From Candidatus Methylomirabilota bacterium (lineage in GTDB: Bacteria; Methylomirabilota; Methylomirabilia; Rokubacteriales; DASRDR01): DNA of 64,000 bases. This document shows, one piece after another, positions 1 to 64,000 of this stretch. Within the stretch, counting starts at the first letter, position 1. Each line of letters opens with the position of its first letter. The notes beneath the pieces were generated by a model. That model did no database searches. It saw only the letters and a program-made list of their open reading frames with translations, and was not told the DNA's origin. The translations under genes were made by a program, and so were the position numbers. Location: contig DASYQW010000065.1 of assembly GCA_036005065.1 (NCBI GenBank), positions 1 through 64,000 of the forward strand. The letters run 5' to 3'.

Positions 1-601
1 GAAGCTCACGGACGCAGGCCTCCAGCGTGCGGCGGCGGGCCACGTCGTCGTCGATCTGGAGCACCATCGCCCCGTAGGCCGCCATGAAGACCTTCATCGT
101 CCAGGGCACCCGCCCGAAGGTGAAGACCACCGCCGGCAGGCCCGCCTTCGCCGCATGGGCGGCGGTGGCCGCGCCCTGGTTGCCGGTCGAGGAGTCCAGC
201 ACGACCCGCGCCCCGGCCTCGACCGCTTTTGACACGGCGACCGCGGCCAGCCGGTCCTTGAACGACCAGGTGGGGTTGCGGGTCTCGTCCTTGGCGTACA
301 GGCGGGCCAGGCCATAGCGGCTGGCCAGCCGCGGCAGCTCGGTCAACGGCGTGCCGCCTTCTCCGAGTGCCACGCGCCGTCCCGGGTCCACCGGCAGCAA
401 CTCGCCGTAGCGCCACATGTCCCACGGGCGTCCGGCGAGGCTGCCGCGCGTGAGGGTCCGCGCCGCGGCGGCCTCGTCGTAGCGCGGCCAGAGGTTGACA
501 CCGAGGCCGGCAGGCCGGCAGGCCGGGCAGCCGTCGAAGAGCGGCTCGGCGGCGTATTCGGCCCCGCAGCGGGGACAGGTCAGCCCGATGACCACGCCCA
601 T
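1..601 (-). CDS. thrC: Threonine synthase, partial (3' end outside window)
   Basis: This is a PLP-dependent fold-type II enzyme that converts O-phosphohomoserine to threonine. The translation from the ATG at 601 opens with a zinc-ribbon-like Cys pair (CPRC near residue 9, CPAC near residue 25). It continues with the substrate motif GEGGTPL, the PLP-lysine motif NPTWSFKDR and the phosphate-binding STGNQGAATAAHAAKAG stretch, all in the order of threonine synthases. About 200 residues are present and the C-terminal half lies beyond position 1. A fold-II relative acting on another amino acid is the alternative. The gene starts 9 bases after the stop of the upstream hydrolase gene, so the two may be co-transcribed. 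Confidence 0.85.
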   Translation of the reverse strand, partial: MGVVIGLTCPRCGAEYAAEPLFDGCPACRPAGLGVNLWPRYDEAAAARTLTRGSLAGRPWDMWRYGELLPVDPGRRVALGEGGTPLTELPRLASRYGLARLYAKDETRNPTWSFKDRLAAVAVSKAVEAGARVVLDSSTGNQGAATAAHAAKAGLPAVVFTFGRVPWTMKVFMAAYGAMVLQIDDDVARRRTLEACVREL

Positions 602-610
602 CGGCTCATC

Positions 611-1699
611 TCATGGGGACGGAGAGAGCAGCCATCGCTGGAAGAAGGCGCAGCAGTCGGCGGCAACGGTATGCTGCACGTCGCGTCGGTCCACCCCCGG
701 CGGGTCGGTATAAATGGCTCGCAGGGTGCCATCCGGGTCGAAGCGGCTTTCCTGACCGGGGCGCAGGGCGGCGTGGAAGACAAAATGTCCGGTCGGAGGC
801 GGAAGAACCATGAGCTCGGATCCGGCAATGGAACGGGCGTAATGCAGGGCGTTGGTTTCGGGGACCAGCATCTCGTCATTCTTGCCAACCACGATGCGCA
901 GCGGACGGTGAATTCTGGCTAAGTCTTGCGGCTCGAATGCCCAGCCCAAGGAGGGCGCCATCAGGTAGAAGGCGCGGATGCGAGGGTCCGAGTGGTCGGC
1001 GGCGGCCGCCTTGAAGTCGGTGGTCTCCATCAAGCGTCGATAGATGGGGGAATCCACGGGGGGGAACTCGTCGGGCGGCGCCCAGCGAGGCCCGGGATTG
1101 GCAGTCCGCCGGTAGGCCGATGCCCGCCCGCCGGCAAGCCAGATACCGGTTCCTCCACCCAGCGAGAAGCCGGCCATGCCCACTTTCCGCGAATCGATAG
1201 ACCGCCGACCATCATCCGACTGAAGGAGGTAGGTGAGCACGAACCGCAGGTCCTCGGCCCGCTGCCAGTGGTCCATGTGGGGAGTCTTGAAGGTCGGATC
1301 GAGATGCTGCGGGGCAGCGACCGCAAATCCGCAGCGAACCAGGCGGTCGGCCAGCCAAGCGAGCGATTCGGGCCGGCTGGTGAGTCCATGGGAGAGAAGG
1401 ATCAGGGAGCGGCGACCGGGGACCGGTGACGCGTCCTCGACCCGCGCGGACTGTACGTAGAGGCTGTCCGGGATGGTGGCTTTCCCGCCCGGCGGCGCCG
1501 GGTACCACAGCTCGAACGTCAAGGTTCGCTGGCGGGCAGCGTCCGTTAGCTGAACGTGGCGGTGTCCGAGAACCGGGTCCCCGGCACGAAGCGGGACCGC
1601 CAGGACGGCCAGCAGAAGCAGCGTCAGAGTAGCGACAGGCGTCGACAACACGCTCGATGGTGGCCTGCTCGCCTGCCCGCGTCTTTTCCCGGCGGTCAC
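611..1699 (-). CDS. Secreted alpha/beta hydrolase (PAF-acetylhydrolase / dienelactone hydrolase-like)
   Basis: The 362-residue protein has a hydrophobic leader near residues 20-40 (LTLLLLAVLAVPLRA), which suggests export. It then has the alpha/beta hydrolase landmarks: LLSHGLTS oxyanion region, nucleophile elbow GFSLGGG near residue 178, acid in VGKNDEMLVP and histidine in PTGHFVFHA. The start is the GTG at 1699, whose last two bases form part of the TGA of the upstream ureohydrolase (GTGA overlap), implying translational coupling. The same frame stays open further upstream, but that part is only a shadow of the ureohydrolase. The substrate is unknown; an ester or lactone is inferred from the fold. 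Confidence 0.8.
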   Translation of the reverse strand: MTAGKRRGQASRPPSSVLSTPVATLTLLLLAVLAVPLRAGDPVLGHRHVQLTDAARQRTLTFELWYPAPPGGKATIPDSLYVQSARVEDASPVPGRRSLILLSHGLTSRPESLAWLADRLVRCGFAVAAPQHLDPTFKTPHMDHWQRAEDLRFVLTYLLQSDDGRRSIDSRKVGMAGFSLGGGTGIWLAGGRASAYRRTANPGPRWAPPDEFPPVDSPIYRRLMETTDFKAAAADHSDPRIRAFYLMAPSLGWAFEPQDLARIHRPLRIVVGKNDEMLVPETNALHYARSIAGSELMVLPPPTGHFVFHAALRPGQESRFDPDGTLRAIYTDPPGVDRRDVQHTVAADCCAFFQRWLLSPSP

Positions 1700-2640
1700 C
1701 GCCCCGCTTTGTTGGCGGCGAACACCGAGGCGATCTCGAACAGCATGTGGGCGGCCGTGATCGAGGTGATGTCGTTGGTATCGCACGGAGGCGAGACCTC
1801 GACGAGATCGGCGCCGACCAGGTTGAGCCCCACCAGGCCCCGGATGATCTGCATGACCTGCCAGTTGGTCAGCCCCCCGATCTCCGGGACCCCGGTGCCC
1901 GGCGCACAGGACGGATCCATCCCGTCGATGTCGAAGGTGAAGTAGAGCGGGGCGCCGCCGACGATCTCGCGGATCTCGGCGACCACGTCGTCCATCGGCC
2001 GCCGATGAATCTCGTGGGCCGGCATCATCCGGTAGTGCTCCGTCGACCACTGGAGGTCGTCGGGATAGAAGAGACTGCCGCGAATGCCGAGCTGGACGAC
2101 CTTCTCGGGGATGATCAGTCCCGCCTCGTGGGCCCGGCGGAACGTCGTGGCGTGGGTCAGCTTGTGGGCGAACTGGGTGTCGTGGGTATCGGTGTGGGCG
2201 TCGATGTGGACGATGGCCAGCGGCCCCTGATGCCGCGCGACCGCCCGCAGGATCGGGAACGTGATGCTGTGGTCTCCGCCGACGGCGATCGCCTTGCAGC
2301 CGTGGGCGTAGATGGCGTCGAACTCCTCGGTGATCCACTCGAACGTCCGCTCGATCTCGAACGGCGTGGTCCGCACGTCGCCGTAGTCCGCGATCCGGAT
2401 CTGCTTGTGGACGGTGAGGTCGTAGATCGGATGGTGGATGCGCACCTGACTGGAGGCGTTCCGGATGGCCCGGGGCGCCAGGCGCGCTCCGACGCGATAG
2501 CCGGCGGCGGTGTCGAACGGCACCCCGACGAAGGCCACGTCCAAATCCCGCGTCTCGCGAAGGTGGGGCAGGCGCATGAAGGTGGCGATGCCCGAGTAGC
2601 GCGGATACACCATGCTGTCGATCGGTTCCGGGTAGCTCAT
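1696..2640 (-). CDS. Ureohydrolase: agmatinase / guanidino-acid hydrolase family
   Basis: This 314-residue enzyme of the arginase/agmatinase superfamily hydrolyses a guanidino compound to urea plus an amine. All binuclear manganese motifs are visible: GGDHS near residue 122, DAHTDTH near 146 and FDIDGMDPS near 237, followed by the PGTGVPE substrate loop. The start has a strong ribosome site (GGAGGAG) just upstream. The long, tryptophan-containing N-terminus fits agmatinase, guanidinobutyrase or guanidinopropionase better than arginase; the exact substrate cannot be fixed from sequence. It is coupled to the secreted hydrolase gene. Confidence 0.9.
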   Translation of the reverse strand: MSYPEPIDSMVYPRYSGIATFMRLPHLRETRDLDVAFVGVPFDTAAGYRVGARLAPRAIRNASSQVRIHHPIYDLTVHKQIRIADYGDVRTTPFEIERTFEWITEEFDAIYAHGCKAIAVGGDHSITFPILRAVARHQGPLAIVHIDAHTDTHDTQFAHKLTHATTFRRAHEAGLIIPEKVVQLGIRGSLFYPDDLQWSTEHYRMMPAHEIHRRPMDDVVAEIREIVGGAPLYFTFDIDGMDPSCAPGTGVPEIGGLTNWQVMQIIRGLVGLNLVGADLVEVSPPCDTNDITSITAAHMLFEIASVFAANKAGR

Positions 2641-2706
2641 GTCATCTCCTCCGAGAGTGGGTCGAGGGAACCTTCACCGCACGCCCGGCATAGCGAGCGT
2701 GGCGGC

Positions 2707-3546
2707 TCAGAGGCTCCAGCCGATGAGGAACGACGCACCGAGGTAGAAGAGCGCTTCGAGGTAGCCCACGCCGACGTTGGGGATCTCCTGCTCCACCACC
2801 TCCTGGTGGATGGTCACCCCGGGCAGCAGCACCCAGTCGGTCAGCTGGCGGGCGGCGAAGAGGAGGATCAGGCCGGCCAGGGCGTACCCGGTGGCCGCCG
2901 TGAAGGCCGGGGTCCAGCCTTCGAACGGCCCCGAGATCGACATGCGGAGCACGTTCGCCATGGCGACGAACACCCCGGCCACGCTCAGCGCGATCGCCTG
3001 GTTGCCCCGCCGGATCTCGGCCGCGAACTCGTAGCGCACGAGGCGGAGGAAGGCGGCCGCGGCCAGGGCCAGCAGCATCTGGGCGTACACCCAGAACACC
3101 GCGGCGGGCAGCAGGCCCCCCTCGTCGGCCAGGGCCCCCAGCACGAGGAGCGCGTTGGCGATGTGCGAGCCGGCCGCGACGATGCCGCAGGCGAGGTTGC
3201 GGCGCTCGAGGATCTCGCGGGCGAAGTCGAGCCCGTGAAAGAGGAGCCGCCGGTTGACGACGGCCGCCACGTTCAGGAGCAGGATGGCCAGGAGACCCCA
3301 GCCGGCCACGGCCAGCGCCTCGCGCAGGAGATCCCCGCGCGGCTGACCGGACAGGGGCGCGCCCATCACGATGAGGATGCCGAGGTAGTACGCCCCGAGC
3401 GGCACCGCGAAGGCCAGGTTGTCCCGGGCGGTGACCTCCCGGTCGACGCGCGCCGGCGGATTCGCCACGCCATAGGCGAGCTTCCCCACCCAGGCCAGCG
3501 CGAAGCTCAGCAGGAGATACGTGACGGCGTTGAGCCCGTAGGTCAT
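2707..3546 (-). CDS. DUF350 integral membrane protein (two tandem repeats)
   Basis: The 279-residue protein has about eight hydrophobic segments arranged as two similar halves, as in DUF350 (YjfL) proteins. Each half has an N/D-rich start and a Gly/Ala-rich helix. It is the last gene of a four-gene leftward operon; its ATG overlaps the TGA of the FemAB gene (ATGA). DUF350 proteins are known to co-occur with DUF4178 and polyamine genes, and both are in this operon. The molecular function is unknown; a membrane component acting with the polyamine and acyltransferase enzymes upstream is inferred. Confidence 0.85.
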   Translation of the reverse strand: MTYGLNAVTYLLLSFALAWVGKLAYGVANPPARVDREVTARDNLAFAVPLGAYYLGILIVMGAPLSGQPRGDLLREALAVAGWGLLAILLLNVAAVVNRRLLFHGLDFAREILERRNLACGIVAAGSHIANALLVLGALADEGGLLPAAVFWVYAQMLLALAAAAFLRLVRYEFAAEIRRGNQAIALSVAGVFVAMANVLRMSISGPFEGWTPAFTAATGYALAGLILLFAARQLTDWVLLPGVTIHQEVVEQEIPNVGVGYLEALFYLGASFLIGWSL

Positions 3547-4616
3547 GCCCCCTCCCCTCCCGCCGGCCGGCCGCCGACGGCCGCCGCCGGCCGGGCTGCC
3601 GGAGGCCGGCCGGCCGCCGGAGTTCGACGGAGGGCCCGGAGCGCCACGTCGGCGAGGCGGTCGTAGAACACGACGTCGCGCGATCCGATCCGCCGGACGT
3701 GGCGCCCGCCGAACTTCTCCTTGAAGCGGGAGAAGCGGTCGTAGGGATGGTCCGGACGGCCGGGCGCCACGTAGCCGTAGAAATCGTAGATGCGGTAGCC
3801 CTCGCGGGCCGCCTCCCGCAGGATGTGCCAGTGCAGCGCGTAGCTCGCCATCACGTCGGGGAAGAGCGGCAGGTGACCCCCGTAGAGGAACGTCACGGTC
3901 CCGCCATGGCGGACCGTCAGCGCCGCCGCCAGCGTCATCCCCTTGTAGCGGGCGAAGGCCAAGCGTCCCATCTCCGGGCACAGAGCCTGGACCAGGTTGA
4001 TGAAGAAGCTCTTGGGCTCGAGGAGGAAGCCGTGATAGCGCGCGGTCTCCGCCAGCACGCGGTAGAACTCGTGCACGTCGGCGGGGTCCGTCGAGCTCAC
4101 CACCTCGACGCCCCGGCGCCCGGCCAGCCGCGCGTTGTAGCGGCCCTTCGGCTTCATCCGCGCCAGCATCACGGCGTCGGGCCCCAGGTCGACCTCGAGC
4201 GTTTCCTCCGGCACGAGGTCGACCGGCGCCCGCGCCAGGCCGCCCAGGGGCGCCGGCACCGCTTCGAGCCGAGGCTCGACGCGCACCGCCACCGCCCGCT
4301 TGCCGGCTGCCGAGGCGAGGAGCGCCTCGAGGAGCGCCCGGAAGGCGGCGGCGGCGCCGGGCGTCTCCCAGTCGAGGACCGGCCCGTCCGGGACGGCGAC
4401 CAGGCCCCCCTCGGCGGGAGACGGGAACGCGTAGGCGACGGCCCCGCCGCGCAGCGTGGCCCCCTCGAAGATCCCGAGCCGCACGACCGTGTAGCCCTCG
4501 AGCTCCTTGAAGCGCGACCACGCCCAGGATTGCATGAAGCCGGCGCCGTGATGGTCCGCCGTCAGCGCGTCCCACGCGGCGCGATGGCGCGCCTCCAGAG
4601 GGGCGATCCGTCTCAT
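3543..4616 (-). CDS. FemAB/FmhB-like peptidyl (GNAT-fold) acyltransferase
   Basis: The 357-residue protein resembles lipid II:glycine glycyltransferase-type enzymes (FemX/FemAB). These use aminoacyl-tRNA to add residues to peptidoglycan stem peptides. Typical features are the N-terminal FMQSWAWSRFKE segment, MKPKGRYNARLAGRRGVEV in the middle, and the C-terminal YDFYGYVAPG...RFKEKFGG block. The start at 4616 overlaps the TGA of the upstream gene (ATGA). The C-terminal 30 residues are Pro/Ala/Gly-rich and probably disordered. In this operon it is the natural candidate to attach something, possibly a polyamine or amino acid, to a cell-envelope acceptor; that role is inference. Confidence 0.85.
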   Translation of the reverse strand: MRRIAPLEARHRAAWDALTADHHGAGFMQSWAWSRFKELEGYTVVRLGIFEGATLRGGAVAYAFPSPAEGGLVAVPDGPVLDWETPGAAAAFRALLEALLASAAGKRAVAVRVEPRLEAVPAPLGGLARAPVDLVPEETLEVDLGPDAVMLARMKPKGRYNARLAGRRGVEVVSSTDPADVHEFYRVLAETARYHGFLLEPKSFFINLVQALCPEMGRLAFARYKGMTLAAALTVRHGGTVTFLYGGHLPLFPDVMASYALHWHILREAAREGYRIYDFYGYVAPGRPDHPYDRFSRFKEKFGGRHVRRIGSRDVVFYDRLADVALRALRRTPAAGRPPAARPAAAVGGRPAGGEGA

Positions 4617-6784
4617 GAGCGCGGGGCCGGTGTCGCCGGAGGCGAGACGCCGAGCGCCGCGCCGTGACGCTCGACCCAGCGGGCGACGGGGCCGGCGAGG
4701 GACTGATCGCGGCCCTGGGTCAGCCGCTGGTTGAGGACGCCGAAGACGAAGCGGTCCTCGTCGGTCAGGGCGGTCGGCGGCGCGACCGGGCGCCGATGGA
4801 CGCTCCCGTCCGGGTGGACGAGGACGAGCGTCGGATCCTGGTGCGCGTACTGGGCCGGCTCGAGATAGATGCCCGGGGTGACGGGAACCCACCGGGGAGA
4901 CCGGGTCACCGCCGGCGCGGGCGGTCGCGTCACCCAGACGCCCTTGCCGGTCTCGACCGCCTTCCGGATGGCCTCGAGGCGCGCCAGCTCCGAGATGGCT
5001 TCGACCCCCTGCGGCAGCGGCGCCGCCCACCGCACCCACTCCACCCAGCGCCGGTGGTCCTGGATGGCCCGCTCCAGGACGCGGCCCTGGGCGTCGAGAT
5101 GCACCGGCGCCTCGGCCTCGAGCTCGCGCGGCGGCAGGAGGGCGAGGATCTCGCGGCCGTCGGCGTCGAGCACCCGCACGCGGCCCGGCTCGAGCAGGCA
5201 CTGGTACCCGGGCGGGGCCGTGGTGCAGGCGAGCGCGCCCGACTCGAGCACCTGGAGCTCCGGCGTGAGGGCGACGAGCGAGGGGATCGTCCGCCGGGTC
5301 CCCTGAGGATCGGCGAGGGCGAGGTTGCGCGCCGGATACTCGCGGCCCAGGGGATCGAAGACGCGCCGGGGCTGCCGCGTCGGCGCCCACGCCGGCTCCC
5401 CGAGCACGCTCGGGCGGAAGCCGTACGGGATGGGACGCAGGCCCGGAGCCGTGAAATTGAAGCCGTAGAAGGGAAGCGATTCTCCCGAGCTTCCCGACGA
5501 CGAAGAAGAGCTTCGGGTCCCCGACGAGCTGAAGCCTTTGGCGTACAGGTTGTCCGGGAAGAAGAGGTTCACCAGCAGGAGCACGAGGAGGTAGATGGCG
5601 AAGACGCGATAGGCGTGCTCGAGCAGGTCGCGCAGCGACGGCAGGCCGTCCCGGATTCGGGCGCGCAGGGCGCGAAGCTCGCGGACCCAGGCCCGGGGGA
5701 GCTCCCCCGCGCGGCGGAGCGCCGTGTCCACAAAGGCCCTCAGATCGAGCTCGCGGAGGAGGGTCTCGGCGTGTTGACTCCAGTCGAGGAGCGCTTCCCG
5801 GGTCTGGCCCCGCCGGGAGAGCGGCAGACACCGCAGGAGCTCCTCGAGCGAGCGGCGGCCGGCCGGCTCGTGGAGCCAGCGGGCGAATCCCTGCGCGGCC
5901 GTGAGCCGCGGCCCGGGCTCGCCGGGGCCCGGACGGAAGCGGAGGGCTCGCCAGGGGGCGGCCCAGGCGAGGGGCGCGGCGTTGTGGAGGTAGTAGAGGA
6001 GCTCGTCGGTTCGGTTCGGCGCCGCCTCCATGGCGCCCCGGGCGGCCGCCGGGACGCGCGTCGCCGCGAGGACGGTCTCCGCCGTGAGCTCGGTGCCCTC
6101 CGGCAGCCGGAGGCGGCGGAGCTCGGCCCGAGCGATGGACCGAGGCGAGGCGAAGAGGAAGCCCCAGCGCCCGTAGCCCTCCTCGAGGAAGGACGGGAGC
6201 GCGAGCGCGTAGGGCACCGCCCACAACCCGGCGGCGCCGAGCGTCGCCCCCACGCAGCCGAAGCCCTGCGGCGTCAGCTCGGGGGAGACCGCGTTCACAC
6301 CCAGGAGGCCGGCCGGCCGGAGGGCGGCCCGCGCCTTGCGGAACAACGGCACGCTGAACAGGGCCGCGCCGGCGACGTCGTCGGGGTACGTGAGGTCGTA
6401 GATCAGGACGTCGAAGCCTCGGGCGCGCCCCAGGAATTCCCGCGCGTCGAGGACGTGGACGCGCACGCGAGGGTCCCGGAAGGCGCCGCGATTCAGCTCG
6501 GCCAGAGGCCCCCGCCCGAGCCGGAGCACCTCGGGATCCCGGTCCACGACGTGAGCCTCTCGGACCTCGGCGACGCGAAGGACTTCGCGCAACGCCAGAC
6601 CATCGCCGCCGCCGAGGATCAGGACACGAAGCGCTCGCCGCGGCGCCCGGCTCGCCGCCAGGGCTATGGGAAGGAGCGCCAGCGGCTCGTGGTAGAGGCG
6701 CTCGTCCCGGGCGTCGAACTGGAGGTCACCGTTCAGGTAGAGCCGGAGATGGCCGCCGCTCGTGTCGAGGAAGACGTGGCTCAC
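4613..6784 (-). CDS. Spermidine synthase-like domain fused to a membrane-anchored C-terminal region
   Basis: The first 280 or so residues match polyamine aminopropyltransferases: YHEPLALLP, the SAM-binding loop LILGGGDGLALREVLR, VVDRDPEVL, and the acidic catalytic region IYDLTYPDDV. A hydrophobic segment (IYLLVLLLVNLFF) follows near residue 425, then a serine-only linker and about 270 residues of unknown domain. The GTG at 6784 is preferred because the next upstream ATG (6820) lies inside an interspersed repeat. Spermidine synthases are usually about 280 residues, so this is a fusion about 2.5 times longer. It probably makes or transfers an aminopropyl group at the membrane; the C-terminal role is unknown. 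Confidence 0.75.
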   Translation of the reverse strand: MSHVFLDTSGGHLRLYLNGDLQFDARDERLYHEPLALLPIALAASRAPRRALRVLILGGGDGLALREVLRVAEVREAHVVDRDPEVLRLGRGPLAELNRGAFRDPRVRVHVLDAREFLGRARGFDVLIYDLTYPDDVAGAALFSVPLFRKARAALRPAGLLGVNAVSPELTPQGFGCVGATLGAAGLWAVPYALALPSFLEEGYGRWGFLFASPRSIARAELRRLRLPEGTELTAETVLAATRVPAAARGAMEAAPNRTDELLYYLHNAAPLAWAAPWRALRFRPGPGEPGPRLTAAQGFARWLHEPAGRRSLEELLRCLPLSRRGQTREALLDWSQHAETLLRELDLRAFVDTALRRAGELPRAWVRELRALRARIRDGLPSLRDLLEHAYRVFAIYLLVLLLVNLFFPDNLYAKGFSSSGTRSSSSSSGSSGESLPFYGFNFTAPGLRPIPYGFRPSVLGEPAWAPTRQPRRVFDPLGREYPARNLALADPQGTRRTIPSLVALTPELQVLESGALACTTAPPGYQCLLEPGRVRVLDADGREILALLPPRELEAEAPVHLDAQGRVLERAIQDHRRWVEWVRWAAPLPQGVEAISELARLEAIRKAVETGKGVWVTRPPAPAVTRSPRWVPVTPGIYLEPAQYAHQDPTLVLVHPDGSVHRRPVAPPTALTDEDRFVFGVLNQRLTQGRDQSLAGPVARWVERHGAALGVSPPATPAPRS

Positions 6785-6789
6785 GGCGT

Positions 6790-6866
6790 CACCCTGGGAC
6801 GGGGCCGGGATCCGTCGCATCTCGGCGTCCTCGGCCCTCGCCGGCGCTCAACGCATGCGGCATACG
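6790..6866 (-). repeat. Interspersed repeat family C, copy 1
   Basis: On the minus strand the unit runs from the palindrome CGTATGCCGCATGCG through TTGAGCGCC and GAGGGCCGAGGACG. Related copies lie at 40627-40701, 50008-50069 and 55568-55643. This copy is more diverged than the others and sits between the DUF4178 gene and the spermidine-synthase-like gene, so the ATG at 6820 inside it is unlikely to be a true start. Confidence 0.7.
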
Positions 6867-6949
6867 CCTCGCGCCGGCTCGGGCCTGCGCCCTTGAGCTG
6901 CTCGGGCCGCAGCCCGGTCCGGGACCGGACGGCGCCGTCGAGGTCGGGT

Positions 6950-8086
6950 TCACGGACTCTCCGTGTCGCTGAACGTCAGCAGCACCGCCAGCGCGGCGCA
7001 CCCGAGGGCGCCGCCGAGCGCGGCCGGCCCGAGGGCCAGGGCGAGCTGGCCGAGGCTGTGGGGCATGGGGGCGAAGCGGAAATAGTGGAAGAGGCCGAGC
7101 ACCAGCAGCGGCGCGGCCACGGCGACGAATGCCGCGTAGAGCACGGGCAAGTGGCCCTCGGCCGCCTCCCGCCGCCCGCCGCCCCAGAGGACCACCGCCG
7201 GCGCGACGAGGAGAGCCAGGAAGCCCACCGCCCGCGTCTGCGGAGGATACCACCAGAAGACCACGGTCAGCAGCGCCGCCAGGAGGAGGCCGGTGGCGGC
7301 CGCGGCCGGCGCGCGGGCGAGCGCGAAGACCCAGCCCCCGAGCAGGGCGAGCGGCAGCGACGCGGAGATCGACTGGTCGAACGGGCGCCCGAGGAAGAAG
7401 GGCAGCACGTAGACGATCGGCAGGCACACGGCGGCGGCCAGGAAGGGGTTGAGGCGCCTCCGGAGTGCCGGCGTCTGGCGGGTGGCGGCCGGGCGGGCAT
7501 CGGCCCGCAGGCCGGATGCGACGAAGGGCGTGGCGCTCGCGGACGCGACTCCGGCGTCTCCCGACGCCGCCGGATCGAGTGTCACCTGGCCGGGCTCGAT
7601 GTAGCGGCCGTGATAGCAGTCGACGCGGCCGTCGCCCCAGCGCTCGACCGCGAGATTCGTGGCGCGCCCCTCGTCCCAGTAGTCCCACGTGGTCTTGGGG
7701 ACGCGCTGGCCGGGCTCGTCCTCGTAGGTGCCCTCGGTGGTGTCGACGTGGCGGTAGGTGCCGCCCGCGTACGTCACCGTCTCGGGCGGGGCGGCGTCGC
7801 GGTGGCCGGCGACCCACGCGGGCAGGGCCTCGCCCCCGGCGACCGCCACGGCGTCCGAGGAGATATGCCGCGTGAAGAACCACCGGGTGGGCACCCCCTC
7901 CTGCACCTCCTTCAGGAGGTAGGCCTCGGTGTCCCCGGTCTCGCAGCACCACTCGGTGACGCGGTATCCCTCGGGGCTCCAGTAGCTCGAGTGGTCGGTG
8001 ACCTCCCACTCGTGGCCTTCGAAGGAAAGCGTCTGGCCGACGCGAGGGTCGGCGGTCTCGAGCCCGGGGCGTTTCGGCGCGGCCAT
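6950..8086 (-). CDS. DUF4178 domain protein with C-terminal membrane region
   Basis: In the 378-residue protein the N-terminal 165 residues form a soluble DUF4178-like part (GQTLSFEGHEWEVTDHSSYW, EWCCETGDTEAYLL, TTWDYWDEG). A variable linker follows, then about six hydrophobic helices from residue 210 to the end. DUF4178 is a family of unknown function recurrently linked with DUF350 and polyamine genes. It is the first gene of the leftward operon, 165 bases before the spermidine-synthase-like fusion with a family C repeat between them. It diverges from the cupin gene across a 129-base promoter region. Confidence 0.8.
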   Translation of the reverse strand: MAAPKRPGLETADPRVGQTLSFEGHEWEVTDHSSYWSPEGYRVTEWCCETGDTEAYLLKEVQEGVPTRWFFTRHISSDAVAVAGGEALPAWVAGHRDAAPPETVTYAGGTYRHVDTTEGTYEDEPGQRVPKTTWDYWDEGRATNLAVERWGDGRVDCYHGRYIEPGQVTLDPAASGDAGVASASATPFVASGLRADARPAATRQTPALRRRLNPFLAAAVCLPIVYVLPFFLGRPFDQSISASLPLALLGGWVFALARAPAAAATGLLLAALLTVVFWWYPPQTRAVGFLALLVAPAVVLWGGGRREAAEGHLPVLYAAFVAVAAPLLVLGLFHYFRFAPMPHSLGQLALALGPAALGGALGCAALAVLLTFSDTESP

Positions 8087-8105
8087 GCGGTGCTCTCGGG
8101 GCCGC

Positions 8106-8135
8106 AGTCTGTGGGCGGAAGCCCGTCCCTGTCAA
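8106..8135 (-). promoter_or_regulatory. Candidate promoter of the DUF4178-DUF350 operon
   Basis: Reading leftward, a perfect TTGACA lies at 8135-8130, followed by an 18-base spacer and a weak CAGACT at 8111-8106, about 20 bases before the ATG at 8086. The -35 match is strong and the -10 is poor. Confidence 0.4.
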
Positions 8136-8155
8136 GTTTCGGGTGCAGCCGACGC

Positions 8156-8185
8156 TTGACGCTCGGCGCGCCCTCGGGCTAGCAT
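8156..8185 (+). promoter_or_regulatory. Promoter of the cupin gene
   Basis: TTGACG at 8156-8161 and TAGCAT at 8180-8185 are separated by 18 bases and lie 30 bases before the ATG. The same TTGAC-18-TAGCAT layout is found in front of mraZ. Confidence 0.55.
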
Positions 8186-8215
8186 CGCTCACACCCCACC
8201 GAGGAGGATACCGAG

Positions 8216-9172
8216 ATGGCGAAGACCGTCGACGAGCTCCCGCTCCGGGCGCTCTTCGGCCTGGACACCGAGGCCGGCCGCCCGCCCACCGCGCTCTCCG
8301 CCAACGCCCGCTACCTTTCGTCACTCGACGGCTTCAACATCAAGCGTCCCTCGATCCCGCCTCGCGTCTTCCTGGACGAGCGCGACCGCGCGCTCGATCC
8401 GGCGACCGCGACCGGGCTGATCCCGCTCGACCTGAGCGGCGAGCTCGAGCTCGATGGCCCCGCCACCACGCCGCTGATCCTGGCGCGCTATGCGCGGATC
8501 CGGACCGGGGACAGCCTCACCACGGCCTTCACCGCCAGCACCGAGCTGGCGTATGTGATTCGCGGCTCGGGCACGACGACCTTCGGCGCGCGCGGTGGCG
8601 AGCCGATCGCCTGGCAGGACGGCGACGCCTTCGGGCTTCCCGGTGGCAGCACGGTCACCCACCGGGCGGCGACCGACGCGGTCCTGTGGGTCGTCACCAA
8701 CGAGCCCCAGCTCGCCTTCGAGCGCTGCCGGCCCCCGGCGCCGGGCGAGGGATCCATCGCGGCGGTCCACTACCCGGCGGCCGAGATCCGCCGGCAGCTC
8801 TACGCCGTCTACCAGGACCCCCGCGGGCAGGCCATGCCCGGCAAGTCGGTGAACTTCGGGAATGCCGCGCTGGAGGGCTCGCGGACGACGACGCCGTCCT
8901 TCACGCTGGCGATGAACTCGCTCCTGCCCGGGGAGTCCCAGCGCGCTCACCGCCACAACGCCGTGGCGGTCACGCTGGTCGTGGCCGGGACGGGCTGTTA
9001 CTCCCTGATCGACGGCGCCCGGGTCGACTGGGAGCCGAGCGCCGCGATGATCACGCCGCCGACGCTCCTGCACTCCCATCACAACGACGGCGACGCGCTG
9101 GCGCTCTTCCTCATCGTCCAGGACGGCGGCCTCTACTATCACTGCCGGACGATGGGTTTCAGCTTCACGTAG
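8216..9172 (+). CDS. Two-cupin protein, gentisate dioxygenase-like
   Basis: The 318-residue protein has two cupin domains. The N-terminal one contains VIRGSGTTTFG and WQDGDAFGLPGG. The C-terminal one carries likely metal ligands in SQRAHRHNAVAVTLVVAGTG and the terminal TLLHSHHNDGD segment. This bicupin layout is typical of gentisate and hydroxynaphthoate 1,2-dioxygenases, but proteins of this length are also found with unassigned substrates. The ATG follows a good GAGGAGG site. It is followed 27 bases later by a methyltransferase gene, so the two probably form one transcript. A ring-cleaving or oxidising role is inference. Confidence 0.75.
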   Translation: MAKTVDELPLRALFGLDTEAGRPPTALSANARYLSSLDGFNIKRPSIPPRVFLDERDRALDPATATGLIPLDLSGELELDGPATTPLILARYARIRTGDSLTTAFTASTELAYVIRGSGTTTFGARGGEPIAWQDGDAFGLPGGSTVTHRAATDAVLWVVTNEPQLAFERCRPPAPGEGSIAAVHYPAAEIRRQLYAVYQDPRGQAMPGKSVNFGNAALEGSRTTTPSFTLAMNSLLPGESQRAHRHNAVAVTLVVAGTGCYSLIDGARVDWEPSAAMITPPTLLHSHHNDGDALALFLIVQDGGLYYHCRTMGFSFT

Positions 9173-9199
9173 CCCGTCGGCGACTCCCACCCGGCCGCC

Positions 9200-9937
9200 A
9201 TGGCCGAGTACGACGCCTCCACCTACGGCGAGCGCATCGCCGACGTGTACGACGAGTCGCCGCGGATGCCGCCCAATACCGATGCCGCGGTGGCGTTCCT
9301 GGCCGGTATCGCCGGGCGGGGTCCCGCCCTCGAGCTCGGGATCGGCACCGGCCGCATCGCCCTGCCGCTGGCCGCCAGGGGCCTCGAGGTGCACGGCGTC
9401 GATGCCTCGCCGGCCATGGTGGCGAAGCTCCGGGCCAAGCCCGGCAGCGAGCGGGTGCCGGTGACGATGGGGAACTTCGCCGACCTGGCGCTGGGCCGCC
9501 GCTTCTCGCTGGTCTACGTCGTCTTCAACACCTTCTTCGGCCTTCTCGCCCAGGACGATCAGGTGCGCTGCTTCGCCCGGGTGGCCGAGCACCTCGCGGA
9601 GAACGGCGTGTTCGCGCTGGAGGCCTTCGTGCCCGATCTCGGGCGCTTCGACCGCGGTCAGCGGGTGGGGGCGATCGTGGTCGAGCCGGAGGTCGTGCAT
9701 CTCGAGGTGGCCCTCCACGACCCCGTCCGGCAGCTCGTCCGCGCGCAGAACGTGGTGATCACGCCGCACGGCGCCCGGCTCTATCCGGTGTGGCTGCGCT
9801 ATGCCTGGCCGTCAGAGCTGGATCTGATGGCCCGGCTCGCCGGGCTCCGGCTGCGCGAGCGGTGGGGCGGCTTCTCCCGCGAGCCGTTTACCGGAGAGAG
9901 CGCGGCCCACGTCTCGGTCTACGAGCGGGCCGGCTGA
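9200..9937 (+). CDS. Class I SAM-dependent methyltransferase
   Basis: This 245-residue Rossmann-fold methyltransferase has motif [20 protein letters not shown], motif [11 protein letters not shown], and the post-motif [12 protein letters not shown]. It belongs to the broad methyltransferase type 25/11 group, with an N-terminal [16 protein letters not shown] that is common in unassigned members. The substrate is unknown. It lies downstream of the cupin gene on the same strand and its last 19 bases overlap, tail to tail, the end of the cyclase/ATPase gene on the other strand. Confidence 0.85.
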
Positions 9938-12684
9938 GCGAGGGCGAATGCGATGGCGTCCGGGAGCGTCATCGAACAACCCCGGGCGCTGGCTTCGTCG
10001 ACCGCCTCACGGCTGACTTCCCGGCTCACCGCCTCCAGGCTGCGCTCCAGATCGGCCTGCCAGGCGGGCGGCGCGGCCGCGCCGATGGTCCGGCGCAGCG
10101 CGGCGGCGGCCCCGGCCAGGCAGTGCGCGCGGGCCGGCTGGGCCTCGATGGCGGCCAGACCGGCGAAGCCCTCGAGGACGAACGCGATGCCGCGCCGGTC
10201 CCCTACGTCCTTGAAGATCGCCAGGCTCTCCGCCAAGCGCGTCCGGGCGACGTCGTACGCGCCCCGGTCGCGGGCCAAGCGCGCGACCGTGCTCAGCACG
10301 TTGGCGGTGTTCTGCCGGTCTCCCAGCTCGCGATAGACCGCCAGGGCCTCCTCGAGGCGGGAATGCGCCTCATCGTATCGGCCCTGGACCCGGGCAACCA
10401 TCCCCACGCCCGTGAGCGCCCAGCCGTAGCCCACACGATCGCCGAGCTCTCTCCAGAGGCCCAGACTGTCTCTCAGGTATCCCTCGGCGGCCTCCGCATC
10501 GCCCTGGTCGCGGGCGATGAGCCCGAGGTTGCCGAGTGCTGCCGCGATCCCGCGCCTGTCGCCGCTCCGCTTCAGCACAAGGAGGCTCTCTTCGAGCAGG
10601 TCGCGAGCGGCCGCGTAGTCGCCTTCGGTCCGAGTGAGGAAACCGAGGTCGACCAGGGCCCAGCCGATCCCGGGCGCGTCGCCGAGCTCGCGGAAGATCT
10701 CCAGACTTTCCTGGAAGAAGGCGCGGGCCTCGCGGTAGTCTCCCTGCTCCCGGGCGAGGTACCCCGCCCCGTGCAGAGCCTTGGCCCGCCCGGCGGTTCG
10801 CTCGCGGGCCGCCGGTAGCGAGAGCAGCTCGGCCACACGCTCCCGGCTCTCGGTGAAGTGACCGCGGGCGTGCCAGAATCGTCGGAGCGCCGCCCAGAGC
10901 CGGAGCCCTTGATCGGCCAGCCCATTCCTGCCGAACCAGTGGAGGGCTGCGCTCAGGTTGTCATGCTCCGCCTCCAGCCGGTCCAGCCATTCGGCCTGAC
11001 TTGACCCGACCAGGCTCGGCTCCGCTTGCTCGGCGAGCCCCAGACAGTAATCGGCGTGGCGCCGGTGGAACCGGTCTACCTCGCCGGCCTCGTCCAGGCG
11101 CTCCAGCGCGTACTCGCGGACGGTCTCCAACATCCTGAAGCGCGGCCCGGCAAACCCTTCGTCCCGACGGAGGAGGCTCTTGTCGAGGAGGGCCGCCATC
11201 CCATTCAGCACGTCGAGTCTCGGACCCGGCCCTTCTCCGAACACCGCCTCAGCCGCGCTGAGCGTGCACCCACCGACGAACACCGCGAGCCGACGATACA
11301 TCATCTGCTCGGCCGGAGTCAGCAAGTCGTAGCTCCAGGCGATCGCCTGACGCAGCGTCTGCTGGCGGGCGGGCACGTCCCGGGGTCCGCTCGTCAGCAG
11401 GGAGAGCCGATGCTCCAGCCGCGCCAGCAACGCCGGCGGCGCGAAGACGTTGACGCGAGCGGCGGCCAGCTCGATGGCCAGCGGCAGGCCATCGAGGCGG
11501 TGGCACACTTCGGCGATCGCGTACGCGTTCCGCTCCGAGACCGCGAAGTCGGGCGTAGCCGCCTGGGCCCGCTGGATGAACAGCTGAACCGCCTCGTAGC
11601 GCGTCAACTGCTCGACCCCTTCCACCCGTGTGCGGTCCGGCAGCTCCAGCGGAGGCACGGGGAGTTGTCGCTCACCGCGCAGATGCAGGGGCTCGCGGCT
11701 GGTGACGAGCGCCTTCAATCCCGGGCATGCCGACAGGAGGTCGGCCACCTGCGCCGCCGCCGCCTGAACGTGCTCGAAGTTGTCCAGCAGGAGCAGGAGA
11801 TGCCGGTCGTGGAGATACTCCCTGAGGCTGTCCAGGATCGGCCGGGCGGCGCTCTCCTGGATCCCCAGCATCTTGGCGATGCTCGGCATCACCAGGTCCG
11901 CCGAGATGACCGGAGCGAGCTCGACGAAGAACGTGCCCCCCGGGAACTCGCGGAGCGAGTCGGCGGCCACCCGGAGGCCGATTCGGGTCTTGCCGACCCC
12001 GCCGGGCCCCGTGAGCGTGAGCAGTCGCGTATCCGGATCTCGAAGGAGGGCATGGGCCGCTTGGACCTCGCGCCGGCGACCGATGAACGGCGTCGGCTGG
12101 ACCGGAAGGTTGTGAGCGAAGTCCTCGACCGCCCGCGGAGCCGGAAAGTCGGTGGCCAGCCCGGGCGCCAGGAGCTGGAAGATTCGCTCCGGCCGTTGCA
12201 GGTCCTTGAGCCGATGCTCGCCGAGGTCACGGAGATCCGACCCGGCGGGCAACGCGTCCCGCACGAGCTCCGCCGCGGCCGACGAGAGCAGCACCTGTCC
12301 ACCATGGGCGGCGCTCGTCAGCCGAGCACAACGGTAGAGGGCCGGGCCGAAATAGTGAGACCCCTGCCGCTCGACCTCCCCCGTGTGCAGTCCCATCCGC
12401 ACCCGGAGCTGGCCGAGGTCGCCCCAGGATTCGGCCTGGAGATCACGCTGAGCCCGGAGCGCGGCGGCGACCGCGTCCCGGGGCGACGGGAACGCCGCGT
12501 ATATGGCGTCGCCGACCGTCTCGAACACGTACCCGCGGTGCTCTTCAACGACCGCCCCCAGGATCGCGTGGTGCCGAGCGATGGCGCCGCGGTAGGCCTC
12601 GGGATGCCGCTCCACGAGCCGGGTCGACCCCTCCACATCCGTGAAGAGGAAGGTCACGGTCCCGGACGGCAGGTCGGGCATCAT
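9919..12684 (-). CDS. Class III adenylate/guanylate cyclase domain fused to NB-ARC-type ATPase and TPR repeats
   Basis: In the 921-residue protein, residues about 8-175 are a class III nucleotide cyclase homology domain ([37 protein letters not shown]). An AfsR/MalT-like STAND ATPase follows with Walker A GPGGVGKT and Walker [12 protein letters not shown], then a long run of tetratricopeptide repeats (about residues 600-860). The region that normally carries the transition-state Asn reads ALYRCAR, so Asn is replaced by Tyr and cyclase activity is uncertain. ATG 12684 is chosen over the in-frame start at 12765 because it has a TGAGG site and fits the domain start. It is likely a signal sensor or transcriptional regulator; the ligand is unknown. 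Confidence 0.85.
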
Positions 12685-12772
12685 CGGCCTCAGATGGCGA
12701 GCCGCACCACCACTCGCGCGCCGCCGGCGCGTCCGGATGAGCCCGGCCGCGCGGCAGGAGCTCACGGACAGC

Positions 12773-14086
12773 TCAGCCGACCGAGACCTGCTGGAGGTCG
12801 GGGAACCAGCGCGCGAGCCGAGAAGCCCCGACGAGGATCGTCTCGTCGCGCCCCGGCCCGGTCGAGATCAGCGAGATCTCGCAGCCGATCAGGTCCTGGA
12901 TCCAGCTCAGGTAGTCGCGGGCGCGCCCGGGAAGCTCCTCCCAGACCCGCAGTCCCTCGGTCGGCGCCATCCAGCCCGGCCGCTCCTCGTAGACGGGCTC
13001 GATCTTGGCCAGCACGCGCTCCTCCAGCGGCAGCTCGTCAAGGGGCGCCCCGCGGTAACGGTAGGCCACGCCCACCCGGACGCGCTGGCACTGGTCGAGC
13101 ACGTCGAGCTTGGTCACCGCCACCGTGTCGAGCCCGTTCACCCGCACCGCATGACGGAGGAGGGGCGCGTCGAACCAGCCGCATCGTCGCGGCCGGCCGG
13201 TCACCGAGCCGTACTCTTTCCCGCGGGCCCGGATCAGCTCGCCGAGGTCGCCCGCGACCTCGGTCGGGAAGGGGCCGCCGCCCACGCGCGTCGCATAGGC
13301 CTTGGTGACGCCGAGGACCCCGTGGATCCGGGTCGGCGGCACGCCGGTTCCCACGGTGGCGCCGCCGGCGGTCGCGCTCGAGGACGTGATGTAGGGATAG
13401 GTGCCGTGGTCGATGTCCAGCATCGTCCCCTGGGCACCCTCGAACATCACGCTCGCCCCGGCCGCGATCCACCGGTGGAGCAGGAGAGTCGTGTCGGCAA
13501 TGTGGGGGGCCAGCCGCTCGGCCTGGGCGCGGACAGCCCGCAGGAGCTCCTCCACGCCGAACCCGGGGTGCCCGTAGAGGCCGCGCAGCACGTGGTTCTT
13601 CACGCGGAGGTTGAGCTCGAGCTTCTGCCGGAGCAGCGCCTCGTCCAGGAGGTCGCCCATCCGGATGCCGAGCCGAGCCGCCTTGTCGGCGTAGGCCGGC
13701 CCGACGCCCTTGCCGGTCGTGCCGATGCGAGCCTGGTCATCCGCCTGGTCGAGGGCCCGGTGATACGGCAGGATGGCGTGCGCGCTCTGGGAGACGTAGA
13801 CGTGGTCGAGCGCGATCCCGGCCGCGCACAGCCCGTCCATCTCCTCGAGGAGGGCCTGGGGATCCACGACGACGCCGCCGCCGATGACGCTGCGCTTGCC
13901 GGGCCGAAGCACCCCGCACGGCAGCGACTGCAGCACGTACCGCCGGCCTCCGGCGACGACCGTGTGCCCCGCGTTGGGGCCGCCGGAATAGCGGGCGACG
14001 ACCTCCACGCAGGGAGCCACCAGGTCGACGACCTTCCCCTTGCCCTCGTCCCCCCACTGGGCGCCGACCACGACGATGTTAGGCAC
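12773..14086 (-). CDS. purA: Adenylosuccinate synthetase
   Basis: The enzyme joins IMP and aspartate with GTP to make adenylosuccinate, the first step towards AMP. At 437 residues it is full length. The N-terminus shows the GTP/IMP loop [15 protein letters not shown]; further on are NAGHTVV, the [14 protein letters not shown] motif, [18 protein letters not shown], and the GTP-specificity stretch VTKLDVLD. It follows hisZ by 42 bases in the same direction, an order seen in many delta-proteobacteria-like genomes, and is followed by the unrelated cyclase gene. Confidence 0.97.
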
Positions 14087-14128
14087 GCGTCGATCCTCGG
14101 AGGGGGGCTGCGCGCGGGAGGTTTGTCA

Positions 14129-15457
14129 TCAGTGGTCGGCCTCGCTCACCAGACCCCCCGCGGGCTCGAGAAGGCGAGCCGGGGCCGCCAGGAGCTCCCC
14201 GAGCGGTACGGGCTCGTCCTGGCCGCTGGTGGGGTCGACGATGCGGACCTCGCCGCGGCCGAGGCCGTCGGGGTCGATCACCAGGACACGGGTGGCCCGG
14301 ATCTCCCGGGCGTAGGCGAGCGATTCGTGGAGCGGCCGGCTCATGATGTCCCGGGCCACCGCGAGCCCGAGGTCGCGAAGGCGGCGCGACAGCACGAGGG
14401 CGGTCGCCTTGTCCTCCGTGAAGTCGATGATGAAGACCTCGGGCCCCCGCACGGGCAGCTCGACGCCCTGCGCCTCCAGCGCGAGGAGGAGCCGGTTCAC
14501 GTCGAAGGCGAAGCCCGTCGCCGGACACGGGTCCCCGAAGCGCGCCAGGAGGTGGTCGTAGCGCCCGCCCCCGCAGACCTCGGCGCCGAAGCCCTCCACG
14601 TACCCCTCGAAGTTGACGCCCGAATAGTAGTCGAAGCCGCGTACCTCCCCGAGATCGAGGATGACGGCGTCGCCGAGACCATAAGCGGTCAGGAGCCGAT
14701 GGACCTCGCTGAGGCTCGCCACGGCACGCTCGGAGCGCGGGTTCTGGACGAGGGCCGCGGCGCGCGGGAGGACGCCGGCGCGTCCGTGGAGCGTGGGCAA
14801 CGCCAGGAGGAGGTCGGCCGTCGCCGGTGGGACCCGCAGCTCTCCTACCAGGCGCTCGAGCTCCGCCCGGTCCTTCCGGCGGAGGGCGTCCCGCAGTGCC
14901 CGCGCCACCAGCCGCTCGACGCCGAGACCCTCGAGGATGCCGCGGACGAACTCGACCTGCCCCACGTCGATCTGGAAGCGGCTGAGCCCCGCCGCCCGGA
15001 ACCCTTCGATCGCCATGGCGATCATCTCGGCGTCGGCCTCGGGCTTGTCGAGCCCGATGAGCTCGACCCCGGCCTGATAGAACTCGCGCTGGCGTCCCAC
15101 CCGCGGCTCGTCGTAGCGGAAGAGGTTCGTCCGGTAGGCCAGGCGGTAGGGCTTGGGCTGATCCCGGAGACGGGTGGCGGCGATGCGGGCGATCTGAGGC
15201 GTCACGTCGGCGCGGAGGGCGAGCATGCGGCCCGTCTCGCGGTCGACGAACCTGAACATCCGCTCCTGGAGGGACTCGTCGGTGCCGAGCGCGAGGACGT
15301 CGAAGAACTCGTAGGTGGGGGTCACGACCTCGCGGAAGCCCCATAGACGGAAGACGCCGAGCAGCCGCTCCTGCAGCCCGCGCAGCCGGGCGGCCTCATC
15401 GGGCAGATAGATCTTGACCCCGGTGGGGAGCTGCGAGTGAAGGCTACGTCGGTCCAT
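14129..15457 (-). CDS. hisZ: ATP phosphoribosyltransferase regulatory subunit HisZ (HisRS-like)
   Basis: The 442-residue protein has the class II histidyl-tRNA synthetase fold: FREVVTPTYEFFDVL, motif 2 YRTNLFRYDEPRVGRQREF, VRGFDYYSGVNFEGY and CGGGRYDHLL. It also has a C-terminal anticodon-binding-like domain. The sequence pattern and position between serA and purA match HisZ, the subunit that supports short-form HisG, rather than HisRS, though a HisRS paralogue is not excluded. The start was placed at ATG 15457, where the HisZ similarity begins, not at the in-frame ATG 15505. hisG itself is not in the window. Confidence 0.85.
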   Translation of the reverse strand: MDRRSLHSQLPTGVKIYLPDEAARLRGLQERLLGVFRLWGFREVVTPTYEFFDVLALGTDESLQERMFRFVDRETGRMLALRADVTPQIARIAATRLRDQPKPYRLAYRTNLFRYDEPRVGRQREFYQAGVELIGLDKPEADAEMIAMAIEGFRAAGLSRFQIDVGQVEFVRGILEGLGVERLVARALRDALRRKDRAELERLVGELRVPPATADLLLALPTLHGRAGVLPRAAALVQNPRSERAVASLSEVHRLLTAYGLGDAVILDLGEVRGFDYYSGVNFEGYVEGFGAEVCGGGRYDHLLARFGDPCPATGFAFDVNRLLLALEAQGVELPVRGPEVFIIDFTEDKATALVLSRRLRDLGLAVARDIMSRPLHESLAYAREIRATRVLVIDPDGLGRGEVRIVDPTSGQDEPVPLGELLAAPARLLEPAGGLVSEADH

Positions 15458-15492
15458 ACCCAACCACGCCTGAAGCGGGGCAAACCCGCAGA

Positions 15493-15498
15493 AGTATA
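15493..15498 (-). promoter_or_regulatory. -10 element upstream of hisZ
   Basis: TATACT reads leftward at 15498-15493, 36 bases before the hisZ ATG, in the only AT-richer gap between serA and hisZ. No good -35 is visible at 17-18 bases, so an activator or weak promoter is possible. Confidence 0.4.
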
Positions 15499-15536
15499 CG
15501 GGCAAACCCGGGCGAACGCCAGGGGCTTTTTTGCTT

Positions 15537-17108
15537 CTACAACCGGACCAGAACGGCGGAGCGGATGTTGGGCAGGGCCCGGAGCTCGGCCAGGGCGTGG
15601 TCGGGAACCGGGCTGTCGAGGTTCAGGATGGAGACGGCCCGCCCGCCCGGGCGCTGCCGGCCGAGCTGCATCCCCGCGATGTTGATCCCGTGAGTGCCGA
15701 AGAGGGTCCCGATCCGGCCGATCACGCCGGGGACGTCGTCGTTGGAGAACACCACCATCCAGCCCTCGGGATGGGCCTCCATCCCGTACCCGTCGACCTG
15801 GACGATCCGCGGCTCCTTCCGGTGGAAGAGGGTTCCGGCGACCTGCCAGGTGCCGACGTCGGTCCTGAGCTCGGCGCTCAGGAGGCTCGCGAAGTCCTCG
15901 CTGACCGGCGTCTTCGACTCGACCACCCGCAGCCCACGCTGCCGAGCCAGATACGGCGCGTTCACGTCGGTGACGTTCTCTTCCAGGATGACCGCGAGAA
16001 ACCCGCGCAGGAACGTCACGGTGAGCGGCTGCACGGCGAGCCCCGCCACCTCGCCGGCGTAGTGGAGCTTGATCTCGGCCATGCGCCCCTGCCCCACCTG
16101 GCCCAGGAAGGAGCCGAGCTTGCCGGCCAGAAGGAGGTAGGGCTTGAGCTCCTTGAGGACCTCGGGGTCCACGCTCGGCGCGTTCACCGCGTTGCGGACG
16201 ATGCCCCGCACGAGCAGGTCCGCGACCTGCTGGGCGACCGCCACCGCCACCGAGGTCTGGGCCTCCTCGGTGGAGGCGCCGAGGTGCGGCGTCACCACGA
16301 CCTGGTCGAGGTCGAGGACCGGCGAGCCCCACGGCGGCTCGTGCTCGAAGACGTCGAAGGCCGCGGCCGCCACCTTCCCCGCCTGGATGGCGGCGGCCAG
16401 CGCCGCCTCCTCGATGATGCCGCCCCGCGCGCAGTTGACCAGGCGCACCCCGTCCTTCATCTTCGCGAGCTCGGCGGCGCCGATCAGCCCCCGGGTGTCC
16501 CGGGTCAGCGGGACGTGGACCGAGACGAAGTCGGCCCGCCGGTAGAGCGTGTCCAGATCCACCAGCTCGACTCCGAGGCGCTGGGCCACCTCCTCGGTGA
16601 GATAGGGATCGTAGGCGATCACCGTCATGGCGAAGCCCTGCGCCCGGCGGGCCACCTCGGCCCCGATCCGGCCGAGTCCGATCACCCCGAGCGTCTTCCC
16701 GTAGACCTCGGCGCCGAGGAAGCGCTCGCGCTCCCACTTCCCGCTCTTGAGCTGGGCGTGGGCCTGGGGAAGCTTGCGCGCCATGGCGAGGAGCAGCGCC
16801 ATCGTGTGTTCGGCGGCCGAGATCGTGTTTCCACCCGGCGTGTTCATGCACACGATGCCGCGGCGGCTGGCGGCGTCCACGTCCACGTTGTCGAGCCCGA
16901 TGCCGGCCCGGCCGATGACCTCGAGGGCCGGGCCGGCGTCGATCACCTCCGCCGTGATCTTGCTCGCGCTCCGCACGATGAGGCCCGCGTAGGGGGCGAC
17001 CCGCCGGGCCAGCTCGGCCGGAGGCAGCGTCGGGATCACGTCCACCTCGAGCCCCTCGGCGCGGAGGACCTGGACGCCGACGTCCTGGAGCGAATCGGTG
17101 ACGAGCAC
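15537..17108 (-). CDS. serA: D-3-phosphoglycerate dehydrogenase, long form with ACT domain
   Basis: It oxidises 3-phosphoglycerate, the first step of serine synthesis. The 523-residue protein has an N-terminal substrate domain, the NAD loop GVIGLGRIGAEVARRA, catalytic Arg region NCARGGIIEE, Glu in DVFEHEPP and His in VTPHLGAST. An allosteric substrate-binding domain and a C-terminal ACT domain (GVIGRIGTLFGTHGINIAGM) follow, so serine feedback is expected. The GTG at 17108 gives the usual length; in-frame codons upstream run into a hairpin repeat and the end of the previous gene. The upstream aminotransferase is the likely partner for the next step. Confidence 0.93.
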   Translation of the reverse strand: MLVTDSLQDVGVQVLRAEGLEVDVIPTLPPAELARRVAPYAGLIVRSASKITAEVIDAGPALEVIGRAGIGLDNVDVDAASRRGIVCMNTPGGNTISAAEHTMALLLAMARKLPQAHAQLKSGKWERERFLGAEVYGKTLGVIGLGRIGAEVARRAQGFAMTVIAYDPYLTEEVAQRLGVELVDLDTLYRRADFVSVHVPLTRDTRGLIGAAELAKMKDGVRLVNCARGGIIEEAALAAAIQAGKVAAAAFDVFEHEPPWGSPVLDLDQVVVTPHLGASTEEAQTSVAVAVAQQVADLLVRGIVRNAVNAPSVDPEVLKELKPYLLLAGKLGSFLGQVGQGRMAEIKLHYAGEVAGLAVQPLTVTFLRGFLAVILEENVTDVNAPYLARQRGLRVVESKTPVSEDFASLLSAELRTDVGTWQVAGTLFHRKEPRIVQVDGYGMEAHPEGWMVVFSNDDVPGVIGRIGTLFGTHGINIAGMQLGRQRPGGRAVSILNLDSPVPDHALAELRALPNIRSAVLVRL

Positions 17109-17120
17109 CCGCTTTTGCTT

Positions 17121-17150
17121 CCGAGGGGGGCTTTGCCCCCCTCCGACGTC
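17121..17150 (-). repeat. Family B terminal hairpin directly upstream of serA
   Basis: A 9-bp stem (17123-17131 with 17135-17143, three-base loop) of the GAGGGGGGC / GCCCCCCTC type lies 15 bases before the serA start. The same hairpin, flanked by CGTCGGA, precedes murD at 31801-31821. Confidence 0.6.
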
Positions 17151-17187
17151 TTCCGGACGCTGGGCGCGGCGCTCTGGCACCACCGAC

Positions 17188-18330
17188 CTAGCCCTCTTTG
17201 ACGAGGAGCCGCTGGGCGGCACCGACGCCGGCCCCCAGCTCCACCGGCGCGCCGAGTCCCGCCAGCACGCGCTCGAGAGCGGCCAGCCCCACGATGACGT
17301 CGTACTCGCCGACGTAGCCCAGGTGGGCGAGGCGGAAGATTCGGCCCTTCATCTCACCCTGGCCGCCAGCGATCGTGATGTTGTGCTGCTCCCCGTACGC
17401 GCGCACGACCGCCTCCCCGTCGAGACCCGCGGGCGACACCAGGGCGGTGACGGCGGGGCTCGGGGTCGCGCGGGTGAACAGGGTGAGACCGAGGGCCTCG
17501 GCGCCGCCGCGCATGGCGCGAGCCAGGCGCTCGTGGCGGCGGTAGACCTGCGGCAGACCCTCCGCCCTGATGAGCCCGAGGGCCACGTCGAGACCCATCA
17601 GGAGCGAGACGGCGGGGGTGTACTGGGCCTGGCGCTTGGCCTGCCATTTCCGCTCGGTCCGGAGGTCCCAGTAGTACCTGGGACAGGCGGCGCGGTCGGC
17701 CGCGCGCCACGCGCGGTCGTTGAGCGCGATGAAGGCCAGGCCGGGCGGGCACATCAGGCCCTTCTGCGAGCCGGTGACGACGACGTCCATGCCCCAGGCG
17801 TCCATCGGGCACGGGACGGCGCCGAACGAGGAGACGGCGTCGACGACGAGCAGGGTGTCGGTGGCCCGCGTCAGCGCGGCATAGCCCTCGATGTCCTCGA
17901 GGACCCCGGTCGACGTCTCGCTCTGCGTCGCGAAGAGCGCCCTGGCCGCCGGGTGGGCTCGGAGGGCCGCCGCCACCCGTTCCGGCGGGACGGTCTCCCC
18001 GTAGGGGGCGTCGAGGGCGTGGACGGTGACGCCGAACGCCTGGCAGATCGCGCCCCACCGCTCCCCGAACTTCCCGCAGCGGACCACCAGCGCCTCGTCC
18101 CCCGGCGACAGGAGATTGACCACCGCGGCCTCCATGGCGCCCGTCCCCGAGGCCGCCAGGATCAGCACCTCGCTCCGGGTCTCCAGGAGCTCGGCGAGCG
18201 AGGCCCGCACGCGGGCGAAGAGCGCCTCGAACTCGGGGGTGCGGTGATGAAGGATCGGACGCGAGAGGGCCTGGAGCACCTCGGGCGGGATGGGCGTCGG
18301 CCCGGGGGCCATCAGATAGTACTTCTTCAT
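17188..18330 (-). CDS. Class V aminotransferase (alanine-glyoxylate / phosphoserine type)
   Basis: This 380-residue PLP enzyme of the AGXT/serine-pyruvate aminotransferase group has PGPTPIPPEVL at the start, GTGAMEAAV, QSETSTGVL, VDAVSSFG and the lysine motif VTGSQKGLMCPPGL. Directly before serA, it most likely supplies the phosphoserine-forming (SerC-like) step, as this family does in several lineages with SerA next to it. That substrate is inference from context. ATG 18330 is preceded by AAAGGAG; an upstream ATG in frame lacks similarity. Confidence 0.85.
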   Translation of the reverse strand: MKKYYLMAPGPTPIPPEVLQALSRPILHHRTPEFEALFARVRASLAELLETRSEVLILAASGTGAMEAAVVNLLSPGDEALVVRCGKFGERWGAICQAFGVTVHALDAPYGETVPPERVAAALRAHPAARALFATQSETSTGVLEDIEGYAALTRATDTLLVVDAVSSFGAVPCPMDAWGMDVVVTGSQKGLMCPPGLAFIALNDRAWRAADRAACPRYYWDLRTERKWQAKRQAQYTPAVSLLMGLDVALGLIRAEGLPQVYRRHERLARAMRGGAEALGLTLFTRATPSPAVTALVSPAGLDGEAVVRAYGEQHNITIAGGQGEMKGRIFRLAHLGYVGEYDVIVGLAALERVLAGLGAPVELGAGVGAAQRLLVKEG

Positions 18331-18398
18331 GCGGCGCTCCTTTCGAGCTGGGGGCCGACGGCGAACCCGACCCCTGGGGGTTCCGGCCACGCCTCTCC

Positions 18399-18427
18399 AC
18401 TATATGGCGGGGTCCGTCTCCGGTCAA
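18399..18427 (-). promoter_or_regulatory. Promoter of the aminotransferase-serA operon
   Basis: Reading leftward, TTGACC (18427-18422) and TATAGT (18404-18399) are separated by 17 bases. This is the best sigma-70-type promoter in the window. The predicted leader is about 60 bases. Confidence 0.7.
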
Positions 18428-18435
18428 CCGGAGAC
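18416..18435. promoter_or_regulatory. Perfect inverted repeat over the -35 element (candidate operator)
   Basis: GTCTCCGG and CCGGAGAC form an 8-bp perfect inverted repeat around TCAA and cover the whole -35 box. The position suits repression of the serine genes; the binding protein is unknown. Confidence 0.5.
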
Positions 18436-18470
18436 CGGTCAGGCCGGGGGCCCCCGCCCGCGACCCAGGA

Positions 18471-18604
18471 GAGTGTCGGAGTAATCCGGCCCGGCGCCGA
18501 CCAGCGAGCGCGTGGTATCTCGGGGAGCGCTCAGAGCGGCGGCTTCGCCGCCGCCACGACGGGGGGGCATCGGGGGTCTTCCGAGACCCCCTCGAAATGA
18601 CCTA
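18471..18604 (-). repeat. Interspersed repeat family A, copy 1
   Basis: Read leftward, it begins with the TAG stop of mtnA, then GTCATTTCGA, an 8-bp hairpin (18572-18579 with 18584-18591, loop of four), a second GC-only hairpin (18536-18543 with 18547-18554) and a less conserved tail. Similar copies follow the stops at 44576 and 62505. The first hairpin could end transcription, but there is no U-run. Confidence 0.8.
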
Positions 18605-19636
18605 TCGGCCGAAGTCGAAGGGCGGGCGGAAGACGCCGCGCTCGGTCACGATGGCGGTGATGAGCGCGGCCGGGGTCACGTCGAAGGCCGGGTTCCGGGC
18701 GGGAGACGCGGCCGGCGCGATCCGCTGGCCCGCCAGCTCCTGGATCTCCCGCGGGTCGCGCTCCTCGATGGGGATCGCCTGGCCGTCGGGGAGCGTGGGG
18801 TCGATGGTGGAGAAGGGCGCCGCCACGTAGAACGGAAGCCGGTGAGCCTGGGCCAGGACGGCCAGGCCGTACGTTCCGATCTTGTTCGCGGTGTCGCCGT
18901 TGGCGGCGATCCGATCCGCGCCCACCACGACGAGGTCGATCTCGCCTCGCGCCATCATCGAGGCCGCTGCCACGTCCGCGATGAGGGTGTGGGGGATCCC
19001 CTCCTTGGCGAGTTCCCACGCCGTGAGCCGCGCCCCCTGCAGGACCGGCCGCGTCTCGTCCACCCAGACGAAGGGTCGCTTGCCGGCCTCGACGGCGGCT
19101 CGGACGACGCCGAGCGCCGTCCCGTATCCGGCGGTGGCCAGCCCGCCGGCGTTGCAGTGCGTCAGGATGCGCGCGCCCTCGGGGACGAGCGAAGCTCCGT
19201 GAGCCCCGAGGCGCCGGTTGGCCGCGATGTCCTCCTCCAGGATGGTCTCCGCCTCGGCCGCGAGGCGCGCCCGCAGGGTCGCGACCGGGAGTGCCTGGTG
19301 ATCGACGGCATCCCGGCGCATCCGCTCGAGCGCCCAGAAGAGATTCACCGCGGTCGGCCGGGTGGCGGCGAGGCCCTTGATCGCCACCTCGAGGTCCGCC
19401 ATGAAGTCGTCGAAGCGCGTCGCCTGGCTGGCGAGCGCCGCCAGCGCCACGCCGAAGGCCGCCGTCACGCCGATGGCCGGAGCGCCCCGGACGGCGAGCG
19501 AGCGGATCGCCTCGGCCACCTCCTCCCAGGTGCGGCACTCGAGGGAGACCTCCTCGCCCGGGAGCCGCCGCTGATCGAGGAGGAGGACGCGATCGCCCAG
19601 CCAGGCGACCGTGGTGAAGGCGAGCGTGGGCGCCAA
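18602..19636 (-). CDS. mtnA: Methylthioribose-1-phosphate isomerase
   Basis: It isomerises 5-methylthioribose-1-phosphate to the ribulose form in methionine salvage. The 344-residue protein shows SLAVRGAPAIGVTAAFG near residue 47, the catalytic cysteine in THCNAGGLATAGYGT, and the catalytic aspartate in GADRIAANGDTANKIGT. The start is a TTG at 19636, two bases after the DUF167 stop. No other start is available near the conserved N-terminus (VAWLGDRVLLLDQRRLP). The stop codon TAG belongs to a family A repeat, so the present C-terminal end may have been set by repeat insertion. Confidence 0.93.
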   Translation of the reverse strand: MAPTLAFTTVAWLGDRVLLLDQRRLPGEEVSLECRTWEEVAEAIRSLAVRGAPAIGVTAAFGVALAALASQATRFDDFMADLEVAIKGLAATRPTAVNLFWALERMRRDAVDHQALPVATLRARLAAEAETILEEDIAANRRLGAHGASLVPEGARILTHCNAGGLATAGYGTALGVVRAAVEAGKRPFVWVDETRPVLQGARLTAWELAKEGIPHTLIADVAAASMMARGEIDLVVVGADRIAANGDTANKIGTYGLAVLAQAHRLPFYVAAPFSTIDPTLPDGQAIPIEERDPREIQELAGQRIAPAASPARNPAFDVTPAALITAIVTERGVFRPPFDFGR

Positions 19637-19638
19637 GG

Positions 19639-19935
19639 TTACCGGAGCGCGGCCAGGCGGGCCTCGAGCTCGTCCGGCGAGAGCCCGGTGACCCGGATCA
19701 GCTTCGTCCGCGCGCTCTGACCGCGCAGGATCGTGACGGCCGAGCGGGGGCGATCGAGCACCCGAGCGAGCAGTGCCCGGACCGCTTCGTTGGCGGCGCC
19801 GCCGGCGGGGGGCGCGGTGACCCGGACCCGCAGCGCCGCGCCGGCCTGGGCGGCGATCTCGTTCCGCGCCGCCCGCGGCCTCACCTCCACGGTGAGGCGG
19901 GACTCCCGGGGCTCCCGGACCCGATCAGCCGGCAT
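19639..19935 (-). CDS. DUF167 (YggU) family protein
   Basis: This 98-residue protein of the YggU/DUF167 family has the hallmark VRPRAARNEI near residue 18, RVTAPPAGGAANEAVRALLA in the middle and ILRGQSARTKLIRVTGL near the end. The function is unknown; the fold binds nucleic acid-like surfaces in some analyses. Its start overlaps the last 11 bases of divIVA, so it is translationally coupled. It belongs to the conserved yggS-proC-yggT-divIVA group downstream of ftsZ. Confidence 0.88.
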   Translation of the reverse strand: MPADRVREPRESRLTVEVRPRAARNEIAAQAGAALRVRVTAPPAGGAANEAVRALLARVLDRPRSAVTILRGQSARTKLIRVTGLSPDELEARLAALR

Positions 19936-20389
19936 CGGGCGCCGCCAGCTTCTGCTCGATGAGCCGCTGGTGCATCCGGAGCGTGGACAGCAGCTCCTCG
20001 GCCAGCTGGCGCCGCTGCTGCTTGAAGGCCGCGATCTCCGACATCAGCTTGCCCTGCTCCTGGCGCGTCTCCTCGAGGAGCTTCTCGGCCTGGAGCTGTG
20101 CCTCCCGCAGGACGATCTCGGCCGCGCGCCGCGAGTTCTCCTTGAACTCCTCGGCCATCTTCTGCGTGGTGATCAGGGTCTCCTGGAGCGTCTTCTCCCG
20201 CCCTTCCAGGTCGCGGGTCCGGTCCTCGAGCGTCGCCAGCTGCTCCTTCAGGAGGTTGTTCTCCTTGACCAGGTCTTCCCAGTCGTCGGCCACTTCCTCG
20301 AGGAACGCGTCCACCTCCTGGGGGTCGAAGCCGCGGATCAGCTTGACTCCGAACTGCTGCTGCCGAATGTCCATCGCCGACAATCGCAT
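19925..20389 (-). CDS. divIVA: DivIVA-domain cell-division/polarity protein
   Basis: The 154-residue protein has the DivIVA N-terminus (MDIRQQQFGVKLIRGFD then PQEVDAFLEEVADD) that contacts curved membranes. It is followed by an almost uninterrupted coiled coil to about residue 140. The start at 20389 has an ideal AGGAGG site; the frame is open further upstream but only as shadow of yggT. It lies downstream of ftsZ, proC and yggT as in many bacteria, which supports a division or polar-scaffold role. Confidence 0.92.
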   Translation of the reverse strand: MRLSAMDIRQQQFGVKLIRGFDPQEVDAFLEEVADDWEDLVKENNLLKEQLATLEDRTRDLEGREKTLQETLITTQKMAEEFKENSRRAAEIVLREAQLQAEKLLEETRQEQGKLMSEIAAFKQQRRQLAEELLSTLRMHQRLIEQKLAAPDAG

Positions 20390-20412
20390 GGGAGTCCTCC
20401 TGGCCCCCGGGC

Positions 20413-20712
20413 TCAGCTGAGTCGGTAGGCCGCCTGGACGAGGACCGGGACGAGGAATCGCTGAAGGAACATGATCGCCAGGATCACGATGATCGGCGAA
20501 AAGTCGATCCCGGTCTGCCCAGTGGGGAGCCGCCGTCGGATCGGCCCGAGAACTGGCTCCGTGATGCGGTAGAGAAACTGCACGATCGGGTTCCCCGGAT
20601 CGGGATTCACCCAGGACACGAGGGCCCGGATGATGATGATCCACATGTACGCCCAGAGCACGTACTCGATCAGCCAGGCCACGGTCAGCAGGAGCTCGCG
20701 GAAGACGAACAT
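20413..20712 (-). CDS. YggT family membrane protein
   Basis: The 99-residue protein has two hydrophobic helices (AWLIEYVLWAYMWIIIIRAL and FSPIIVILAIMFLQRFLVPV) and the family motif VNPDPGNPIVQFLYRITEPVL followed by PIRRRLP between them. YggT proteins are linked with ion/osmotic homeostasis and septal organisation, but no biochemical role is certain. It starts 4 bases after the proC stop. Confidence 0.92.
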   Translation of the reverse strand: MFVFRELLLTVAWLIEYVLWAYMWIIIIRALVSWVNPDPGNPIVQFLYRITEPVLGPIRRRLPTGQTGIDFSPIIVILAIMFLQRFLVPVLVQAAYRLS

Positions 20713-20716
20713 GTGG

Positions 20717-21541
20717 TTACTTGGGGTCGCCCCGGCCGAGTTCGCGGGAGCGCTGGGTGGCGCGCTCCACCGCGTCGATCAGCGTCCGGCGGAGCCCTCC
20801 GGACTCGAGCGTGTGGATGCCGGCGATGGCCGTGCCACCGGGCGAGGTCACCATGTCCTTGAGCTGACCCGGGTGCGTCCCCGTCTCGATCAGGAGCCGC
20901 GCCGACCCCAGGACCGTCTGGGCCGCCAGCGTCATGGCTGTCTGGCGGTCGAGCCCGACTCGCACCCCGCCGTCCGCCAGCGCCTCGACGACGAGAGCGA
21001 TGTAGGCGGGGCCCGAGCCCGACAGTCCCGTCACCGCGTCCATCAGCTCCTCCTCGAGCACCACCACCTTGCCGACCGCCGAGAAGATCTCCTGCGCCGT
21101 CTCCAGGTCGCCAGGCTCCAGCCCCTCGGCCCGGGCGATGGCGGTGGCCCCTTCCAGGACCAGGGCCGGCGTGTTCGGCATGGTCCGGATCAGCCGGATT
21201 CCCGGGGGGAGACAGCTCCGGATCTTGCCGGTCGACACCCCGGCGGCGATGGAGACGAGGAGCTTCCCGTCGACCACCGGGGAGATCTCGGTGAGGACCA
21301 TCGCGAGGATCTGCGGCTTCACGGCCAGGATCACGACGTCGACCCGGCGCACGAGCAGGCGATTGTCCGAAAGGGTGTGGACACCGTAGAACCGCGCCAG
21401 CTCCTCGAGCCGATCGAGGCGCACGTCGGCGACGAAGAGGTTCTCGGGCGGGATCAAGCCGGTCTTGAGGAGGCCGCGGATCAGGGCCTCGCCCATGTTG
21501 CCGCCACCCAGGAAGCCGACCTTCTTCCCCTTGATCGACAC
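20717..21541 (-). CDS. proC: Pyrroline-5-carboxylate reductase
   Basis: It reduces pyrroline-5-carboxylate to proline with NAD(P)H. The 274-residue protein has the N-terminal dinucleotide loop FLGGGNMGEALIRGLL, VILAVKPQ, IRTMPNTPALV and the C-terminal signature SGSGPAYIALVVEAL then LKDMVTSPGGTAIAGI. The start is a GTG at 21541, three bases after the stop of a small repeat-containing ORF. The ribosome site is weak, so coupling to the upstream frame is plausible. Confidence 0.95.
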   Translation of the reverse strand: MSIKGKKVGFLGGGNMGEALIRGLLKTGLIPPENLFVADVRLDRLEELARFYGVHTLSDNRLLVRRVDVVILAVKPQILAMVLTEISPVVDGKLLVSIAAGVSTGKIRSCLPPGIRLIRTMPNTPALVLEGATAIARAEGLEPGDLETAQEIFSAVGKVVVLEEELMDAVTGLSGSGPAYIALVVEALADGGVRVGLDRQTAMTLAAQTVLGSARLLIETGTHPGQLKDMVTSPGGTAIAGIHTLESGGLRRTLIDAVERATQRSRELGRGDPK

Positions 21542-21544
21542 CGC

Positions 21545-21751
21545 TCAGTTCAGCTTGGGGCGGGAGCGCCTGCTGCCGCTCCCCCCCAACTCCCCCCACC
21601 AGCAGCCCGCTGCTTGCCGTTGTCCCCGCACGGCCACATCCCGCATCGATCTCTTCACGCGCCCTCGGTTCAGCTTGGGGCGGGAGCGCCTGCTGCCGCC
21701 CGCTGCTTGCCGTTGTCCCCGCCGAGAAACGTCTCGCATGGATTCCGTCAC
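21545..21751 (-). CDS. Possible small Arg-rich protein made of two tandem units
   Basis: This 68-codon frame starts at GTG four bases after the yggS stop and ends three bases before the proC start. It contains the repeated blocks MRDV..RGQRQAAG and SRRSRPKLN. The DNA repeats behind it are 120 bases apart and differ by a 27-base insertion, both multiples of three, so the frame is kept. That and the fit between neighbours favour coding; the low complexity and high Arg content favour a non-coding repeat. No family recognised. Confidence 0.3.
   Translation of the reverse strand: MTESMRDVSRRGQRQAAGGSRRSRPKLNRGRVKRSMRDVAVRGQRQAAGCWWGELGGSGSRRSRPKLN
21548..21722. repeat. Two near-identical direct repeats between yggS and proC
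   Basis: The 32 bases at 21548-21579 recur exactly at 21668-21699. The following block at 21607-21629 recurs immediately after the second copy, at about 21699-21722. The first copy carries an extra 27-base C-rich insert. The period is 120 bases. Confidence 0.85.
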
Positions 21752-21755
21752 GGGC

Positions 21756-22451
21756 TCAGTGCCCTCGGGGCCCGAAGATCGCCGTACCCACTCGCACGAG
21801 GGTCGCGCCCTCCTCCACCGCCACCTCGAAATCCCCGCTCATCCCCATCGAGAGCTCGCCCAGGTCGGGACCGAGCCCCCAACCCCGCGCCGTCTCCCGG
21901 AGCTTCGCCAGCTCGCGGTAGTACGGGCGCGACTCCTCCGGGTCCCGGGGCAGCGGGGGAATCGTCATGAGCCCGCGCAGCCGGAGGCCCGGCATCCCGG
22001 CCATCGCCTCCAGCGCCGGGCGGAGCGCGGCCGGCCGGAAGCCGCCCTTCGACGATTCGTCGGCCACGTTCACCTGCACCAGGACCTCGGCTCGGCGGCC
22101 CTCGCGAACGGCCCGCGCCGAGAGCGTCTCCGCGAGCGGGAGGCGGTCGAGGGACTGAATCACGTCGAAGCACGCGAGAGCGTCGCGCACCTTGTTGGTC
22201 TGGAGGTGGCCGACCAGGTGCCAGGGCACGGACCGGCCCAGCACGGCGATCTTCTCGCGGGCTTCCTGGACCCGGTTCTCCCCGAGCGCCGGCACGCCCG
22301 CGTCGATCGCCGCCTGGATCCGCTCCACCGGCACCGTCTTGGACACCGCGACGATCAGCACGGCGTCGGGCCGGCGGCCGGCCCGCTCGGCCGCGCGGGC
22401 CACCCGCTCCCGGACGGCCGCCACATTGGCCCCGATCTGGCCGTCACCCAT
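21756..22451 (-). CDS. YggS family PLP homeostasis protein
   Basis: This 231-residue PLP-binding barrel of the YggS/PROSC (PLPBP) family carries the PLP lysine in IVAVSKTVP near residue 35. It also shows ALGENRVQEAREKI, WHLVGHLQTNKVRD, VNVADESSKGGF and the closing phosphate site SMGMSGDFEVAVEEGATLVRVGTAIFG; these are individual motifs along the protein. It stores or delivers PLP rather than catalysing a reaction. ATG 22451 matches the family start; there is no clear ribosome site and a TACAAT lies 12 bases upstream, hinting at an almost leaderless mRNA. Confidence 0.93.
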   Translation of the reverse strand: MGDGQIGANVAAVRERVARAAERAGRRPDAVLIVAVSKTVPVERIQAAIDAGVPALGENRVQEAREKIAVLGRSVPWHLVGHLQTNKVRDALACFDVIQSLDRLPLAETLSARAVREGRRAEVLVQVNVADESSKGGFRPAALRPALEAMAGMPGLRLRGLMTIPPLPRDPEESRPYYRELAKLRETARGWGLGPDLGELSMGMSGDFEVAVEEGATLVRVGTAIFGPRGH

Positions 22452-22463
22452 AGGTAATCGTGT

Positions 22464-22493
22464 ATTGTAGCCTTTCTGTCGGGGCCCTGCCAC
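22464..22493 (-). promoter_or_regulatory. Candidate promoter immediately upstream of yggS
   Basis: Leftward GTGGCA (22493-22488), an 18-base spacer and TACAAT (22469-22464), ending 12 bases before the yggS ATG. The predicted leader is only about 5 bases. Confidence 0.5.
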
Positions 22494-22516
22494 CAATCCC
22501 CCATCCGGGACGGCCT

Positions 22517-23263
22517 TCAGTCGAGCAGGGCCAGCGCGGCCAGCCGCCCGCCCCCGCCCTCGCGCCGATAGGAGAAGAAGAGGTCACGGCGACAGGAGGT
22601 GCAGAGACGCGGGTTGACGATCGCCTCGGGTCGCACGCCGGCCGCGGCCAGCTGGTCGGCGTTGGCCTGCCAGAGATCGAGCCACCACCTGCCCGGGCCA
22701 TGCGGGCGGGCCCAGCGCGCCCACTCCCGCGGGAACGCGGCGCGCAGGGGACCCGTGACGGGCTCGTCCACCTCGTAGCAGCAGGGGCCGATCGACGGCC
22801 CGATGGCGGCCAGGAGGTGCGCGGGCCGGACTCCGAAGCGCGAGACCAGGAGCGCGACGAGGTGTCCGAGAAGCCCGGTGACGGTCCCTCGCCAGCCGGC
22901 GTGCGCGACGGCCAGCACGCGACACTCGGGGTCGGCCAGGACGACTGCCAGGCAGTCGGCGGTGAAGATGGCCAGAGGCCGGCGCGGCGCCGCGGTGATG
23001 AGGGCGTCGCCGACGCCGGCCAGGCCGGGCGGGACGTCGTCAGCCACGAGACAGCGCGCGCCGTGGACCTGCCGGGCATAGTGGATGGCGCCCGGGCCGA
23101 CCCCGAGCGACGCCAGCGCGGGGCCGTCACCGAACGGGCCTGCCGACGCGGAGACGGGCCCGATCGGAGCGTGGTGGCGGGTCGTGAAGGCGTGGCGGAC
23201 GCCGACCGCCGCGAGCGGATCGAGGGTGAGGTGGGTCGGGGGCGTGTTGTGAAACGTCACCAC
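22517..23263 (-). CDS. pgeF: Multicopper-laccase-fold purine nucleoside phosphorylase / peptidoglycan editing factor
   Basis: This 248-residue YfiH/DUF152 family protein has zinc ligands visible in RQVHGARC, TADCLAVVLAD and VAHAGWRGTV; GPSIGPCCYEVDE and NPRLCTSCRRDLFFSYRREG complete the signature. Members act on adenosine/inosine as purine nucleoside phosphorylases, and in E. coli PgeF prevents wrong amino acids entering the peptidoglycan stem. It sits between ftsZ and yggS, as usual near dcw clusters. The start at GTG 23263 agrees with the family length. Confidence 0.92.
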   Translation of the reverse strand: MVTFHNTPPTHLTLDPLAAVGVRHAFTTRHHAPIGPVSASAGPFGDGPALASLGVGPGAIHYARQVHGARCLVADDVPPGLAGVGDALITAAPRRPLAIFTADCLAVVLADPECRVLAVAHAGWRGTVTGLLGHLVALLVSRFGVRPAHLLAAIGPSIGPCCYEVDEPVTGPLRAAFPREWARWARPHGPGRWWLDLWQANADQLAAAGVRPEAIVNPRLCTSCRRDLFFSYRREGGGGRLAALALLD

Positions 23264-23351
23264 GGGCTGGGAGACGCGGGTGAGCGCGGGCGCCCCCGGC
23301 TAGCCGGCCACCACGTGAGTGACCCGACACGGCCGAGCGGGGCCCCGCACG

Positions 23352-24539
23352 CTAGTCGGCTTGCCTCCGCAGGAACGCCGGAATATCCAGGTCGTCCGCG
23401 AGCGGATCGCTGCCGTCGGCGCGGACGCCGTCCACGCGCGGCCGGCGCCAGGGCGCCCGCTCCCCACCGCGGAAGGCCTTGAGGTCAACGGCTCGACCGG
23501 CCAGGGCCGGGCCGACGCCCGCCCCCACCAGGGCCGCCGGCGCCCCGATCGCCGGTGCGCCTCGCCGGTCGTCGAACCCGGTGGCGATGACGGTGACCCG
23601 GATCTCCTCCACGAGCGTCTCATCCACGACCGCGCCCACGATGATGTTGGCCTCCTCGTGGGCCGCCTCGGCCACCGCGCTGGCGGCCTCGTTCACCTCG
23701 TGGAGCGTGAGGTCCGGACCGCCCGTGATGTTGATCAAGACCCCCCGGGCTCCCTCGATGGAGGTCTCCTCGAGGAGCGGGCTGGCGATCGCCTTCTGGG
23801 CGGCGTCGATCGCCCGGTGCTCGCCGCGTCCCACGCCGGCGCCCATGAGCGCGAGCCCCATCCCCGACATGATCGTGCGGACATCCGCGAAGTCCAGGTT
23901 GATGAGCCCCGGCACGAGGATCAGGTCCGAGATGCCCTGGACCGCCTGGTGGAGCACCGAGTCCGCGACCCGGAAGGCCTCCTGGAGCGAGGTGCCCTTC
24001 TCGACCACGGTGAGGAGGCGCTGGTTCGGGATCTGGATGAGCGTGTCGACGATCCCCCGGAGCTCCTGGATCCCGGCGTCCGCCTGCCGGCTGCGGCGGC
24101 TCCCCTCGAAGGCGAACGGCTTGGTGACGACCGCCACCGTGAGGGCCCCGAGCTCCTTGGCCAGGCTCGCCACGACCGGGGCGGCGCCGGTGCCCGTCCC
24201 GCCACCCATGCCGGCGGTGATGAAGATCATGTCCGCGCCGCCCAAGGTCTGTTGCAGGACCTCGCGGTCCTCGCTCGCCGCTCGCCGGCCGATCTCGGGG
24301 TCGGAGCCGGCGCCGAGGCCGCCGGTGAGCTTGGCGCCCAGCTGGATCTTCATCGGCGCGGGGGAGGCTCGAAGCGCCTGCGCATCGGTATTGGCCACGA
24401 TGAAAGTCACGCCGGCGAACCGCGAGGCGATCATGCGGTTCACCGCGTTGGACCCCCCGCCGCCGAGCCCGACCACCTTGATCTTGGCCGCGAGCTGGTC
24501 GTCCTCTTCCTCGAGCCGGAAGATCAACCCCTCCGCCAT
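23352..24539 (-). CDS. ftsZ: Cell-division GTPase FtsZ
   Basis: This is the tubulin homologue that forms the Z-ring. The 395-residue protein has [17 protein letters not shown] at the N-terminus, the tubulin signature [13 protein letters not shown] near residue 105, the T7 synergy loop [11 protein letters not shown], a variable Gly/Ala/Arg-rich linker, and a C-terminal peptide [12 protein letters not shown] for FtsA contact. The linker is short. ATG 24539 sits 157 bases after ftsA, a gap filled by a family B repeat. Confidence 0.98.
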
Positions 24540-24596
24540 TGTCCCCCCCTCCCGTGAAAGGCTCGTGTTCCCCGCGCTCCCTCAGCTCCTCCCCCG

Positions 24597-24696
24597 CCGC
24601 GGGGGGGAGGCAGGCCCCGAAGCCGTCGCCGAAAGGCGACGGCCGCGGCTTTGCCGCGGGGGCATTCTCCGGGGGCCGTCGAGGCCCCCTCCGAAG
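24597..24696. repeat. Interspersed repeat family B, copy 1 (between ftsA and ftsZ)
   Basis: Three successive GC-rich hairpins run from GGGGGGAGGCAGGCC at the ftsZ side to a GGGGGCC-TCGA-type hairpin touching the ftsA TAA stop at 24697. The other long copy, in opposite orientation, is at 31797-31895. On the ftsA-ftsZ mRNA these hairpins could slow transcription or protect RNA ends. Confidence 0.7.
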
Positions 24697-25944
24697 TTAG
24701 AAGAGCTGCCCGACCCACTCCCGTACCCGGCGCACTGCGCGCCCCACGCCGGGCAGCGACCCGTCGGCGGCCGGACCCGCGAAGGCCGTCCCGGCCGGCC
24801 GGTCGCGCCGGGCCCCGTAGAGGACCAGCCCCACGCCGGTTGCGTACATCGGGTTCTCCACCCGGTCGTACAGTCCCCCGACCCACTTCGGGATCCCGCG
24901 GCGGACGGGGAGATCGAAGATCGACTCGGCCAGCTCGGGTACCCCCGCCATGACCGTGGCGCCGCCCGTCACGACGACGCCGGCAGTGGCCGCGTCCTCC
25001 AGCCCGGCCTGGGTGATGCCGCGCGCCACCAGCGTGAAGATCTCCTCGATCCGCGCCTGGATGATCCGCGCGAGCGTGTGTCGCGAGAGCACGCGCGGCT
25101 TGCGGCCCCCGATCGACGGGACCTCGACCGTCTCCTCCTCGAAGATGAGCGCCGTCTGTGCGCAGCCGTACACCTTCTTGAGCTCCTCGGCATCGGCCAG
25201 CGGCGCCCGAAGCCCTACCGCGATATCGTTGGTGATGTGGTCGCCGCCGAGGGGAATGACCGCCGTGTGCCAGACGGCGCCCTCGCGGAAGAGTGCCACG
25301 TCGGTGGTGCCGCCCCCGATGTCGATCACGACCACGCCGAGGTCGCGCTCGTCCGGCGTCAGGACCGATTCGGCCGACGCCAGCGGCTGCAGGACGAGGT
25401 CTCGCACCGTCAGCCCGGCCCGGTTCACGCTGCGCACGACATTCTGGGCCGCCGCCACCGCTCCGGTGACGAGGTGCACCTCGACGCCCAGACGGCTGCC
25501 GAGCATTCCGAGCGGCTCACGGATCCCGTCCTGGTCGTCGATCGAGAAGGCTTGGATGAGGACGTGGAGAATCTCGCGGTCGGGCACCAGCGGCACGTCG
25601 CGCGCGACCCCGAGGGCCCGCTCGACGTCGGCCGGGCCGACTTCGCGGCCCCGTCCCTGGACGGCCACCACGCCCTGACTGTTGATCCCGGTGAGGTGCC
25701 CACCCCCGATCGACGCGTAGACGGCGTCGACTTCCACGCCGGCCATCTGCTCCGCCTCCTGGACGGCGCGCTTGATCGCCTCGACCGTGGAGTCGATGTT
25801 CACGACCATCCCCTTCCGAAGCCCCCGCGAAGGGTGCTGGCCGATGCCGAGAATGTCCACTCCGCTCGAGCTCACCTCCCCGATCAAGGCGCAGACCTTG
25901 GTGGTCCCGACGTCCAGACCCGCGATCGTGGGCGATTTCCGCAT
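24697..25944 (-). CDS. ftsA: Cell-division protein FtsA
   Basis: This actin-like ATPase anchors FtsZ to the membrane. The 415-residue protein has the ASKHA phosphate-1 loop AGLDVGTTKVCALIGE, the 1C subdomain, phosphate-2 motif VVIDIGGGTTDVALF and adenosine loop VVTGGATVMAGV. The C-terminal helix RAVRRVREWVGQLF is amphipathic and membrane-targeting. It follows ftsQ by two bases. Confidence 0.97.
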   Translation of the reverse strand: MRKSPTIAGLDVGTTKVCALIGEVSSSGVDILGIGQHPSRGLRKGMVVNIDSTVEAIKRAVQEAEQMAGVEVDAVYASIGGGHLTGINSQGVVAVQGRGREVGPADVERALGVARDVPLVPDREILHVLIQAFSIDDQDGIREPLGMLGSRLGVEVHLVTGAVAAAQNVVRSVNRAGLTVRDLVLQPLASAESVLTPDERDLGVVVIDIGGGTTDVALFREGAVWHTAVIPLGGDHITNDIAVGLRAPLADAEELKKVYGCAQTALIFEEETVEVPSIGGRKPRVLSRHTLARIIQARIEEIFTLVARGITQAGLEDAATAGVVVTGGATVMAGVPELAESIFDLPVRRGIPKWVGGLYDRVENPMYATGVGLVLYGARRDRPAGTAFAGPAADGSLPGVGRAVRRVREWVGQLF

Positions 25945-25946
25945 CG

Positions 25947-26879
25947 TTACCGTTCCTTGTGCGCCCGCCTGGCGGTCAGGCCGCGGGGCTTGAGCACCAC
26001 CAGGTCGCGGAAACGGAGATCCACGGATTCCACGCGCTCCCCTCGCTCCTCGAGCTCGCCGAGCACGCCGTCGAGCCGCGCGAGGCGCTCATCCCAGCCC
26101 TCACGGCCCACGCGCACCTCCACGCCCTCCGCGGTGTAGAACACGGGGCCCTCGCCCCGCGACAGGTCGATCTCGGACACGACGGCCGCGACCCGGCCTC
26201 CCGTGCGCTGGACGGCGCGCAGGAGCGCGAGCCCGGTCTGGAGGCGGTCCCCGACCGGGTAGTCGGCGCCGGCCGAGGGGCGTTCGACGCCGCCGAGGAT
26301 CGGCAGCGGGGGCGCGGTCGGGCGTCGCTCGGGGCCGACCAGGTGGCCGTCGGCGTCGACCCAGTGGAGGCCGCCTTCGGGCCCGGTCACGTTGATCAGC
26401 GCGTAGGGCTGGCGCTCGTCGACCGCGACGGCGACCCGGCCCGGCAAATGGCGGATCACGCGGGCGCGTTGGACACCGGGCAGCGCTTCCACGCGGTCGA
26501 CGACGGCCTCCGAATCCAGGAGGAGCAGGTTCGTCCCTGGCTCGATCCGGGCGGCCGCCAGGATGGCGGCCTCGGGGATGCGGCGTGTCCCTCGCACCTC
26601 GACGTGCCGGACGGCGAGGAGGGGAGTGGTCGTCAGCGCGTGGACGCCCGCGCCGGCGACGGCGGCGAGCACGGTGAGCCCGAGCCCCGTCCCCAGCACC
26701 CACCCCGTGGTACGGAGCGCGCGGCGCAGGCGCCGGGACCGGCGGGCCGGGTGCCGCTGACTGGCGATGAACGGCTGGCGCGACGCGGTATCGACCGGAC
26801 GCCCGGGACGGGTTCGCGGGACCAGGAGCGCGCCTCGGCTCCGGCCGGGACCACTCAGCGAGGGCACCCTGGAAGCCAT
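25947..26879 (-). CDS. ftsQ: Cell-division protein FtsQ
   Basis: This bitopic septal protein has 310 residues: a basic cytoplasmic tail of about 65 residues, one transmembrane helix (GLGLTVLAAVAGAGVHAL), then a POTRA domain (LAVRHVEVRGTRRIPEAAIL) and the FtsQ/DivIB domain with LPGVQRARVIRHLPGRVAV and ERQPYALI. ATG 26879 is used because it has a GGAAGG site 13 bases after murB; upstream in-frame starts lie inside murB. Confidence 0.93.
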   Translation of the reverse strand: MASRVPSLSGPGRSRGALLVPRTRPGRPVDTASRQPFIASQRHPARRSRRLRRALRTTGWVLGTGLGLTVLAAVAGAGVHALTTTPLLAVRHVEVRGTRRIPEAAILAAARIEPGTNLLLLDSEAVVDRVEALPGVQRARVIRHLPGRVAVAVDERQPYALINVTGPEGGLHWVDADGHLVGPERRPTAPPLPILGGVERPSAGADYPVGDRLQTGLALLRAVQRTGGRVAAVVSEIDLSRGEGPVFYTAEGVEVRVGREGWDERLARLDGVLGELEERGERVESVDLRFRDLVVLKPRGLTARRAHKER

Positions 26880-26892
26880 CCTTCCGCCGCTC

Positions 26893-27760
26893 TTACTCGC
26901 CACAGATCCGGAGCTCCGGCTGTAGCTGGATACCGGTCTGCTTGTGGACTCGCTCCAGGGCCAGCTCCATGAGCGCCAGGACGTCGGCCGCGGTGGCACC
27001 ACCCCGGTTGACGATGAAGTTGGCGTGCTTGGCGGAGATCTCGGCGGCGCCGACGCGCTTGCCCTTGAGCCCGGCCTTCTCGAGGAGCTTGCCCGCCTGG
27101 TCGAAGGAGGGGTTCTTCCAGACGCACCCGGCCGACGCGAGGGCGAGCGGCTGGGTGGACTTCTTCTGCTTCAGACGCGCCTTGATCTCGGCGTAGATCT
27201 CCTTCTGGGGCTTGCGGTGGAGCGTGAGGCGGACCCCCAGCAGGATCGAGCCCGGCGGGAAGCTGAAGGTCCGGTAGGCGAAGGTTCCGGTCGAGGGCTT
27301 GAGCTCCCCGATGGTTCCGTCGGCGTGCAAGAAGTAGACGGCCGAGACGAAGTCGCCGATGGACCCGTCCTGCGTCCCGGCATTCATGGCCAGGGCGCCG
27401 CCGATCGTGGCCGGGATGCCCACCAGGCATTCCACCCCGCCCAGGCCGAGCGACGCCGCCTCGCGGATCATCGTCGACAGGCCCGCGCCGCCCCCGATGG
27501 TCACCTCTTCACCGTGGAACTCCATGCGGCCGAGGCAGCCTTCCAGCTTGATGACGATCCCCCGAATGCCTCGGTCCTTGACGAGGACGTTGTTGCCGCC
27601 CCCCAGCACGACGACGGGGAGCTTCTCTTTCTCCGCGTACATCAGCGCCTTGCGGACGTCGTCCACGTCCTGCGGGAGCACGAAGATGTCGGCCGGGCCC
27701 CCGCAGCGGAGGGAGGTGTGGAAGGCCAAGGGTTCCTTGAAGCGGACCTCACCGCGGATC

Positions 27761-27771
<11 letters not shown>
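26893..27771 (-). CDS. murB: UDP-N-acetylenolpyruvoylglucosamine reductase
   Basis: This FAD/NADPH enzyme makes UDP-MurNAc. The 292-residue protein has [21 protein letters not shown], the FAD site [25 protein letters not shown], and the catalytic region [10 protein letters not shown]. The short length and absence of the extra loop fit type II MurB. Its start overlaps the murC end by 11 bases. Confidence 0.97.
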
Positions 27772-29182
<1,411 letters not shown>

Positions 29183-29200
29183 GCCTGGGTCCCCACGCTC

Positions 29201-30298
29201 TCAGACATCCGCGTGCTGCGAGATGTTCAGCAGCACCCCGACCCCGGCCATGGCCACCAGGAGCGACGAGCCGCCGAACGACACGAAAGGCAGCGGGAGC
29301 CCCTTGGTCGGCAGCAGCCCTACCACCACCCCGAGATTCACCAGGGCCTGAGTGGTCAGCATCGCCGTGATCCCGAGGGCGGCCAGGGCGCCGAACGGAT
29401 CGGCCACCCGCAGCCCGATCCGGACGCCTCGCCAGAGCAGGAGGCTGAAGAGGGCGACCGTGACGACGGCACCGACGAAGCCCAGTTCCTCCCCCACGAT
29501 CGCGAAGATGAAGTCCGTGTGAGGTTCCGGGAGGTAGAAGAGCTTCTGCTTCGATTCCCCGAGCCCGCGGCCGGTGAGCCCGCCGCCCCCCAGCGCCAGG
29601 TAGGACTGGATGATCTGGAAGCCCGCGCCCCGGGGGTCCGCCCACGGGTCGAGGAACGCGAAGACCCGCCGCAGGCGATAGCTGGCGCCGGTGACCGCCA
29701 CCACGATCACCGGCACCGCCGCCGCGCCCACCAGCGCCATGTGCGACAGCCGGGCCCCCGCCTGGAAGAGCATGCAGAGGATCACCGCCACCAGGGCCAC
29801 GCTCGAGCCGAGGTCGGGCTGCCGCATGATCAGAGCGGCCATGGCGCCCGTCACCAGCAGCGGCGGGAAGAACCCCCGCCAGAAGCGCTCCAGCGTGACC
29901 TGGCGGCGGGCGAGGAAGTCCGCCAGGTAGAGCACGAGGGCGAGCTTGGCGAGCTCGGTGGGCTGGAACGAGAACGGCCCCCAGCGGAGCCAGCGCCGCG
30001 TCCCGTTGATCTCCTGCCCGAAGGGTGGGATCAGCACCAGGAAGAGGAGCGCGAAGGCCACCGCCATGAGCGGGAACACGAAGCTCCGCCACCGTCGGTA
30101 GTCCACGCTCATGACGCTCCACAGGACGCCCAGCCCGAGGACGGCCCAGAAGCACTGCTTCTTGAGGAAGAAGTACGGGTCGTGAAATCGGTCCATGGCG
30201 AGGATGGCGCTCGACGAGTAGACCATCACGACGCCCAAGCCGAGGAGGCCGAGGACGACGAGGAAGAGAAAGTAGTCCGGGCTGACCTTGCGCGGCAC
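29201..30298 (-). CDS. ftsW: SEDS peptidoglycan glycosyltransferase FtsW
   Basis: This 365-residue polytopic membrane protein of the SEDS family polymerises septal glycan strands with FtsI. Signature segments include MVYSSSAILA, NGTRRWLRWGPFSFQPTELAK near residue 100 (as separate NGTRRWL and FQPTELAK motifs), RQPDLGSS, GEELGFVGAV and FVSFGGSSLL near the C-terminus. The start is a GTG at 30298. It is separated from murD by a 60-base C-rich spacer with two similar CGTCCCTCCCCC blocks. Confidence 0.95.
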   Translation of the reverse strand: MPRKVSPDYFLFLVVLGLLGLGVVMVYSSSAILAMDRFHDPYFFLKKQCFWAVLGLGVLWSVMSVDYRRWRSFVFPLMAVAFALLFLVLIPPFGQEINGTRRWLRWGPFSFQPTELAKLALVLYLADFLARRQVTLERFWRGFFPPLLVTGAMAALIMRQPDLGSSVALVAVILCMLFQAGARLSHMALVGAAAVPVIVVAVTGASYRLRRVFAFLDPWADPRGAGFQIIQSYLALGGGGLTGRGLGESKQKLFYLPEPHTDFIFAIVGEELGFVGAVVTVALFSLLLWRGVRIGLRVADPFGALAALGITAMLTTQALVNLGVVVGLLPTKGLPLPFVSFGGSSLLVAMAGVGVLLNISQHADV

Positions 30299-30358
30299 TA
30301 TCGGCCCCGCCCGATCACGCGACGTCCCTCCCCCACCCGCCGTCCCTCCCCCGTCCGC

Positions 30359-31786
30359 CTACCCGCCCTCGCGGGCCGGCGGGTCCAGACGCCACACTTC
30401 CTCGCGGAAGACCTCGCCGCGGTGCTCGTAGTCGCGGAACATGTCGAACGACGCGCAGGCCGGCGACAGCAGCACCACGTCCCCCGGGGCGGCCAGGGCG
30501 AAGGCCTGCCGCACCGCCCCCCCCATGGAGTCGGCGGCGTGGACGGCCGTCACCGCGGCGAGCGCGGGCCCGAGGGTAACCCGGCCCTCGCCGATCAGCA
30601 CGGCCGCCTTGACCCGCCCGGCCGCCGCCGCCAGCGGGGTGAAGTCCTGGCCCTTGTCGCGCCCGCCCGCGATGAGCACCACCGGCTCGCCAAAGGACGC
30701 CAGCGCCTTGAGCGTCGCGTCCACGTTGGTCCCCTTGGAGTCGTTGTAGAAGGCGACGCCCCGCAGCTCGCGGATCCACTCGAGACGATGGGCGACCCCG
30801 CGGAACGCCTTGATGGCCGCCCGCAGGCGCTCGGGCGGCACGCCGGCCCATGCGGCGCAGACGGTGGCCGCCAGCACGTTCTCCAGGTTGTGGTCGCCGC
30901 GGAGGAAGATCTCTTCGAGGGGGCACACGGCCGCCGCCTGAGTACCGAGCCGGAGGGTCACCCATCCGCCATCCACGTAGGCCCCGGCGTCGACGGGGGC
31001 GCGGCGGCTGAACCACAGGACCCGACCCCGCGGCCGGGTCGCCAGCGCCGCGGCGCCCGGGTCGTCGGCATTGACGACGGCCCAATCGTCGGCGGTCTGG
31101 CGCAGAAAGATCCGTGCCTTGGCCTCCGCGTACGCGGCCAGCGTCCGGTGGCGATCGAGGTGGTCCGGCGTGAGGTTCAGCAGCGCCGCCACCCGCGGGC
31201 GGAACGCGTCGGTCGTCTCGAGCTGGAAGCTGGAGACCTCCGCCACCACCAGCCCGTCGGCCGGGAACGCGAGCGCCTCGGCCGCCAGCGGCCGCCCGAT
31301 GTTGCCACCCACCAGGACCGGCCGGCCCGACGCCTGGAGGAGCGCCCCGACGAGCGCCGTCGTGGTGGTCTTGCCGTTGGTTCCGGTCACCGCGATGACG
31401 TCCGCCGTCATGGCCCGGTACGCGAGCTCGATCTCTCCGATGACCGGCACGCCGCGCCGCCGGCAGTCGGCGAGCTCCGGCTGGTCGGCCGGTACCCCGG
31501 GGCTCACGACCACGAGCTCCACGTCGCGGAACGCCGCCGGCGGGTGGCCGCCCGCGTAGAGGCTCACGCCCTCGGCGGCGAGCGCCTGCGCGACCGGGCT
31601 CAAGGCCGAGGCCGCCTGGGCGTCGGTGGCGGTCACCTCGGCGCCGCACGCGAGGAGAAGACGGGACGCCGCCACGCCGCTCCGCGCGAGCCCCACCACG
31701 GTCACCCGCCGCCCGGCCAGGGCCGTGCGCCAGGCCGCGCCCCGCTCGGCCGTGATCCACGCGGGCTCGAGCGCCGCCGCCATCAT
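30359..31786 (-). CDS. murD: UDP-N-acetylmuramoylalanine:D-glutamate ligase
   Basis: It adds D-glutamate to UDP-MurNAc-Ala. The 475-residue protein has a Rossmann-like VTVVGLARSGVAAS, ATP loop AVTGTNGKTTTTAL, NLTPDHLDRH, HNLENVLAA and the C-terminal FYNDSKGTNVDATLKAL. Two ATG codons stand in tandem (31786 and 31783) after a strong GAGGAGG site; the first is given. The 166-base gap to mraY is occupied by a family B repeat ending right at this ribosome site. Confidence 0.96.
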   Translation of the reverse strand: MMAAALEPAWITAERGAAWRTALAGRRVTVVGLARSGVAASRLLLACGAEVTATDAQAASALSPVAQALAAEGVSLYAGGHPPAAFRDVELVVVSPGVPADQPELADCRRRGVPVIGEIELAYRAMTADVIAVTGTNGKTTTTALVGALLQASGRPVLVGGNIGRPLAAEALAFPADGLVVAEVSSFQLETTDAFRPRVAALLNLTPDHLDRHRTLAAYAEAKARIFLRQTADDWAVVNADDPGAAALATRPRGRVLWFSRRAPVDAGAYVDGGWVTLRLGTQAAAVCPLEEIFLRGDHNLENVLAATVCAAWAGVPPERLRAAIKAFRGVAHRLEWIRELRGVAFYNDSKGTNVDATLKALASFGEPVVLIAGGRDKGQDFTPLAAAAGRVKAAVLIGEGRVTLGPALAAVTAVHAADSMGGAVRQAFALAAPGDVVLLSPACASFDMFRDYEHRGEVFREEVWRLDPPAREGG

Positions 31787-31796
31787 CTCAGACCTC

Positions 31797-31895
31797 CTCG
31801 AAGGGGGGCTTCGCCCCCCTTCCGACGGCCCTCGCGGCACAGCCGCGCCCTTCGCCCTCCGGCGAAGGGATCGGGCCTGCCTCCCCCCAGGAAAA
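31797..31895 (-). repeat. Interspersed repeat family B, copy 2 (between mraY and murD)
   Basis: Read leftward it starts GGGGGGAGGCAGGCC, passes a CCTTCGCC/GGCGAAGG hairpin and a CGCGGC/GCCGCG hairpin, and ends with a 9-bp stem (31801-31809 with 31813-31821) just before the murD ribosome site. It matches the copy at 24597-24696; its last hairpin also matches 17121-17150. Confidence 0.7.
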
Positions 31896-31952
31896 GCCGG
31901 AAGTCTGAGGCGCGGCGAGACCGGAGTACGATTCGGCGAATGGGCCCGTGCT

Positions 31953-33026
31953 TCATCGGAGTTTGAGGGTCGTCACGGCCAGCAGCGCCATGAGCAACGA
32001 CAAGATCCAGAAGCGGATCACGATCTTCGACTCCGCCCAGCCCCGGAGCTCGAAGTGATGATGTATCGGGGCCATCCGGAAGATCCGCCGGCCGGTGAGG
32101 CGGAAGGATGCCACCTGGAGGATCACCGATACCGCCTCGACCACGAAGAGGCCGCCGATGAACGGCAGCAGCAGCTCCACCTTGGACAGCACCGCCAGCG
32201 CCCCGATCGCGCCACCGAGGGCCAGTGAGCCCACGTCGCCCATGAAGACCTCGGCGGGGTGGCTGTTGAACCAGAGGAAGCCCACGCTGGCGCCCATCAG
32301 GGCCCCACAGAAGACCGCGAGCTCGCCGGCGCCCTTCACCTTGAGGATGAAGAGGTACTCCGAGAGACGGGCGTGCCCGGTCACGTACGAGAAGATCCCG
32401 AGCGCGATGGCCGCCACGATCACGGGCCCCATGGCCAGGCCATCCAGCCCATCGGTCAGGTTGACGGCGTTGGAGGAGCCGACGACGATCAGCGCCACGA
32501 ACAGGATGTAATAGGGCCCGAGGTCCGGCACCCACTCCTTGGCGAACGGCACCACGAGCTGGGTCGTCACCCCGTCCGAGGGGTAGCGGTAGAGATAGGC
32601 GCCCAGCCCCACGCCGACGGCCGTCTGCATCGTGAACTTCTCGCGGATCTTGAGCGGCCGCGCCCGCCGGAGCTTCAGCCAGTCGTCGTAGAACCCGATC
32701 GCCCCCAGCAGGGCCGTCACGATCATCACGACCCAGACGTAGCGGTTCTGCAAGTTCCCCCACAACAGACACGAGCCGAAGAGCGCGCTCAGGATCAACA
32801 GCCCGCCCATCGTCGGCGTGCCCGCCTTGCCGCGGTGCCGCTCGGGGCCGTCGACGCGGATCTTCTCCCCGATCTGGAGCGCCAAGAGCTTCCGGATCAC
32901 CCACGGCCCGAGGACGAGACAGATGAGGAGTGCGCTCAGGAGCGCCATCGCCGTCCGGAACGTGATGTACCGGAACACGTTGAAGACGATGTGGTACTTC
33001 GCGTAGGCGGTGAGGAGCGTCAGCAT
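31953..33026 (-). CDS. mraY: Phospho-N-acetylmuramoyl-pentapeptide transferase MraY
   Basis: It forms lipid I from UDP-MurNAc-pentapeptide and undecaprenyl phosphate. The 357-residue protein has about ten membrane helices, with KAGTPTMGGLLIL, the metal-binding FYDDWLKLRR, NAVNLTDGLDGLA and the family HIHH-type motif MAPIHHHFELRGW near the C-terminus. ATG 33026 overlaps the end of murF by seven bases; the longer open frame upstream is shadow. Confidence 0.97.
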   Translation of the reverse strand: MLTLLTAYAKYHIVFNVFRYITFRTAMALLSALLICLVLGPWVIRKLLALQIGEKIRVDGPERHRGKAGTPTMGGLLILSALFGSCLLWGNLQNRYVWVVMIVTALLGAIGFYDDWLKLRRARPLKIREKFTMQTAVGVGLGAYLYRYPSDGVTTQLVVPFAKEWVPDLGPYYILFVALIVVGSSNAVNLTDGLDGLAMGPVIVAAIALGIFSYVTGHARLSEYLFILKVKGAGELAVFCGALMGASVGFLWFNSHPAEVFMGDVGSLALGGAIGALAVLSKVELLLPFIGGLFVVEAVSVILQVASFRLTGRRIFRMAPIHHHFELRGWAESKIVIRFWILSLLMALLAVTTLKLR

Positions 33027-34432
33027 GACCGGCGCGGCTCCGGCCCACCCCCGCGGAGTCCGGCGAGCAGCGCGTCGACGGCGCGCTCCATCCGCATCCC
33101 GCGCGACCCCTTGACCAGCACGCGGTCCCCCCGCGCGACGCGCGCCATCAGGTACGCCACGGCCGCCTCCGGGGCATCGAACGCCGCGACGTCCGGGCAC
33201 CCGGCCGCCCGGGCGGCCGCCGCCGCCGCCCGCATCGCCGGCCCAACCGTGACCAGGCCGGCGGCGGGAAGGGCCGCCACCCACCGTCCAGCCTCGGCGT
33301 GCGCGGCCTCACTCGCCGGGCCCAGCTCGAGCATGTCGCCGAGCAGGACCCACGCCCGGCTGTGCGGAGCCAGCTCCCGCAGGGTGTCGAGCGCCCCCCG
33401 CAGCGAGACGGGATTCGCGTTGTAGGTGTCGTCCAGCACGACCACGCCGGCCACCTCGTGGGTGAGGAGGCGGCCCTTGACGGGAGCCACGCGGGCGAGC
33501 CCCTCGGCGGCGGCGTCCGGCGGGAGGCCCAGCGCCGTGCCGACCGCGACCGCGGCCGCCGCGTTCCAGGCATTGTGCCGACCGAGCAGCGGCAGCCGGA
33601 TCGCCGCCGAGCGTCCCCCGGCCGTCACCGTGAACGCGAGCCCGCCCGGCGCCGGCGCGACCGCGGAGAGCCGGACGTCGGCCTGCTCGGCCTGCCCATA
33701 GGTCAGGACGGGAGCCCGGGCCTCGCGGGCGAGGGCGAGCACGAGCGGGTCATCGGCGTTGAGGACCACGACCCCCTCCGGCGGGATCGCGTGGACCAGC
33801 TCGGCCTTCGCCTTCTGGACCCCTTCGATCGAGCCCAGCCCTTCGAGGTGAGCGGGCGCGATGGTGGTGAGGACGCCGATCGTCGGTTGGGCGATCTGTG
33901 CGAGCGCGGCGATCTCGCCGAAGGCGTTCATGCCGAGCTCGACCACGGCCACCTGGTGGTCGGCCTCGAGCTGGAGAAGCGTGAGCGGAAGGCCCCACTG
34001 GTTGTTCAGGCTTCCGGCCGCCTTGAGGACGCGGAATCGCTGCGCCAGGACGGCCGCCGCCAGCTCCTTGGTCGTCGTCTTCCCGTTGGAGCCCGTGATG
34101 CCCACCACCGGCAGCCCGTGGCGGCGCCGGTGGAAGGCGGCGAGACGCTGGAGCGCCTGCGTGGTGTCCTCGACGAGGATGACCGCGACCGCGGCCGGGA
34201 GGGCGAGATCGGCCGGGAGGTGCGTCACGACCAGGGCCGCCGCCCCGCGCTGGAGGGCGTCGCCGATGAAGGCGTGCCCGTCCTGGTGATGGCCGCGGAT
34301 CGCGAAGAACGCGGCGCCGGGAGCACAGGTCCGGCTGTCGATGGAGACGCCGCTGACGCGCCCCTCGAGTCGCCCGGCCACCAGGGCCCCCTCTGTCCCC
34401 CGCATCACGTCAGCGAGCGTCAGCGCGGCCAT
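33020..34432 (-). CDS. murF: UDP-MurNAc-tripeptide:D-Ala-D-Ala ligase
   Basis: It completes the pentapeptide by adding D-Ala-D-Ala. The 470-residue protein has the N-terminal RVSGVSIDSRTCAPGAAFFA, ATP loop GITGSNGKTTTKELAA, VVELGMNAFGEI, and DDTYNANPVSLRGAL in the C-terminal domain. It starts five bases after the murE stop. The D-Ala-D-Ala ligase gene (ddl) that feeds it is not found in the cluster. Confidence 0.96.
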   Translation of the reverse strand: MAALTLADVMRGTEGALVAGRLEGRVSGVSIDSRTCAPGAAFFAIRGHHQDGHAFIGDALQRGAAALVVTHLPADLALPAAVAVILVEDTTQALQRLAAFHRRRHGLPVVGITGSNGKTTTKELAAAVLAQRFRVLKAAGSLNNQWGLPLTLLQLEADHQVAVVELGMNAFGEIAALAQIAQPTIGVLTTIAPAHLEGLGSIEGVQKAKAELVHAIPPEGVVVLNADDPLVLALAREARAPVLTYGQAEQADVRLSAVAPAPGGLAFTVTAGGRSAAIRLPLLGRHNAWNAAAAVAVGTALGLPPDAAAEGLARVAPVKGRLLTHEVAGVVVLDDTYNANPVSLRGALDTLRELAPHSRAWVLLGDMLELGPASEAAHAEAGRWVAALPAAGLVTVGPAMRAAAAAARAAGCPDVAAFDAPEAAVAYLMARVARGDRVLVKGSRGMRMERAVDALLAGLRGGGPEPRRSC

Positions 34433-34436
34433 GGTG

Positions 34437-35954
34437 TCACCGTCTCAACCCGGCGAGGATCTCGCGGACCACCTGGCGGTCGTCGAAGGGGAGGGTCTGG
34501 CTGCCGACGATCTGGTACGTCTCGTGGCCCTTCCCGGCGATCACGAGCGTATCCCCGGCACGCCCCCATGCCAGCGCGTCGCGGATCGCCTCGCGTCTGT
34601 CGGGATGACTAGTATAGCCGCCGGGGGGAGGCGGCACCACACCTACGGAAATCTCCTCAAGGATGGCGCGCGGGTCCTCGGAGCGCGGGTTGTCCGAGGT
34701 CAGCCAGACGCGATCCGCCAGCTCGGCGGCGATCCGGCCCATGATCGGACGCTTGCCGCGGTCCCGGTCCCCGCCGGCGCCGAAGACGACCCCCAGCCGG
34801 CCCGGGGTGAGCGGGCGGGCCGCCTCGAGCACGCGGCGGAGCGCGTCGGGCGTGTGGGCGTAGTCGACGACGACGAGGAAGTCCTGGCCGGCGTCGATGC
34901 GCTCGAAGCGGCCCGGAACCGAGCGGACCCCGGCCAGGGCCGTCGCGATGGCGTCGCGCGACAGCCCCAGGGCGACACCGGCGGCCACCGCCCCGAGCAG
35001 GTTCATCACGTTGTGCTCGCCGATGAGCGCGGAGGCGAGGCCGACCGGTCCGAGCGGCGTCTCCGCCTCCAGCGTGATGCCGCCGGGGCCGGACTCGTAG
35101 GCCCGCGCGCGCACGGCGTGCTCGGCCCCCGGCCCGCCCAAGCCGAACGTCAGGACGCGGCCCGGGAACACGGGCTCGAGTGCCCGCGCCCAGCGCGCGC
35201 CGACCGGGTCGTCCGCGTTGAGCACGGCGGCGGCCCCCGGCTTGCCGCTCTCGCGGAGGAGCTCGAAGAAGAGCCGGCCCTTCGCCTCGGCATAGCGCTC
35301 CATCGTCCCGTGGAAATCGAGATGGTCCTGCGTGAGGTTCGTGAAGATCGCCACGTCGAAGGCCACCCCATCCGCGCGCCGCTGCTCGAGGGCGTGGGAA
35401 GAGACTTCCATCGCCACACCGCCGACCCCGGCGACGACCATCTCGGCCAGGAGCCCCTGGAGCTCGAGCGTGTCGGGCGTCGTCTGGGTCGCTTCCCGCG
35501 CCGCCCCGCGGATGACGTACCAGATGGTCCCGATGACGCCGGTCGCGAGCCCCCGGGCTCGCAGGAGCGCCTCGACCAGGTAGGAGGTCGTCGTCTTCCC
35601 GTTGGTGCCGGTGACCCCGACGACCGTGAGCGCCCGCGACGGGTGGCCGAAGTAGGCGTCGGCCAGGCGCGGGAGCGCCCGGCGGGTGTCGGGCACCAGG
35701 ATGCGTCCGACCGCGCGGCCCGGCAACGGATCGGGCGGCTCGGCGACCACGGCGGTCGCGCCGCGCTCGACGGCCTGCGGGATGAAGCGATGCCCATCGG
35801 CCCGGAGCCCGCGTACCGCCACGAAGCAGCCGCCTGCGCTCACGCGCCGGGAGTCGTCGGTGAGGCCGCGGACTTCGGCCGGCATGGGGCCGTGCAGGGC
35901 CTTGTCCGGCAGGGCGCCGAGGAGCCGCTCCAGCGGCACGCCTTCTCCGGTCAT
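34437..35954 (-). CDS. murE: UDP-MurNAc-Ala-Glu:meso-diaminopimelate ligase
   Basis: It adds the third stem residue. The 505-residue protein has DSRRVSAGGCFVAVRG, ATP loop VTGTNGKTTTSYLVEAL, MEVSSHALEQ, NLTQDHLDFHGTM and, decisively, the DNPR motif (TSDNPRSEDP) that selects meso-diaminopimelate over lysine. The start ATG overlaps the ftsI stop (ATGA). This supports DAP-type peptidoglycan. Confidence 0.96.
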   Translation of the reverse strand: MTGEGVPLERLLGALPDKALHGPMPAEVRGLTDDSRRVSAGGCFVAVRGLRADGHRFIPQAVERGATAVVAEPPDPLPGRAVGRILVPDTRRALPRLADAYFGHPSRALTVVGVTGTNGKTTTSYLVEALLRARGLATGVIGTIWYVIRGAAREATQTTPDTLELQGLLAEMVVAGVGGVAMEVSSHALEQRRADGVAFDVAIFTNLTQDHLDFHGTMERYAEAKGRLFFELLRESGKPGAAAVLNADDPVGARWARALEPVFPGRVLTFGLGGPGAEHAVRARAYESGPGGITLEAETPLGPVGLASALIGEHNVMNLLGAVAAGVALGLSRDAIATALAGVRSVPGRFERIDAGQDFLVVVDYAHTPDALRRVLEAARPLTPGRLGVVFGAGGDRDRGKRPIMGRIAAELADRVWLTSDNPRSEDPRAILEEISVGVVPPPPGGYTSHPDRREAIRDALAWGRAGDTLVIAGKGHETYQIVGSQTLPFDDRQVVREILAGLRR

Positions 35955-37951
35955 CGCGTCCCCACCGCTCGCCCGTCTGCCAGGCTGGCCAGCGGCGGGG
36001 CCAGCTCGAGCCGGCAGACCGCCCCGGACGCCAGGGGAGTCCCCACCGGCGGCGCCTGGCGGACGACGACGCCGCTCCCCGCCACGGCCACCTCGACGTC
36101 GTAGGTCGCCAGGAGCACGAGCGCCTGCCGGAGTGTCCGCCCCACCAGATCCGGCATCACCGGCGCCTCGGCGTCGGCCTCCACCAGGGGGGCGAGGGCC
36201 GCTGGGGCGACCGGCGGCGGCTCGGCAGACACGGAGGCGCGGACGATCTGGACCGAGGGCACGTCCGCGGGCGGGATCTCCAGATGCCGCAAGGCCTGTC
36301 CGGCGACCACGGCGAAGATCGGCGCCGCCGCCTCGGACCCCCAGACCACCGTCTTCGGCTCGTCGAGCATGACGAACATCGCCAGCCGTGGAGCGTGTGC
36401 GGGGACGAACCCCACGAAGGACAGCACGCCGGGCTTACGGGAATAGACGTGCGTCGCCGGGTCCAGCTTCTGGGCGGTGCCGGTCTTCCCGGCCACGGCG
36501 AACCCCTCGACCGTGGCCTTGTGGCCGGTTCCCGTGGCCACCACGGCCGTCAGGATCTCCCGCAGCGTCGCCGCCGTCCCAGGTGAGATGACCTGGCGGA
36601 CCGTCTGCGGCTCCGTCCGGCGCACCTCCCGGCCGTTGCCTTCCAGGACGGCCCGGACCACGTGGGGTTGCATGAGCCGGCCGTCGTTGGCGATGGCGGC
36701 CATGGCGCCCAGCATCTGGACCGCCGTGACCGACACCTCCTGGCCGATCGACATCGTGGCCAGGGACAGGCCCGACCATCGCTGAGGCGGGCGGAGCTGG
36801 CCCCGGCTCTCACCCGGGAGCCCGAGGCCGGTGAGGCTCCCGAACCCGAACGCCGTCATGTACTTGTAATAGCGGTCGCGGCCGAGCGACAGGCCGACCT
36901 TGATCGCGCCGACGTTCGACGAGAACTGGAGGATCTCGCGGAACGACAGCCATCCGTAGCGCTTCCAGTCGTGAATCGCCCGGTTCGCCACCGTGATGAC
37001 GCCCTGCTCGCCGTAGAAGCGGTCGTCGGGGCGGACGACCCCCTCCTCGAGCGCGGCGGCGGCCAGAATCGCCTTGAACGTCGAGCCCGGCTCGAAGGGG
37101 TCCGTGATCGCGCGGTTCCGCCACAGCTCGGACCTGGCGCTCTGATAGGCATTGGGGTTGAAGGTCGGCCGCTGGGCCATGGCCAGGATCTCGCCGGTCC
37201 GGGGGTCCATGGCCACGATCATGCCGGCCCGCGCGCCCGTCCGGCGCCAGGCCGCGTCGAGCTCGCGCTCGGCGACGTACTGGATGGTGGCGTCGAGCGT
37301 CAGCACCAGGCCGAGCCCGGGCGTCGGCGGCTTGAGGATCGTGGGCTGGGCGGTCACGTCGCGCCCCAGGGCGTCGCGCTCGACCAGGGCCAGCCCGGCC
37401 TCACCGGCCAGGGTGCGGTCGTGCGCCAGCTCCACGCCCTCCAGCCCGCGATCGTCGAACCCTTCGAAGCCGAGGACGTGAGCGGCCAGCTCGCGGTTCG
37501 GGTAGAAGCGCAAGGACTCGGGAAAGCTCCCGATTCCCGGCAGCCCCAGGGCACGGATCGGCTGGAGCGCCGCCGGGGGGAGCTTCCGCTTGAGCCAGAC
37601 GAACGGCCGGTCGGCCTGCAGGCGCTCGAGGAGCTCCTCGGCCCGCTCGCCCAAGAGCGGCGCGAGCCGGGCCGCCGTCCCCGCCCGGTCGGGAATCCGG
37701 CGCGGCAAGGCGTAGACGGACTCCACCTCGGTCGAAACGGCCAGGACGCGGCCGTGGCGGTCATAGATGGGGCCCCGCCGAGGCTTGAGGGGGATCGTCT
37801 TCGCGTACTGGCGCTCGGCGAGGCGGGACAGGTCGTCGTGGCGGAGGAGCTGGAGGTGGCCGAGGCGGAGGACTACGACCAGGTGGATGGCGAAGAGGAC
37901 GCCGGCCAGGACGAGCGCGCGGGTCCGGAACCGGGACGTCGACCTCGTCAT
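35951..37951 (-). CDS. ftsI: Septal transpeptidase FtsI (PBP3) with C-terminal PASTA domain
   Basis: This class B penicillin-binding protein has 666 residues: one N-terminal membrane helix (ALVLAGVLFAIHLVVVLRL), a pedestal domain with RRGPIYDRHGRVLAVS, and a transpeptidase domain with the catalytic serine in EPGSTFKAI near residue 290, FSSNVGAIK and VAGKTGTAQK. A PASTA-like domain (MPDLVGRTLRQALVLLATYDV) closes the protein, more usual in Spo VD/Gram-positive-type enzymes and in delta-like lineages. It pairs with FtsW in septal synthesis. Confidence 0.96.
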   Translation of the reverse strand: MTRSTSRFRTRALVLAGVLFAIHLVVVLRLGHLQLLRHDDLSRLAERQYAKTIPLKPRRGPIYDRHGRVLAVSTEVESVYALPRRIPDRAGTAARLAPLLGERAEELLERLQADRPFVWLKRKLPPAALQPIRALGLPGIGSFPESLRFYPNRELAAHVLGFEGFDDRGLEGVELAHDRTLAGEAGLALVERDALGRDVTAQPTILKPPTPGLGLVLTLDATIQYVAERELDAAWRRTGARAGMIVAMDPRTGEILAMAQRPTFNPNAYQSARSELWRNRAITDPFEPGSTFKAILAAAALEEGVVRPDDRFYGEQGVITVANRAIHDWKRYGWLSFREILQFSSNVGAIKVGLSLGRDRYYKYMTAFGFGSLTGLGLPGESRGQLRPPQRWSGLSLATMSIGQEVSVTAVQMLGAMAAIANDGRLMQPHVVRAVLEGNGREVRRTEPQTVRQVISPGTAATLREILTAVVATGTGHKATVEGFAVAGKTGTAQKLDPATHVYSRKPGVLSFVGFVPAHAPRLAMFVMLDEPKTVVWGSEAAAPIFAVVAGQALRHLEIPPADVPSVQIVRASVSAEPPPVAPAALAPLVEADAEAPVMPDLVGRTLRQALVLLATYDVEVAVAGSGVVVRQAPPVGTPLASGAVCRLELAPPLASLADGRAVGTR

Positions 37952-37967
37952 GCTGCCCCGGCCGGAT

Positions 37968-38381
37968 CTACGGTCGGCCGCGTGGTGCGGTCATGGCATG
38001 GTCCTCGGCGGCGGTTCGGAGTGCCGCGCTGCCCGGCTCGGCGATCTCGGAGGGCACGAACTCCCGCGCGAGCCGCACCTGGTCGCGCGCCGGCTCGGTG
38101 AGCCCGAGCGGGCGCGCGGCCGAGTCCACGCGCGCGTAGGAGCGTAGCGAGAGGAGCTCCAGGCGGAGTCGCTTGTTCTGCTCTCCGACTTCCTGGAGGA
38201 GGCTCCGCAGGTCTTCCAGCTCGTAGGACACCCGCACGCGCTGGACGTGGAGCCAGACATACCCGAGCACGCCTCCGACCAGGCAACAGCCGAGGCAGAG
38301 TACCCCGGCCATCGCCCGCAGGCGGCGACGATCCCGTTCGCGAACCAGCGATCCGGCCTGATTGTGCATGAACCGCGTCAT
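37968..38381 (-). CDS. ftsL: Cell-division protein FtsL-like
   Basis: The 137-residue bitopic protein has a short basic tail, one helix (MAGVLCLGCCLVGGVLGYVWL) and a leucine-zipper-like coiled coil (ELEDLRSLLQEVGEQNKRLR). It ends with a disordered tail. Sequence similarity within FtsL is low, so the call rests on topology, length and the place between rsmH and ftsI. ATG 38381 has a TTGAGG site; the longer frame is rsmH shadow. Confidence 0.88.
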   Translation of the reverse strand: MTRFMHNQAGSLVRERDRRRLRAMAGVLCLGCCLVGGVLGYVWLHVQRVRVSYELEDLRSLLQEVGEQNKRLRLELLSLRSYARVDSAARPLGLTEPARDQVRLAREFVPSEIAEPGSAALRTAAEDHAMTAPRGRP

Positions 38382-38389
38382 CGTTTTCC

Positions 38390-39316
38390 TCAACCTCGCT
38401 CGAGCACTCGGAACTTGGCGCTCCGGGCACGGGGGTTCTGGCGGATCTCGTCCGCGCCCGGCCGGACCGGCTTGGGCGTGGCCAGCCGGAACCCCGGCTC
38501 GGCCGCGAACTGCCGGAACGCGCGCTTGACGAGGCGATCTTCCAACGAGTGAAACGCGATGACTCCGAAGCGGCCGCGGGGCGCGAGGAGGCGCGCGGCC
38601 TGCGGCAGCGCGGCCTCGAGGCTTCCCAGCTCGTCGTTGACGGCGATGCGGAGGGCCTGGAACGTCCGGGTCGCCGGGTGGAGACGGCGCGGGCGGCGAT
38701 GGGGCGGAATGGCGGCGATGACGAGATCGGCAAGCGCCCGAGTCGTCGTGATCGGAGCGCGGGCCCGGGCCGCCGCCAGACGGCTGGCGATGCGGCGGGC
38801 CGCGGGCTCCTCCCCGTAGGTGGCGATCAGCCGTGCCAGCTCGGGCTCGGGCGTCTCGCGGAGGAGATCGGCCGCCGTCAGCCGCTGGCGCGTGTCGAGG
38901 CGCATGTCGAGCCGCTCGTCGGCCTGGAACGAGAAGCCGCGGCCGCCGCCCTGGAGCTGAAACGACGAGAGGCCGAGGTCGAGCAGGATCGCGTGCGCCG
39001 CTTCGATGCCGCACGCCGCCGCCTCGGCGGCGAGGTGGCGGAAGTCGGCGTGCCGGAGGACGACGCGCGCGCCGAAGGGCAGAAGCCGCCGGGTCGCGAG
39101 CTCGAGCGAGGCCGCATCACGGTCGAGCCCGAGGAGCCGCGATGTGTCGGTCGATTCCAGGAGCGTGGCCGCGTGGCCGCCGAGGCCCACCGTCCCGTCG
39201 ACGATCCAGCCGCCGGCCGGCACCGGGGCGAGCCAGCGCACCACCTCCTCGCGGAGCACGGGCCGATGAAGCTCGGACGGGGGCGGGGACGGCTCGATCG
39301 GCGTCGCGGCGTTCAC
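38390..39316 (-). CDS. rsmH: 16S rRNA (cytosine1402-N4)-methyltransferase
   Basis: The 308-residue SAM-dependent enzyme methylates C1402 of 16S rRNA. It shows HRPVLREEVVRWL, VDGTVGLGGHAATLLE, LLGLDRDAASLELA, LLDLGLSSFQLQ and FSFQADERLDMRLD, and near the end GVIAFHSLEDRLVKRAFR, all family signatures. The GTG start at 39316 overlaps the mraZ stop (GTGA), and the next gene ftsL follows after 8 bases. Confidence 0.96.
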   Translation of the reverse strand: MNAATPIEPSPPPSELHRPVLREEVVRWLAPVPAGGWIVDGTVGLGGHAATLLESTDTSRLLGLDRDAASLELATRRLLPFGARVVLRHADFRHLAAEAAACGIEAAHAILLDLGLSSFQLQGGGRGFSFQADERLDMRLDTRQRLTAADLLRETPEPELARLIATYGEEPAARRIASRLAAARARAPITTTRALADLVIAAIPPHRRPRRLHPATRTFQALRIAVNDELGSLEAALPQAARLLAPRGRFGVIAFHSLEDRLVKRAFRQFAAEPGFRLATPKPVRPGADEIRQNPRARSAKFRVLERG

Positions 39317-39753
39317 AGCCCGAACTCGCTGGCCTTGCGGGCGCTCTCGTCGAAGCTCCCGCGCATGCGATGGTAGTGGTCGTCCCAGCGCTCGCGACCC
39401 CAGATCTCGAACCGGGTGAGCGCGCCCGCGATCACGACGTCCTTCTGAAGGCCGGCGAACTCGCGGAGCTCGGGCGGCACGAGCGTGCGGCCGGCCTTGT
39501 CCACGGGACAGTCCTTGGCGCTGGCGACCGTGATCCGGACGAAGGTCCGCATCTCGGGCGAGAACTGCGGCTGCTGCCGGAGCTTTTCCTCGAACCGCTC
39601 CCACTCGTCCATCGGGTAGGCCACGATGCAGTGATCGCCCTCGGTCAGCACGAGCGTGTCGGTGCCGCGCTCGGCCAGCTCCTCGCGGAACTTGGCCGGG
39701 ATGCTGAGGCGCCCCTTGGGGTCGATCGTGTGGTGGTACCGCCCCCGGAACAC
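39313..39753 (-). CDS. mraZ: Transcriptional regulator MraZ
   Basis: The 146-residue protein has two AbrB-like SpoVT folds, MFRGRYHHTIDPKGRLSIPAK and DCPVDKAGRTLVPPELREFAG, each with the DxxGR loop. MraZ forms octa-/dodecameric rings and binds repeated TGGGN boxes in front of its own operon. Exactly such boxes lie 80 bases upstream here. It is the first gene of the dcw cluster and probably represses it. Confidence 0.97.
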   Translation of the reverse strand: MFRGRYHHTIDPKGRLSIPAKFREELAERGTDTLVLTEGDHCIVAYPMDEWERFEEKLRQQPQFSPEMRTFVRITVASAKDCPVDKAGRTLVPPELREFAGLQKDVVIAGALTRFEIWGRERWDDHYHRMRGSFDESARKASEFGL

Positions 39754-39832
39754 CCGCTCCCATCCTCCCCGGCTCTCCCGTCATCCCGAAGGCCACCGGG
39801 CCAGGGTGGACAGCTCTGCCCTGGCCATTGCC

Positions 39833-39857
39833 CCCCAGAAAATCCCACTTCATCCCA
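39833..39857 (-). promoter_or_regulatory. MraZ operator: three TGGGN boxes at 10-bp spacing
   Basis: Read leftward, TGGGA (39857-39853), TGGGA (39847-39843) and TGGGG (39837-39833) are separated by exactly 5 bases each. This is the documented MraZ box arrangement and lies just downstream of the predicted transcription start, so bound MraZ would block the polymerase. Confidence 0.85.
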
Positions 39858-39870
39858 CTTTGTGGAGCCC

Positions 39871-39900
39871 ATGCTACAAAGCGGCGCCGAGGCCTGTCAA
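39871..39900 (-). promoter_or_regulatory. Promoter of the dcw operon (mraZ)
   Basis: A perfect TTGACA (39900-39895) and TAGCAT (39876-39871) with an 18-base spacer, preceded by an A/T-rich run at about 39903-39935 that could act as an UP element. The operator boxes follow within 14 bases. Confidence 0.75.
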
Positions 39901-39972
39901 GTGGAAAAATGCCGTTCCAAAAAGAAAAAAACGGGGCTTCGGCAGGAAACAACCGGTGGTAGAGGTTGGCCC

Positions 39973-40431
39973 CTAGGAATACCTCACATAGAGGTCCCGG
40001 AGGAGGCGGCGGTGGCGGGCGGATTCGGCCGCCAGCCGGGGCAGGTCCGGCCAGGGGCTCAGGTCCCCGAGCAGTCCGGCCAGCTCGCGGTAGGCGACCT
40101 CGAGGGCGCGCTCGCCCTGGAATGCCTGGGCGAAGGCCTCGGAACGGCGCTCGACTGCGGCATCGAGAGTCGCCGGAGCGGGTCCGGCGGTGGCGGCGAC
40201 ACGCGCGTCGCCGTGAAGCGCGCCGAGGAGCGGCTCGAGCATGCGGACGTGGGCTCGCTTGGCCGCGGCGAGCTCCGCCAGCGCGCCACGGAGATGAGGA
40301 AGCGCGGTGCCGGCGGCGAAGCGGTCGTAGAGCTCCGCGAGCGCGTGCTCGGTGCGGACGATCTCGGCCAGGAGCTCGGCGGCGGCCACGCGGCGCGGAA
40401 GCGACAGGGCGTCGAGCGCGGTTTCACTCAT
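39973..40431 (-). CDS. Hypothetical helical protein, possibly rubrerythrin/ferritin-like
   Basis: The 152-residue, almost wholly alpha-helical, Ala/Leu/Glu-rich protein is not assigned to a family. The segments IVRTEHALAELYDRFA, KRAHVRMLEPLLG, FQGERALEVAYRELA and SARHRRLLRDLYVRY are spaced like the four helices of a ferritin-like bundle, with E..H pairs in helices one, two and four. The metal-binding pattern is incomplete, so this is a guess. ATG 40431 fits codon use; the frame upstream is repeat sequence. It ends just before the A/T-rich element of the mraZ promoter. Confidence 0.55.
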   Translation of the reverse strand: MSETALDALSLPRRVAAAELLAEIVRTEHALAELYDRFAAGTALPHLRGALAELAAAKRAHVRMLEPLLGALHGDARVAATAGPAPATLDAAVERRSEAFAQAFQGERALEVAYRELAGLLGDLSPWPDLPRLAAESARHRRLLRDLYVRYS

Positions 40432-40626
40432 GAGCGGCGTGGGGACCGGCGATTCCCGCATCACGGAGCGCCGCCCCACGGCAAGACGAGGGACAAACGC
40501 CGTGCGATGGTACCGGCCCGAGGCCCGAGTCCCGGTAGGACGCAGGTTCGAGGGGCGCGCCGCAGGACGTCGCGGGGCTGGGGCCCCGCCGTCCGAGGCG
40601 CACCAATCCCAGGAGGCGGGCCGAGA

Positions 40627-40701
40627 CGTATGCCGCATACGTTGAGGCCCGCCGACGACCGAGGACGACCCGGGGCGATGGGCATCGGGCCGGGCCGCTC
40701 A
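40627..40701 (+). repeat. Interspersed repeat family C, copy 2
   Basis: It runs from the palindrome CGTATGCCGCATACG (40627-40641) through TTGAGGCCC and CCGAGGACGACCCG to GGGCCGCTCA, whose TCA is the TGA stop of the leftward permease gene. Closest relative is copy 4 at 55568-55643. Confidence 0.8.
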
Positions 40702-41607
40702 GGCGCCGCGGAGGCGCGGGTCGAGTGTGTCCCGCAGGGCATCGCCCAAGAGATTGGAGCCGAACACGGCCAGGCTGATGGCGATGCCCGGAAACAGCAC
40801 GAGGTGGGGCGCCTTCTGGGCGTACTCGGCGGCGGACACCGACAGCATCCGCCCCCACGACGGGTACGGCTCCGGCACGCCGAGCCCGAGAAACGACAGC
40901 GCCGCTTCCACCAGGATGGCGCTGCCGAGCTGGGCCGTGCAGAGGACGATGAAGGGCCCGATCGTGTTGGGAAGGATGTGACGGAACGCGATCCGAAGAT
41001 GGCCTATCCCCACCGCCCGCGCGGCCTCCACGTATTGCATCTCCCGGATGGAGAGGACACTGGAGCGGATGACCCGGGCCGCCCTCGGGACGATGGGGAT
41101 CGAGATCGCGATGACCACGTTCTGGATCGAAGGGCCGAGCGAAGCCGACATCACCAGCGCGAGAACGAGCAGGGGCAAGCCCTGCAGAATGTCGAGGATG
41201 CGTTGCCCGATGAGGTCCGTCTTGCCGCCGATGTAGCCGGACAGGAGTCCGATGATGCCGCCCAGCACCGAGCCCAGCAGCGTGGAGGCCACCCCCACGA
41301 TGAGCGACACCCGCGCGCCGTGGACGATCCTCGAGTAGATGTCGCGCCCGAGGTGATCCGAGCCCAGCCAGTGCTGGGTACTCGGCCGGGCCAGGGTGTG
41401 GGCGGCGTCGGTCGCGATGGGATCTCGGGTCGCGACCAGATCGGCGAACACCGCGGTGAAGACGATGATCATCATCACGAGGCCACCGGCGGCGCCCAGC
41501 GGCTTCTTCCTCGCGAACCGGGCCACCACCGCTCCCACGCCCGGGCGCGTCGGCGCCGGCACCAGGATGACGGCGTCCACCCCCAGGCCGGCGGACCTAA
41601 CGGCCAT
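40699..41607 (-). CDS. Dipeptide/oligopeptide-type ABC transporter permease (DppC family)
   Basis: The 302-residue membrane protein has an N-terminal helix (LVMMIIVFTAVFADLV), HWLGSDHLGRDIYSRIV, and the BPD_transp_1 core with the EAA-type loop EAARAVGIGHLRIAFRHILPN. It pairs with the DppB-type permease upstream, whose gene it overlaps by 11 bases. The stop codon comes from a family C repeat. ATPase genes are missing next to it, so a shared DppD/F pair elsewhere is needed. Confidence 0.92.
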   Translation of the reverse strand: MAVRSAGLGVDAVILVPAPTRPGVGAVVARFARKKPLGAAGGLVMMIIVFTAVFADLVATRDPIATDAAHTLARPSTQHWLGSDHLGRDIYSRIVHGARVSLIVGVASTLLGSVLGGIIGLLSGYIGGKTDLIGQRILDILQGLPLLVLALVMSASLGPSIQNVVIAISIPIVPRAARVIRSSVLSIREMQYVEAARAVGIGHLRIAFRHILPNTIGPFIVLCTAQLGSAILVEAALSFLGLGVPEPYPSWGRMLSVSAAEYAQKAPHLVLFPGIAISLAVFGSNLLGDALRDTLDPRLRGA

Positions 41608-42550
41608 ACCGCACCCGTGGGTCGAGCACGCCGTAGAGGAGGTCCACCAAGAGGTTGGAGAGGATGACAATGATCGCGATGAACATCACCAGGTTCTGGA
41701 CGATGGGATAGTCGCGCCAGAGGATGGCCTGGACCAGGAAGCGGGCCACGCCCGGCAAATTGAACACCGTCTCGGTCACTACCAGCCCGCCGATGAGGAA
41801 GGCGAACTCGATGCCGATCACTGTCACCACCGGGAGGATCGCGTTCTTGAGGGCGTGCCGCCAGATCACCACTCGGCCGCGCTGCCCCTTGGCCCATGCC
41901 GTTCGCACATAGTCCTCGCGCAGCACCTCCAGGAGCGACGAGCGCGTGATGCGCATGATCAATGCCGATGAGCGATAGCCCACCGCCAGGGCGGGGAGCA
42001 GGAACTGCACGGCGTGCAGCCGGAAGTTCTCGGTGGGCCGCACGTAGGTCATGGGCGGGATCCACCCGAGCCAGGCCACCAGCCCCAGGATGATCACCAT
42101 CCCGAGCCAGAAAGACGGCATCGAGAGCCCGGCCAGGCTCACCACGCGCAGCACGTAGTCGAGCGTCGTGTCCTGGCGGACCGCGCTCACCACGCCGGTC
42201 GGCACGCCGAGGAGCACGGCGATCAGGGTCGAGAGCACGGCCAGCTCCACGGTGACGGGGATCAGCGGTCGGATGACTTCCCACGCCGGCAAATCGTAGC
42301 GGTAGGACTTGCCGAGGTCCCCCGACAGGATCTGGCGGAGCCACTCGAGGTACTGGACCCACAGTGGCCGGTCCAGGCCGAGCTCCCGCATGATCTCTGT
42401 ACGGGCGCCCGGGTCCACGAAGCCGGCGGTCGAGAACAGGATGTCGACGATGTCGCCCGGGGCGAGGCGGAGCAGCACGAAGATCACGACCGACATGCCC
42501 AGCAAGGTCAGCACGGCGATGCCCAGCCGCTGGGCGACGTAGGTCTTCAC
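41597..42550 (-). CDS. Dipeptide/oligopeptide-type ABC transporter permease (DppB family)
   Basis: The 317-residue protein has six helices, the N-terminal YVAQRLGIAVLTLLGMSVVIF, LGLDRPLWVQYLEWL, and the cytoplasmic loop VRTAWAKGQRGRVVIWRHALKN used to contact the ATPase. The GTG start at 42550 has an AGGAG site. It is co-transcribed with the binding-protein gene 69 bases upstream. Confidence 0.93.
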   Translation of the reverse strand: MKTYVAQRLGIAVLTLLGMSVVIFVLLRLAPGDIVDILFSTAGFVDPGARTEIMRELGLDRPLWVQYLEWLRQILSGDLGKSYRYDLPAWEVIRPLIPVTVELAVLSTLIAVLLGVPTGVVSAVRQDTTLDYVLRVVSLAGLSMPSFWLGMVIILGLVAWLGWIPPMTYVRPTENFRLHAVQFLLPALAVGYRSSALIMRITRSSLLEVLREDYVRTAWAKGQRGRVVIWRHALKNAILPVVTVIGIEFAFLIGGLVVTETVFNLPGVARFLVQAILWRDYPIVQNLVMFIAIIVILSNLLVDLLYGVLDPRVRYGR

Positions 42551-42619
42551 CCGAGGCTCCTGAACGTGGATGGAGGAGGCCCGTCGCCTCCCCCATTCCG
42601 TCGGATTCCAGCGACGCTG

Positions 42620-44230
42620 CTACTTGTCCCGCCAGACCTCTTGCATGCGGCCGAAGTTGTAGATGTTGTGGTGCGGGATCATGTTCTTGACGTGCGGCCA
42701 GACCGTGAAGTAATCGAGCCGATAGTCCAGAATCGGCCGCGCCGCGTCCTCTTCCAGCCTCTTCTGGATCGCGTGGACCAGGGCCAGGCGCTTCTTCGGG
42801 TCCAGCTCCTGCGACTGCTGGTCGATCATCGTCGTCACCTGCTCGCTGCAGTACTGGCTATAGTTGCGCGGAGAGGCGCAGCCGTAATTCTCGTAGAAGT
42901 TGGCGTCGGGGTCGTCCACCCCCAGACCGGTGAGGTTGGCGCCGATCTGGTAGTCCCCCCGGGTGGCCATCGCGTGCCACTGCGCGGTCTCGATCTGCTT
43001 GAGGGTGGCTTCGATGCCGACCTGCTTCAGCTCGTTGATCACGAAGGAGGCCATGTCCACGTAGATCGCGATGGCGCGGGTCACCATCTCGACGCGGAGG
43101 GGATTCTGGGGCGTGATGCCCGCCTCGGCCAAGACCTTCTTCGCCCGCGCTTTCATGTCTTCGAGCTTTCCATAGCCCGGCAGCGCGGTCAGGTCCTTCT
43201 CGAGGAGGCCCCAGATGCCGAAAGGCCTGGACGGCAGCGAGCCCGCCAGGAAGGCCCCGCCCTGGTGCACGGCCTGGATCAGGCCCCGGCGATCAATGGC
43301 GTAGCTCACCGCCAGCCGCACCTTCACGTTGTCGAAGGGCGGCTTCTTGACGTTCATGATGATGTTGTCGCTGACGGCCGTGCCCACCGGCGCCGCCACC
43401 AGCTGAGGAACCGCCTTCTTGAGCTGCTCGGCGGTCGTCTTGGTGGTTTCGCCGGGGAAGGCGACGTCGAGCTGTCCGGCCTGGAGCGCGGCGGTCCGCG
43501 TCCCCCGCTCCTGGATGACCACGTAGCGGAGGCCGTCGAGGTACGGCCGGCCCTTCACGAAATAGTCGGGGTTCTTGACGAACTCGACGAATTCGCCCTT
43601 CCGCCACTCCTTGAGCTTGAAGGGCCCGGTGCCGATACAGCCCGTTCGGTAGCTGGCCGGTGGGACGTGCGCGGCGTAGATCGGCGTGTAGCCCGAGGCG
43701 AGCATGGTCAGGAGCGACGGCTGGGGACGCTTCAGCCGGAAGACCACCGTGTGGGCGTCGGCCGCCTCGATGGCTTCCACGTTGGCGTACCAGTCCTTCC
43801 GCGGGTTGATGCGGAGCTTGGCCGGGGCGTCGGACGCCTCGCGCAGCATGTCAAAGGTGAACTTGACGTCCTTCGAGGTGAAGGGCTTCCCGTCGTGCCA
43901 CTTGACGTCCTTGCGGAGGAAGAAGATCAGGTTGCGGTAGTTGTCCTGCCAGGACCACTTCTCGGCCAGCTCGCCGATGATGGTATCGGGACTCTCCACG
44001 GGCTTGAGGGGATCGAAGTACACCAGGTTGTTGAAGCACGGGCTGGCGGGAAACACGGTCGAGATCGTGGCGGTCTCGTGGATGGCGAAGCCTTGCGGGA
44101 GATCCTCGCGTAGCATCACGTTGAGCGTGCCGCCGGGCCTGGGCGCCTGGCCAGCGACGGGCGTCGACGCCACCACCAGCGCGGCGAGCATGAGCCCGCC
44201 CATGACGGTCAGAATGCGGAACCGCCTCAT
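42620..44230 (-). CDS. ABC transporter substrate-binding protein, family 5
   Basis: The 536-residue exported protein has a signal peptide to about residue 28 (MRRFRILTVMGGLMLAALVV, then an Ala-rich cleavage site). The mature part follows the SBP_bac_5 pattern: PRPGGTLNVMLRED, DPLKPVESPDTIIGELAEKW, FFLRKDVKWHDGKPFTSKDV, GTGPFKLKEWRKGE and ARPILDYRLDYFTVW. Such proteins bind peptides, opines, nickel complexes or sugars; the ligand is not predictable. ATG 44230 has a perfect AGGAGG site. Confidence 0.93.
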   Translation of the reverse strand: MRRFRILTVMGGLMLAALVVASTPVAGQAPRPGGTLNVMLREDLPQGFAIHETATISTVFPASPCFNNLVYFDPLKPVESPDTIIGELAEKWSWQDNYRNLIFFLRKDVKWHDGKPFTSKDVKFTFDMLREASDAPAKLRINPRKDWYANVEAIEAADAHTVVFRLKRPQPSLLTMLASGYTPIYAAHVPPASYRTGCIGTGPFKLKEWRKGEFVEFVKNPDYFVKGRPYLDGLRYVVIQERGTRTAALQAGQLDVAFPGETTKTTAEQLKKAVPQLVAAPVGTAVSDNIIMNVKKPPFDNVKVRLAVSYAIDRRGLIQAVHQGGAFLAGSLPSRPFGIWGLLEKDLTALPGYGKLEDMKARAKKVLAEAGITPQNPLRVEMVTRAIAIYVDMASFVINELKQVGIEATLKQIETAQWHAMATRGDYQIGANLTGLGVDDPDANFYENYGCASPRNYSQYCSEQVTTMIDQQSQELDPKKRLALVHAIQKRLEEDAARPILDYRLDYFTVWPHVKNMIPHHNIYNFGRMQEVWRDK

Positions 44231-44342
44231 GCTCCATCCTCCTGCTCGCTCCCGCCGCGACGGCGGAAGGCCGGTCGGGACACGGACCCGGTACGGAAGG
44301 ACACCTCGGCGGGCGCCGAATGGATCCCGAGTGGTTATGCCG

Positions 44343-44372
44343 AATATACGCCGAAGGCGCCCGCCCCCACAA
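44343..44372 (-). promoter_or_regulatory. Candidate promoter of the SBP-permease operon
   Basis: Leftward TTGTGG (44372-44367), 18-base spacer and TATATT (44348-44343), giving a leader of about 105 bases. It is the only AT-rich spot in the 345-base gap 44231-44575. The rest of the gap is a family A repeat with nothing else recognised. Confidence 0.45.
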
Positions 44373-44439
44373 GTCGACGCCGCCCGCCGGCGGGCGGCGC
44401 GGGCGCGGGACGGATCCTGCCCAGCCTGTGGCTCCGCCA

Positions 44440-44578
44440 GCAGGGGTTCTCTCCGGATGGAGGATGGCGAGCGACCCACCGAGCGCGGTGGTGCATCGAG
44501 GAGTGCTCCGAGCGGCGGCTTCGCCGCCGCCACGCCGGGGGGGCATCGGGGTCTTCCGAGACCCCCCGAAATGACCTA
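44440..44578 (-). repeat. Interspersed repeat family A, copy 2
   Basis: Read leftward it begins with the TAG stop of the zinc-ribbon gene, then GTCATTTCGG, the GGGGTCT/AGACCCC hairpin and the GCGGCGGC/GCCGCCGC hairpin, and fades near 44440. The tail at the far end is more diverged than in copies 1 and 3. Confidence 0.8.
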
Positions 44579-44938
44579 GGACGCGGCGCTCAGCGTCGAC
44601 TTCTCGGGGACGAGGACCTCCACGCGGAGGGTGAACTTCCGCGTCTCGCCGGGACGAAGGGCCCCGACGCCGACGACGCGGCGGGCGACCAGCTCGCCCC
44701 GCTCGTCATGGATCTCGATGAGCACGGAGTACTCCCACGCGGCCTCGGTTCCCGGGTGGCGGATCGTGCCGTCCACGCTCAGAGGACAGACGGTAGACGG
44801 CGACGGCCGCGCGACGCTGACGGCATCGAACCGGAGGTGGCGCTGGCACGCCGGGCAGGTGGCCGCACTGCGGAGGATGCGCTCTCCGCAGTGCGGGCAG
44901 TTCCAGGCGTCGCCCGCCATGGCGCTGCGCAGGGTCAT
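44576..44938 (-). CDS. Small zinc-ribbon protein
   Basis: The 120-residue protein starts with a double CxxC zinc ribbon (CPHCGER near residue 14, CPACQRH near 28), then a beta-rich domain (EYSVLIEIHDERGELVARRV, RPGETRKFTLRVEVLVP) resembling immunoglobulin-like FxLYD repeats. Function unknown. The ATG overlaps the bactofilin TGA (ATGA), so it is translated together with it and may help scaffold or membrane work. The stop comes from a family A repeat. Confidence 0.75.
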   Translation of the reverse strand: MTLRSAMAGDAWNCPHCGERILRSAATCPACQRHLRFDAVSVARPSPSTVCPLSVDGTIRHPGTEAAWEYSVLIEIHDERGELVARRVVGVGALRPGETRKFTLRVEVLVPEKSTLSAAS

Positions 44939-45465
44939 CGAACGGAGGGGGGTGCGCTTTCGGGTGCGGTCGCGCCCTCGATCTCACCCTCCTTCCACCC
45001 GAACTCGACCTTGCCCCGCATCTTCGACCCGGCCGCTACCGTGAGGCTGCCCGCCTTCAGGTCGCCGATCAGCGTGCCGGACTCTTTGAACTCCACGCGG
45101 GCCTTGGAGACGATGTGCCCGCGCACCTCGCCCCCGACGAGCACGGTGTCGGCCTTCACCTCGCCGTCGATCGACGCGCCGGGCTCGATCGTCAACTCGC
45201 CCTTGACGTTGACATTGCCCTTGAAGCGGCCGGCCACGCGGATGTTGCCGTTGCCCTCGATCTTCCCTTCGATCGTGAGGCCCGCGGCCAGGACCGACTC
45301 GGACGGCTTCGCTTGGCTGATCGCCATCGGCTTTTCCTCCGCTCCCCGTAGGGGCTCCGCCGAACGCATCGGGGCCGGAAACGGCGCGGCAGGCGGCGTC
45401 TCGACCTTGGGCTCGGGCTTGGTCACCGGGTCATCCTTGCGGGGCTGCTGACCAAATAATGCCAT
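44935..45465 (-). CDS. Bactofilin family cytoskeletal protein
   Basis: The 176-residue protein has a disordered Pro-rich N-terminus, then a right-handed beta-helix bactofilin domain of short hydrophobic repeats: LTIEGKIEGNGNIRVAGRF, KGELTIEPGASIDGEVKA, TVLVGGEVRGHIV, KSGTLIGDLK-like and SLTVAAGSKMRGKVEF. Bactofilins polymerise without nucleotide and organise cell wall enzymes. ATG 45465 with GGAGG seven bases away is preferred over GTG 45471. A clear promoter is upstream. Confidence 0.9.
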   Translation of the reverse strand: MALFGQQPRKDDPVTKPEPKVETPPAAPFPAPMRSAEPLRGAEEKPMAISQAKPSESVLAAGLTIEGKIEGNGNIRVAGRFKGNVNVKGELTIEPGASIDGEVKADTVLVGGEVRGHIVSKARVEFKESGTLIGDLKAGSLTVAAGSKMRGKVEFGWKEGEIEGATAPESAPPSVR

Positions 45466-45545
45466 GTTCACGCCTCCTTGACCATACCGACACTCCCAAC
45501 CTGTCCCCAGCCTCGGTTCGAGGTCGCTGGCGGCGGGATTGCCTC

Positions 45546-45575
45546 TTCATAGCCCAGAGGGCTTCGGTGTGTCAA
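45546..45575 (-). promoter_or_regulatory. Promoter of the bactofilin gene
   Basis: A perfect TTGACA (45575-45570), 18-base spacer and TATGAA (45551-45546). The leader would be about 75 bases. Confidence 0.65.
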
Positions 45576-45593
45576 GCATTCTTGGCTCATGGC

Positions 45594-45613
45594 GCACTCT
45601 CAAAGGAGAGTGC
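45594..45613. terminator. Perfect 8-bp hairpin after the AceE-like gene
   Basis: GCACTCTC and GAGAGTGC flank a four-base loop, 30 bases past the stop of the AceE-like gene. There is no U-run, so it may act as a weak terminator or RNA-end protector. Confidence 0.4.
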
Positions 45614-45642
45614 GTACGGAAAACTCACGAGCCTCACCGCCA

Positions 45643-48066
45643 TCAGGCCAGGGTGAGGCGGGCCGCCTCGGCGATCGCCCCGGCATCGATCCCGTAGTGG
45701 CGATAGAGGTCGTCGCGCGCGCCGGACTGGCCGAAGCCGTCGACCCCGAGGGCGACCTGGGGCACGCCCAGCGCGACGCCGAGCCAGGCGAGCGCGTGCG
45801 AGTGCCCGTCGAGCACGCTCACCACCGGCACCTCGCCCTCCACCTCGTCGGGCGGCATCAGCGCCCGGATCCAGGCGCGGGCCGGCCGCCCGGTCCTCCG
45901 AGTCGGCGCCTCCAGCCCCGCCCGCCATCCGTCGTAGCAGCGGCGGGCGCTCGTCAGGGCCAGGACGTTGGCGAAGATCCCCTCCGCTTCGAGCGTGCGG
46001 CTGGCCGCGACCGCCTCCGGGATCATCACGCCGGTAGCGACCAGGTTCACGACGTTGGCGCCGGGCTCGTAGCCGGGACGCGCGCGGTGATCGATCAGCC
46101 GGTACCCGCCGCGCAGGACCTGGGCCCGTAGGGCCGCCTCCCCCAGCCGCCCGACCGCGGGGTCGAGCAGGGCCTGGTCCACGAGCTTGGTCGAGAGTCG
46201 GAGGTAGATGGCCTGCCCGTGCTCGCGGTCCTGGATCTGCCGCAGCGCCTCGAGCAGGAGCCATTCCACCTCCCGGGCGAAGGCGGGCTCGAAGGCGACG
46301 AGGTTCGGCACCTCCAGCCCCAGGCTCGGGGTCAGGACCGACTGGTGGGCGCCGCCCTCGGGGGCGAGCGTGATCCCGGAGGGACTCGCGACGAGGATGA
46401 AGCGGGCCCGGGAGTACGTGGCGTGGAGGAGCGGGTCGAGCCCGCGCGGCAGGAAGCAGTCGTAGAGGGTCCCGATCGGCAGGAGCCGGCGACCCGTCAG
46501 CTCGGGGGCCAGGCCCAGCACCGAGAGCAGGATGAAGAAGGACGCCTCGCCGATGCCGAGCTCGATGTGCTGGCCGCCGGGACTCTCGCGCCAGCGCACC
46601 ACCGAGGCGAGGCCGTGGCGCTCGAATGCGTCGTCGCGCTTGCGAGCGGCATAGACGCCGCGACGGTTCACCCAGCCCGACAGGTGGGTCGTCGTCGCCA
46701 CGTCGGGCGAGAGGGTGACGAGGACCCGGCTCAGCTCCGGATCACGTCCCAGCGCGGCCAGCACATCGCCGAAGGCCTCCTGGGTCGACGTCTCGGGCCG
46801 GAGCGGGAGCTCGAGGCGATCGGGAATCGGGATCGGCGGCGGGTCGGTGTACGGGCGCGGGAGCCCGATCCCGGCCGCCATCACGTGCCGGATGTAGCGG
46901 TCCTCCTCGCTGCCGGACGGAAACGGCCGGAGCTCCTCGCCGTCCGCCACGCCGAGTTCGCGCTGCATGGCCTGAAGCTGGTCGGCCGTGACCTGGGCGC
47001 CGTGGTTCAGCGGATCGCCGGCGAACGGGAGCCGCCAGCCCTTGAGCGTCCAGGCCAGGATGGCCACCGGCCGGTCGGCCACCCGATCGGCCTCGGCGAA
47101 CGCGGCCACGATGGCGTCGAGGTCATGGCCGCCGAGATCCGTGAGGAGCGCCCGAGCCTCGCCATCCTCGAGCCTGTCGAGCGCCGCCCGCACGTCGGCC
47201 GGCGCGCCTTCCAGGAGCGCCCGGCCGGCCGCCGCCGGAGGAAGCCGCAGGAGGGCGTGGTACTCGAGGTTCTCCATGGCCTCGAAGCGGGCGCGAAGCC
47301 ACGCCCCACCCGGCGCGGCGAAGCGCGCCCGGAGGCGGCCGCCGAAGCGGAGCCGGATCACGTGCCAGCCCAGGGCGCCGAAGAGCGCCTCGAGCTGGCG
47401 GCTCCGGCGGTCTCCGACCACGCGGTCCAGGCTCTGGCGATTCAGGTCCACCACGACGATGTGACCCGCCAGGTCGGCCATCGCCTCTTCGGTCCAGGCC
47501 TCCCACACGCTCCCCTCGTCGAGTTCGGCGTCGCCGACCAGCGCGATGTTGCGCGGGCGCCCGATCGTCGTCGAGGCCGCCGGCGATCCCGGGGCCGGCT
47601 CGCCCGGGCCGCCGAAGTGGTCGGCGACGTACCGATCCACGAGCGCCGCGAAGGCTGGCGCCACCGCGCCCAACCCCATCGAGCCCGTAGAGAAGTCGAA
47701 CCAGTCGGGGTTCTTCGCACGGCTGGGATAGGCCTGCAGCCCGCCCAGCGCGCGATACCGGAGGAGCGCCTCGGGCGGCAGCAGCCCGCGCAGCACCTGG
47801 ATCGCGTAGAAGATCGGCGCCGCCGTCGGCTTGACGGCGATGCGGTCACCGGGCCGCAGCAGCTTGAAGTAGAGGGCTGTCAGCACTGTGAGGACGGAGG
47901 TCGAGCTGGACTGGTGCCCCCCGACGCGCTCCGGCGACGGGTTCGCCCGCCGGGTGTTGGCGTAGTGAATCGTATAGGTGGCGAGCCAGAGCAGCCGGTC
48001 CTGGATGCGCGCGAGGATCCGGCGCTCCTCGGCGGTCAGATGGCTTCCGGCCGGCGTCGGCTCCAT
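45643..48066 (-). CDS. AceE-type ThDP enzyme (homodimeric E1 / transketolase-like)
   Basis: The 807-residue thiamine-diphosphate enzyme resembles homodimeric pyruvate dehydrogenase E1. It shows GGHQSSSTSVLTVLTALYF, FDFSTGSMGLGAVAPAFAAL, the ThDP motif ALVGDAELDEGSVWEAW ending in DLNRQSLD, and QLEALFGALGWHV, as in AceE. A middle Pyr domain and a transketolase-C domain (VVSVLDGHSHALAWLG) follow. Typical AceE has about 890 residues and sits with E2/E3 genes, which are absent. It may be a dehydrogenase, transketolase or related 2-oxoacid enzyme. ATG 48066 lies 10 bases from a TAAGAT element. Confidence 0.8.
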   Translation of the reverse strand: MEPTPAGSHLTAEERRILARIQDRLLWLATYTIHYANTRRANPSPERVGGHQSSSTSVLTVLTALYFKLLRPGDRIAVKPTAAPIFYAIQVLRGLLPPEALLRYRALGGLQAYPSRAKNPDWFDFSTGSMGLGAVAPAFAALVDRYVADHFGGPGEPAPGSPAASTTIGRPRNIALVGDAELDEGSVWEAWTEEAMADLAGHIVVVDLNRQSLDRVVGDRRSRQLEALFGALGWHVIRLRFGGRLRARFAAPGGAWLRARFEAMENLEYHALLRLPPAAAGRALLEGAPADVRAALDRLEDGEARALLTDLGGHDLDAIVAAFAEADRVADRPVAILAWTLKGWRLPFAGDPLNHGAQVTADQLQAMQRELGVADGEELRPFPSGSEEDRYIRHVMAAGIGLPRPYTDPPPIPIPDRLELPLRPETSTQEAFGDVLAALGRDPELSRVLVTLSPDVATTTHLSGWVNRRGVYAARKRDDAFERHGLASVVRWRESPGGQHIELGIGEASFFILLSVLGLAPELTGRRLLPIGTLYDCFLPRGLDPLLHATYSRARFILVASPSGITLAPEGGAHQSVLTPSLGLEVPNLVAFEPAFAREVEWLLLEALRQIQDREHGQAIYLRLSTKLVDQALLDPAVGRLGEAALRAQVLRGGYRLIDHRARPGYEPGANVVNLVATGVMIPEAVAASRTLEAEGIFANVLALTSARRCYDGWRAGLEAPTRRTGRPARAWIRALMPPDEVEGEVPVVSVLDGHSHALAWLGVALGVPQVALGVDGFGQSGARDDLYRHYGIDAGAIAEAARLTLA

Positions 48067-48076
48067 GGGATGAGGT

Positions 48077-48082
48077 ATCTTA
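48077..48082 (-). promoter_or_regulatory. -10 element right before the AceE-like gene
   Basis: TAAGAT reads leftward at 48082-48077 and ends 10 bases before the ATG at 48066, so the transcript would have a leader of three or four bases. No convincing -35 is visible. Confidence 0.35.
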
Positions 48083-48120
48083 CCGCGTAGCCACGCGCCA
48101 TCACCAGGGAGGAGGTTCTC

Positions 48121-49878
48121 ATGAGCCAGCCGACTCCGACCGCCGACCGGGCGCCGCAGGGCATCCGGCGCGGTCTCACGCACTACGGCGATCCCGCCTT
48201 CAGCCTCTTCATCCGGGGCGCCTATGCCCGCGGCGCCGGGCTCACTCCGGATGACCTCGAGCGGCCCATCGTCGGCATCGCCCAGACCTGGAGCGAGTTC
48301 AATCCCTGCCACCGCCACCTCCGCGAGGTCGCCGAGGCCGTCAAGCGCGGCGTGTGGCAGGCCGGCGGGCTCCCGCTCGAGTTCCCCACGATCTCGCTCG
48401 GCGAGATCTACCTCTCTCCGACCAGCATGCTCTTCCGCAACCTGATGGCCATGGACACCGAGGAGATGATCCTCGGCCAGCCCATGGACGGCGTCGTCCT
48501 CCTCGGCGGCTGCGACAAGACGCTGCCCGCCCAGCTCATGGGCGCGGCCAGCGCAGACCGCCCCGCGCTCGTCGTGACGGCGGGGCCGATGCTGGCCGGG
48601 CGCTACGAGGGCGCCCGCCTCGGCGCCTGCACGGACTGCCGCCGGTTCTGGAGCGAGCACCGGGCGGGGACGCTCGACGCCGCCCGCCTCGAAGCGGTCC
48701 AGGGCGAGCTCTTCCCTTCCACGGGAACGTGCATGGTCATGGGGACGGCGAGCACGATGGCCGCGCTCACCGAGGCGCTCGGGATGACGCTCCCCGGCAT
48801 GGCGGCGATTCCGGCGCCGCTGGCCCGGCGGCTGCGGCTGGCCGAGGCCGCCGGGCGCCGGATCGTCGAGATGATCCGGGAAGACCTGCGCCCCTCGGCG
48901 ATCCTGACCCGGGCGGCCTTCGAGAACGCGGTGCGCGTCCTGATGGCGCTCGGGGGCTCCACCAACGCCGTGGTCCACCTGCTGGCCATCGCCGGGCGCG
49001 CCGGGGTACCGCTCGGCCTCGACGACTTCGATCGTCTCGGCCGCTCCACGCCGGTCGTCGCCAACGTGCGTCCCGCGGGGCGCTACCACATGGAGGACCT
49101 CGCCGAGGCGGGGGGCATCCCCGGAGTGATGGCCGTCCTCCGGCCGCTGCTCCGCGAGGACGCCCTCACCGTGACCGGCCGGTCGCTCGGCGCCGTCCTC
49201 GACGCCACGCCGGCGCCCGGGGCCTGGCAGGACGTCATCGCCCCGCTCGAGCGCCCGCTCAAGGCCGACGGCGGCCTCGTGATTCTCCGCGGGAGCCTGG
49301 CCCCCGGCGGCGCCGTGCTCAAGGTCTCGGCGGCGACGCCCGCCCTCCTGCGCCATCGGGGGCCGGCCTGCGTCTTCCGCGACCTCGCCGACCTCACGGC
49401 CCGGGTGGACGAGGCGGCGCTACCCGTCACGCCGGAGAGCGTCCTCGTCCTCCAGAACGCGGGACCGGTGGGAGCGCCGGGGATGCCCGAGGCGGGCTCG
49501 CTGCCGATCCCGGCCAAGCTGCTGGCGGCGGGGGTGCGCGACATGGTCCGCGTCTCCGACGCGCGGATGAGCGGGACCGCGGGGGGCACCGTGGTCCTTC
49601 ACGTGGCGCCGGAAGCCGCCGTCGGCGGGCCGCTGGCCCTGGTCCGGGACGGCGACGAGATCCTGCTGGACGCCGGGGCCCGGCGCCTCGATCTCCTGGT
49701 CGAGGACGCCGAGCTGGCGCAGCGGCGGGCCGCCTGGCAGCCGCCCGCGCCGCCGCCGGCGCGCGGGTACCGGCGGCTCTTCGTCGAGCGGGTCCTCCAG
49801 GCGTCCGAGGGGTGTGACTTCGACTTCCTGCGCCCGGCTCCCGTCGGCCGGCCGCCATCAGGTCCTGGGAGGAGCTGA
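48121..49878 (+). CDS. IlvD/Edd family dehydratase, probably sugar-acid type
   Basis: The 585-residue iron-sulfur dehydratase has the cluster cysteines visible in FNPCHRHL near residue 63, GGCDKTLPAQLMG near 131 and STGTCMVMGTAS near 204; also ALGGSTNAVVHLLAIAGRAG and SDARMSGTAGGTVVLHVAPEA. The C-terminal GCDFDFLRP is characteristic of the arabonate/pentonate dehydratase branch rather than of true IlvD. It therefore likely removes water from an aldonic acid. ATG follows GGGAGGAGG. It diverges from the AceE-like gene by 54 bases. Confidence 0.88.
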   Translation: MSQPTPTADRAPQGIRRGLTHYGDPAFSLFIRGAYARGAGLTPDDLERPIVGIAQTWSEFNPCHRHLREVAEAVKRGVWQAGGLPLEFPTISLGEIYLSPTSMLFRNLMAMDTEEMILGQPMDGVVLLGGCDKTLPAQLMGAASADRPALVVTAGPMLAGRYEGARLGACTDCRRFWSEHRAGTLDAARLEAVQGELFPSTGTCMVMGTASTMAALTEALGMTLPGMAAIPAPLARRLRLAEAAGRRIVEMIREDLRPSAILTRAAFENAVRVLMALGGSTNAVVHLLAIAGRAGVPLGLDDFDRLGRSTPVVANVRPAGRYHMEDLAEAGGIPGVMAVLRPLLREDALTVTGRSLGAVLDATPAPGAWQDVIAPLERPLKADGGLVILRGSLAPGGAVLKVSAATPALLRHRGPACVFRDLADLTARVDEAALPVTPESVLVLQNAGPVGAPGMPEAGSLPIPAKLLAAGVRDMVRVSDARMSGTAGGTVVLHVAPEAAVGGPLALVRDGDEILLDAGARRLDLLVEDAELAQRRAAWQPPAPPPARGYRRLFVERVLQASEGCDFDFLRPAPVGRPPSGPGRS

Positions 49879-50007
49879 GGCGATCCTGAACGGGGCCGCT
49901 GGCGTGCCGCGCCCGGGGTGGACTATCCTGACAGGGCTCATGAGGGAGGGTGTGACCAGGGTGGACCTGATGCTGACGCCGCCTGCCTCTGCGGCCGCTC
50001 CGCTCGT

Positions 50008-50069
50008 TTGAGCGCCAGCGAGGGCCGAGGACGCCGAGCTGCGATGGGCCCCGGGCCGGGGCCCGCTCA
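50008..50069 (+). repeat. Interspersed repeat family C, copy 3
   Basis: This copy lacks the 5' palindrome and begins at TTGAGCGCC, sharing GAGGGCCGAGGACGCCGAG with copy 1. It ends in a GGGCCC-rich hairpin and GCTCA, whose TCA is the stop of the leftward small zinc protein. The rest of the gap 49879-50007 shows nothing recognised. Confidence 0.75.
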
Positions 50070-50354
50070 CCCCAGGCGCTGGCGGGCGGCGTCGGCCCGG
50101 GCGGGATCGAGGGCCCGGGCCCGCTCGGCCTGGTGGCCGCAGGCACAGCCGAGGAGGCCCGCCGCGTAGAGGTCGAAGTTCTCCTCGAGAAGCGCGCCGA
50201 TCATCCCGGGCAGGAGCTTGTCGCCGACATTGCCCACCATGACGCCGCACCGCGCGCAGCGGAGGCGGTAGTAGGTCCCGTAGGTCACCGGGGTCTCGAG
50301 CTCGATGCCGAAGCGCGCGTAGGCCGCGCGGATCTCGTCCACGAGGTCGCTCAT
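50067..50354 (-). CDS. Small cysteine-rich (zinc-binding) hypothetical protein
   Basis: The 95-residue protein has a CARCG pair near residue 33 and a CACGH motif near residue 69, spaced like a zinc ribbon with a long insertion (GDKLLPGMIGALLEENFDLY). No known family. Its ATG overlaps the ligase stop (ATGA), so it is produced with the AMP ligase and may be an accessory or redox partner. Stop from a family C repeat. Confidence 0.65.
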   Translation of the reverse strand: MSDLVDEIRAAYARFGIELETPVTYGTYYRLRCARCGVMVGNVGDKLLPGMIGALLEENFDLYAAGLLGCACGHQAERARALDPARADAARQRLG

Positions 50355-52012
50355 GCCTCGGCCCGCCCCTCGCCCCGGAGCTTCCGGGCGATCTCGTCAC
50401 GGAGCGCCTTCTTGGCGATCTTGCCGACCGCGGTGGCCGGGAAGCGCTCCACCACCTCCAGGCGCTCGGGGAGCTTGAACCGGGCGATCCGCCGGGTCTC
50501 GAGGAACCCGGTGAGCTCGGCCAGCGTGAGCCGGGCGCCGGGCCGGAGGACCACGTAGGCGCAGGCGCGCTCTCCCAGCAGGGCATCGGGCATGGCCACC
50601 ACCGCCGCGTTGAGGACGGCGGGATGGGCGAGGATCAGGTTCTCGACCTCCTCGGCGCTGACCTTCTCGCCGCCCCGGTTGATGAGGTCCTTCTTCCGCC
50701 CTTCGACGACCAGGTTCCCGCTGGGGTGGCGGCGTACCAGGTCGCCCGTTCGGTAGAACCCGTCGGGCGTGAACGCCGCCTGGTTGTGCTCGGCGGCCCG
50801 ATAGTAGCCGCGCAGCGTGTACGGACCCCGGCAGAGAAGCTCCCCGGCCTCTCCGTCCGGGACCGGGCGGCCGTCGTCGTCCACGATCCGGATCTCGTCG
50901 TCGGGGGAAACAGGCCGGCCCTGGGTCTCGACGATCACCTCGGCCGGGTCACCCCGGCGCGTGCAGCAGAGCAGACCCTCGGCCATCCCGAAGACCTGCA
51001 TCAGGACGGGCCCGATGTCGGCCAGGATCCGCCGCGCGGGCTCCGGGTTGAGCCGCGAGCCTCCGACCGCCAGCGTGCGGACCGAGGAGAGGTCCGTGCG
51101 GCCGAGACGGGGATCGTTCAGCCACGTGATGGCCATGGCCGGAACCGCGGGAATCCAGGTCACGCGCTCGCGCTCGATCAGCGGGAAGACCGTCTCGGGG
51201 TCGGCGGCCGGGGCGAGGACGATCCGGGCGCCGACGAGGACCGCGCCCTGGATCCCGGGACAGGCCAGCGGGAAGTTGTGGGCGACGGGCACCGTGACGA
51301 GGAGGACGCTGTCCCGGTCGAAGTTCGCGACGCCCGCGAAGCAGAGCGAGTTGTAGAGGTAGTCGTTGTGCGTCCGCGGGATCACCTTGGGCAGGCCCGT
51401 CGTCCCGCCCGAGAGCTGGAAGACGGCCGGCGCGTCGGCGTCGGGACGGAGCTTGGCCAGCGTCCCCGGCGGCCTCCGCGCCTCGATCGGGTCGCCGAGG
51501 AGGTCGGCGAGCCCGGTCATGCCGGGCCCCGCGCGGTCGCCGACGACCAGGATCTCGCGGAGGGCGGGCAGGCGCTCGCGCAGCTCGGCCGCCATCGCCA
51601 CGTAATCGAACTTGCGGAACTCGGACGGGATGAGCCAGGCGGCGGCGTCGGTGAAGCGCGCCAGGTACTCGATCTCGGCGTGGCGATGGGCCGGCAAGCA
51701 CGTGAGGGGGATGGCGCCGACCTTGAGGCAGGCGAGGTAGGCGACCACGAACGGCCAGACGTTGGGAAGCTGGAAGACGACGCGCGCGCCCGAGGCGATT
51801 CCCCGCTCCGCGAGGTGCAGGGCGAGCCGATCCACGAGCTGGCCGAGCTCACGATAGGTGAGCCGCCGGGCTCCGTCCACCACCGCTTCCCGCTCGGCGT
51901 GCCGCGCGATCGACCGATCCACCGCGTCACCGAGCGGAACGTCGGCCCAGTACCCGCGCTCCCGGTAGCGCCGGGCGACGTCGGGCGGCCAGCCGACGAT
52001 CCCGTCGAGCAT
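50351..52012 (-). CDS. Aryl-acid AMP ligase (DhbE/EntE-like)
   Basis: The 553-residue adenylate-forming enzyme has P-loop-like LSGGTTGLPKVIPRTH, QVFGMAEGLLCCTRRGDP, FYRTGDLVRR, EGRKKDLINRGGEKVSAEEVE and the C-terminal lysine TAVGKIAKKAL. The acid pocket segment AHNFPLACPG is nearly that of DhbE (2,3-dihydroxybenzoate) and YbtE/MbtA-like salicylate ligases. No siderophore synthetase is nearby; instead a diiron protein lies upstream, so activation of an aryl acid to the CoA or carrier thioester for degradation is equally possible. Confidence 0.85.
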   Translation of the reverse strand: MLDGIVGWPPDVARRYRERGYWADVPLGDAVDRSIARHAEREAVVDGARRLTYRELGQLVDRLALHLAERGIASGARVVFQLPNVWPFVVAYLACLKVGAIPLTCLPAHRHAEIEYLARFTDAAAWLIPSEFRKFDYVAMAAELRERLPALREILVVGDRAGPGMTGLADLLGDPIEARRPPGTLAKLRPDADAPAVFQLSGGTTGLPKVIPRTHNDYLYNSLCFAGVANFDRDSVLLVTVPVAHNFPLACPGIQGAVLVGARIVLAPAADPETVFPLIERERVTWIPAVPAMAITWLNDPRLGRTDLSSVRTLAVGGSRLNPEPARRILADIGPVLMQVFGMAEGLLCCTRRGDPAEVIVETQGRPVSPDDEIRIVDDDGRPVPDGEAGELLCRGPYTLRGYYRAAEHNQAAFTPDGFYRTGDLVRRHPSGNLVVEGRKKDLINRGGEKVSAEEVENLILAHPAVLNAAVVAMPDALLGERACAYVVLRPGARLTLAELTGFLETRRIARFKLPERLEVVERFPATAVGKIAKKALRDEIARKLRGEGRAEA

Positions 52013-52015
52013 CGG

Positions 52016-52228
52016 CTACTCGTCGTCGTCCGCGTCGGCCGCCGCCTCGGCGCCGAGGACCGACCGCAACGCTGGCCCCGGCCCGCTGGCGGGCGTGGCC
52101 AGCCAGTCCGCCTCGGCCCAGGCGAGCGCGCGCTGCACCTGCGCGGCGGCGCGCGGATAGTCCCGCGCCTCCAGCGCGATCAAGGCGTCGCAGAGGAGAT
52201 CGTGCAGCTCGAAGTACCGGAGATCCAC
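52016..52228 (-). CDS. Hypothetical small acidic protein
   Basis: This 70-residue frame has a helical first half (DLRYFELHDLLCDALIALE) with an Ala/Gln middle and a strongly acidic end (ADADDDE). It starts at a GTG with only a weak ribosome site and ends four bases before the AMP ligase. Position inside the operon, compact spacing and codon use support it; function unknown. Confidence 0.45.
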   Translation of the reverse strand: MDLRYFELHDLLCDALIALEARDYPRAAAQVQRALAWAEADWLATPASGPGPALRSVLGAEAAADADDDE

Positions 52229-52255
52229 GTACGGGGCGGGGGACGGCGCCGGGCG

Positions 52256-53086
52256 TCAGAGGAACCGGCGGTGCTTGCGCTCGTCCGGAACGTCGAGGCC
52301 GAGGGTCTCGAGCTTTCGGTCCACGTAGCGCTTGTAGGCCTGGCGGATGTCGGCGTTCCCCACGCTCTTGAGCCCCCACTGAATGAACTTGGGCACGTTG
52401 GGAGAGTCGGAGCGCCCGAACATGTCGAGGGCGGCCGGATACCACTTCCCGAGGAGGTGCTGAGCGAGGATCCTCCCCTTCCGATCGCCCGCGATCTGGG
52501 AGAGGAAGTAGTAGCCCATCTCCGAATGCCCGAGCTCGTCGCGCTCGACCGTCGCCGCCATCTTGGCCAGGGGGACGTAGCTCGACTCCCGCCAGTCGCG
52601 GGCGTGGAAGGCGCCGTTGAGGTCGACGAAGAAGTGGAAGTAGGCGTCGTCGGCCCACGTCTCGCGCGGCAGGTGGAAGGCGTAATGGGCGTAGGGGACG
52701 TCCTTGAGCGCGAAGCTGCGGTCGAGGCCCACCGCCAACCGGTGGAACATGATCGCGTGCTTGAGCTCCTCGGCCAGATACTCCGCCTTGAGGAGCTTCG
52801 TCTCGGGAGTGGGGAACATCGCCTCGGCCAGCTCGAGGCAGGTCCCCATGAGCCCGAGAAAGCTCTTGTTGCCGGCGCGCTCCCCCTCGTGGCGAAGCAT
52901 GCGGAGCAGGAGGCCCTTGTACTCCTCGGGCAAGGGGTCGCCCTCGTCGAACCGGTAGATGGGGCGACTCACCGTGCAGGTGAGCTTGGGGAGGGGGTCG
53001 CCCTGGGCATAGCGCTTCCGCCAGAAGGGCCACAGGTCCGTGCGCCCGCGCTCTTCGGCCTCGGCGATCGTCGTCATCTCGCTCAT
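52256..53086 (-). CDS. Diiron ferritin-like oxygenase, PaaA/PaaC type
   Basis: The 276-residue, alpha-helical protein carries two ExxH-type iron motifs, AEELKHAIMFHR near residue 105 and ERDELGHSEMGYYFL near residue 180, plus a glutamate in MLRHEGERAGNK. This matches the phenylacetyl-CoA epoxidase subunit family (PaaA/PaaC). Typical Paa systems need PaaB, PaaD and PaaE, which are absent. Ligase, small zinc protein and this protein could form a minimal aryl-acid oxidation unit; the substrate is not known. Confidence 0.75.
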   Translation of the reverse strand: MSEMTTIAEAEERGRTDLWPFWRKRYAQGDPLPKLTCTVSRPIYRFDEGDPLPEEYKGLLLRMLRHEGERAGNKSFLGLMGTCLELAEAMFPTPETKLLKAEYLAEELKHAIMFHRLAVGLDRSFALKDVPYAHYAFHLPRETWADDAYFHFFVDLNGAFHARDWRESSYVPLAKMAATVERDELGHSEMGYYFLSQIAGDRKGRILAQHLLGKWYPAALDMFGRSDSPNVPKFIQWGLKSVGNADIRQAYKRYVDRKLETLGLDVPDERKHRRFL

Positions 53087-53185
53087 CGCCCGTCGCCTCC
53101 CTGGGACTACCTTAGCAGAGCGCGGGACGGCCGAACAGCGGGCTCGGGCCCTTCGCCAGTCTCGCCGCTCGCCATCGGCGCGCCT

Positions 53186-53215
53186 TGCGCGTGTCCCCGA
53201 CTCCTTGCTACCATG
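53186..53215 (+). promoter_or_regulatory. Candidate promoter of the TauC-type permease genes
   Basis: TTGCGC (53186-53191), 18-base spacer and TACCAT (53210-53215), ending 10 bases before the GTG at 53226, so the leader would be only about four bases. Confidence 0.4.
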
Positions 53216-53225
53216 CCGGCGCGAC

Positions 53226-53969
53226 GTGGAGCGCCTCGCTCGGATCGCCGTGTTGCTGGCCCTGGTCGGGCTCTGGCAGCTTCTCTGGCTCTCCGGTCTG
53301 CCCGACTTCGTGCTGAGCCCCGTCGAGGTCGCCCGGGAGTTCGCCGCCGCACTCCTCTCGGGGGAGCTCTTGCCCCACATCGGGGCGAGCCTGGCGCGCT
53401 CGCTTCCCGGATTTGCCCTCGGCTCGGCCCTGGGGATCGGCCTGGGCCTGGGGGCCGGCGTGGCCCGCGGCTTCGACGAGATGCTGAGTCCGGTGATCTT
53501 CGTGACCTACCCGGTGCCGAAGATCGTCATGCTGCCGCTCTTCATGCTGTGGTTCGGGATCGGTGATGCCTCCAAGGTCCTCGTCATCGCGCTGGCCTGC
53601 TTCTACCCGACCTTCATCAACGCCTACTACGGGGCGCGCTCGACGCCGACGCTCCTGGTCTGGTCCGGGCTGAACATGGGGGCGCGCCCGCGGCGGATCT
53701 TCTGGAAGGTCGTGATCCCGAGCGCCCTCCCGCTGGTCTTCGCGGGACTCCGGGTGTCGCTCGCCCTGTCGTTCATCCTGCTCTTCTCGGCCGAGATGAT
53801 CAACGCGCGCTCGGGGCTCGGGTTCCTCATCCGGCAGTCCGAGGCGAGCCTGCGGTTCGACCTCATGTACGTCTCCATCGTGACGATCGCCATCCTGGGC
53901 TACGCGAGCGACCGGCTGCTGGCCGCCGCCCGGAAGCGCGTGCTGGCATGGCAGGAGGCGGCGGCGTGA
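53226..53969 (+). CDS. NitT/TauT-type ABC transporter permease 1
   Basis: This 247-residue permease of the nitrate/sulfonate/taurine family has about six helices, VEVAREFAAALLSGELLPHI, YPVPKIVMLPLFMLWFG and the EAA-type loop LNMGARPRRIFWKVVIP. The GTG at 53226 is the only start that keeps the first helix without adding shadow sequence. The next permease follows with a GTGA overlap. Ligand unknown. Confidence 0.88.
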   Translation: MERLARIAVLLALVGLWQLLWLSGLPDFVLSPVEVAREFAAALLSGELLPHIGASLARSLPGFALGSALGIGLGLGAGVARGFDEMLSPVIFVTYPVPKIVMLPLFMLWFGIGDASKVLVIALACFYPTFINAYYGARSTPTLLVWSGLNMGARPRRIFWKVVIPSALPLVFAGLRVSLALSFILLFSAEMINARSGLGFLIRQSEASLRFDLMYVSIVTIAILGYASDRLLAAARKRVLAWQEAAA

Positions 53970-54754
53970 GCGACGGCCCGGCCTGGGCCCGAGCGCTGCG
54001 CGGTCTCCGGCGGATCGCGCTGCTGGGGGCCGGGCTCCTGGCCTGGGAGGTCACCGCCCGCAGCGGGACGCTGAGCCCGATCATCTTCCCCTCGCTGGCG
54101 AGTATCCTCCGCGAGTTCGGCCTGCTGGCCGTGCGCGTGGACGCCCTCACCGAGGCCTGGCACTCGCTCTACCGGGCGCTGGGGGGCTTCGGGCTGGCCG
54201 CCGCCACCGGGGTGGGCATCGGGGTGCTGATGGGACGCTCCAGGCTGGCCGCCGGCGTCTTGGACCCGCTCTTCGCCGGGAGCTACCCGATCCCCAAGAT
54301 CGCCCTGTTCCCCATCTTCATCTTCGTCTTCGGCATCGGCAGCCTCTCGAAGATCCTGCTCGTCTTCCTCGAGTGCCTCTACCCCATCGTCATCAACACC
54401 TACGCCGGCACCCGCGTCGTCAACCGGGTGCTGGTCTGGTCGGCCCTCAACATGGGGGCGTCCCCAGGGCGCGTCCTGTGGCGGGTCGTCGTCCCGGCCG
54501 CCGCACCCTTCATCTTCGCCGGGTTCCGGGTGGCCCTGCCGATCGCCATGATCGTCGTCATCATCACCGAGATGATCAGCTCCGCCGACGGCCTCGGCTA
54601 CCTGGTGATCTATTCGCTGTCCTCGCTCAAGACCGACCGGATGCTGGCCGCGGTGGTGGCGATCGCGCTCCTCGGCCTGGCTCTCGACCGGATCCTGCTG
54701 CTCCTCCGCGACCGGCTGGTGTTCTGGGAGCGGCTCGAGTCCTACTACACGTGA
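53966..54754 (+). CDS. NitT/TauT-type ABC transporter permease 2
   Basis: This 262-residue permease has the same architecture as its neighbour: LLAWEVTARSGTLSPIIFPS, GSYPIPKIALFPIFIFVFG and EAA-loop ALNMGASPGRVLWRVVVP. The GTG at 53966 overlaps the TGA of permease 1 and has GGAGG seven bases upstream; the ATG 53948 in frame is less likely. Both permeases point towards the ATPase gene on the opposite strand. Two different permeases suggest a heterodimeric channel. Confidence 0.88.
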   Translation: MSDGPAWARALRGLRRIALLGAGLLAWEVTARSGTLSPIIFPSLASILREFGLLAVRVDALTEAWHSLYRALGGFGLAAATGVGIGVLMGRSRLAAGVLDPLFAGSYPIPKIALFPIFIFVFGIGSLSKILLVFLECLYPIVINTYAGTRVVNRVLVWSALNMGASPGRVLWRVVVPAAAPFIFAGFRVALPIAMIVVIITEMISSADGLGYLVIYSLSSLKTDRMLAAVVAIALLGLALDRILLLLRDRLVFWERLESYYT

Positions 54755-54773
54755 CCCTGCTCCGGAAGCCCGT

Positions 54774-55553
54774 TCAGACGCGGCGGTCGCTGGCTTCGCT
54801 CCGGATCAGGTCCCAGACGTGGTTCCGGTACTCGAGGCACTCGACCGACTTCTTCACCGTGATGTCGCGGGGACGCCCCAGCCGGACGGTGACCTCTTCC
54901 TTGATGCGCGCCGGACGCGCCGTCAGCACGACCACCCGATCGCCCAGGTACACGGCCTCCTCGATGTCGTGGGTCACGAAGATGATCGTCTTCCGCGTGC
55001 GCTCCCACAGGCGCGTCAGCTCCTCCTGCATCACCTCGCGAGTCTGGGCGTCCAGCGCCCCGAACGGCTCGTCCATGAGGAGTACCTTGGGGTCGAAGGC
55101 CAGGACGCGGGCCAGCGCCACCCGCTGCTTCATCCCGCCCGAGATCTCGGAGGGCAGGTGGCCCCGGAACTCCAGGAGGTCCATCAGCTCGAGGTACTTC
55201 CGCACGATGGCCTCGCGTTCCCGCCGAGGCACTCCCTGCGCCTCGAGCCCCCACTCGATGTTTCCGGCCACCGTGCGCCAGGGGAAGAGGGCGAACTCCT
55301 GGAACATCATCCCGCGGTCGGGGCCCGGCCCGTCCACGTCTTGCCCGTAGATCCGGATGGTCCCGGCCTCCGCCCTGATGAAGCCGCCCACGATGTGGAG
55401 CAGGGTGCTCTTGCCGCAACCCGAGGGCCCCACCACCGTGACGAACTCGCCCTCGCGGGCGGCGAAGCGGTCGAGGTCGAGGACCGGGAACCGGCGGCCG
55501 TCCTTGGTGTAGACCTTCTGGAGGCCCACCACCTCGAGGGCGAGCGCGCTCAT
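54774..55553 (-). CDS. NitT/TauT-type ABC transporter ATP-binding protein
   Basis: The 259-residue ATPase has Walker A GPSGCGKSTLLHIVGGF, Q-loop QEFALFPW, signature ISGGMKQRVALARVLAF, Walker B KVLLMDEPFGALD and H-loop VTHDIEEA. This belongs with the two permeases, although its gene is on the opposite strand, 19 bases from their end. It is co-directional with the binding protein, from which it is separated by a family C repeat. Confidence 0.95.
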   Translation of the reverse strand: MSALALEVVGLQKVYTKDGRRFPVLDLDRFAAREGEFVTVVGPSGCGKSTLLHIVGGFIRAEAGTIRIYGQDVDGPGPDRGMMFQEFALFPWRTVAGNIEWGLEAQGVPRREREAIVRKYLELMDLLEFRGHLPSEISGGMKQRVALARVLAFDPKVLLMDEPFGALDAQTREVMQEELTRLWERTRKTIIFVTHDIEEAVYLGDRVVVLTARPARIKEEVTVRLGRPRDITVKKSVECLEYRNHVWDLIRSEASDRRV

Positions 55554-55567
55554 CCGGCCGCCTTTCG

Positions 55568-55643
55568 CGTATGCCGCATACGTTGAGGCCCGCCGACGAC
55601 CGAGGACGACCCGCGGCGACGGGTATCGGTCCGGGCCCGCTCA
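55568..55643 (+). repeat. Interspersed repeat family C, copy 4
   Basis: Palindrome CGTATGCCGCATACG (55568-55582), TTGAGGCCC, CCGAGGACGACCCG, then GGTATCGGTCCGGG and GCTCATCCGGCC. The copy fills the gap between the binding-protein stop and the ATPase start of the same operon. Confidence 0.8.
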
Positions 55644-55655
55644 TCCGGCCCGGCG

Positions 55656-56642
55656 CTACCTCGGCAGGTAGCTCAGGTCCACCAGCTCGTCCACGTTGAC
55701 CGGCTTCTCCAGCCAGCCGAGCTTGTCCAGCATGAGGGTGCTGAGCCTCTTCAGGCTCGCCACGTCGACGTGGGCGCCGGGGTCCCGCTTCCAGTCGGCG
55801 TTCCGGAGATAGATGTCGAGCGGGGTGCGCACGAACCCCGCCTTGTGGAGGTCTCGCTTGGCCTCGGCGGGGTTGGCCAGGTAGTGTTTCGTCACTGCCA
55901 CGTAGTCGGCCAGGAAGGCCCGGACCGCGTCCGGCTGGGCCTTGAGGAACTTCTCGCCGAACCACACGTCGAGCAGCTCGTGATCGAAGCCGACGGAGTC
56001 GACGGCGTTGAAGAGCGTGCGGAGGCCACCCTTGGCCTTTTCCGCGGAGTAGAAGGGCTCGACGAAGGTCCCGGCGCTCACCTTGTCCGAGCGGACGGCG
56101 GGCCCGATGGCGGGGAACGGCATGGGAACGACTTTCACGTCCTTGTCGGGAACCAGACCGGCATTCAGGATCGCCATCCGGGCCCACAGGTCGGTGGCGC
56201 TCTTGATCCCGACGATGGCGACCGTCCCGCCCTTGAGATCCTTGACGCTCTTGATCGGTCCGTCCTCGCGGACCATGTACTGCGTGGTGAACCATTCCTT
56301 GCCGGCAGCCTCCTGGCAGATGCCGGCCACCACCTTCATGTCCAGCCCCTGGGACCGGCCGAAGATCGCGGCCAGGCCGGGGGCGGTGCCGCCGTCGAGC
56401 TCTCCGGCCAGGTAGGCCTGGAAGCGCTCCGGGTTCGCCTGGAACGAGGTGAACTTCAGCCGGTACCGCTTCCCCTGGTTGGGAGTGAGGTCGGGGCGGG
56501 CGACCATCAGCCAGACCTGCTCCTCGGCCGCGAAGCCGTGGCCGAAGCGAATGAGCGGCGCCTCCGCGGCTCCGGCCCCGGCGGGGACGAGCAGGATCAG
56601 CGTCAGGATGCCACCGAGCGTGCGGCGGAGAGTCCGTGTCAC
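55656..56642 (-). CDS. NitT/TauT-type ABC substrate-binding protein (NMT1/TauA-like)
   Basis: The 328-residue exported protein has a signal peptide of about 24 residues (LGGILTLILLVPAGAGAAEA). The mature domain shows FQAYLAGELDGGTAPGLAAI, GICQEAAGKEWFTTQYMV, KDLKGGTVAIVGIKSATDLW and GTFVEPFY, typical of the NMT1/SsuA fold. The start GTG overlaps the TGA of the ThDP gene and has an AAAGGAG site. A carboxylate or sulfonate-like ligand is likely, inferred from the family only. Confidence 0.9.
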   Translation of the reverse strand: MTRTLRRTLGGILTLILLVPAGAGAAEAPLIRFGHGFAAEEQVWLMVARPDLTPNQGKRYRLKFTSFQANPERFQAYLAGELDGGTAPGLAAIFGRSQGLDMKVVAGICQEAAGKEWFTTQYMVREDGPIKSVKDLKGGTVAIVGIKSATDLWARMAILNAGLVPDKDVKVVPMPFPAIGPAVRSDKVSAGTFVEPFYSAEKAKGGLRTLFNAVDSVGFDHELLDVWFGEKFLKAQPDAVRAFLADYVAVTKHYLANPAEAKRDLHKAGFVRTPLDIYLRNADWKRDPGAHVDVASLKRLSTLMLDKLGWLEKPVNVDELVDLSYLPR

Positions 56643-58432
56643 CGCGTGCTCCTTTCGGGCCTCGACGCGCCCGGCGGGCTCGCCTCGCGCGGCGGGACGA
56701 CCACGTCGAGCACGTACGGCGCCCCGCTCTCGACGGCGGCGATCGCGGCGGCCAGTCCCTTGGCCAGGTCGCGGGCCTCGGTGATCGGGCCTTCCCCCAC
56801 CAGCCCCTGCGCGCGCGCCATCGCGGCGAGGTCCAACGCCGGGGCGTCCAGCCGCTGCCCGATCCACTTGTTCTCGACCGGCCGGCCGCGCTGCCGGGCC
56901 ACGCGCTCCTGATGCATCTCGTCGTTCCAGTAGGACCGGTTGTTGGCCACGATCACGAGCAGCGGGATGCCGTAGTGGGCCGCGGTCCAGAGTGCGGTCA
57001 CGCCCATCAGGTAGTCGCCGTCTCCCAGGATGGCCACCGGCAGCCGCCCGCTGCCCCGCAGCGCCAGGGCAGCGCCCACCGCCATGCCGGGCCCCGAGCC
57101 GATGCCGGCGCCGCCGTCGCTGCCGAGGTAGTCGAGCGGCGAGCGGAAGGCGCAGGCGTCTCCCGGCCAGCCGAGCGGCAGGCGGATGAGGCACATCTCT
57201 CGCGCTCCCACCGCCTCGGAGAGCGCGGCGGCGAGGTCGTGGAACCCCACGCCGCGCGCGTCCTTTCGCGGGGCCGGCCGGCGGGCCGGAGCCGGCGCCG
57301 GCCTGGGGCGTCGCGCCGCCGGGGCTCGCCGCCCCCCGCGCGGCCCCTCGAGGCGGGCGAGGAGGGGCGGCACGACGACGTCCGGCTCCGCGAGGATCGG
57401 GAGATCGACCGGCGGCAGCCCCTGATGATCCATGCTCCAGCCGTTGTGGACGTAGGCGTCCACCGAGCAGTGGATCACCGCCGCCGTGACGCGCCCGTCG
57501 CCCCAGATCTGCCGGAGGGTCCCGGCGAGGTCGACCCAGTCGAGGCTCAGGATCGCGTCGGCCTCGCGGACGAGGGCCCGGGCGTCCTCGGGAAGGAAGT
57601 GGCCGGGAACGGACGCGTGCAGCGGATGTGCCGTGGGAAAGGCGGCGCCGACCTTGAGATCGGTGAGCACGCGGGCGCCGAGCGCCTCGGCGAGGCGGAC
57701 CCGGCGAGCCCAGTCGGCCTCGTTCCGCGAGACGCGCCCGGCCAGGATGAGCGGCCGTCGGGCGCCCCGGAGGCGCTCGGCCGCGGCCTCCAGCGTCTCG
57801 GGCCCCGGCTGGGACGGCGGGCCCGGCTGGAAGCGCGCCGGGTCGGGGATCGCCACCGCCGCCTCGAGTGGCGCCTCCTGCAAGGCGGCGTCGAGGCAGA
57901 CGTAGACGGGACCGCGCGGGGCGGTGCGGGCGAGCAGGCTCGCGCGCAAGAGCGATTCGAGGGCCGCCGGGATCGAGGCCGGCTGGTCGTCCCACTTCGT
58001 GTACTGACGGACCAGCGCGCCCTGGTCCTGGGCGGTGTGGATCCAGTCGATCCACGGCCGGCGCCGCGCCGCGTCGACCGGCCCGGTGGCGCCGAGCGCG
58101 ATGACCGGCACCCGGTCACACCAGGCGTTGAAGAGCGCCATGGTGGCATGCATGAGGCCGACGTTCGAGTGGAGGACGGCGGCCATGGGGCGCTGCGCGA
58201 CCTTGGCGTAGCCGTGGGCGATGGCCACCGCGTGCTCCTCGTGGAGCACGAGGAGCAGCTGAGGATCGCGGTTCCCGAGGTAGTTGACGAGGCTGTCGTG
58301 GAGGCCCCGGTAGCTCGCCCCGGGGTTGAGGCTGACGTACTCGAGGTCGAGACGCCGGAGCAGCGCGGCGACGGCGTCGCTTCCCCAGGCCATGGGAACC
58401 CGCCCCGCGGCCTGTGGACGATCGATGTTCAT
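56639..58432 (-). CDS. Thiamine-diphosphate enzyme, acetolactate synthase/benzoylformate decarboxylase-like
   Basis: The 597-residue ThDP protein has a Pyr domain with EEHAVAIAHGYAKVAQRPMA, a central domain with VSRNEADWARR-like contact, and a ThDP domain with ILGDGDYLMGVTALWTAAHYG and ending in VIVANNRSYWNDEMH. This is the GDG...N(N) motif. Residue HSNVGLMHATMALFNAW is characteristic of a subgroup known from soil bacteria with unknown substrate. It is coupled to the TauA-like binding protein, so it may decarboxylate or carboligate an imported 2-oxo acid. ATG 58432 is five bases from a -10 box. Confidence 0.85.
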   Translation of the reverse strand: MNIDRPQAAGRVPMAWGSDAVAALLRRLDLEYVSLNPGASYRGLHDSLVNYLGNRDPQLLLVLHEEHAVAIAHGYAKVAQRPMAAVLHSNVGLMHATMALFNAWCDRVPVIALGATGPVDAARRRPWIDWIHTAQDQGALVRQYTKWDDQPASIPAALESLLRASLLARTAPRGPVYVCLDAALQEAPLEAAVAIPDPARFQPGPPSQPGPETLEAAAERLRGARRPLILAGRVSRNEADWARRVRLAEALGARVLTDLKVGAAFPTAHPLHASVPGHFLPEDARALVREADAILSLDWVDLAGTLRQIWGDGRVTAAVIHCSVDAYVHNGWSMDHQGLPPVDLPILAEPDVVVPPLLARLEGPRGGRRAPAARRPRPAPAPARRPAPRKDARGVGFHDLAAALSEAVGAREMCLIRLPLGWPGDACAFRSPLDYLGSDGGAGIGSGPGMAVGAALALRGSGRLPVAILGDGDYLMGVTALWTAAHYGIPLLVIVANNRSYWNDEMHQERVARQRGRPVENKWIGQRLDAPALDLAAMARAQGLVGEGPITEARDLAKGLAAAIAAVESGAPYVLDVVVPPREASPPGASRPERSTR

Positions 58433-58437
58433 GTAGG

Positions 58438-58467
58438 AATCTAAGCGGAGGCGGCGGGGGGTGTCAA
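58438..58467 (-). promoter_or_regulatory. Promoter abutting the ThDP gene start (leaderless)
   Basis: A perfect TTGACA (58467-58462), 18-base spacer, TAGATT (58443-58438) and only five bases to the ATG. The transcription start would fall on or next to the A of AUG. There is no ribosome site. Confidence 0.7.
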
Positions 58468-58557
58468 CGCTCGCCCGAAGCGGTGGTATCCTTCGCCCGT
58501 GAGTCGGCCCGGGCCCGACGCAGGACCCGATCACATGGCTGATCCCAGGGTACGGTC

Positions 58558-59508
58558 GTGAGCACGCTGGCGGCGGAGGCACTGGGGGGCCTGGTGGGGG
58601 TCGTGAACCTCGTCCAGGTCGCGATCCTGGTGGCGTTCTTCGCGCTGGCCGCCCGCGCCCTCCTCCTGCTGATGCTGGACCGACGGCGCTCACTCGCGGT
58701 GGGCGTCGTGCGGGTCTGCGCGGTCGGCCTCTTCCTGGCCCTGGGCCTGCTCTACGCCTCGTTCAGCGCCCCCCTGCTGGTCTGGGATGGCCCGGCGGCG
58801 GGGGCCGCGATCCTGACCGCGCTCCTGGTGCTCTCGGGAGTCGCCATGCGGCGCGCGATGGGCTGGGCGGAGCGGCGGCCAGGCGCGGCGGGATTCCTCG
58901 CCCAGCTCGTCCTGGTGCTGGCGCTCCTGCTGGTCGCCTCCCTGACCCTCATGCGGGCCGGCTTCCTGGCGCTGACGGAGGATCGCCCCATCCTCCTGGT
59001 GGACGTGACGGGCGAGACGGCGACGCAGACCGTCCGGTGGGCGCCGCCGGATCAGCCGGCGCGTGAGGAGCGGCTGCGCACGCACCGGGTCGTCTTTCGG
59101 ACGCCCGACGGCGTCCCGGTCGCCGAGGCCTGGCTGTACGGTGACCAGGTCGGCGTCAAGGGTCGGGTGCTTCGCCTGTCACCGCTCCTGAACGCCGCCG
59201 GCGTTCCGAATCTCTTCGAGCTGCTCTTCGCCCACAACGGCTACGCGACCGCGGAGCGGCACGCCACTCAGCCCCACGTGGCGGTGTCGCTGCCGCCCGG
59301 CGGCCCCCTCGCCGTCCATCCCTGGTGGCGCCGCCTCCAGTCGCGGCTGCTCGAGCGGTGGGAGCGGGGGACCGCCGCCGATTCGTCGTGGGCGGTTCGA
59401 TCCGCGACCATCGAGTCCACGTACTTCCCGCTGGCCGACGCCAGCGGAAAGCCGGTCCGGGCGACGTTCCGGCTGGTCCTGACGCCGGGCGGGCTGTCCT
59501 CGGGGTGA
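58558..59508 (+). CDS. Hypothetical membrane protein with four N-terminal helices
   Basis: In the 316-residue protein, hydrophobic segments at about residues 12-42, 47-68, 76-96 and 111-135 form a membrane part. A soluble C-terminal domain of about 170 residues then begins ILLVDVTGETATQTVRW and contains RLSPLLNAAGVPNLFELLF. No family recognised. The start is a GTG that overlaps the TGA of a possible 20-codon upstream frame at 58499-58561. There are no co-directional neighbours that would tell its role. Confidence 0.7.
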   Translation: MSTLAAEALGGLVGVVNLVQVAILVAFFALAARALLLLMLDRRRSLAVGVVRVCAVGLFLALGLLYASFSAPLLVWDGPAAGAAILTALLVLSGVAMRRAMGWAERRPGAAGFLAQLVLVLALLLVASLTLMRAGFLALTEDRPILLVDVTGETATQTVRWAPPDQPAREERLRTHRVVFRTPDGVPVAEAWLYGDQVGVKGRVLRLSPLLNAAGVPNLFELLFAHNGYATAERHATQPHVAVSLPPGGPLAVHPWWRRLQSRLLERWERGTAADSSWAVRSATIESTYFPLADASGKPVRATFRLVLTPGGLSSG

Positions 59509-59534
59509 GCGCCGGGCCCTCACGCGTCAACACG

Positions 59535-59565
59535 GTGGCGACGAATCGGAGGGGCGATGAAGATC
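59535..59565. repeat. 31-bp direct repeat, copy 1 (vestigial gene start)
   Basis: Identical to 61201-61231, which holds the ribosome site and first three codons of the enolase-superfamily gene. Here the ATG at 59557 runs only five codons to a stop. Together the copies bracket a 1.6-kb segment with two genes. Confidence 0.9.
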
Positions 59566-59697
59566 CCTGTATGATGGCGAGTGGGCCACGCGTGAGGCGA
59601 AGGTCGGCCAGGGCCCGTATTAGCCGCACGCCGACCGGTTGGCCGCCTGACCGGTGGTAGCCGTCTCTCTCGCAGTGACCCAGAAGTGAGGTGAGGC

Positions 59698-60267
59698 ATG
59701 TCCCACCGAAGAGTCTCGGGGCTGACCGCAAGAATGGCACTCCTGGCGCTGCTCCTGGCAGTCCCGTGGCCGGCGCTTGCCGACGAGAAATTGCCCGCCG
59801 CGAATATCGCTCTCGAGGGCCTGTACCAGCGCCTGTCCCCCGGCATGACGTCCCAGGACGTCGCCCGCACGGCCGGACGAGAGACGATGCTGAAGCCCGG
59901 AAAGCAACCCCGCACCTGGCTCCTGTGGACGCCGCCGTTTGCAGGCCGGCCGATCGAGGTCCTGAGAACCGCCTTCAGGGATGGACGGTTGGCGCGAATT
60001 GAATACGAGAGCTTCGGGGACGAGTACCGACATCTGGTCAAGGGCGATCGTCGGATGGAGACGGACAGCGACCAGGTTACCCGGCTCTGGCGACGCAGCG
60101 CCGAGGTGATGGAGGCCGCCGAGGATTGCGGTGAGGCGCTCGAGGCGTTTCACCATTTGGTTGTCGGGCTGCAAGAACGGCTGACCTCACCGGAACAACA
60201 GGCCTGGGTGCGCGCGCTGCAACTGCGACGAGCGGCGCAAGCGGGCCTCGGCTCGCTCTCTCGCTAG
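59698..60267 (+). CDS. Secreted hypothetical protein (N-terminal BamE/SmpA-like segment)
   Basis: The 189-residue protein has a signal peptide (LTARMALLALLLAVPWPALA). The mature part begins with LYQRLSPGMTSQDVARTAG, similar to the SmpA/OmlA motif in BamE-like periplasmic proteins, then FRDGRLARIEYESFG. The C-terminal half is helical (EDCGEALEAFHHLVVGLQER). A clear GAGGTGAGG site precedes the ATG. No precise family is recognised. It lies inside the segment bounded by the 31-bp repeats. Confidence 0.7.
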   Translation: MSHRRVSGLTARMALLALLLAVPWPALADEKLPAANIALEGLYQRLSPGMTSQDVARTAGRETMLKPGKQPRTWLLWTPPFAGRPIEVLRTAFRDGRLARIEYESFGDEYRHLVKGDRRMETDSDQVTRLWRRSAEVMEAAEDCGEALEAFHHLVVGLQERLTSPEQQAWVRALQLRRAAQAGLGSLSR

Positions 60268-60381
60268 CCCGGACAGCGGCCCCACGCGTGCGAGGGGGCT
60301 GGTCGGGAAGGGAACGGCGCCGGGCCGCGAGGAGTCGACACGAGCCTCATCGACGGACTGATCCTGCTGCTCGCGGGCCTT

Positions 60382-61158
60382 GTGATCGGCGCGTTCGGAA
60401 CGCTGATCGGCGCCGGGGGCGGCTTCCTGGTGGTGCCGATCCTGCTGCTCGGCTACCACTTTCCGCCCGCCGATGCCGTCGGGACCTCGCTGGCAGTGGT
60501 CTTCCTGAACGCCCTATCGGGCGCCATCGCCTACCTCCGGCAGGGCAGGGTCGATCTCTCGCTCGGATGGAGATTTGCCGCGGCGACCCTGCCCGGCGCG
60601 GTGGGCGGCGCGTACTTGACGCGTACGCTGACGTCGTACGCTTTCAGCCTCGGCTTCGGATTGGCCCTCATCGTGATCGCGGCGCTCCTTTTTACGGGCA
60701 GGACGGCACGCCCTTCGTCGCGGGCCACTGTCCGGCAGGTCGTCGATGTCACGGGCGAACCCCACGTGTACCATGTGGACGCCTGGAAGGGCATCCTCGT
60801 CAGCCTGCTGGTGGGACTCTTTTCAAGCCTTCTCGGTATCGGGGGCGGCATCATCCATGTCCCGTTTCTGATCGTGGCGCTAGGACTGCCGGTGCACGTC
60901 GCTACGGCGACCTCGCATTTCGTGCTCAGTATTTCGGCGTTGGTCGGCGCCCTGACCTTCTGGTCGCTTGGGCATGTGCGGATCGTGACCGCGGGTGTCA
61001 TGGGTCTCGGCGTGCTCCTCGGGGCGCAGGTCGGCGCCCGCGCGTCGTTGCGAGCATCGGCGGCGGTGATCCGGCGCCTTCTCGCGGGATCCCTGGCATT
61101 GGTCGGCGCCCGAATGGTCTTGCATGCGGTACGATTGGCCCACTGGGGACTCCGATAG
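60382..61158 (+). CDS. TauE/SafE family membrane permease
   Basis: This 258-residue protein of the TauE/SafE/YfcA family (sulfite/sulfonate or anion export) has two repeats, each with a GTLIGAGGGFLVVPILLL or LLGIGGGIIHVPFLIV motif. The GTG at 60382 is the first standard start, but in-frame sequence back to about 60340 encodes the rest of the first helix (LIDGLILLLAGL) with a GAGGAG site ahead of it. No ATG, GTG or TTG lies there, so either a non-AUG start (ACG or CTG) or a start-codon mutation is implied. Confidence 0.8.
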   Translation: MIGAFGTLIGAGGGFLVVPILLLGYHFPPADAVGTSLAVVFLNALSGAIAYLRQGRVDLSLGWRFAAATLPGAVGGAYLTRTLTSYAFSLGFGLALIVIAALLFTGRTARPSSRATVRQVVDVTGEPHVYHVDAWKGILVSLLVGLFSSLLGIGGGIIHVPFLIVALGLPVHVATATSHFVLSISALVGALTFWSLGHVRIVTAGVMGLGVLLGAQVGARASLRASAAVIRRLLAGSLALVGARMVLHAVRLAHWGLR

Positions 61159-61200
61159 CTTCCCCGTGCTCGTTTGGCAGCCTCGAGCGGCCGGCACGAC

Positions 61201-61231
61201 GTGGCGACGAATCGGAGGGGCGATGAAGATC
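61201..61231. repeat. 31-bp direct repeat, copy 2 (start of enolase-superfamily gene)
   Basis: Exact copy of 59535-59565. It contains the GGAGGGG ribosome site and the ATG at 61223. Confidence 0.9.
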
Positions 61232-62317
61232 ACCGGGATCCGAACCACCCTGGTTGACGTGCCGATGCCGCGGCCGATCGTGTCGCGCATCCGGGTGAGC
61301 GACGTCATGACTCATCTGCTCGTGGACCTCGAGACCGACGAAGGTCTGACCGGGCAGACCTATCTCGTCACCTTCGGCCGCGACTGGGGCCGCGCGGTGA
61401 TCGAGCTCCTGCGGGGGCTCGAGGATCACGTGCGCGGCCTGGACCCGCGCGAGAGCGCACCGCTCTACCGGAAGATGTGGCAGGTCTCTTCCATGGCGGG
61501 CCGGCGGGGACTGGCCGTCTTCGCCGTCTCGGCCATCGACACCGCGGCCTGGGACATCGCCGCCAAGGCCCTCGGCGTGCCGCTCTGGCGACTGCTCGGC
61601 GGCTCCCCGGCGCCGGTGGACACGTACGCCAGCGAGGGTCTCTGGCTCACCGACGATCTCGGAAAGCTGGCCGCCGAGGCGGCCGAGCTGGTCGGCCAGG
61701 GATTCCGGGCCGTCAAGATGCGGCTCGGGCGCGCCCGCGAGGCGGACGACGTCGCAGCGGCCCGGGCCGTGCGGGACACGATCGGCCCCGAGGTTCGGCT
61801 GATGGCCGACGCCAACCAGGGGTGGGACGTCCACTATGCGCTCCGGATGGGTCGGCGGCTGGAGGACGCCGGCATCGATCTGACCTGGTTCGAGGAGCCC
61901 ATCCCGCACGACGACGTGCCCGGCCAGGCTCGCCTGGCCGCCGAGCTCCGGACGCCGCTGGCCACCGGCGAGAACGCCTACGCCCCCTTCGGCTTCCGCG
62001 AGCTGATCGAAGCCCGGGCGGTCGACGTCATGATGCCGGACCTCGAGCGGATCGGGGGCGTGACCGGCTGGCTCCGGACGGCGGCGCTGGCGGACGCCTG
62101 GCGCTTGCCGCTCGCCTCCCACCTGTTCCCGGAGCAGAGCTGCCACCTGATGGCGGCCAGTCCCACCGCCTACTACCTCGAGCACATGCCCTGGGCGCAA
62201 GCGCTCCTGGTCGAGAAGCTCCGGCTCGTCGACGGGCGAGTCCCGCTGCCGAACACGCCGGGGCTCGGCCTGGTCTGGGACAAAGACGCGGTCAAGCGCT
62301 GGACGGTCCCGCCGTGA
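61223..62317 (+). CDS. Enolase superfamily: mandelate racemase/muconate-lactonising-like enzyme
   Basis: The 364-residue protein has capping domain VDVPMPRPIVSRIRVSDVMTH and a TIM barrel with metal ligands D in ADANQGWDV, E in FEEPIPHDD and E in GENAYAP; a catalytic His in SHLFPEQSCHLM. The KxK position reads AVKMRLG, so the second lysine is Arg. The enzyme abstracts the alpha proton of a carboxylate. The substrate is unknown; acid-sugar dehydratase or racemase is possible. ATG 61223 has GGAGGGG. Confidence 0.88.
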   Translation: MKITGIRTTLVDVPMPRPIVSRIRVSDVMTHLLVDLETDEGLTGQTYLVTFGRDWGRAVIELLRGLEDHVRGLDPRESAPLYRKMWQVSSMAGRRGLAVFAVSAIDTAAWDIAAKALGVPLWRLLGGSPAPVDTYASEGLWLTDDLGKLAAEAAELVGQGFRAVKMRLGRAREADDVAAARAVRDTIGPEVRLMADANQGWDVHYALRMGRRLEDAGIDLTWFEEPIPHDDVPGQARLAAELRTPLATGENAYAPFGFRELIEARAVDVMMPDLERIGGVTGWLRTAALADAWRLPLASHLFPEQSCHLMAASPTAYYLEHMPWAQALLVEKLRLVDGRVPLPNTPGLGLVWDKDAVKRWTVPP

Positions 62318-62375
62318 CGCGCTCTCCGCGGAGCTCCGGTCAGCGGAGCGGTCCAAGCCCCTTCTCATCATCTGG

Positions 62376-62507
62376 GAGTGTGTCGGAGGAACCCGGCACC
62401 GACCACCGAGGGCGTGGTGCATCGAGGAGCGCTCCGAGCGGCGGCTTCGCCACCGCCACGACGGGGGGGTATCGGGGGGTCTTCCGAGACCCCCCCGAAA
62501 TGACCTA
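62376..62507 (-). repeat. Interspersed repeat family A, copy 3
   Basis: Read leftward it begins at the TAG stop of the SDR gene, then GTCATTTCGG, the GGGGGGTCT/AGACCCCCC hairpin and an imperfect GC hairpin (one A replaces a G compared with the other copies). The distal tail with GTGTCGGA matches copy 1. Confidence 0.8.
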
Positions 62508-63272
62508 GACTCCGAGGACCGAGTAGCCCCCGTCCACCGGGATGGCGGTCCCCGTGATGAAGTCCGACGCGGGGCTGGCCAGGAAGACGGCGATCCCGGC
62601 GTGGTCGTCGGGCGTGCCCCAGCGGCCGGCGGGCGTGCGGGCGAGCACCCGCTCGTGGAGGCCGGCGACTTGCTCGCGAGCCTTCCGGGTGAGGTCGGTG
62701 TCGATCCAGCCGGGTAGCACCGCGTTGACCTGAACGTTGTCCTTGGCCCACGCCGTCGCCAGCGCCTTGGTCAGCTGGACGATCCCGCCCTTGCTGGCGG
62801 CGTACGGAGCGGTGAAGGGCGCCCCGAAGATCGACATCATCGAGCCGATGTTGATGATCTTGCCCCCGCCTTCCCGCACCATCGCCGGATAGGCCGCCTG
62901 GCAGCACAGGAAGGCGCTGGTCAAGTTGGTCTCCAGCACCGTGTGCCACTCCTCGAGCGCGTATTCCTGCGGCTGCTTCCGGATGTTCGTGCCGGCATTG
63001 TTGACCAGGATGTCGAGCCGCCGGAACTGGTCGAGCGTCTTCTGAACCATGTCCCGGCACGACTCCTGACTGGCGACGTCGACCTTCACCATCGCGGCCT
63101 GCAACCCGGCCGCCTTCAGCTCTTTCACCGCCTCGCTGCTCTTTCCGACGTTGCGTGCCGCCAGCACGACCGACGCGCCGGCCTGGGCCAGCCCCCGCGC
63201 CATGCCCAGGCCGATGCCCCCGTTGCCGCCGGTGACGATAGCCACGCGCCCGGAGAGGTCGAAGAGCTTCAT
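62505..63272 (-). CDS. SDR-family NAD(P)-dependent oxidoreductase (gluconate 5-dehydrogenase/KduD-like)
   Basis: This 255-residue short-chain dehydrogenase has the cofactor loop TGGNGGIGLGMARGLA, NNAGTNIRKQP, catalytic Ser in NIGSMMSIFG, YAASKGG with Tyr and Lys, and LPGWIDTDL. The VDGGYSVLGV ending is typical of KduD/gluconate 5-dehydrogenase. With the enolase-superfamily enzyme next to it, a sugar-acid pathway is plausible. ATG 63272 follows AGGAGG. The TAG stop belongs to a family A repeat. Confidence 0.9.
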   Translation of the reverse strand: MKLFDLSGRVAIVTGGNGGIGLGMARGLAQAGASVVLAARNVGKSSEAVKELKAAGLQAAMVKVDVASQESCRDMVQKTLDQFRRLDILVNNAGTNIRKQPQEYALEEWHTVLETNLTSAFLCCQAAYPAMVREGGGKIINIGSMMSIFGAPFTAPYAASKGGIVQLTKALATAWAKDNVQVNAVLPGWIDTDLTRKAREQVAGLHERVLARTPAGRWGTPDDHAGIAVFLASPASDFITGTAIPVDGGYSVLGV

Positions 63273-63291
63273 CGCCGCGTTCCTCCTCTGG

Positions 63292-64000
63292 TCATTGCAC
63301 GCGCAGGCGAGGATCGAGGGTGTCCCGCAGGCCGTCGCCGAGCAGGTTCAGGCTGAGGCCGGCCAGCGTCAGGGTGATCCCCGGGAAGAGGCTCACCCAG
63401 AACGCCTCGCGGATCACGTTCTTGCCGCTAGCGATCACGTTGCCCCACGAGGGGACGTAGGGAGGCACGCCGACGCCCAGGAAGCCCAGGATCGCCTCGG
63501 CCAGGACGGCATAGGCGAAGATGAAGGTCCCCTGGACCAGGATCGGCCCCACGCAGTTCGGCAGGATGTGGCGGAAGGCGATGACGAGGTCCCGGCGGCC
63601 GAGCGCCCGGGCCGCCTGAACGTAGTCCAGCTCCCGGATCGAGAGCACGGTGCTGCGGATCAGGATCGCCGTCCGCGGCATGTAGACGACCGACAGGGCG
63701 AAGATCACATTCCACTCACCGGGCCCCCGAGCCGCCATCAGGGCGATGGCCAGCAGGATCGCCGGGAACGCCATGAGCCCGTCCATGACCCGCATGATGA
63801 AAAGGTCGAGCTGGCGGTAGAATCCGGCCACCAGCCCGATGACGATCCCGCCGATCGTGGTGAACAGCATCGTCAGGCCGCCGATCCGGAGCGAAGTTCG
63901 GGCGCCGTGGAGCACCAGGCTGTAGAGGTCGCGGCCGAACTCGTCGGTGCCGAGGTAGTTTTGCGCGCTGGGGGGCCTGAGACGGTTGGCGGGATAGAGG
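63292..64000 (-). CDS. Dipeptide/oligopeptide-type ABC permease (DppC family), partial (5' end outside window)
   Basis: At least 235 residues are present: YLGTDEFGRDLYSLVLHGAR at the visible start, membrane helices, the EAA-like loop AARALGRRDLVIAFRHILPN and the ending LLGDGLRDTLDPRLR. It resembles the DppC permease at 40699-41607 throughout but has its own neighbours. The rest of the transporter lies beyond 64000. It ends 19 bases before the SDR gene start, so the dehydrogenase may belong to the transporter operon. Confidence 0.93.
   Translation of the reverse strand, partial: LYPANRLRPPSAQNYLGTDEFGRDLYSLVLHGARTSLRIGGLTMLFTTIGGIVIGLVAGFYRQLDLFIMRVMDGLMAFPAILLAIALMAARGPGEWNVIFALSVVYMPRTAILIRSTVLSIRELDYVQAARALGRRDLVIAFRHILPNCVGPILVQGTFIFAYAVLAEAILGFLGVGVPPYVPSWGNVIASGKNVIREAFWVSLFPGITLTLAGLSLNLLGDGLRDTLDPRLRVQ

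Follow-up and report, generated by a model that had tools for sequence, protein, structure and literature searches.

A four-gene operon in Methylomirabilota that combines DUF4178 and DUF350 membrane proteins with a SpeE-like fusion and a FemAB transferase: a candidate membrane-tethered two-enzyme module

Four genes on the minus strand of the window (the whole 64,000-nucleotide stretch of DNA that was analysed) form an operon that is transcribed from position 8086 to position 2707 in the order DUF4178, SpeE-like aminopropyltransferase fusion, FemAB-family transferase and DUF350 (Table 1). The Pfam scores of all four families far exceed the cut-off, and the genes, coordinates and order agree with those given in an earlier note on this DNA. 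The operon may, we tentatively propose from the sequence, encode a membrane-tethered two-enzyme module for aminopropyl and aminoacyl transfer onto a non-standard acceptor; its product is probably a modification linked to the envelope and neither ordinary spermidine nor peptidoglycan bridges. The operon bears on how DUF350 and DUF4178, two unexplained protein families, are connected with polyamine enzymes. It is a lean, four-gene version of the known DUF350/DUF4178/SpeE clusters to which a second transferase has been added, and would be a compact test case for the role of an aminopropyltransferase at the membrane; the changed acceptor sites in both of its enzymes yield specific predictions.

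Table 1. Features of the operon and its downstream neighbour in the window
Feature	Position	Strand	Size, match or basis
DUF4178 protein	6950..8086	-	378 aa; Pfam PF13785, 4.5e-16
SpeE-like aminopropyltransferase fusion	4613..6784 (GTG start 6784)	-	723 aa; PF01564 (Spermine_synth), 4.4e-23
ATGA stop/start overlap, SpeE-FemAB	4613..4616	-	sequence
FemAB-family double-GNAT transferase	3543..4616	-	357 aa; PF02388, 2.9e-27
ATGA stop/start overlap, FemAB-DUF350	3543..3546	-	sequence
DUF350 membrane protein	2707..3546	-	279 aa; PF03994, 6.5e-43
Agmatinase-type ureohydrolase	1696..2640	-	TIGR01230 above cut-off; 67 bp downstream of operon

Among 95 surveyed genomes of the phylum Methylomirabilota, close relatives of the operon DUF350 gene are present only in G006 (same class as the window genome; locus L006) and G064 (same order; locus L007) besides the window genome itself. 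Both carry the identical four-gene order with coupled junctions, and since the whole order is kept in two other genomes, the operon is not a chance arrangement. Both of the ATGA overlaps claimed by the earlier note are present; the FemAB-DUF350 junction is ATGA in L006 and L007 as well, and the SpeE-FemAB junction is ATGA in L006 and a one-base TGATG overlap in L007. The DUF4178 and SpeE genes are separated by 165 bp in the window and overlap in both relatives. GTG 6784 is the preferred SpeE start because the G006 orthologue begins at the matching residue. The genes that flank the operon are different in all three loci, and the unit is therefore the four genes.

A FemAB profile run against the 95 genomes gave E values below 1e-200 in exactly the same three, so that the FemAB orthologue and this type of DUF350 co-occur in 3 of 95 genomes; the next matches are at 1e-65 or weaker, and their surroundings in six genomes contain no DUF350, DUF4178 or SpeE match. 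The earlier note had made the recurrence of FemAB with DUF350 and DUF4178 its own test, and the association is found in all three of the genomes that have this DUF350 type. The DUF350, FemAB and SpeE-domain proteins are 58-73% identical in pairwise comparisons among the three genomes, with dN ∼0.2-0.33, dS ∼0.66-1.4 (synonymous sites are near saturation) and dN/dS ∼0.2-0.4. All three are under purifying selection, the SpeE domain about as strongly as FemAB.

In G006, a frame break interrupts the SpeE fusion gene just past PSFLEEGYG (L006 ∼3500-3512, near 3507), through either assembly error or decay, and the G064 DUF350 protein (L007 2712-3485) is shorter than the other two by ∼22 residues in the region of the second TM helix. 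Thus, parts of the operon may be in decay, or there may be errors in the assemblies.

A contig scan with the DUF350 alignment, which rests on two short peptide patterns, again returned only the G006 and G064 relatives, and viral contigs gave no match for the operon. Plasmids gave one distant DUF350 with no FemAB nearby, seven FemAB matches (E up to 1e-8) and 11 SpeE matches; the best of the FemAB matches (H2), the one of the seven that was examined, has ABC-transporter and hypothetical genes as neighbors and none of the other operon genes, and FemAB is in none of the seven SpeE records examined. Among the papers searched, none contains both DUF350 and FemAB.

The agmatinase-type gene downstream of the operon was considered as a fifth member and rejected: neither relative has it next to the operon, there is no ureohydrolase anywhere in G006, and the window genome has 16 matches to this family. 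These 16 Arginase-family matches are an unusual expansion, with five in tandem on contig C23 (10292-15179) and five on C202 (21-1871, 7758-10533).

DUF350 genes of any kind were found in 12 of the 95 genomes. Three of them (G005, G062 and G063) have a 7TM-type SpeE beside DUF350 and DUF4178. An SPFH protein was identified in G062 and an amine oxidase in G063, and both loci show similar ORFs; G057 has DUF350 and DUF4178 with a GSP_synth ATP-grasp gene, and in G019 the DUF350 context includes PspA and CesT/Tir. In four others (G010, G014, G043 and G056), the stretches examined gave no match to FemAB, SpeE or DUF4178. An annotated plasmid carries the order SPFH-DUF4178-DUF4178-DUF350-SpeE-FAD oxidoreductase-SpeD, and the contexts in the phylum and on this plasmid agree with the published groups (PMC11237479). 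In the window, DUF350, DUF4178 and SpeE lie in one operon and the SpeE is of the cluster lineage; no PspA, CesT/Tir or SPFH gene is among the Pfam-named flanking genes of the three loci, within the short reach of the 9-kb contigs on which the two relatives lie. The polyamine-cluster context that the earlier note gave to DUF350 and DUF4178 is thus real, by the published groups (PMC11237479) and by the SpeE tree described below. Its suggestion that FemAB fills the position of an ATP-grasp ligase is only partly right: an ATP-grasp gene does occur with DUF4178 and DUF350 in G057, but none was seen in the sister 7TM-SpeE clusters, which carry an amine oxidase. Because the ATP-grasp gene belongs to a different DUF350 group from the SpeE clusters (PMC11237479), FemAB is an addition to the SpeE lineage and not a proven replacement of ATP-grasp.

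The SpeE fusion consists of a SpeE domain (residues 1-225), a helical region, a TM helix (391-409) followed by a conserved FPDNxYAK motif, a Ser-rich linker and a ∼290-residue C-terminal domain that has no Pfam match and would be extracytoplasmic given a cytoplasmic catalytic domain. The 7TM part of the cluster SpeE proteins is absent. Small TM proteins with Gly/Ser-rich tails adjoin DUF350 and 7TM-SpeE genes elsewhere (L025 9420-9649; L022 ∼8970-9886), and the TM helix and Ser-rich linker of the window protein resemble them in appearance. The best PDB match of the fusion is the Thermus thermophilus aminopropyltransferase (Foldseek to 1uir, 3.9e-15), and only aminopropyltransferases are among the fold matches listed; the structure model used is of low confidence (mean pLDDT 59.7). 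The protein falls below the equivalog-level NCBIfam cut-offs, PRK03612 (196.6 bits against 472) and all others. In a phylogenetic tree, the three operon SpeE domains form one clade (100/99) on a long stem branch, sister to the cluster 7TM-SpeE proteins (99/94) and separate from the housekeeping enzymes. The operon SpeE is not a housekeeping enzyme but a derived lineage, sister to the 7TM-SpeE of known SPFH/DUF4178/DUF350 clusters; each of the three genomes has SpeD next to a canonical SpeE at another locus.

The aminopropyltransferase active site named in the earlier note is in part preserved. Donor-site and general-base residues are kept in all three proteins, namely YH(E/Q), GGG[DE]G (GGGDG), VDxD, DA and the first gate-loop Asp, whose human equivalent, Asp173, is the base that deprotonates putrescine (PMC12812037). 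On the other hand, the amine pocket is altered: the second gate-loop carboxylate (human Asp176) is changed from D/E to Y/F and the Gln of QATSP to Asn in all three, at positions where D/E and Q are kept in the Thermus enzyme, the cluster SpeE and the housekeeping SpeE. Standard polyamine synthesis by the operon SpeE is doubtful because of these two substitutions. The pocket also has an insertion, in which PSF(G)WGF gains LEEGY-like residues.

FemX and FemA are among the PDB matches of the operon FemAB protein, and its F298-K299 correspond to F304-K305 of FemX, which are essential there; Arg211 and Tyr215 of FemX bind UDP-MurNAc-pentapeptide (PMC4964394). The equivalent of Arg211 is Glu200, a Glu in all three orthologs and R/K in every comparator including FemX, and that of Tyr215 is Phe204. 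An acidic residue at the Arg211 position would be a better fit for a cationic acceptor than for a diphosphate, and the change from Arg to Glu makes a peptidoglycan precursor less likely as the acceptor. A FemAB fold need not imply the use of aminoacyl-tRNA, as the donor of HfsK is not established (PMC5362036). The altered pockets of SpeE and FemAB together point to non-standard acceptors for both.

The DUF4178 protein, orthologs of which are present in L006 and L007, has an N-terminal beta-rich domain (residues ∼15-165) and six TM helices predicted by hydropathy; its AlphaFold model has a pLDDT of ∼90 in the beta domain and low values in the TM part. The DUF350 protein is two tandem DUF350 repeats (two PF03994 stretches) with seven TM segments by simple hydropathy. 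Comparison with solved structures found no relative of the DUF4178 protein by fold (E up to 0.001) or by sequence, and none of the DUF350 protein by sequence.

In the proposed module, the TM helix would anchor the SpeE-like domain to the cytoplasmic membrane on its inner side, and the domain most likely still uses decarboxylated AdoMet, presumably supplied by the housekeeping SpeD, whose gene is elsewhere in the genome. The aminopropyl group would go to an acceptor other than a free diamine, for example a membrane-linked or peptidyl amine, and the multi-TM DUF350 protein, with its two repeats, and the DUF4178-TM protein may serve as a membrane platform. The identities of donor and acceptor, the order of the steps and the envelope destination are those that we infer; attachment to an envelope acceptor is plausible. 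In its fullest form, the proposal would be an undescribed envelope modification, in which a membrane-linked acceptor receives, one after the other, an aminopropyl group from decarboxylated AdoMet and an amino acid from aminoacyl-tRNA through a DUF350/DUF4178 complex devoted to this task; so complete a scheme is unlikely.

The main rival is that the SpeE domain has no catalytic activity and acts as a sensor or scaffold, binding decarboxylated AdoMet, MTA or a polyamine, and that FemAB is the sole working enzyme. A SpeE without the second gate-loop carboxylate could just as well be dead, and the Gln to Asn change, the pocket insertion and the long stem branch all fit that idea; however, the three proteins do not vary in their donor-site residues or general-base Asp and the domain is conserved as much as FemAB, and we consider inactivity somewhat unlikely. 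If the domain is active, it might instead produce a free polyamine (spermidine or a related one) at the membrane, as the parent 7TM-SpeE clusters may, with FemAB acylating that free polyamine. Its sister relationship to the cluster SpeE and the acidic FemAB residue, suited to a cationic acceptor, would agree with this, but the second amine-pocket carboxylate is gone and each genome already has a housekeeping SpeD-SpeE pair, which leave it distinctly unlikely.

It seems very unlikely that FemAB makes ordinary peptidoglycan bridges and is merely co-expressed with a membrane polyamine cluster. Its clear FemABX membership and its catalytic F-K pair are what such an enzyme should have, but the residues at the Arg211 and Tyr215 positions of the UDP-MurNAc-pentapeptide site (PMC4964394) are Glu and Phe, and within the phylum the ortholog is present only alongside the operon type of DUF350. 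Of these readings, the two-enzyme module with non-standard acceptors is preferred.

The DUF350(8TM)-DUF4178-SpeE(7TM)-lipoprotein operons with PspA-CesT/Tir (the second group of PMC11237479) share with the window operon a two-repeat DUF350, DUF4178 and a membrane-associated SpeE. The window operon differs in that no PspA, CesT/Tir or separate lipoprotein gene was seen, its DUF4178 protein has six TM helices, its SpeE has lost the 7TM domain, gained a C-terminal TM helix and domain and has an altered amine pocket, and FemAB has been added. The SPFH-DUF4178x2-DUF350(short)-7TM SpeE-amine oxidase-(SpeD) clusters (L021, L022 and the Novosphingobium locus L045) contain the closest SpeE relatives by the tree and have DUF350 and DUF4178 neighbors in common with it; they carry SPFH, amine oxidase and, in L045, also SpeD where the window has FemAB, and unlike the window SpeE their second gate-loop Asp is intact. 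The DUF4178-DUF350-GSP_synth cluster of G057 (L020) shares DUF350, DUF4178 and an amide-bond-forming enzyme family, but its ATP-grasp ligase stands where the window has FemAB and there is no SpeE match in the stretch examined. Finally, the FemX/FemABX peptidoglycan aminoacyl transferases have the FemAB family and the F-K catalytic pair in common with the operon protein, which departs from them in its Glu for Arg211 and Phe for Tyr215 at the UDP-MurNAc site.
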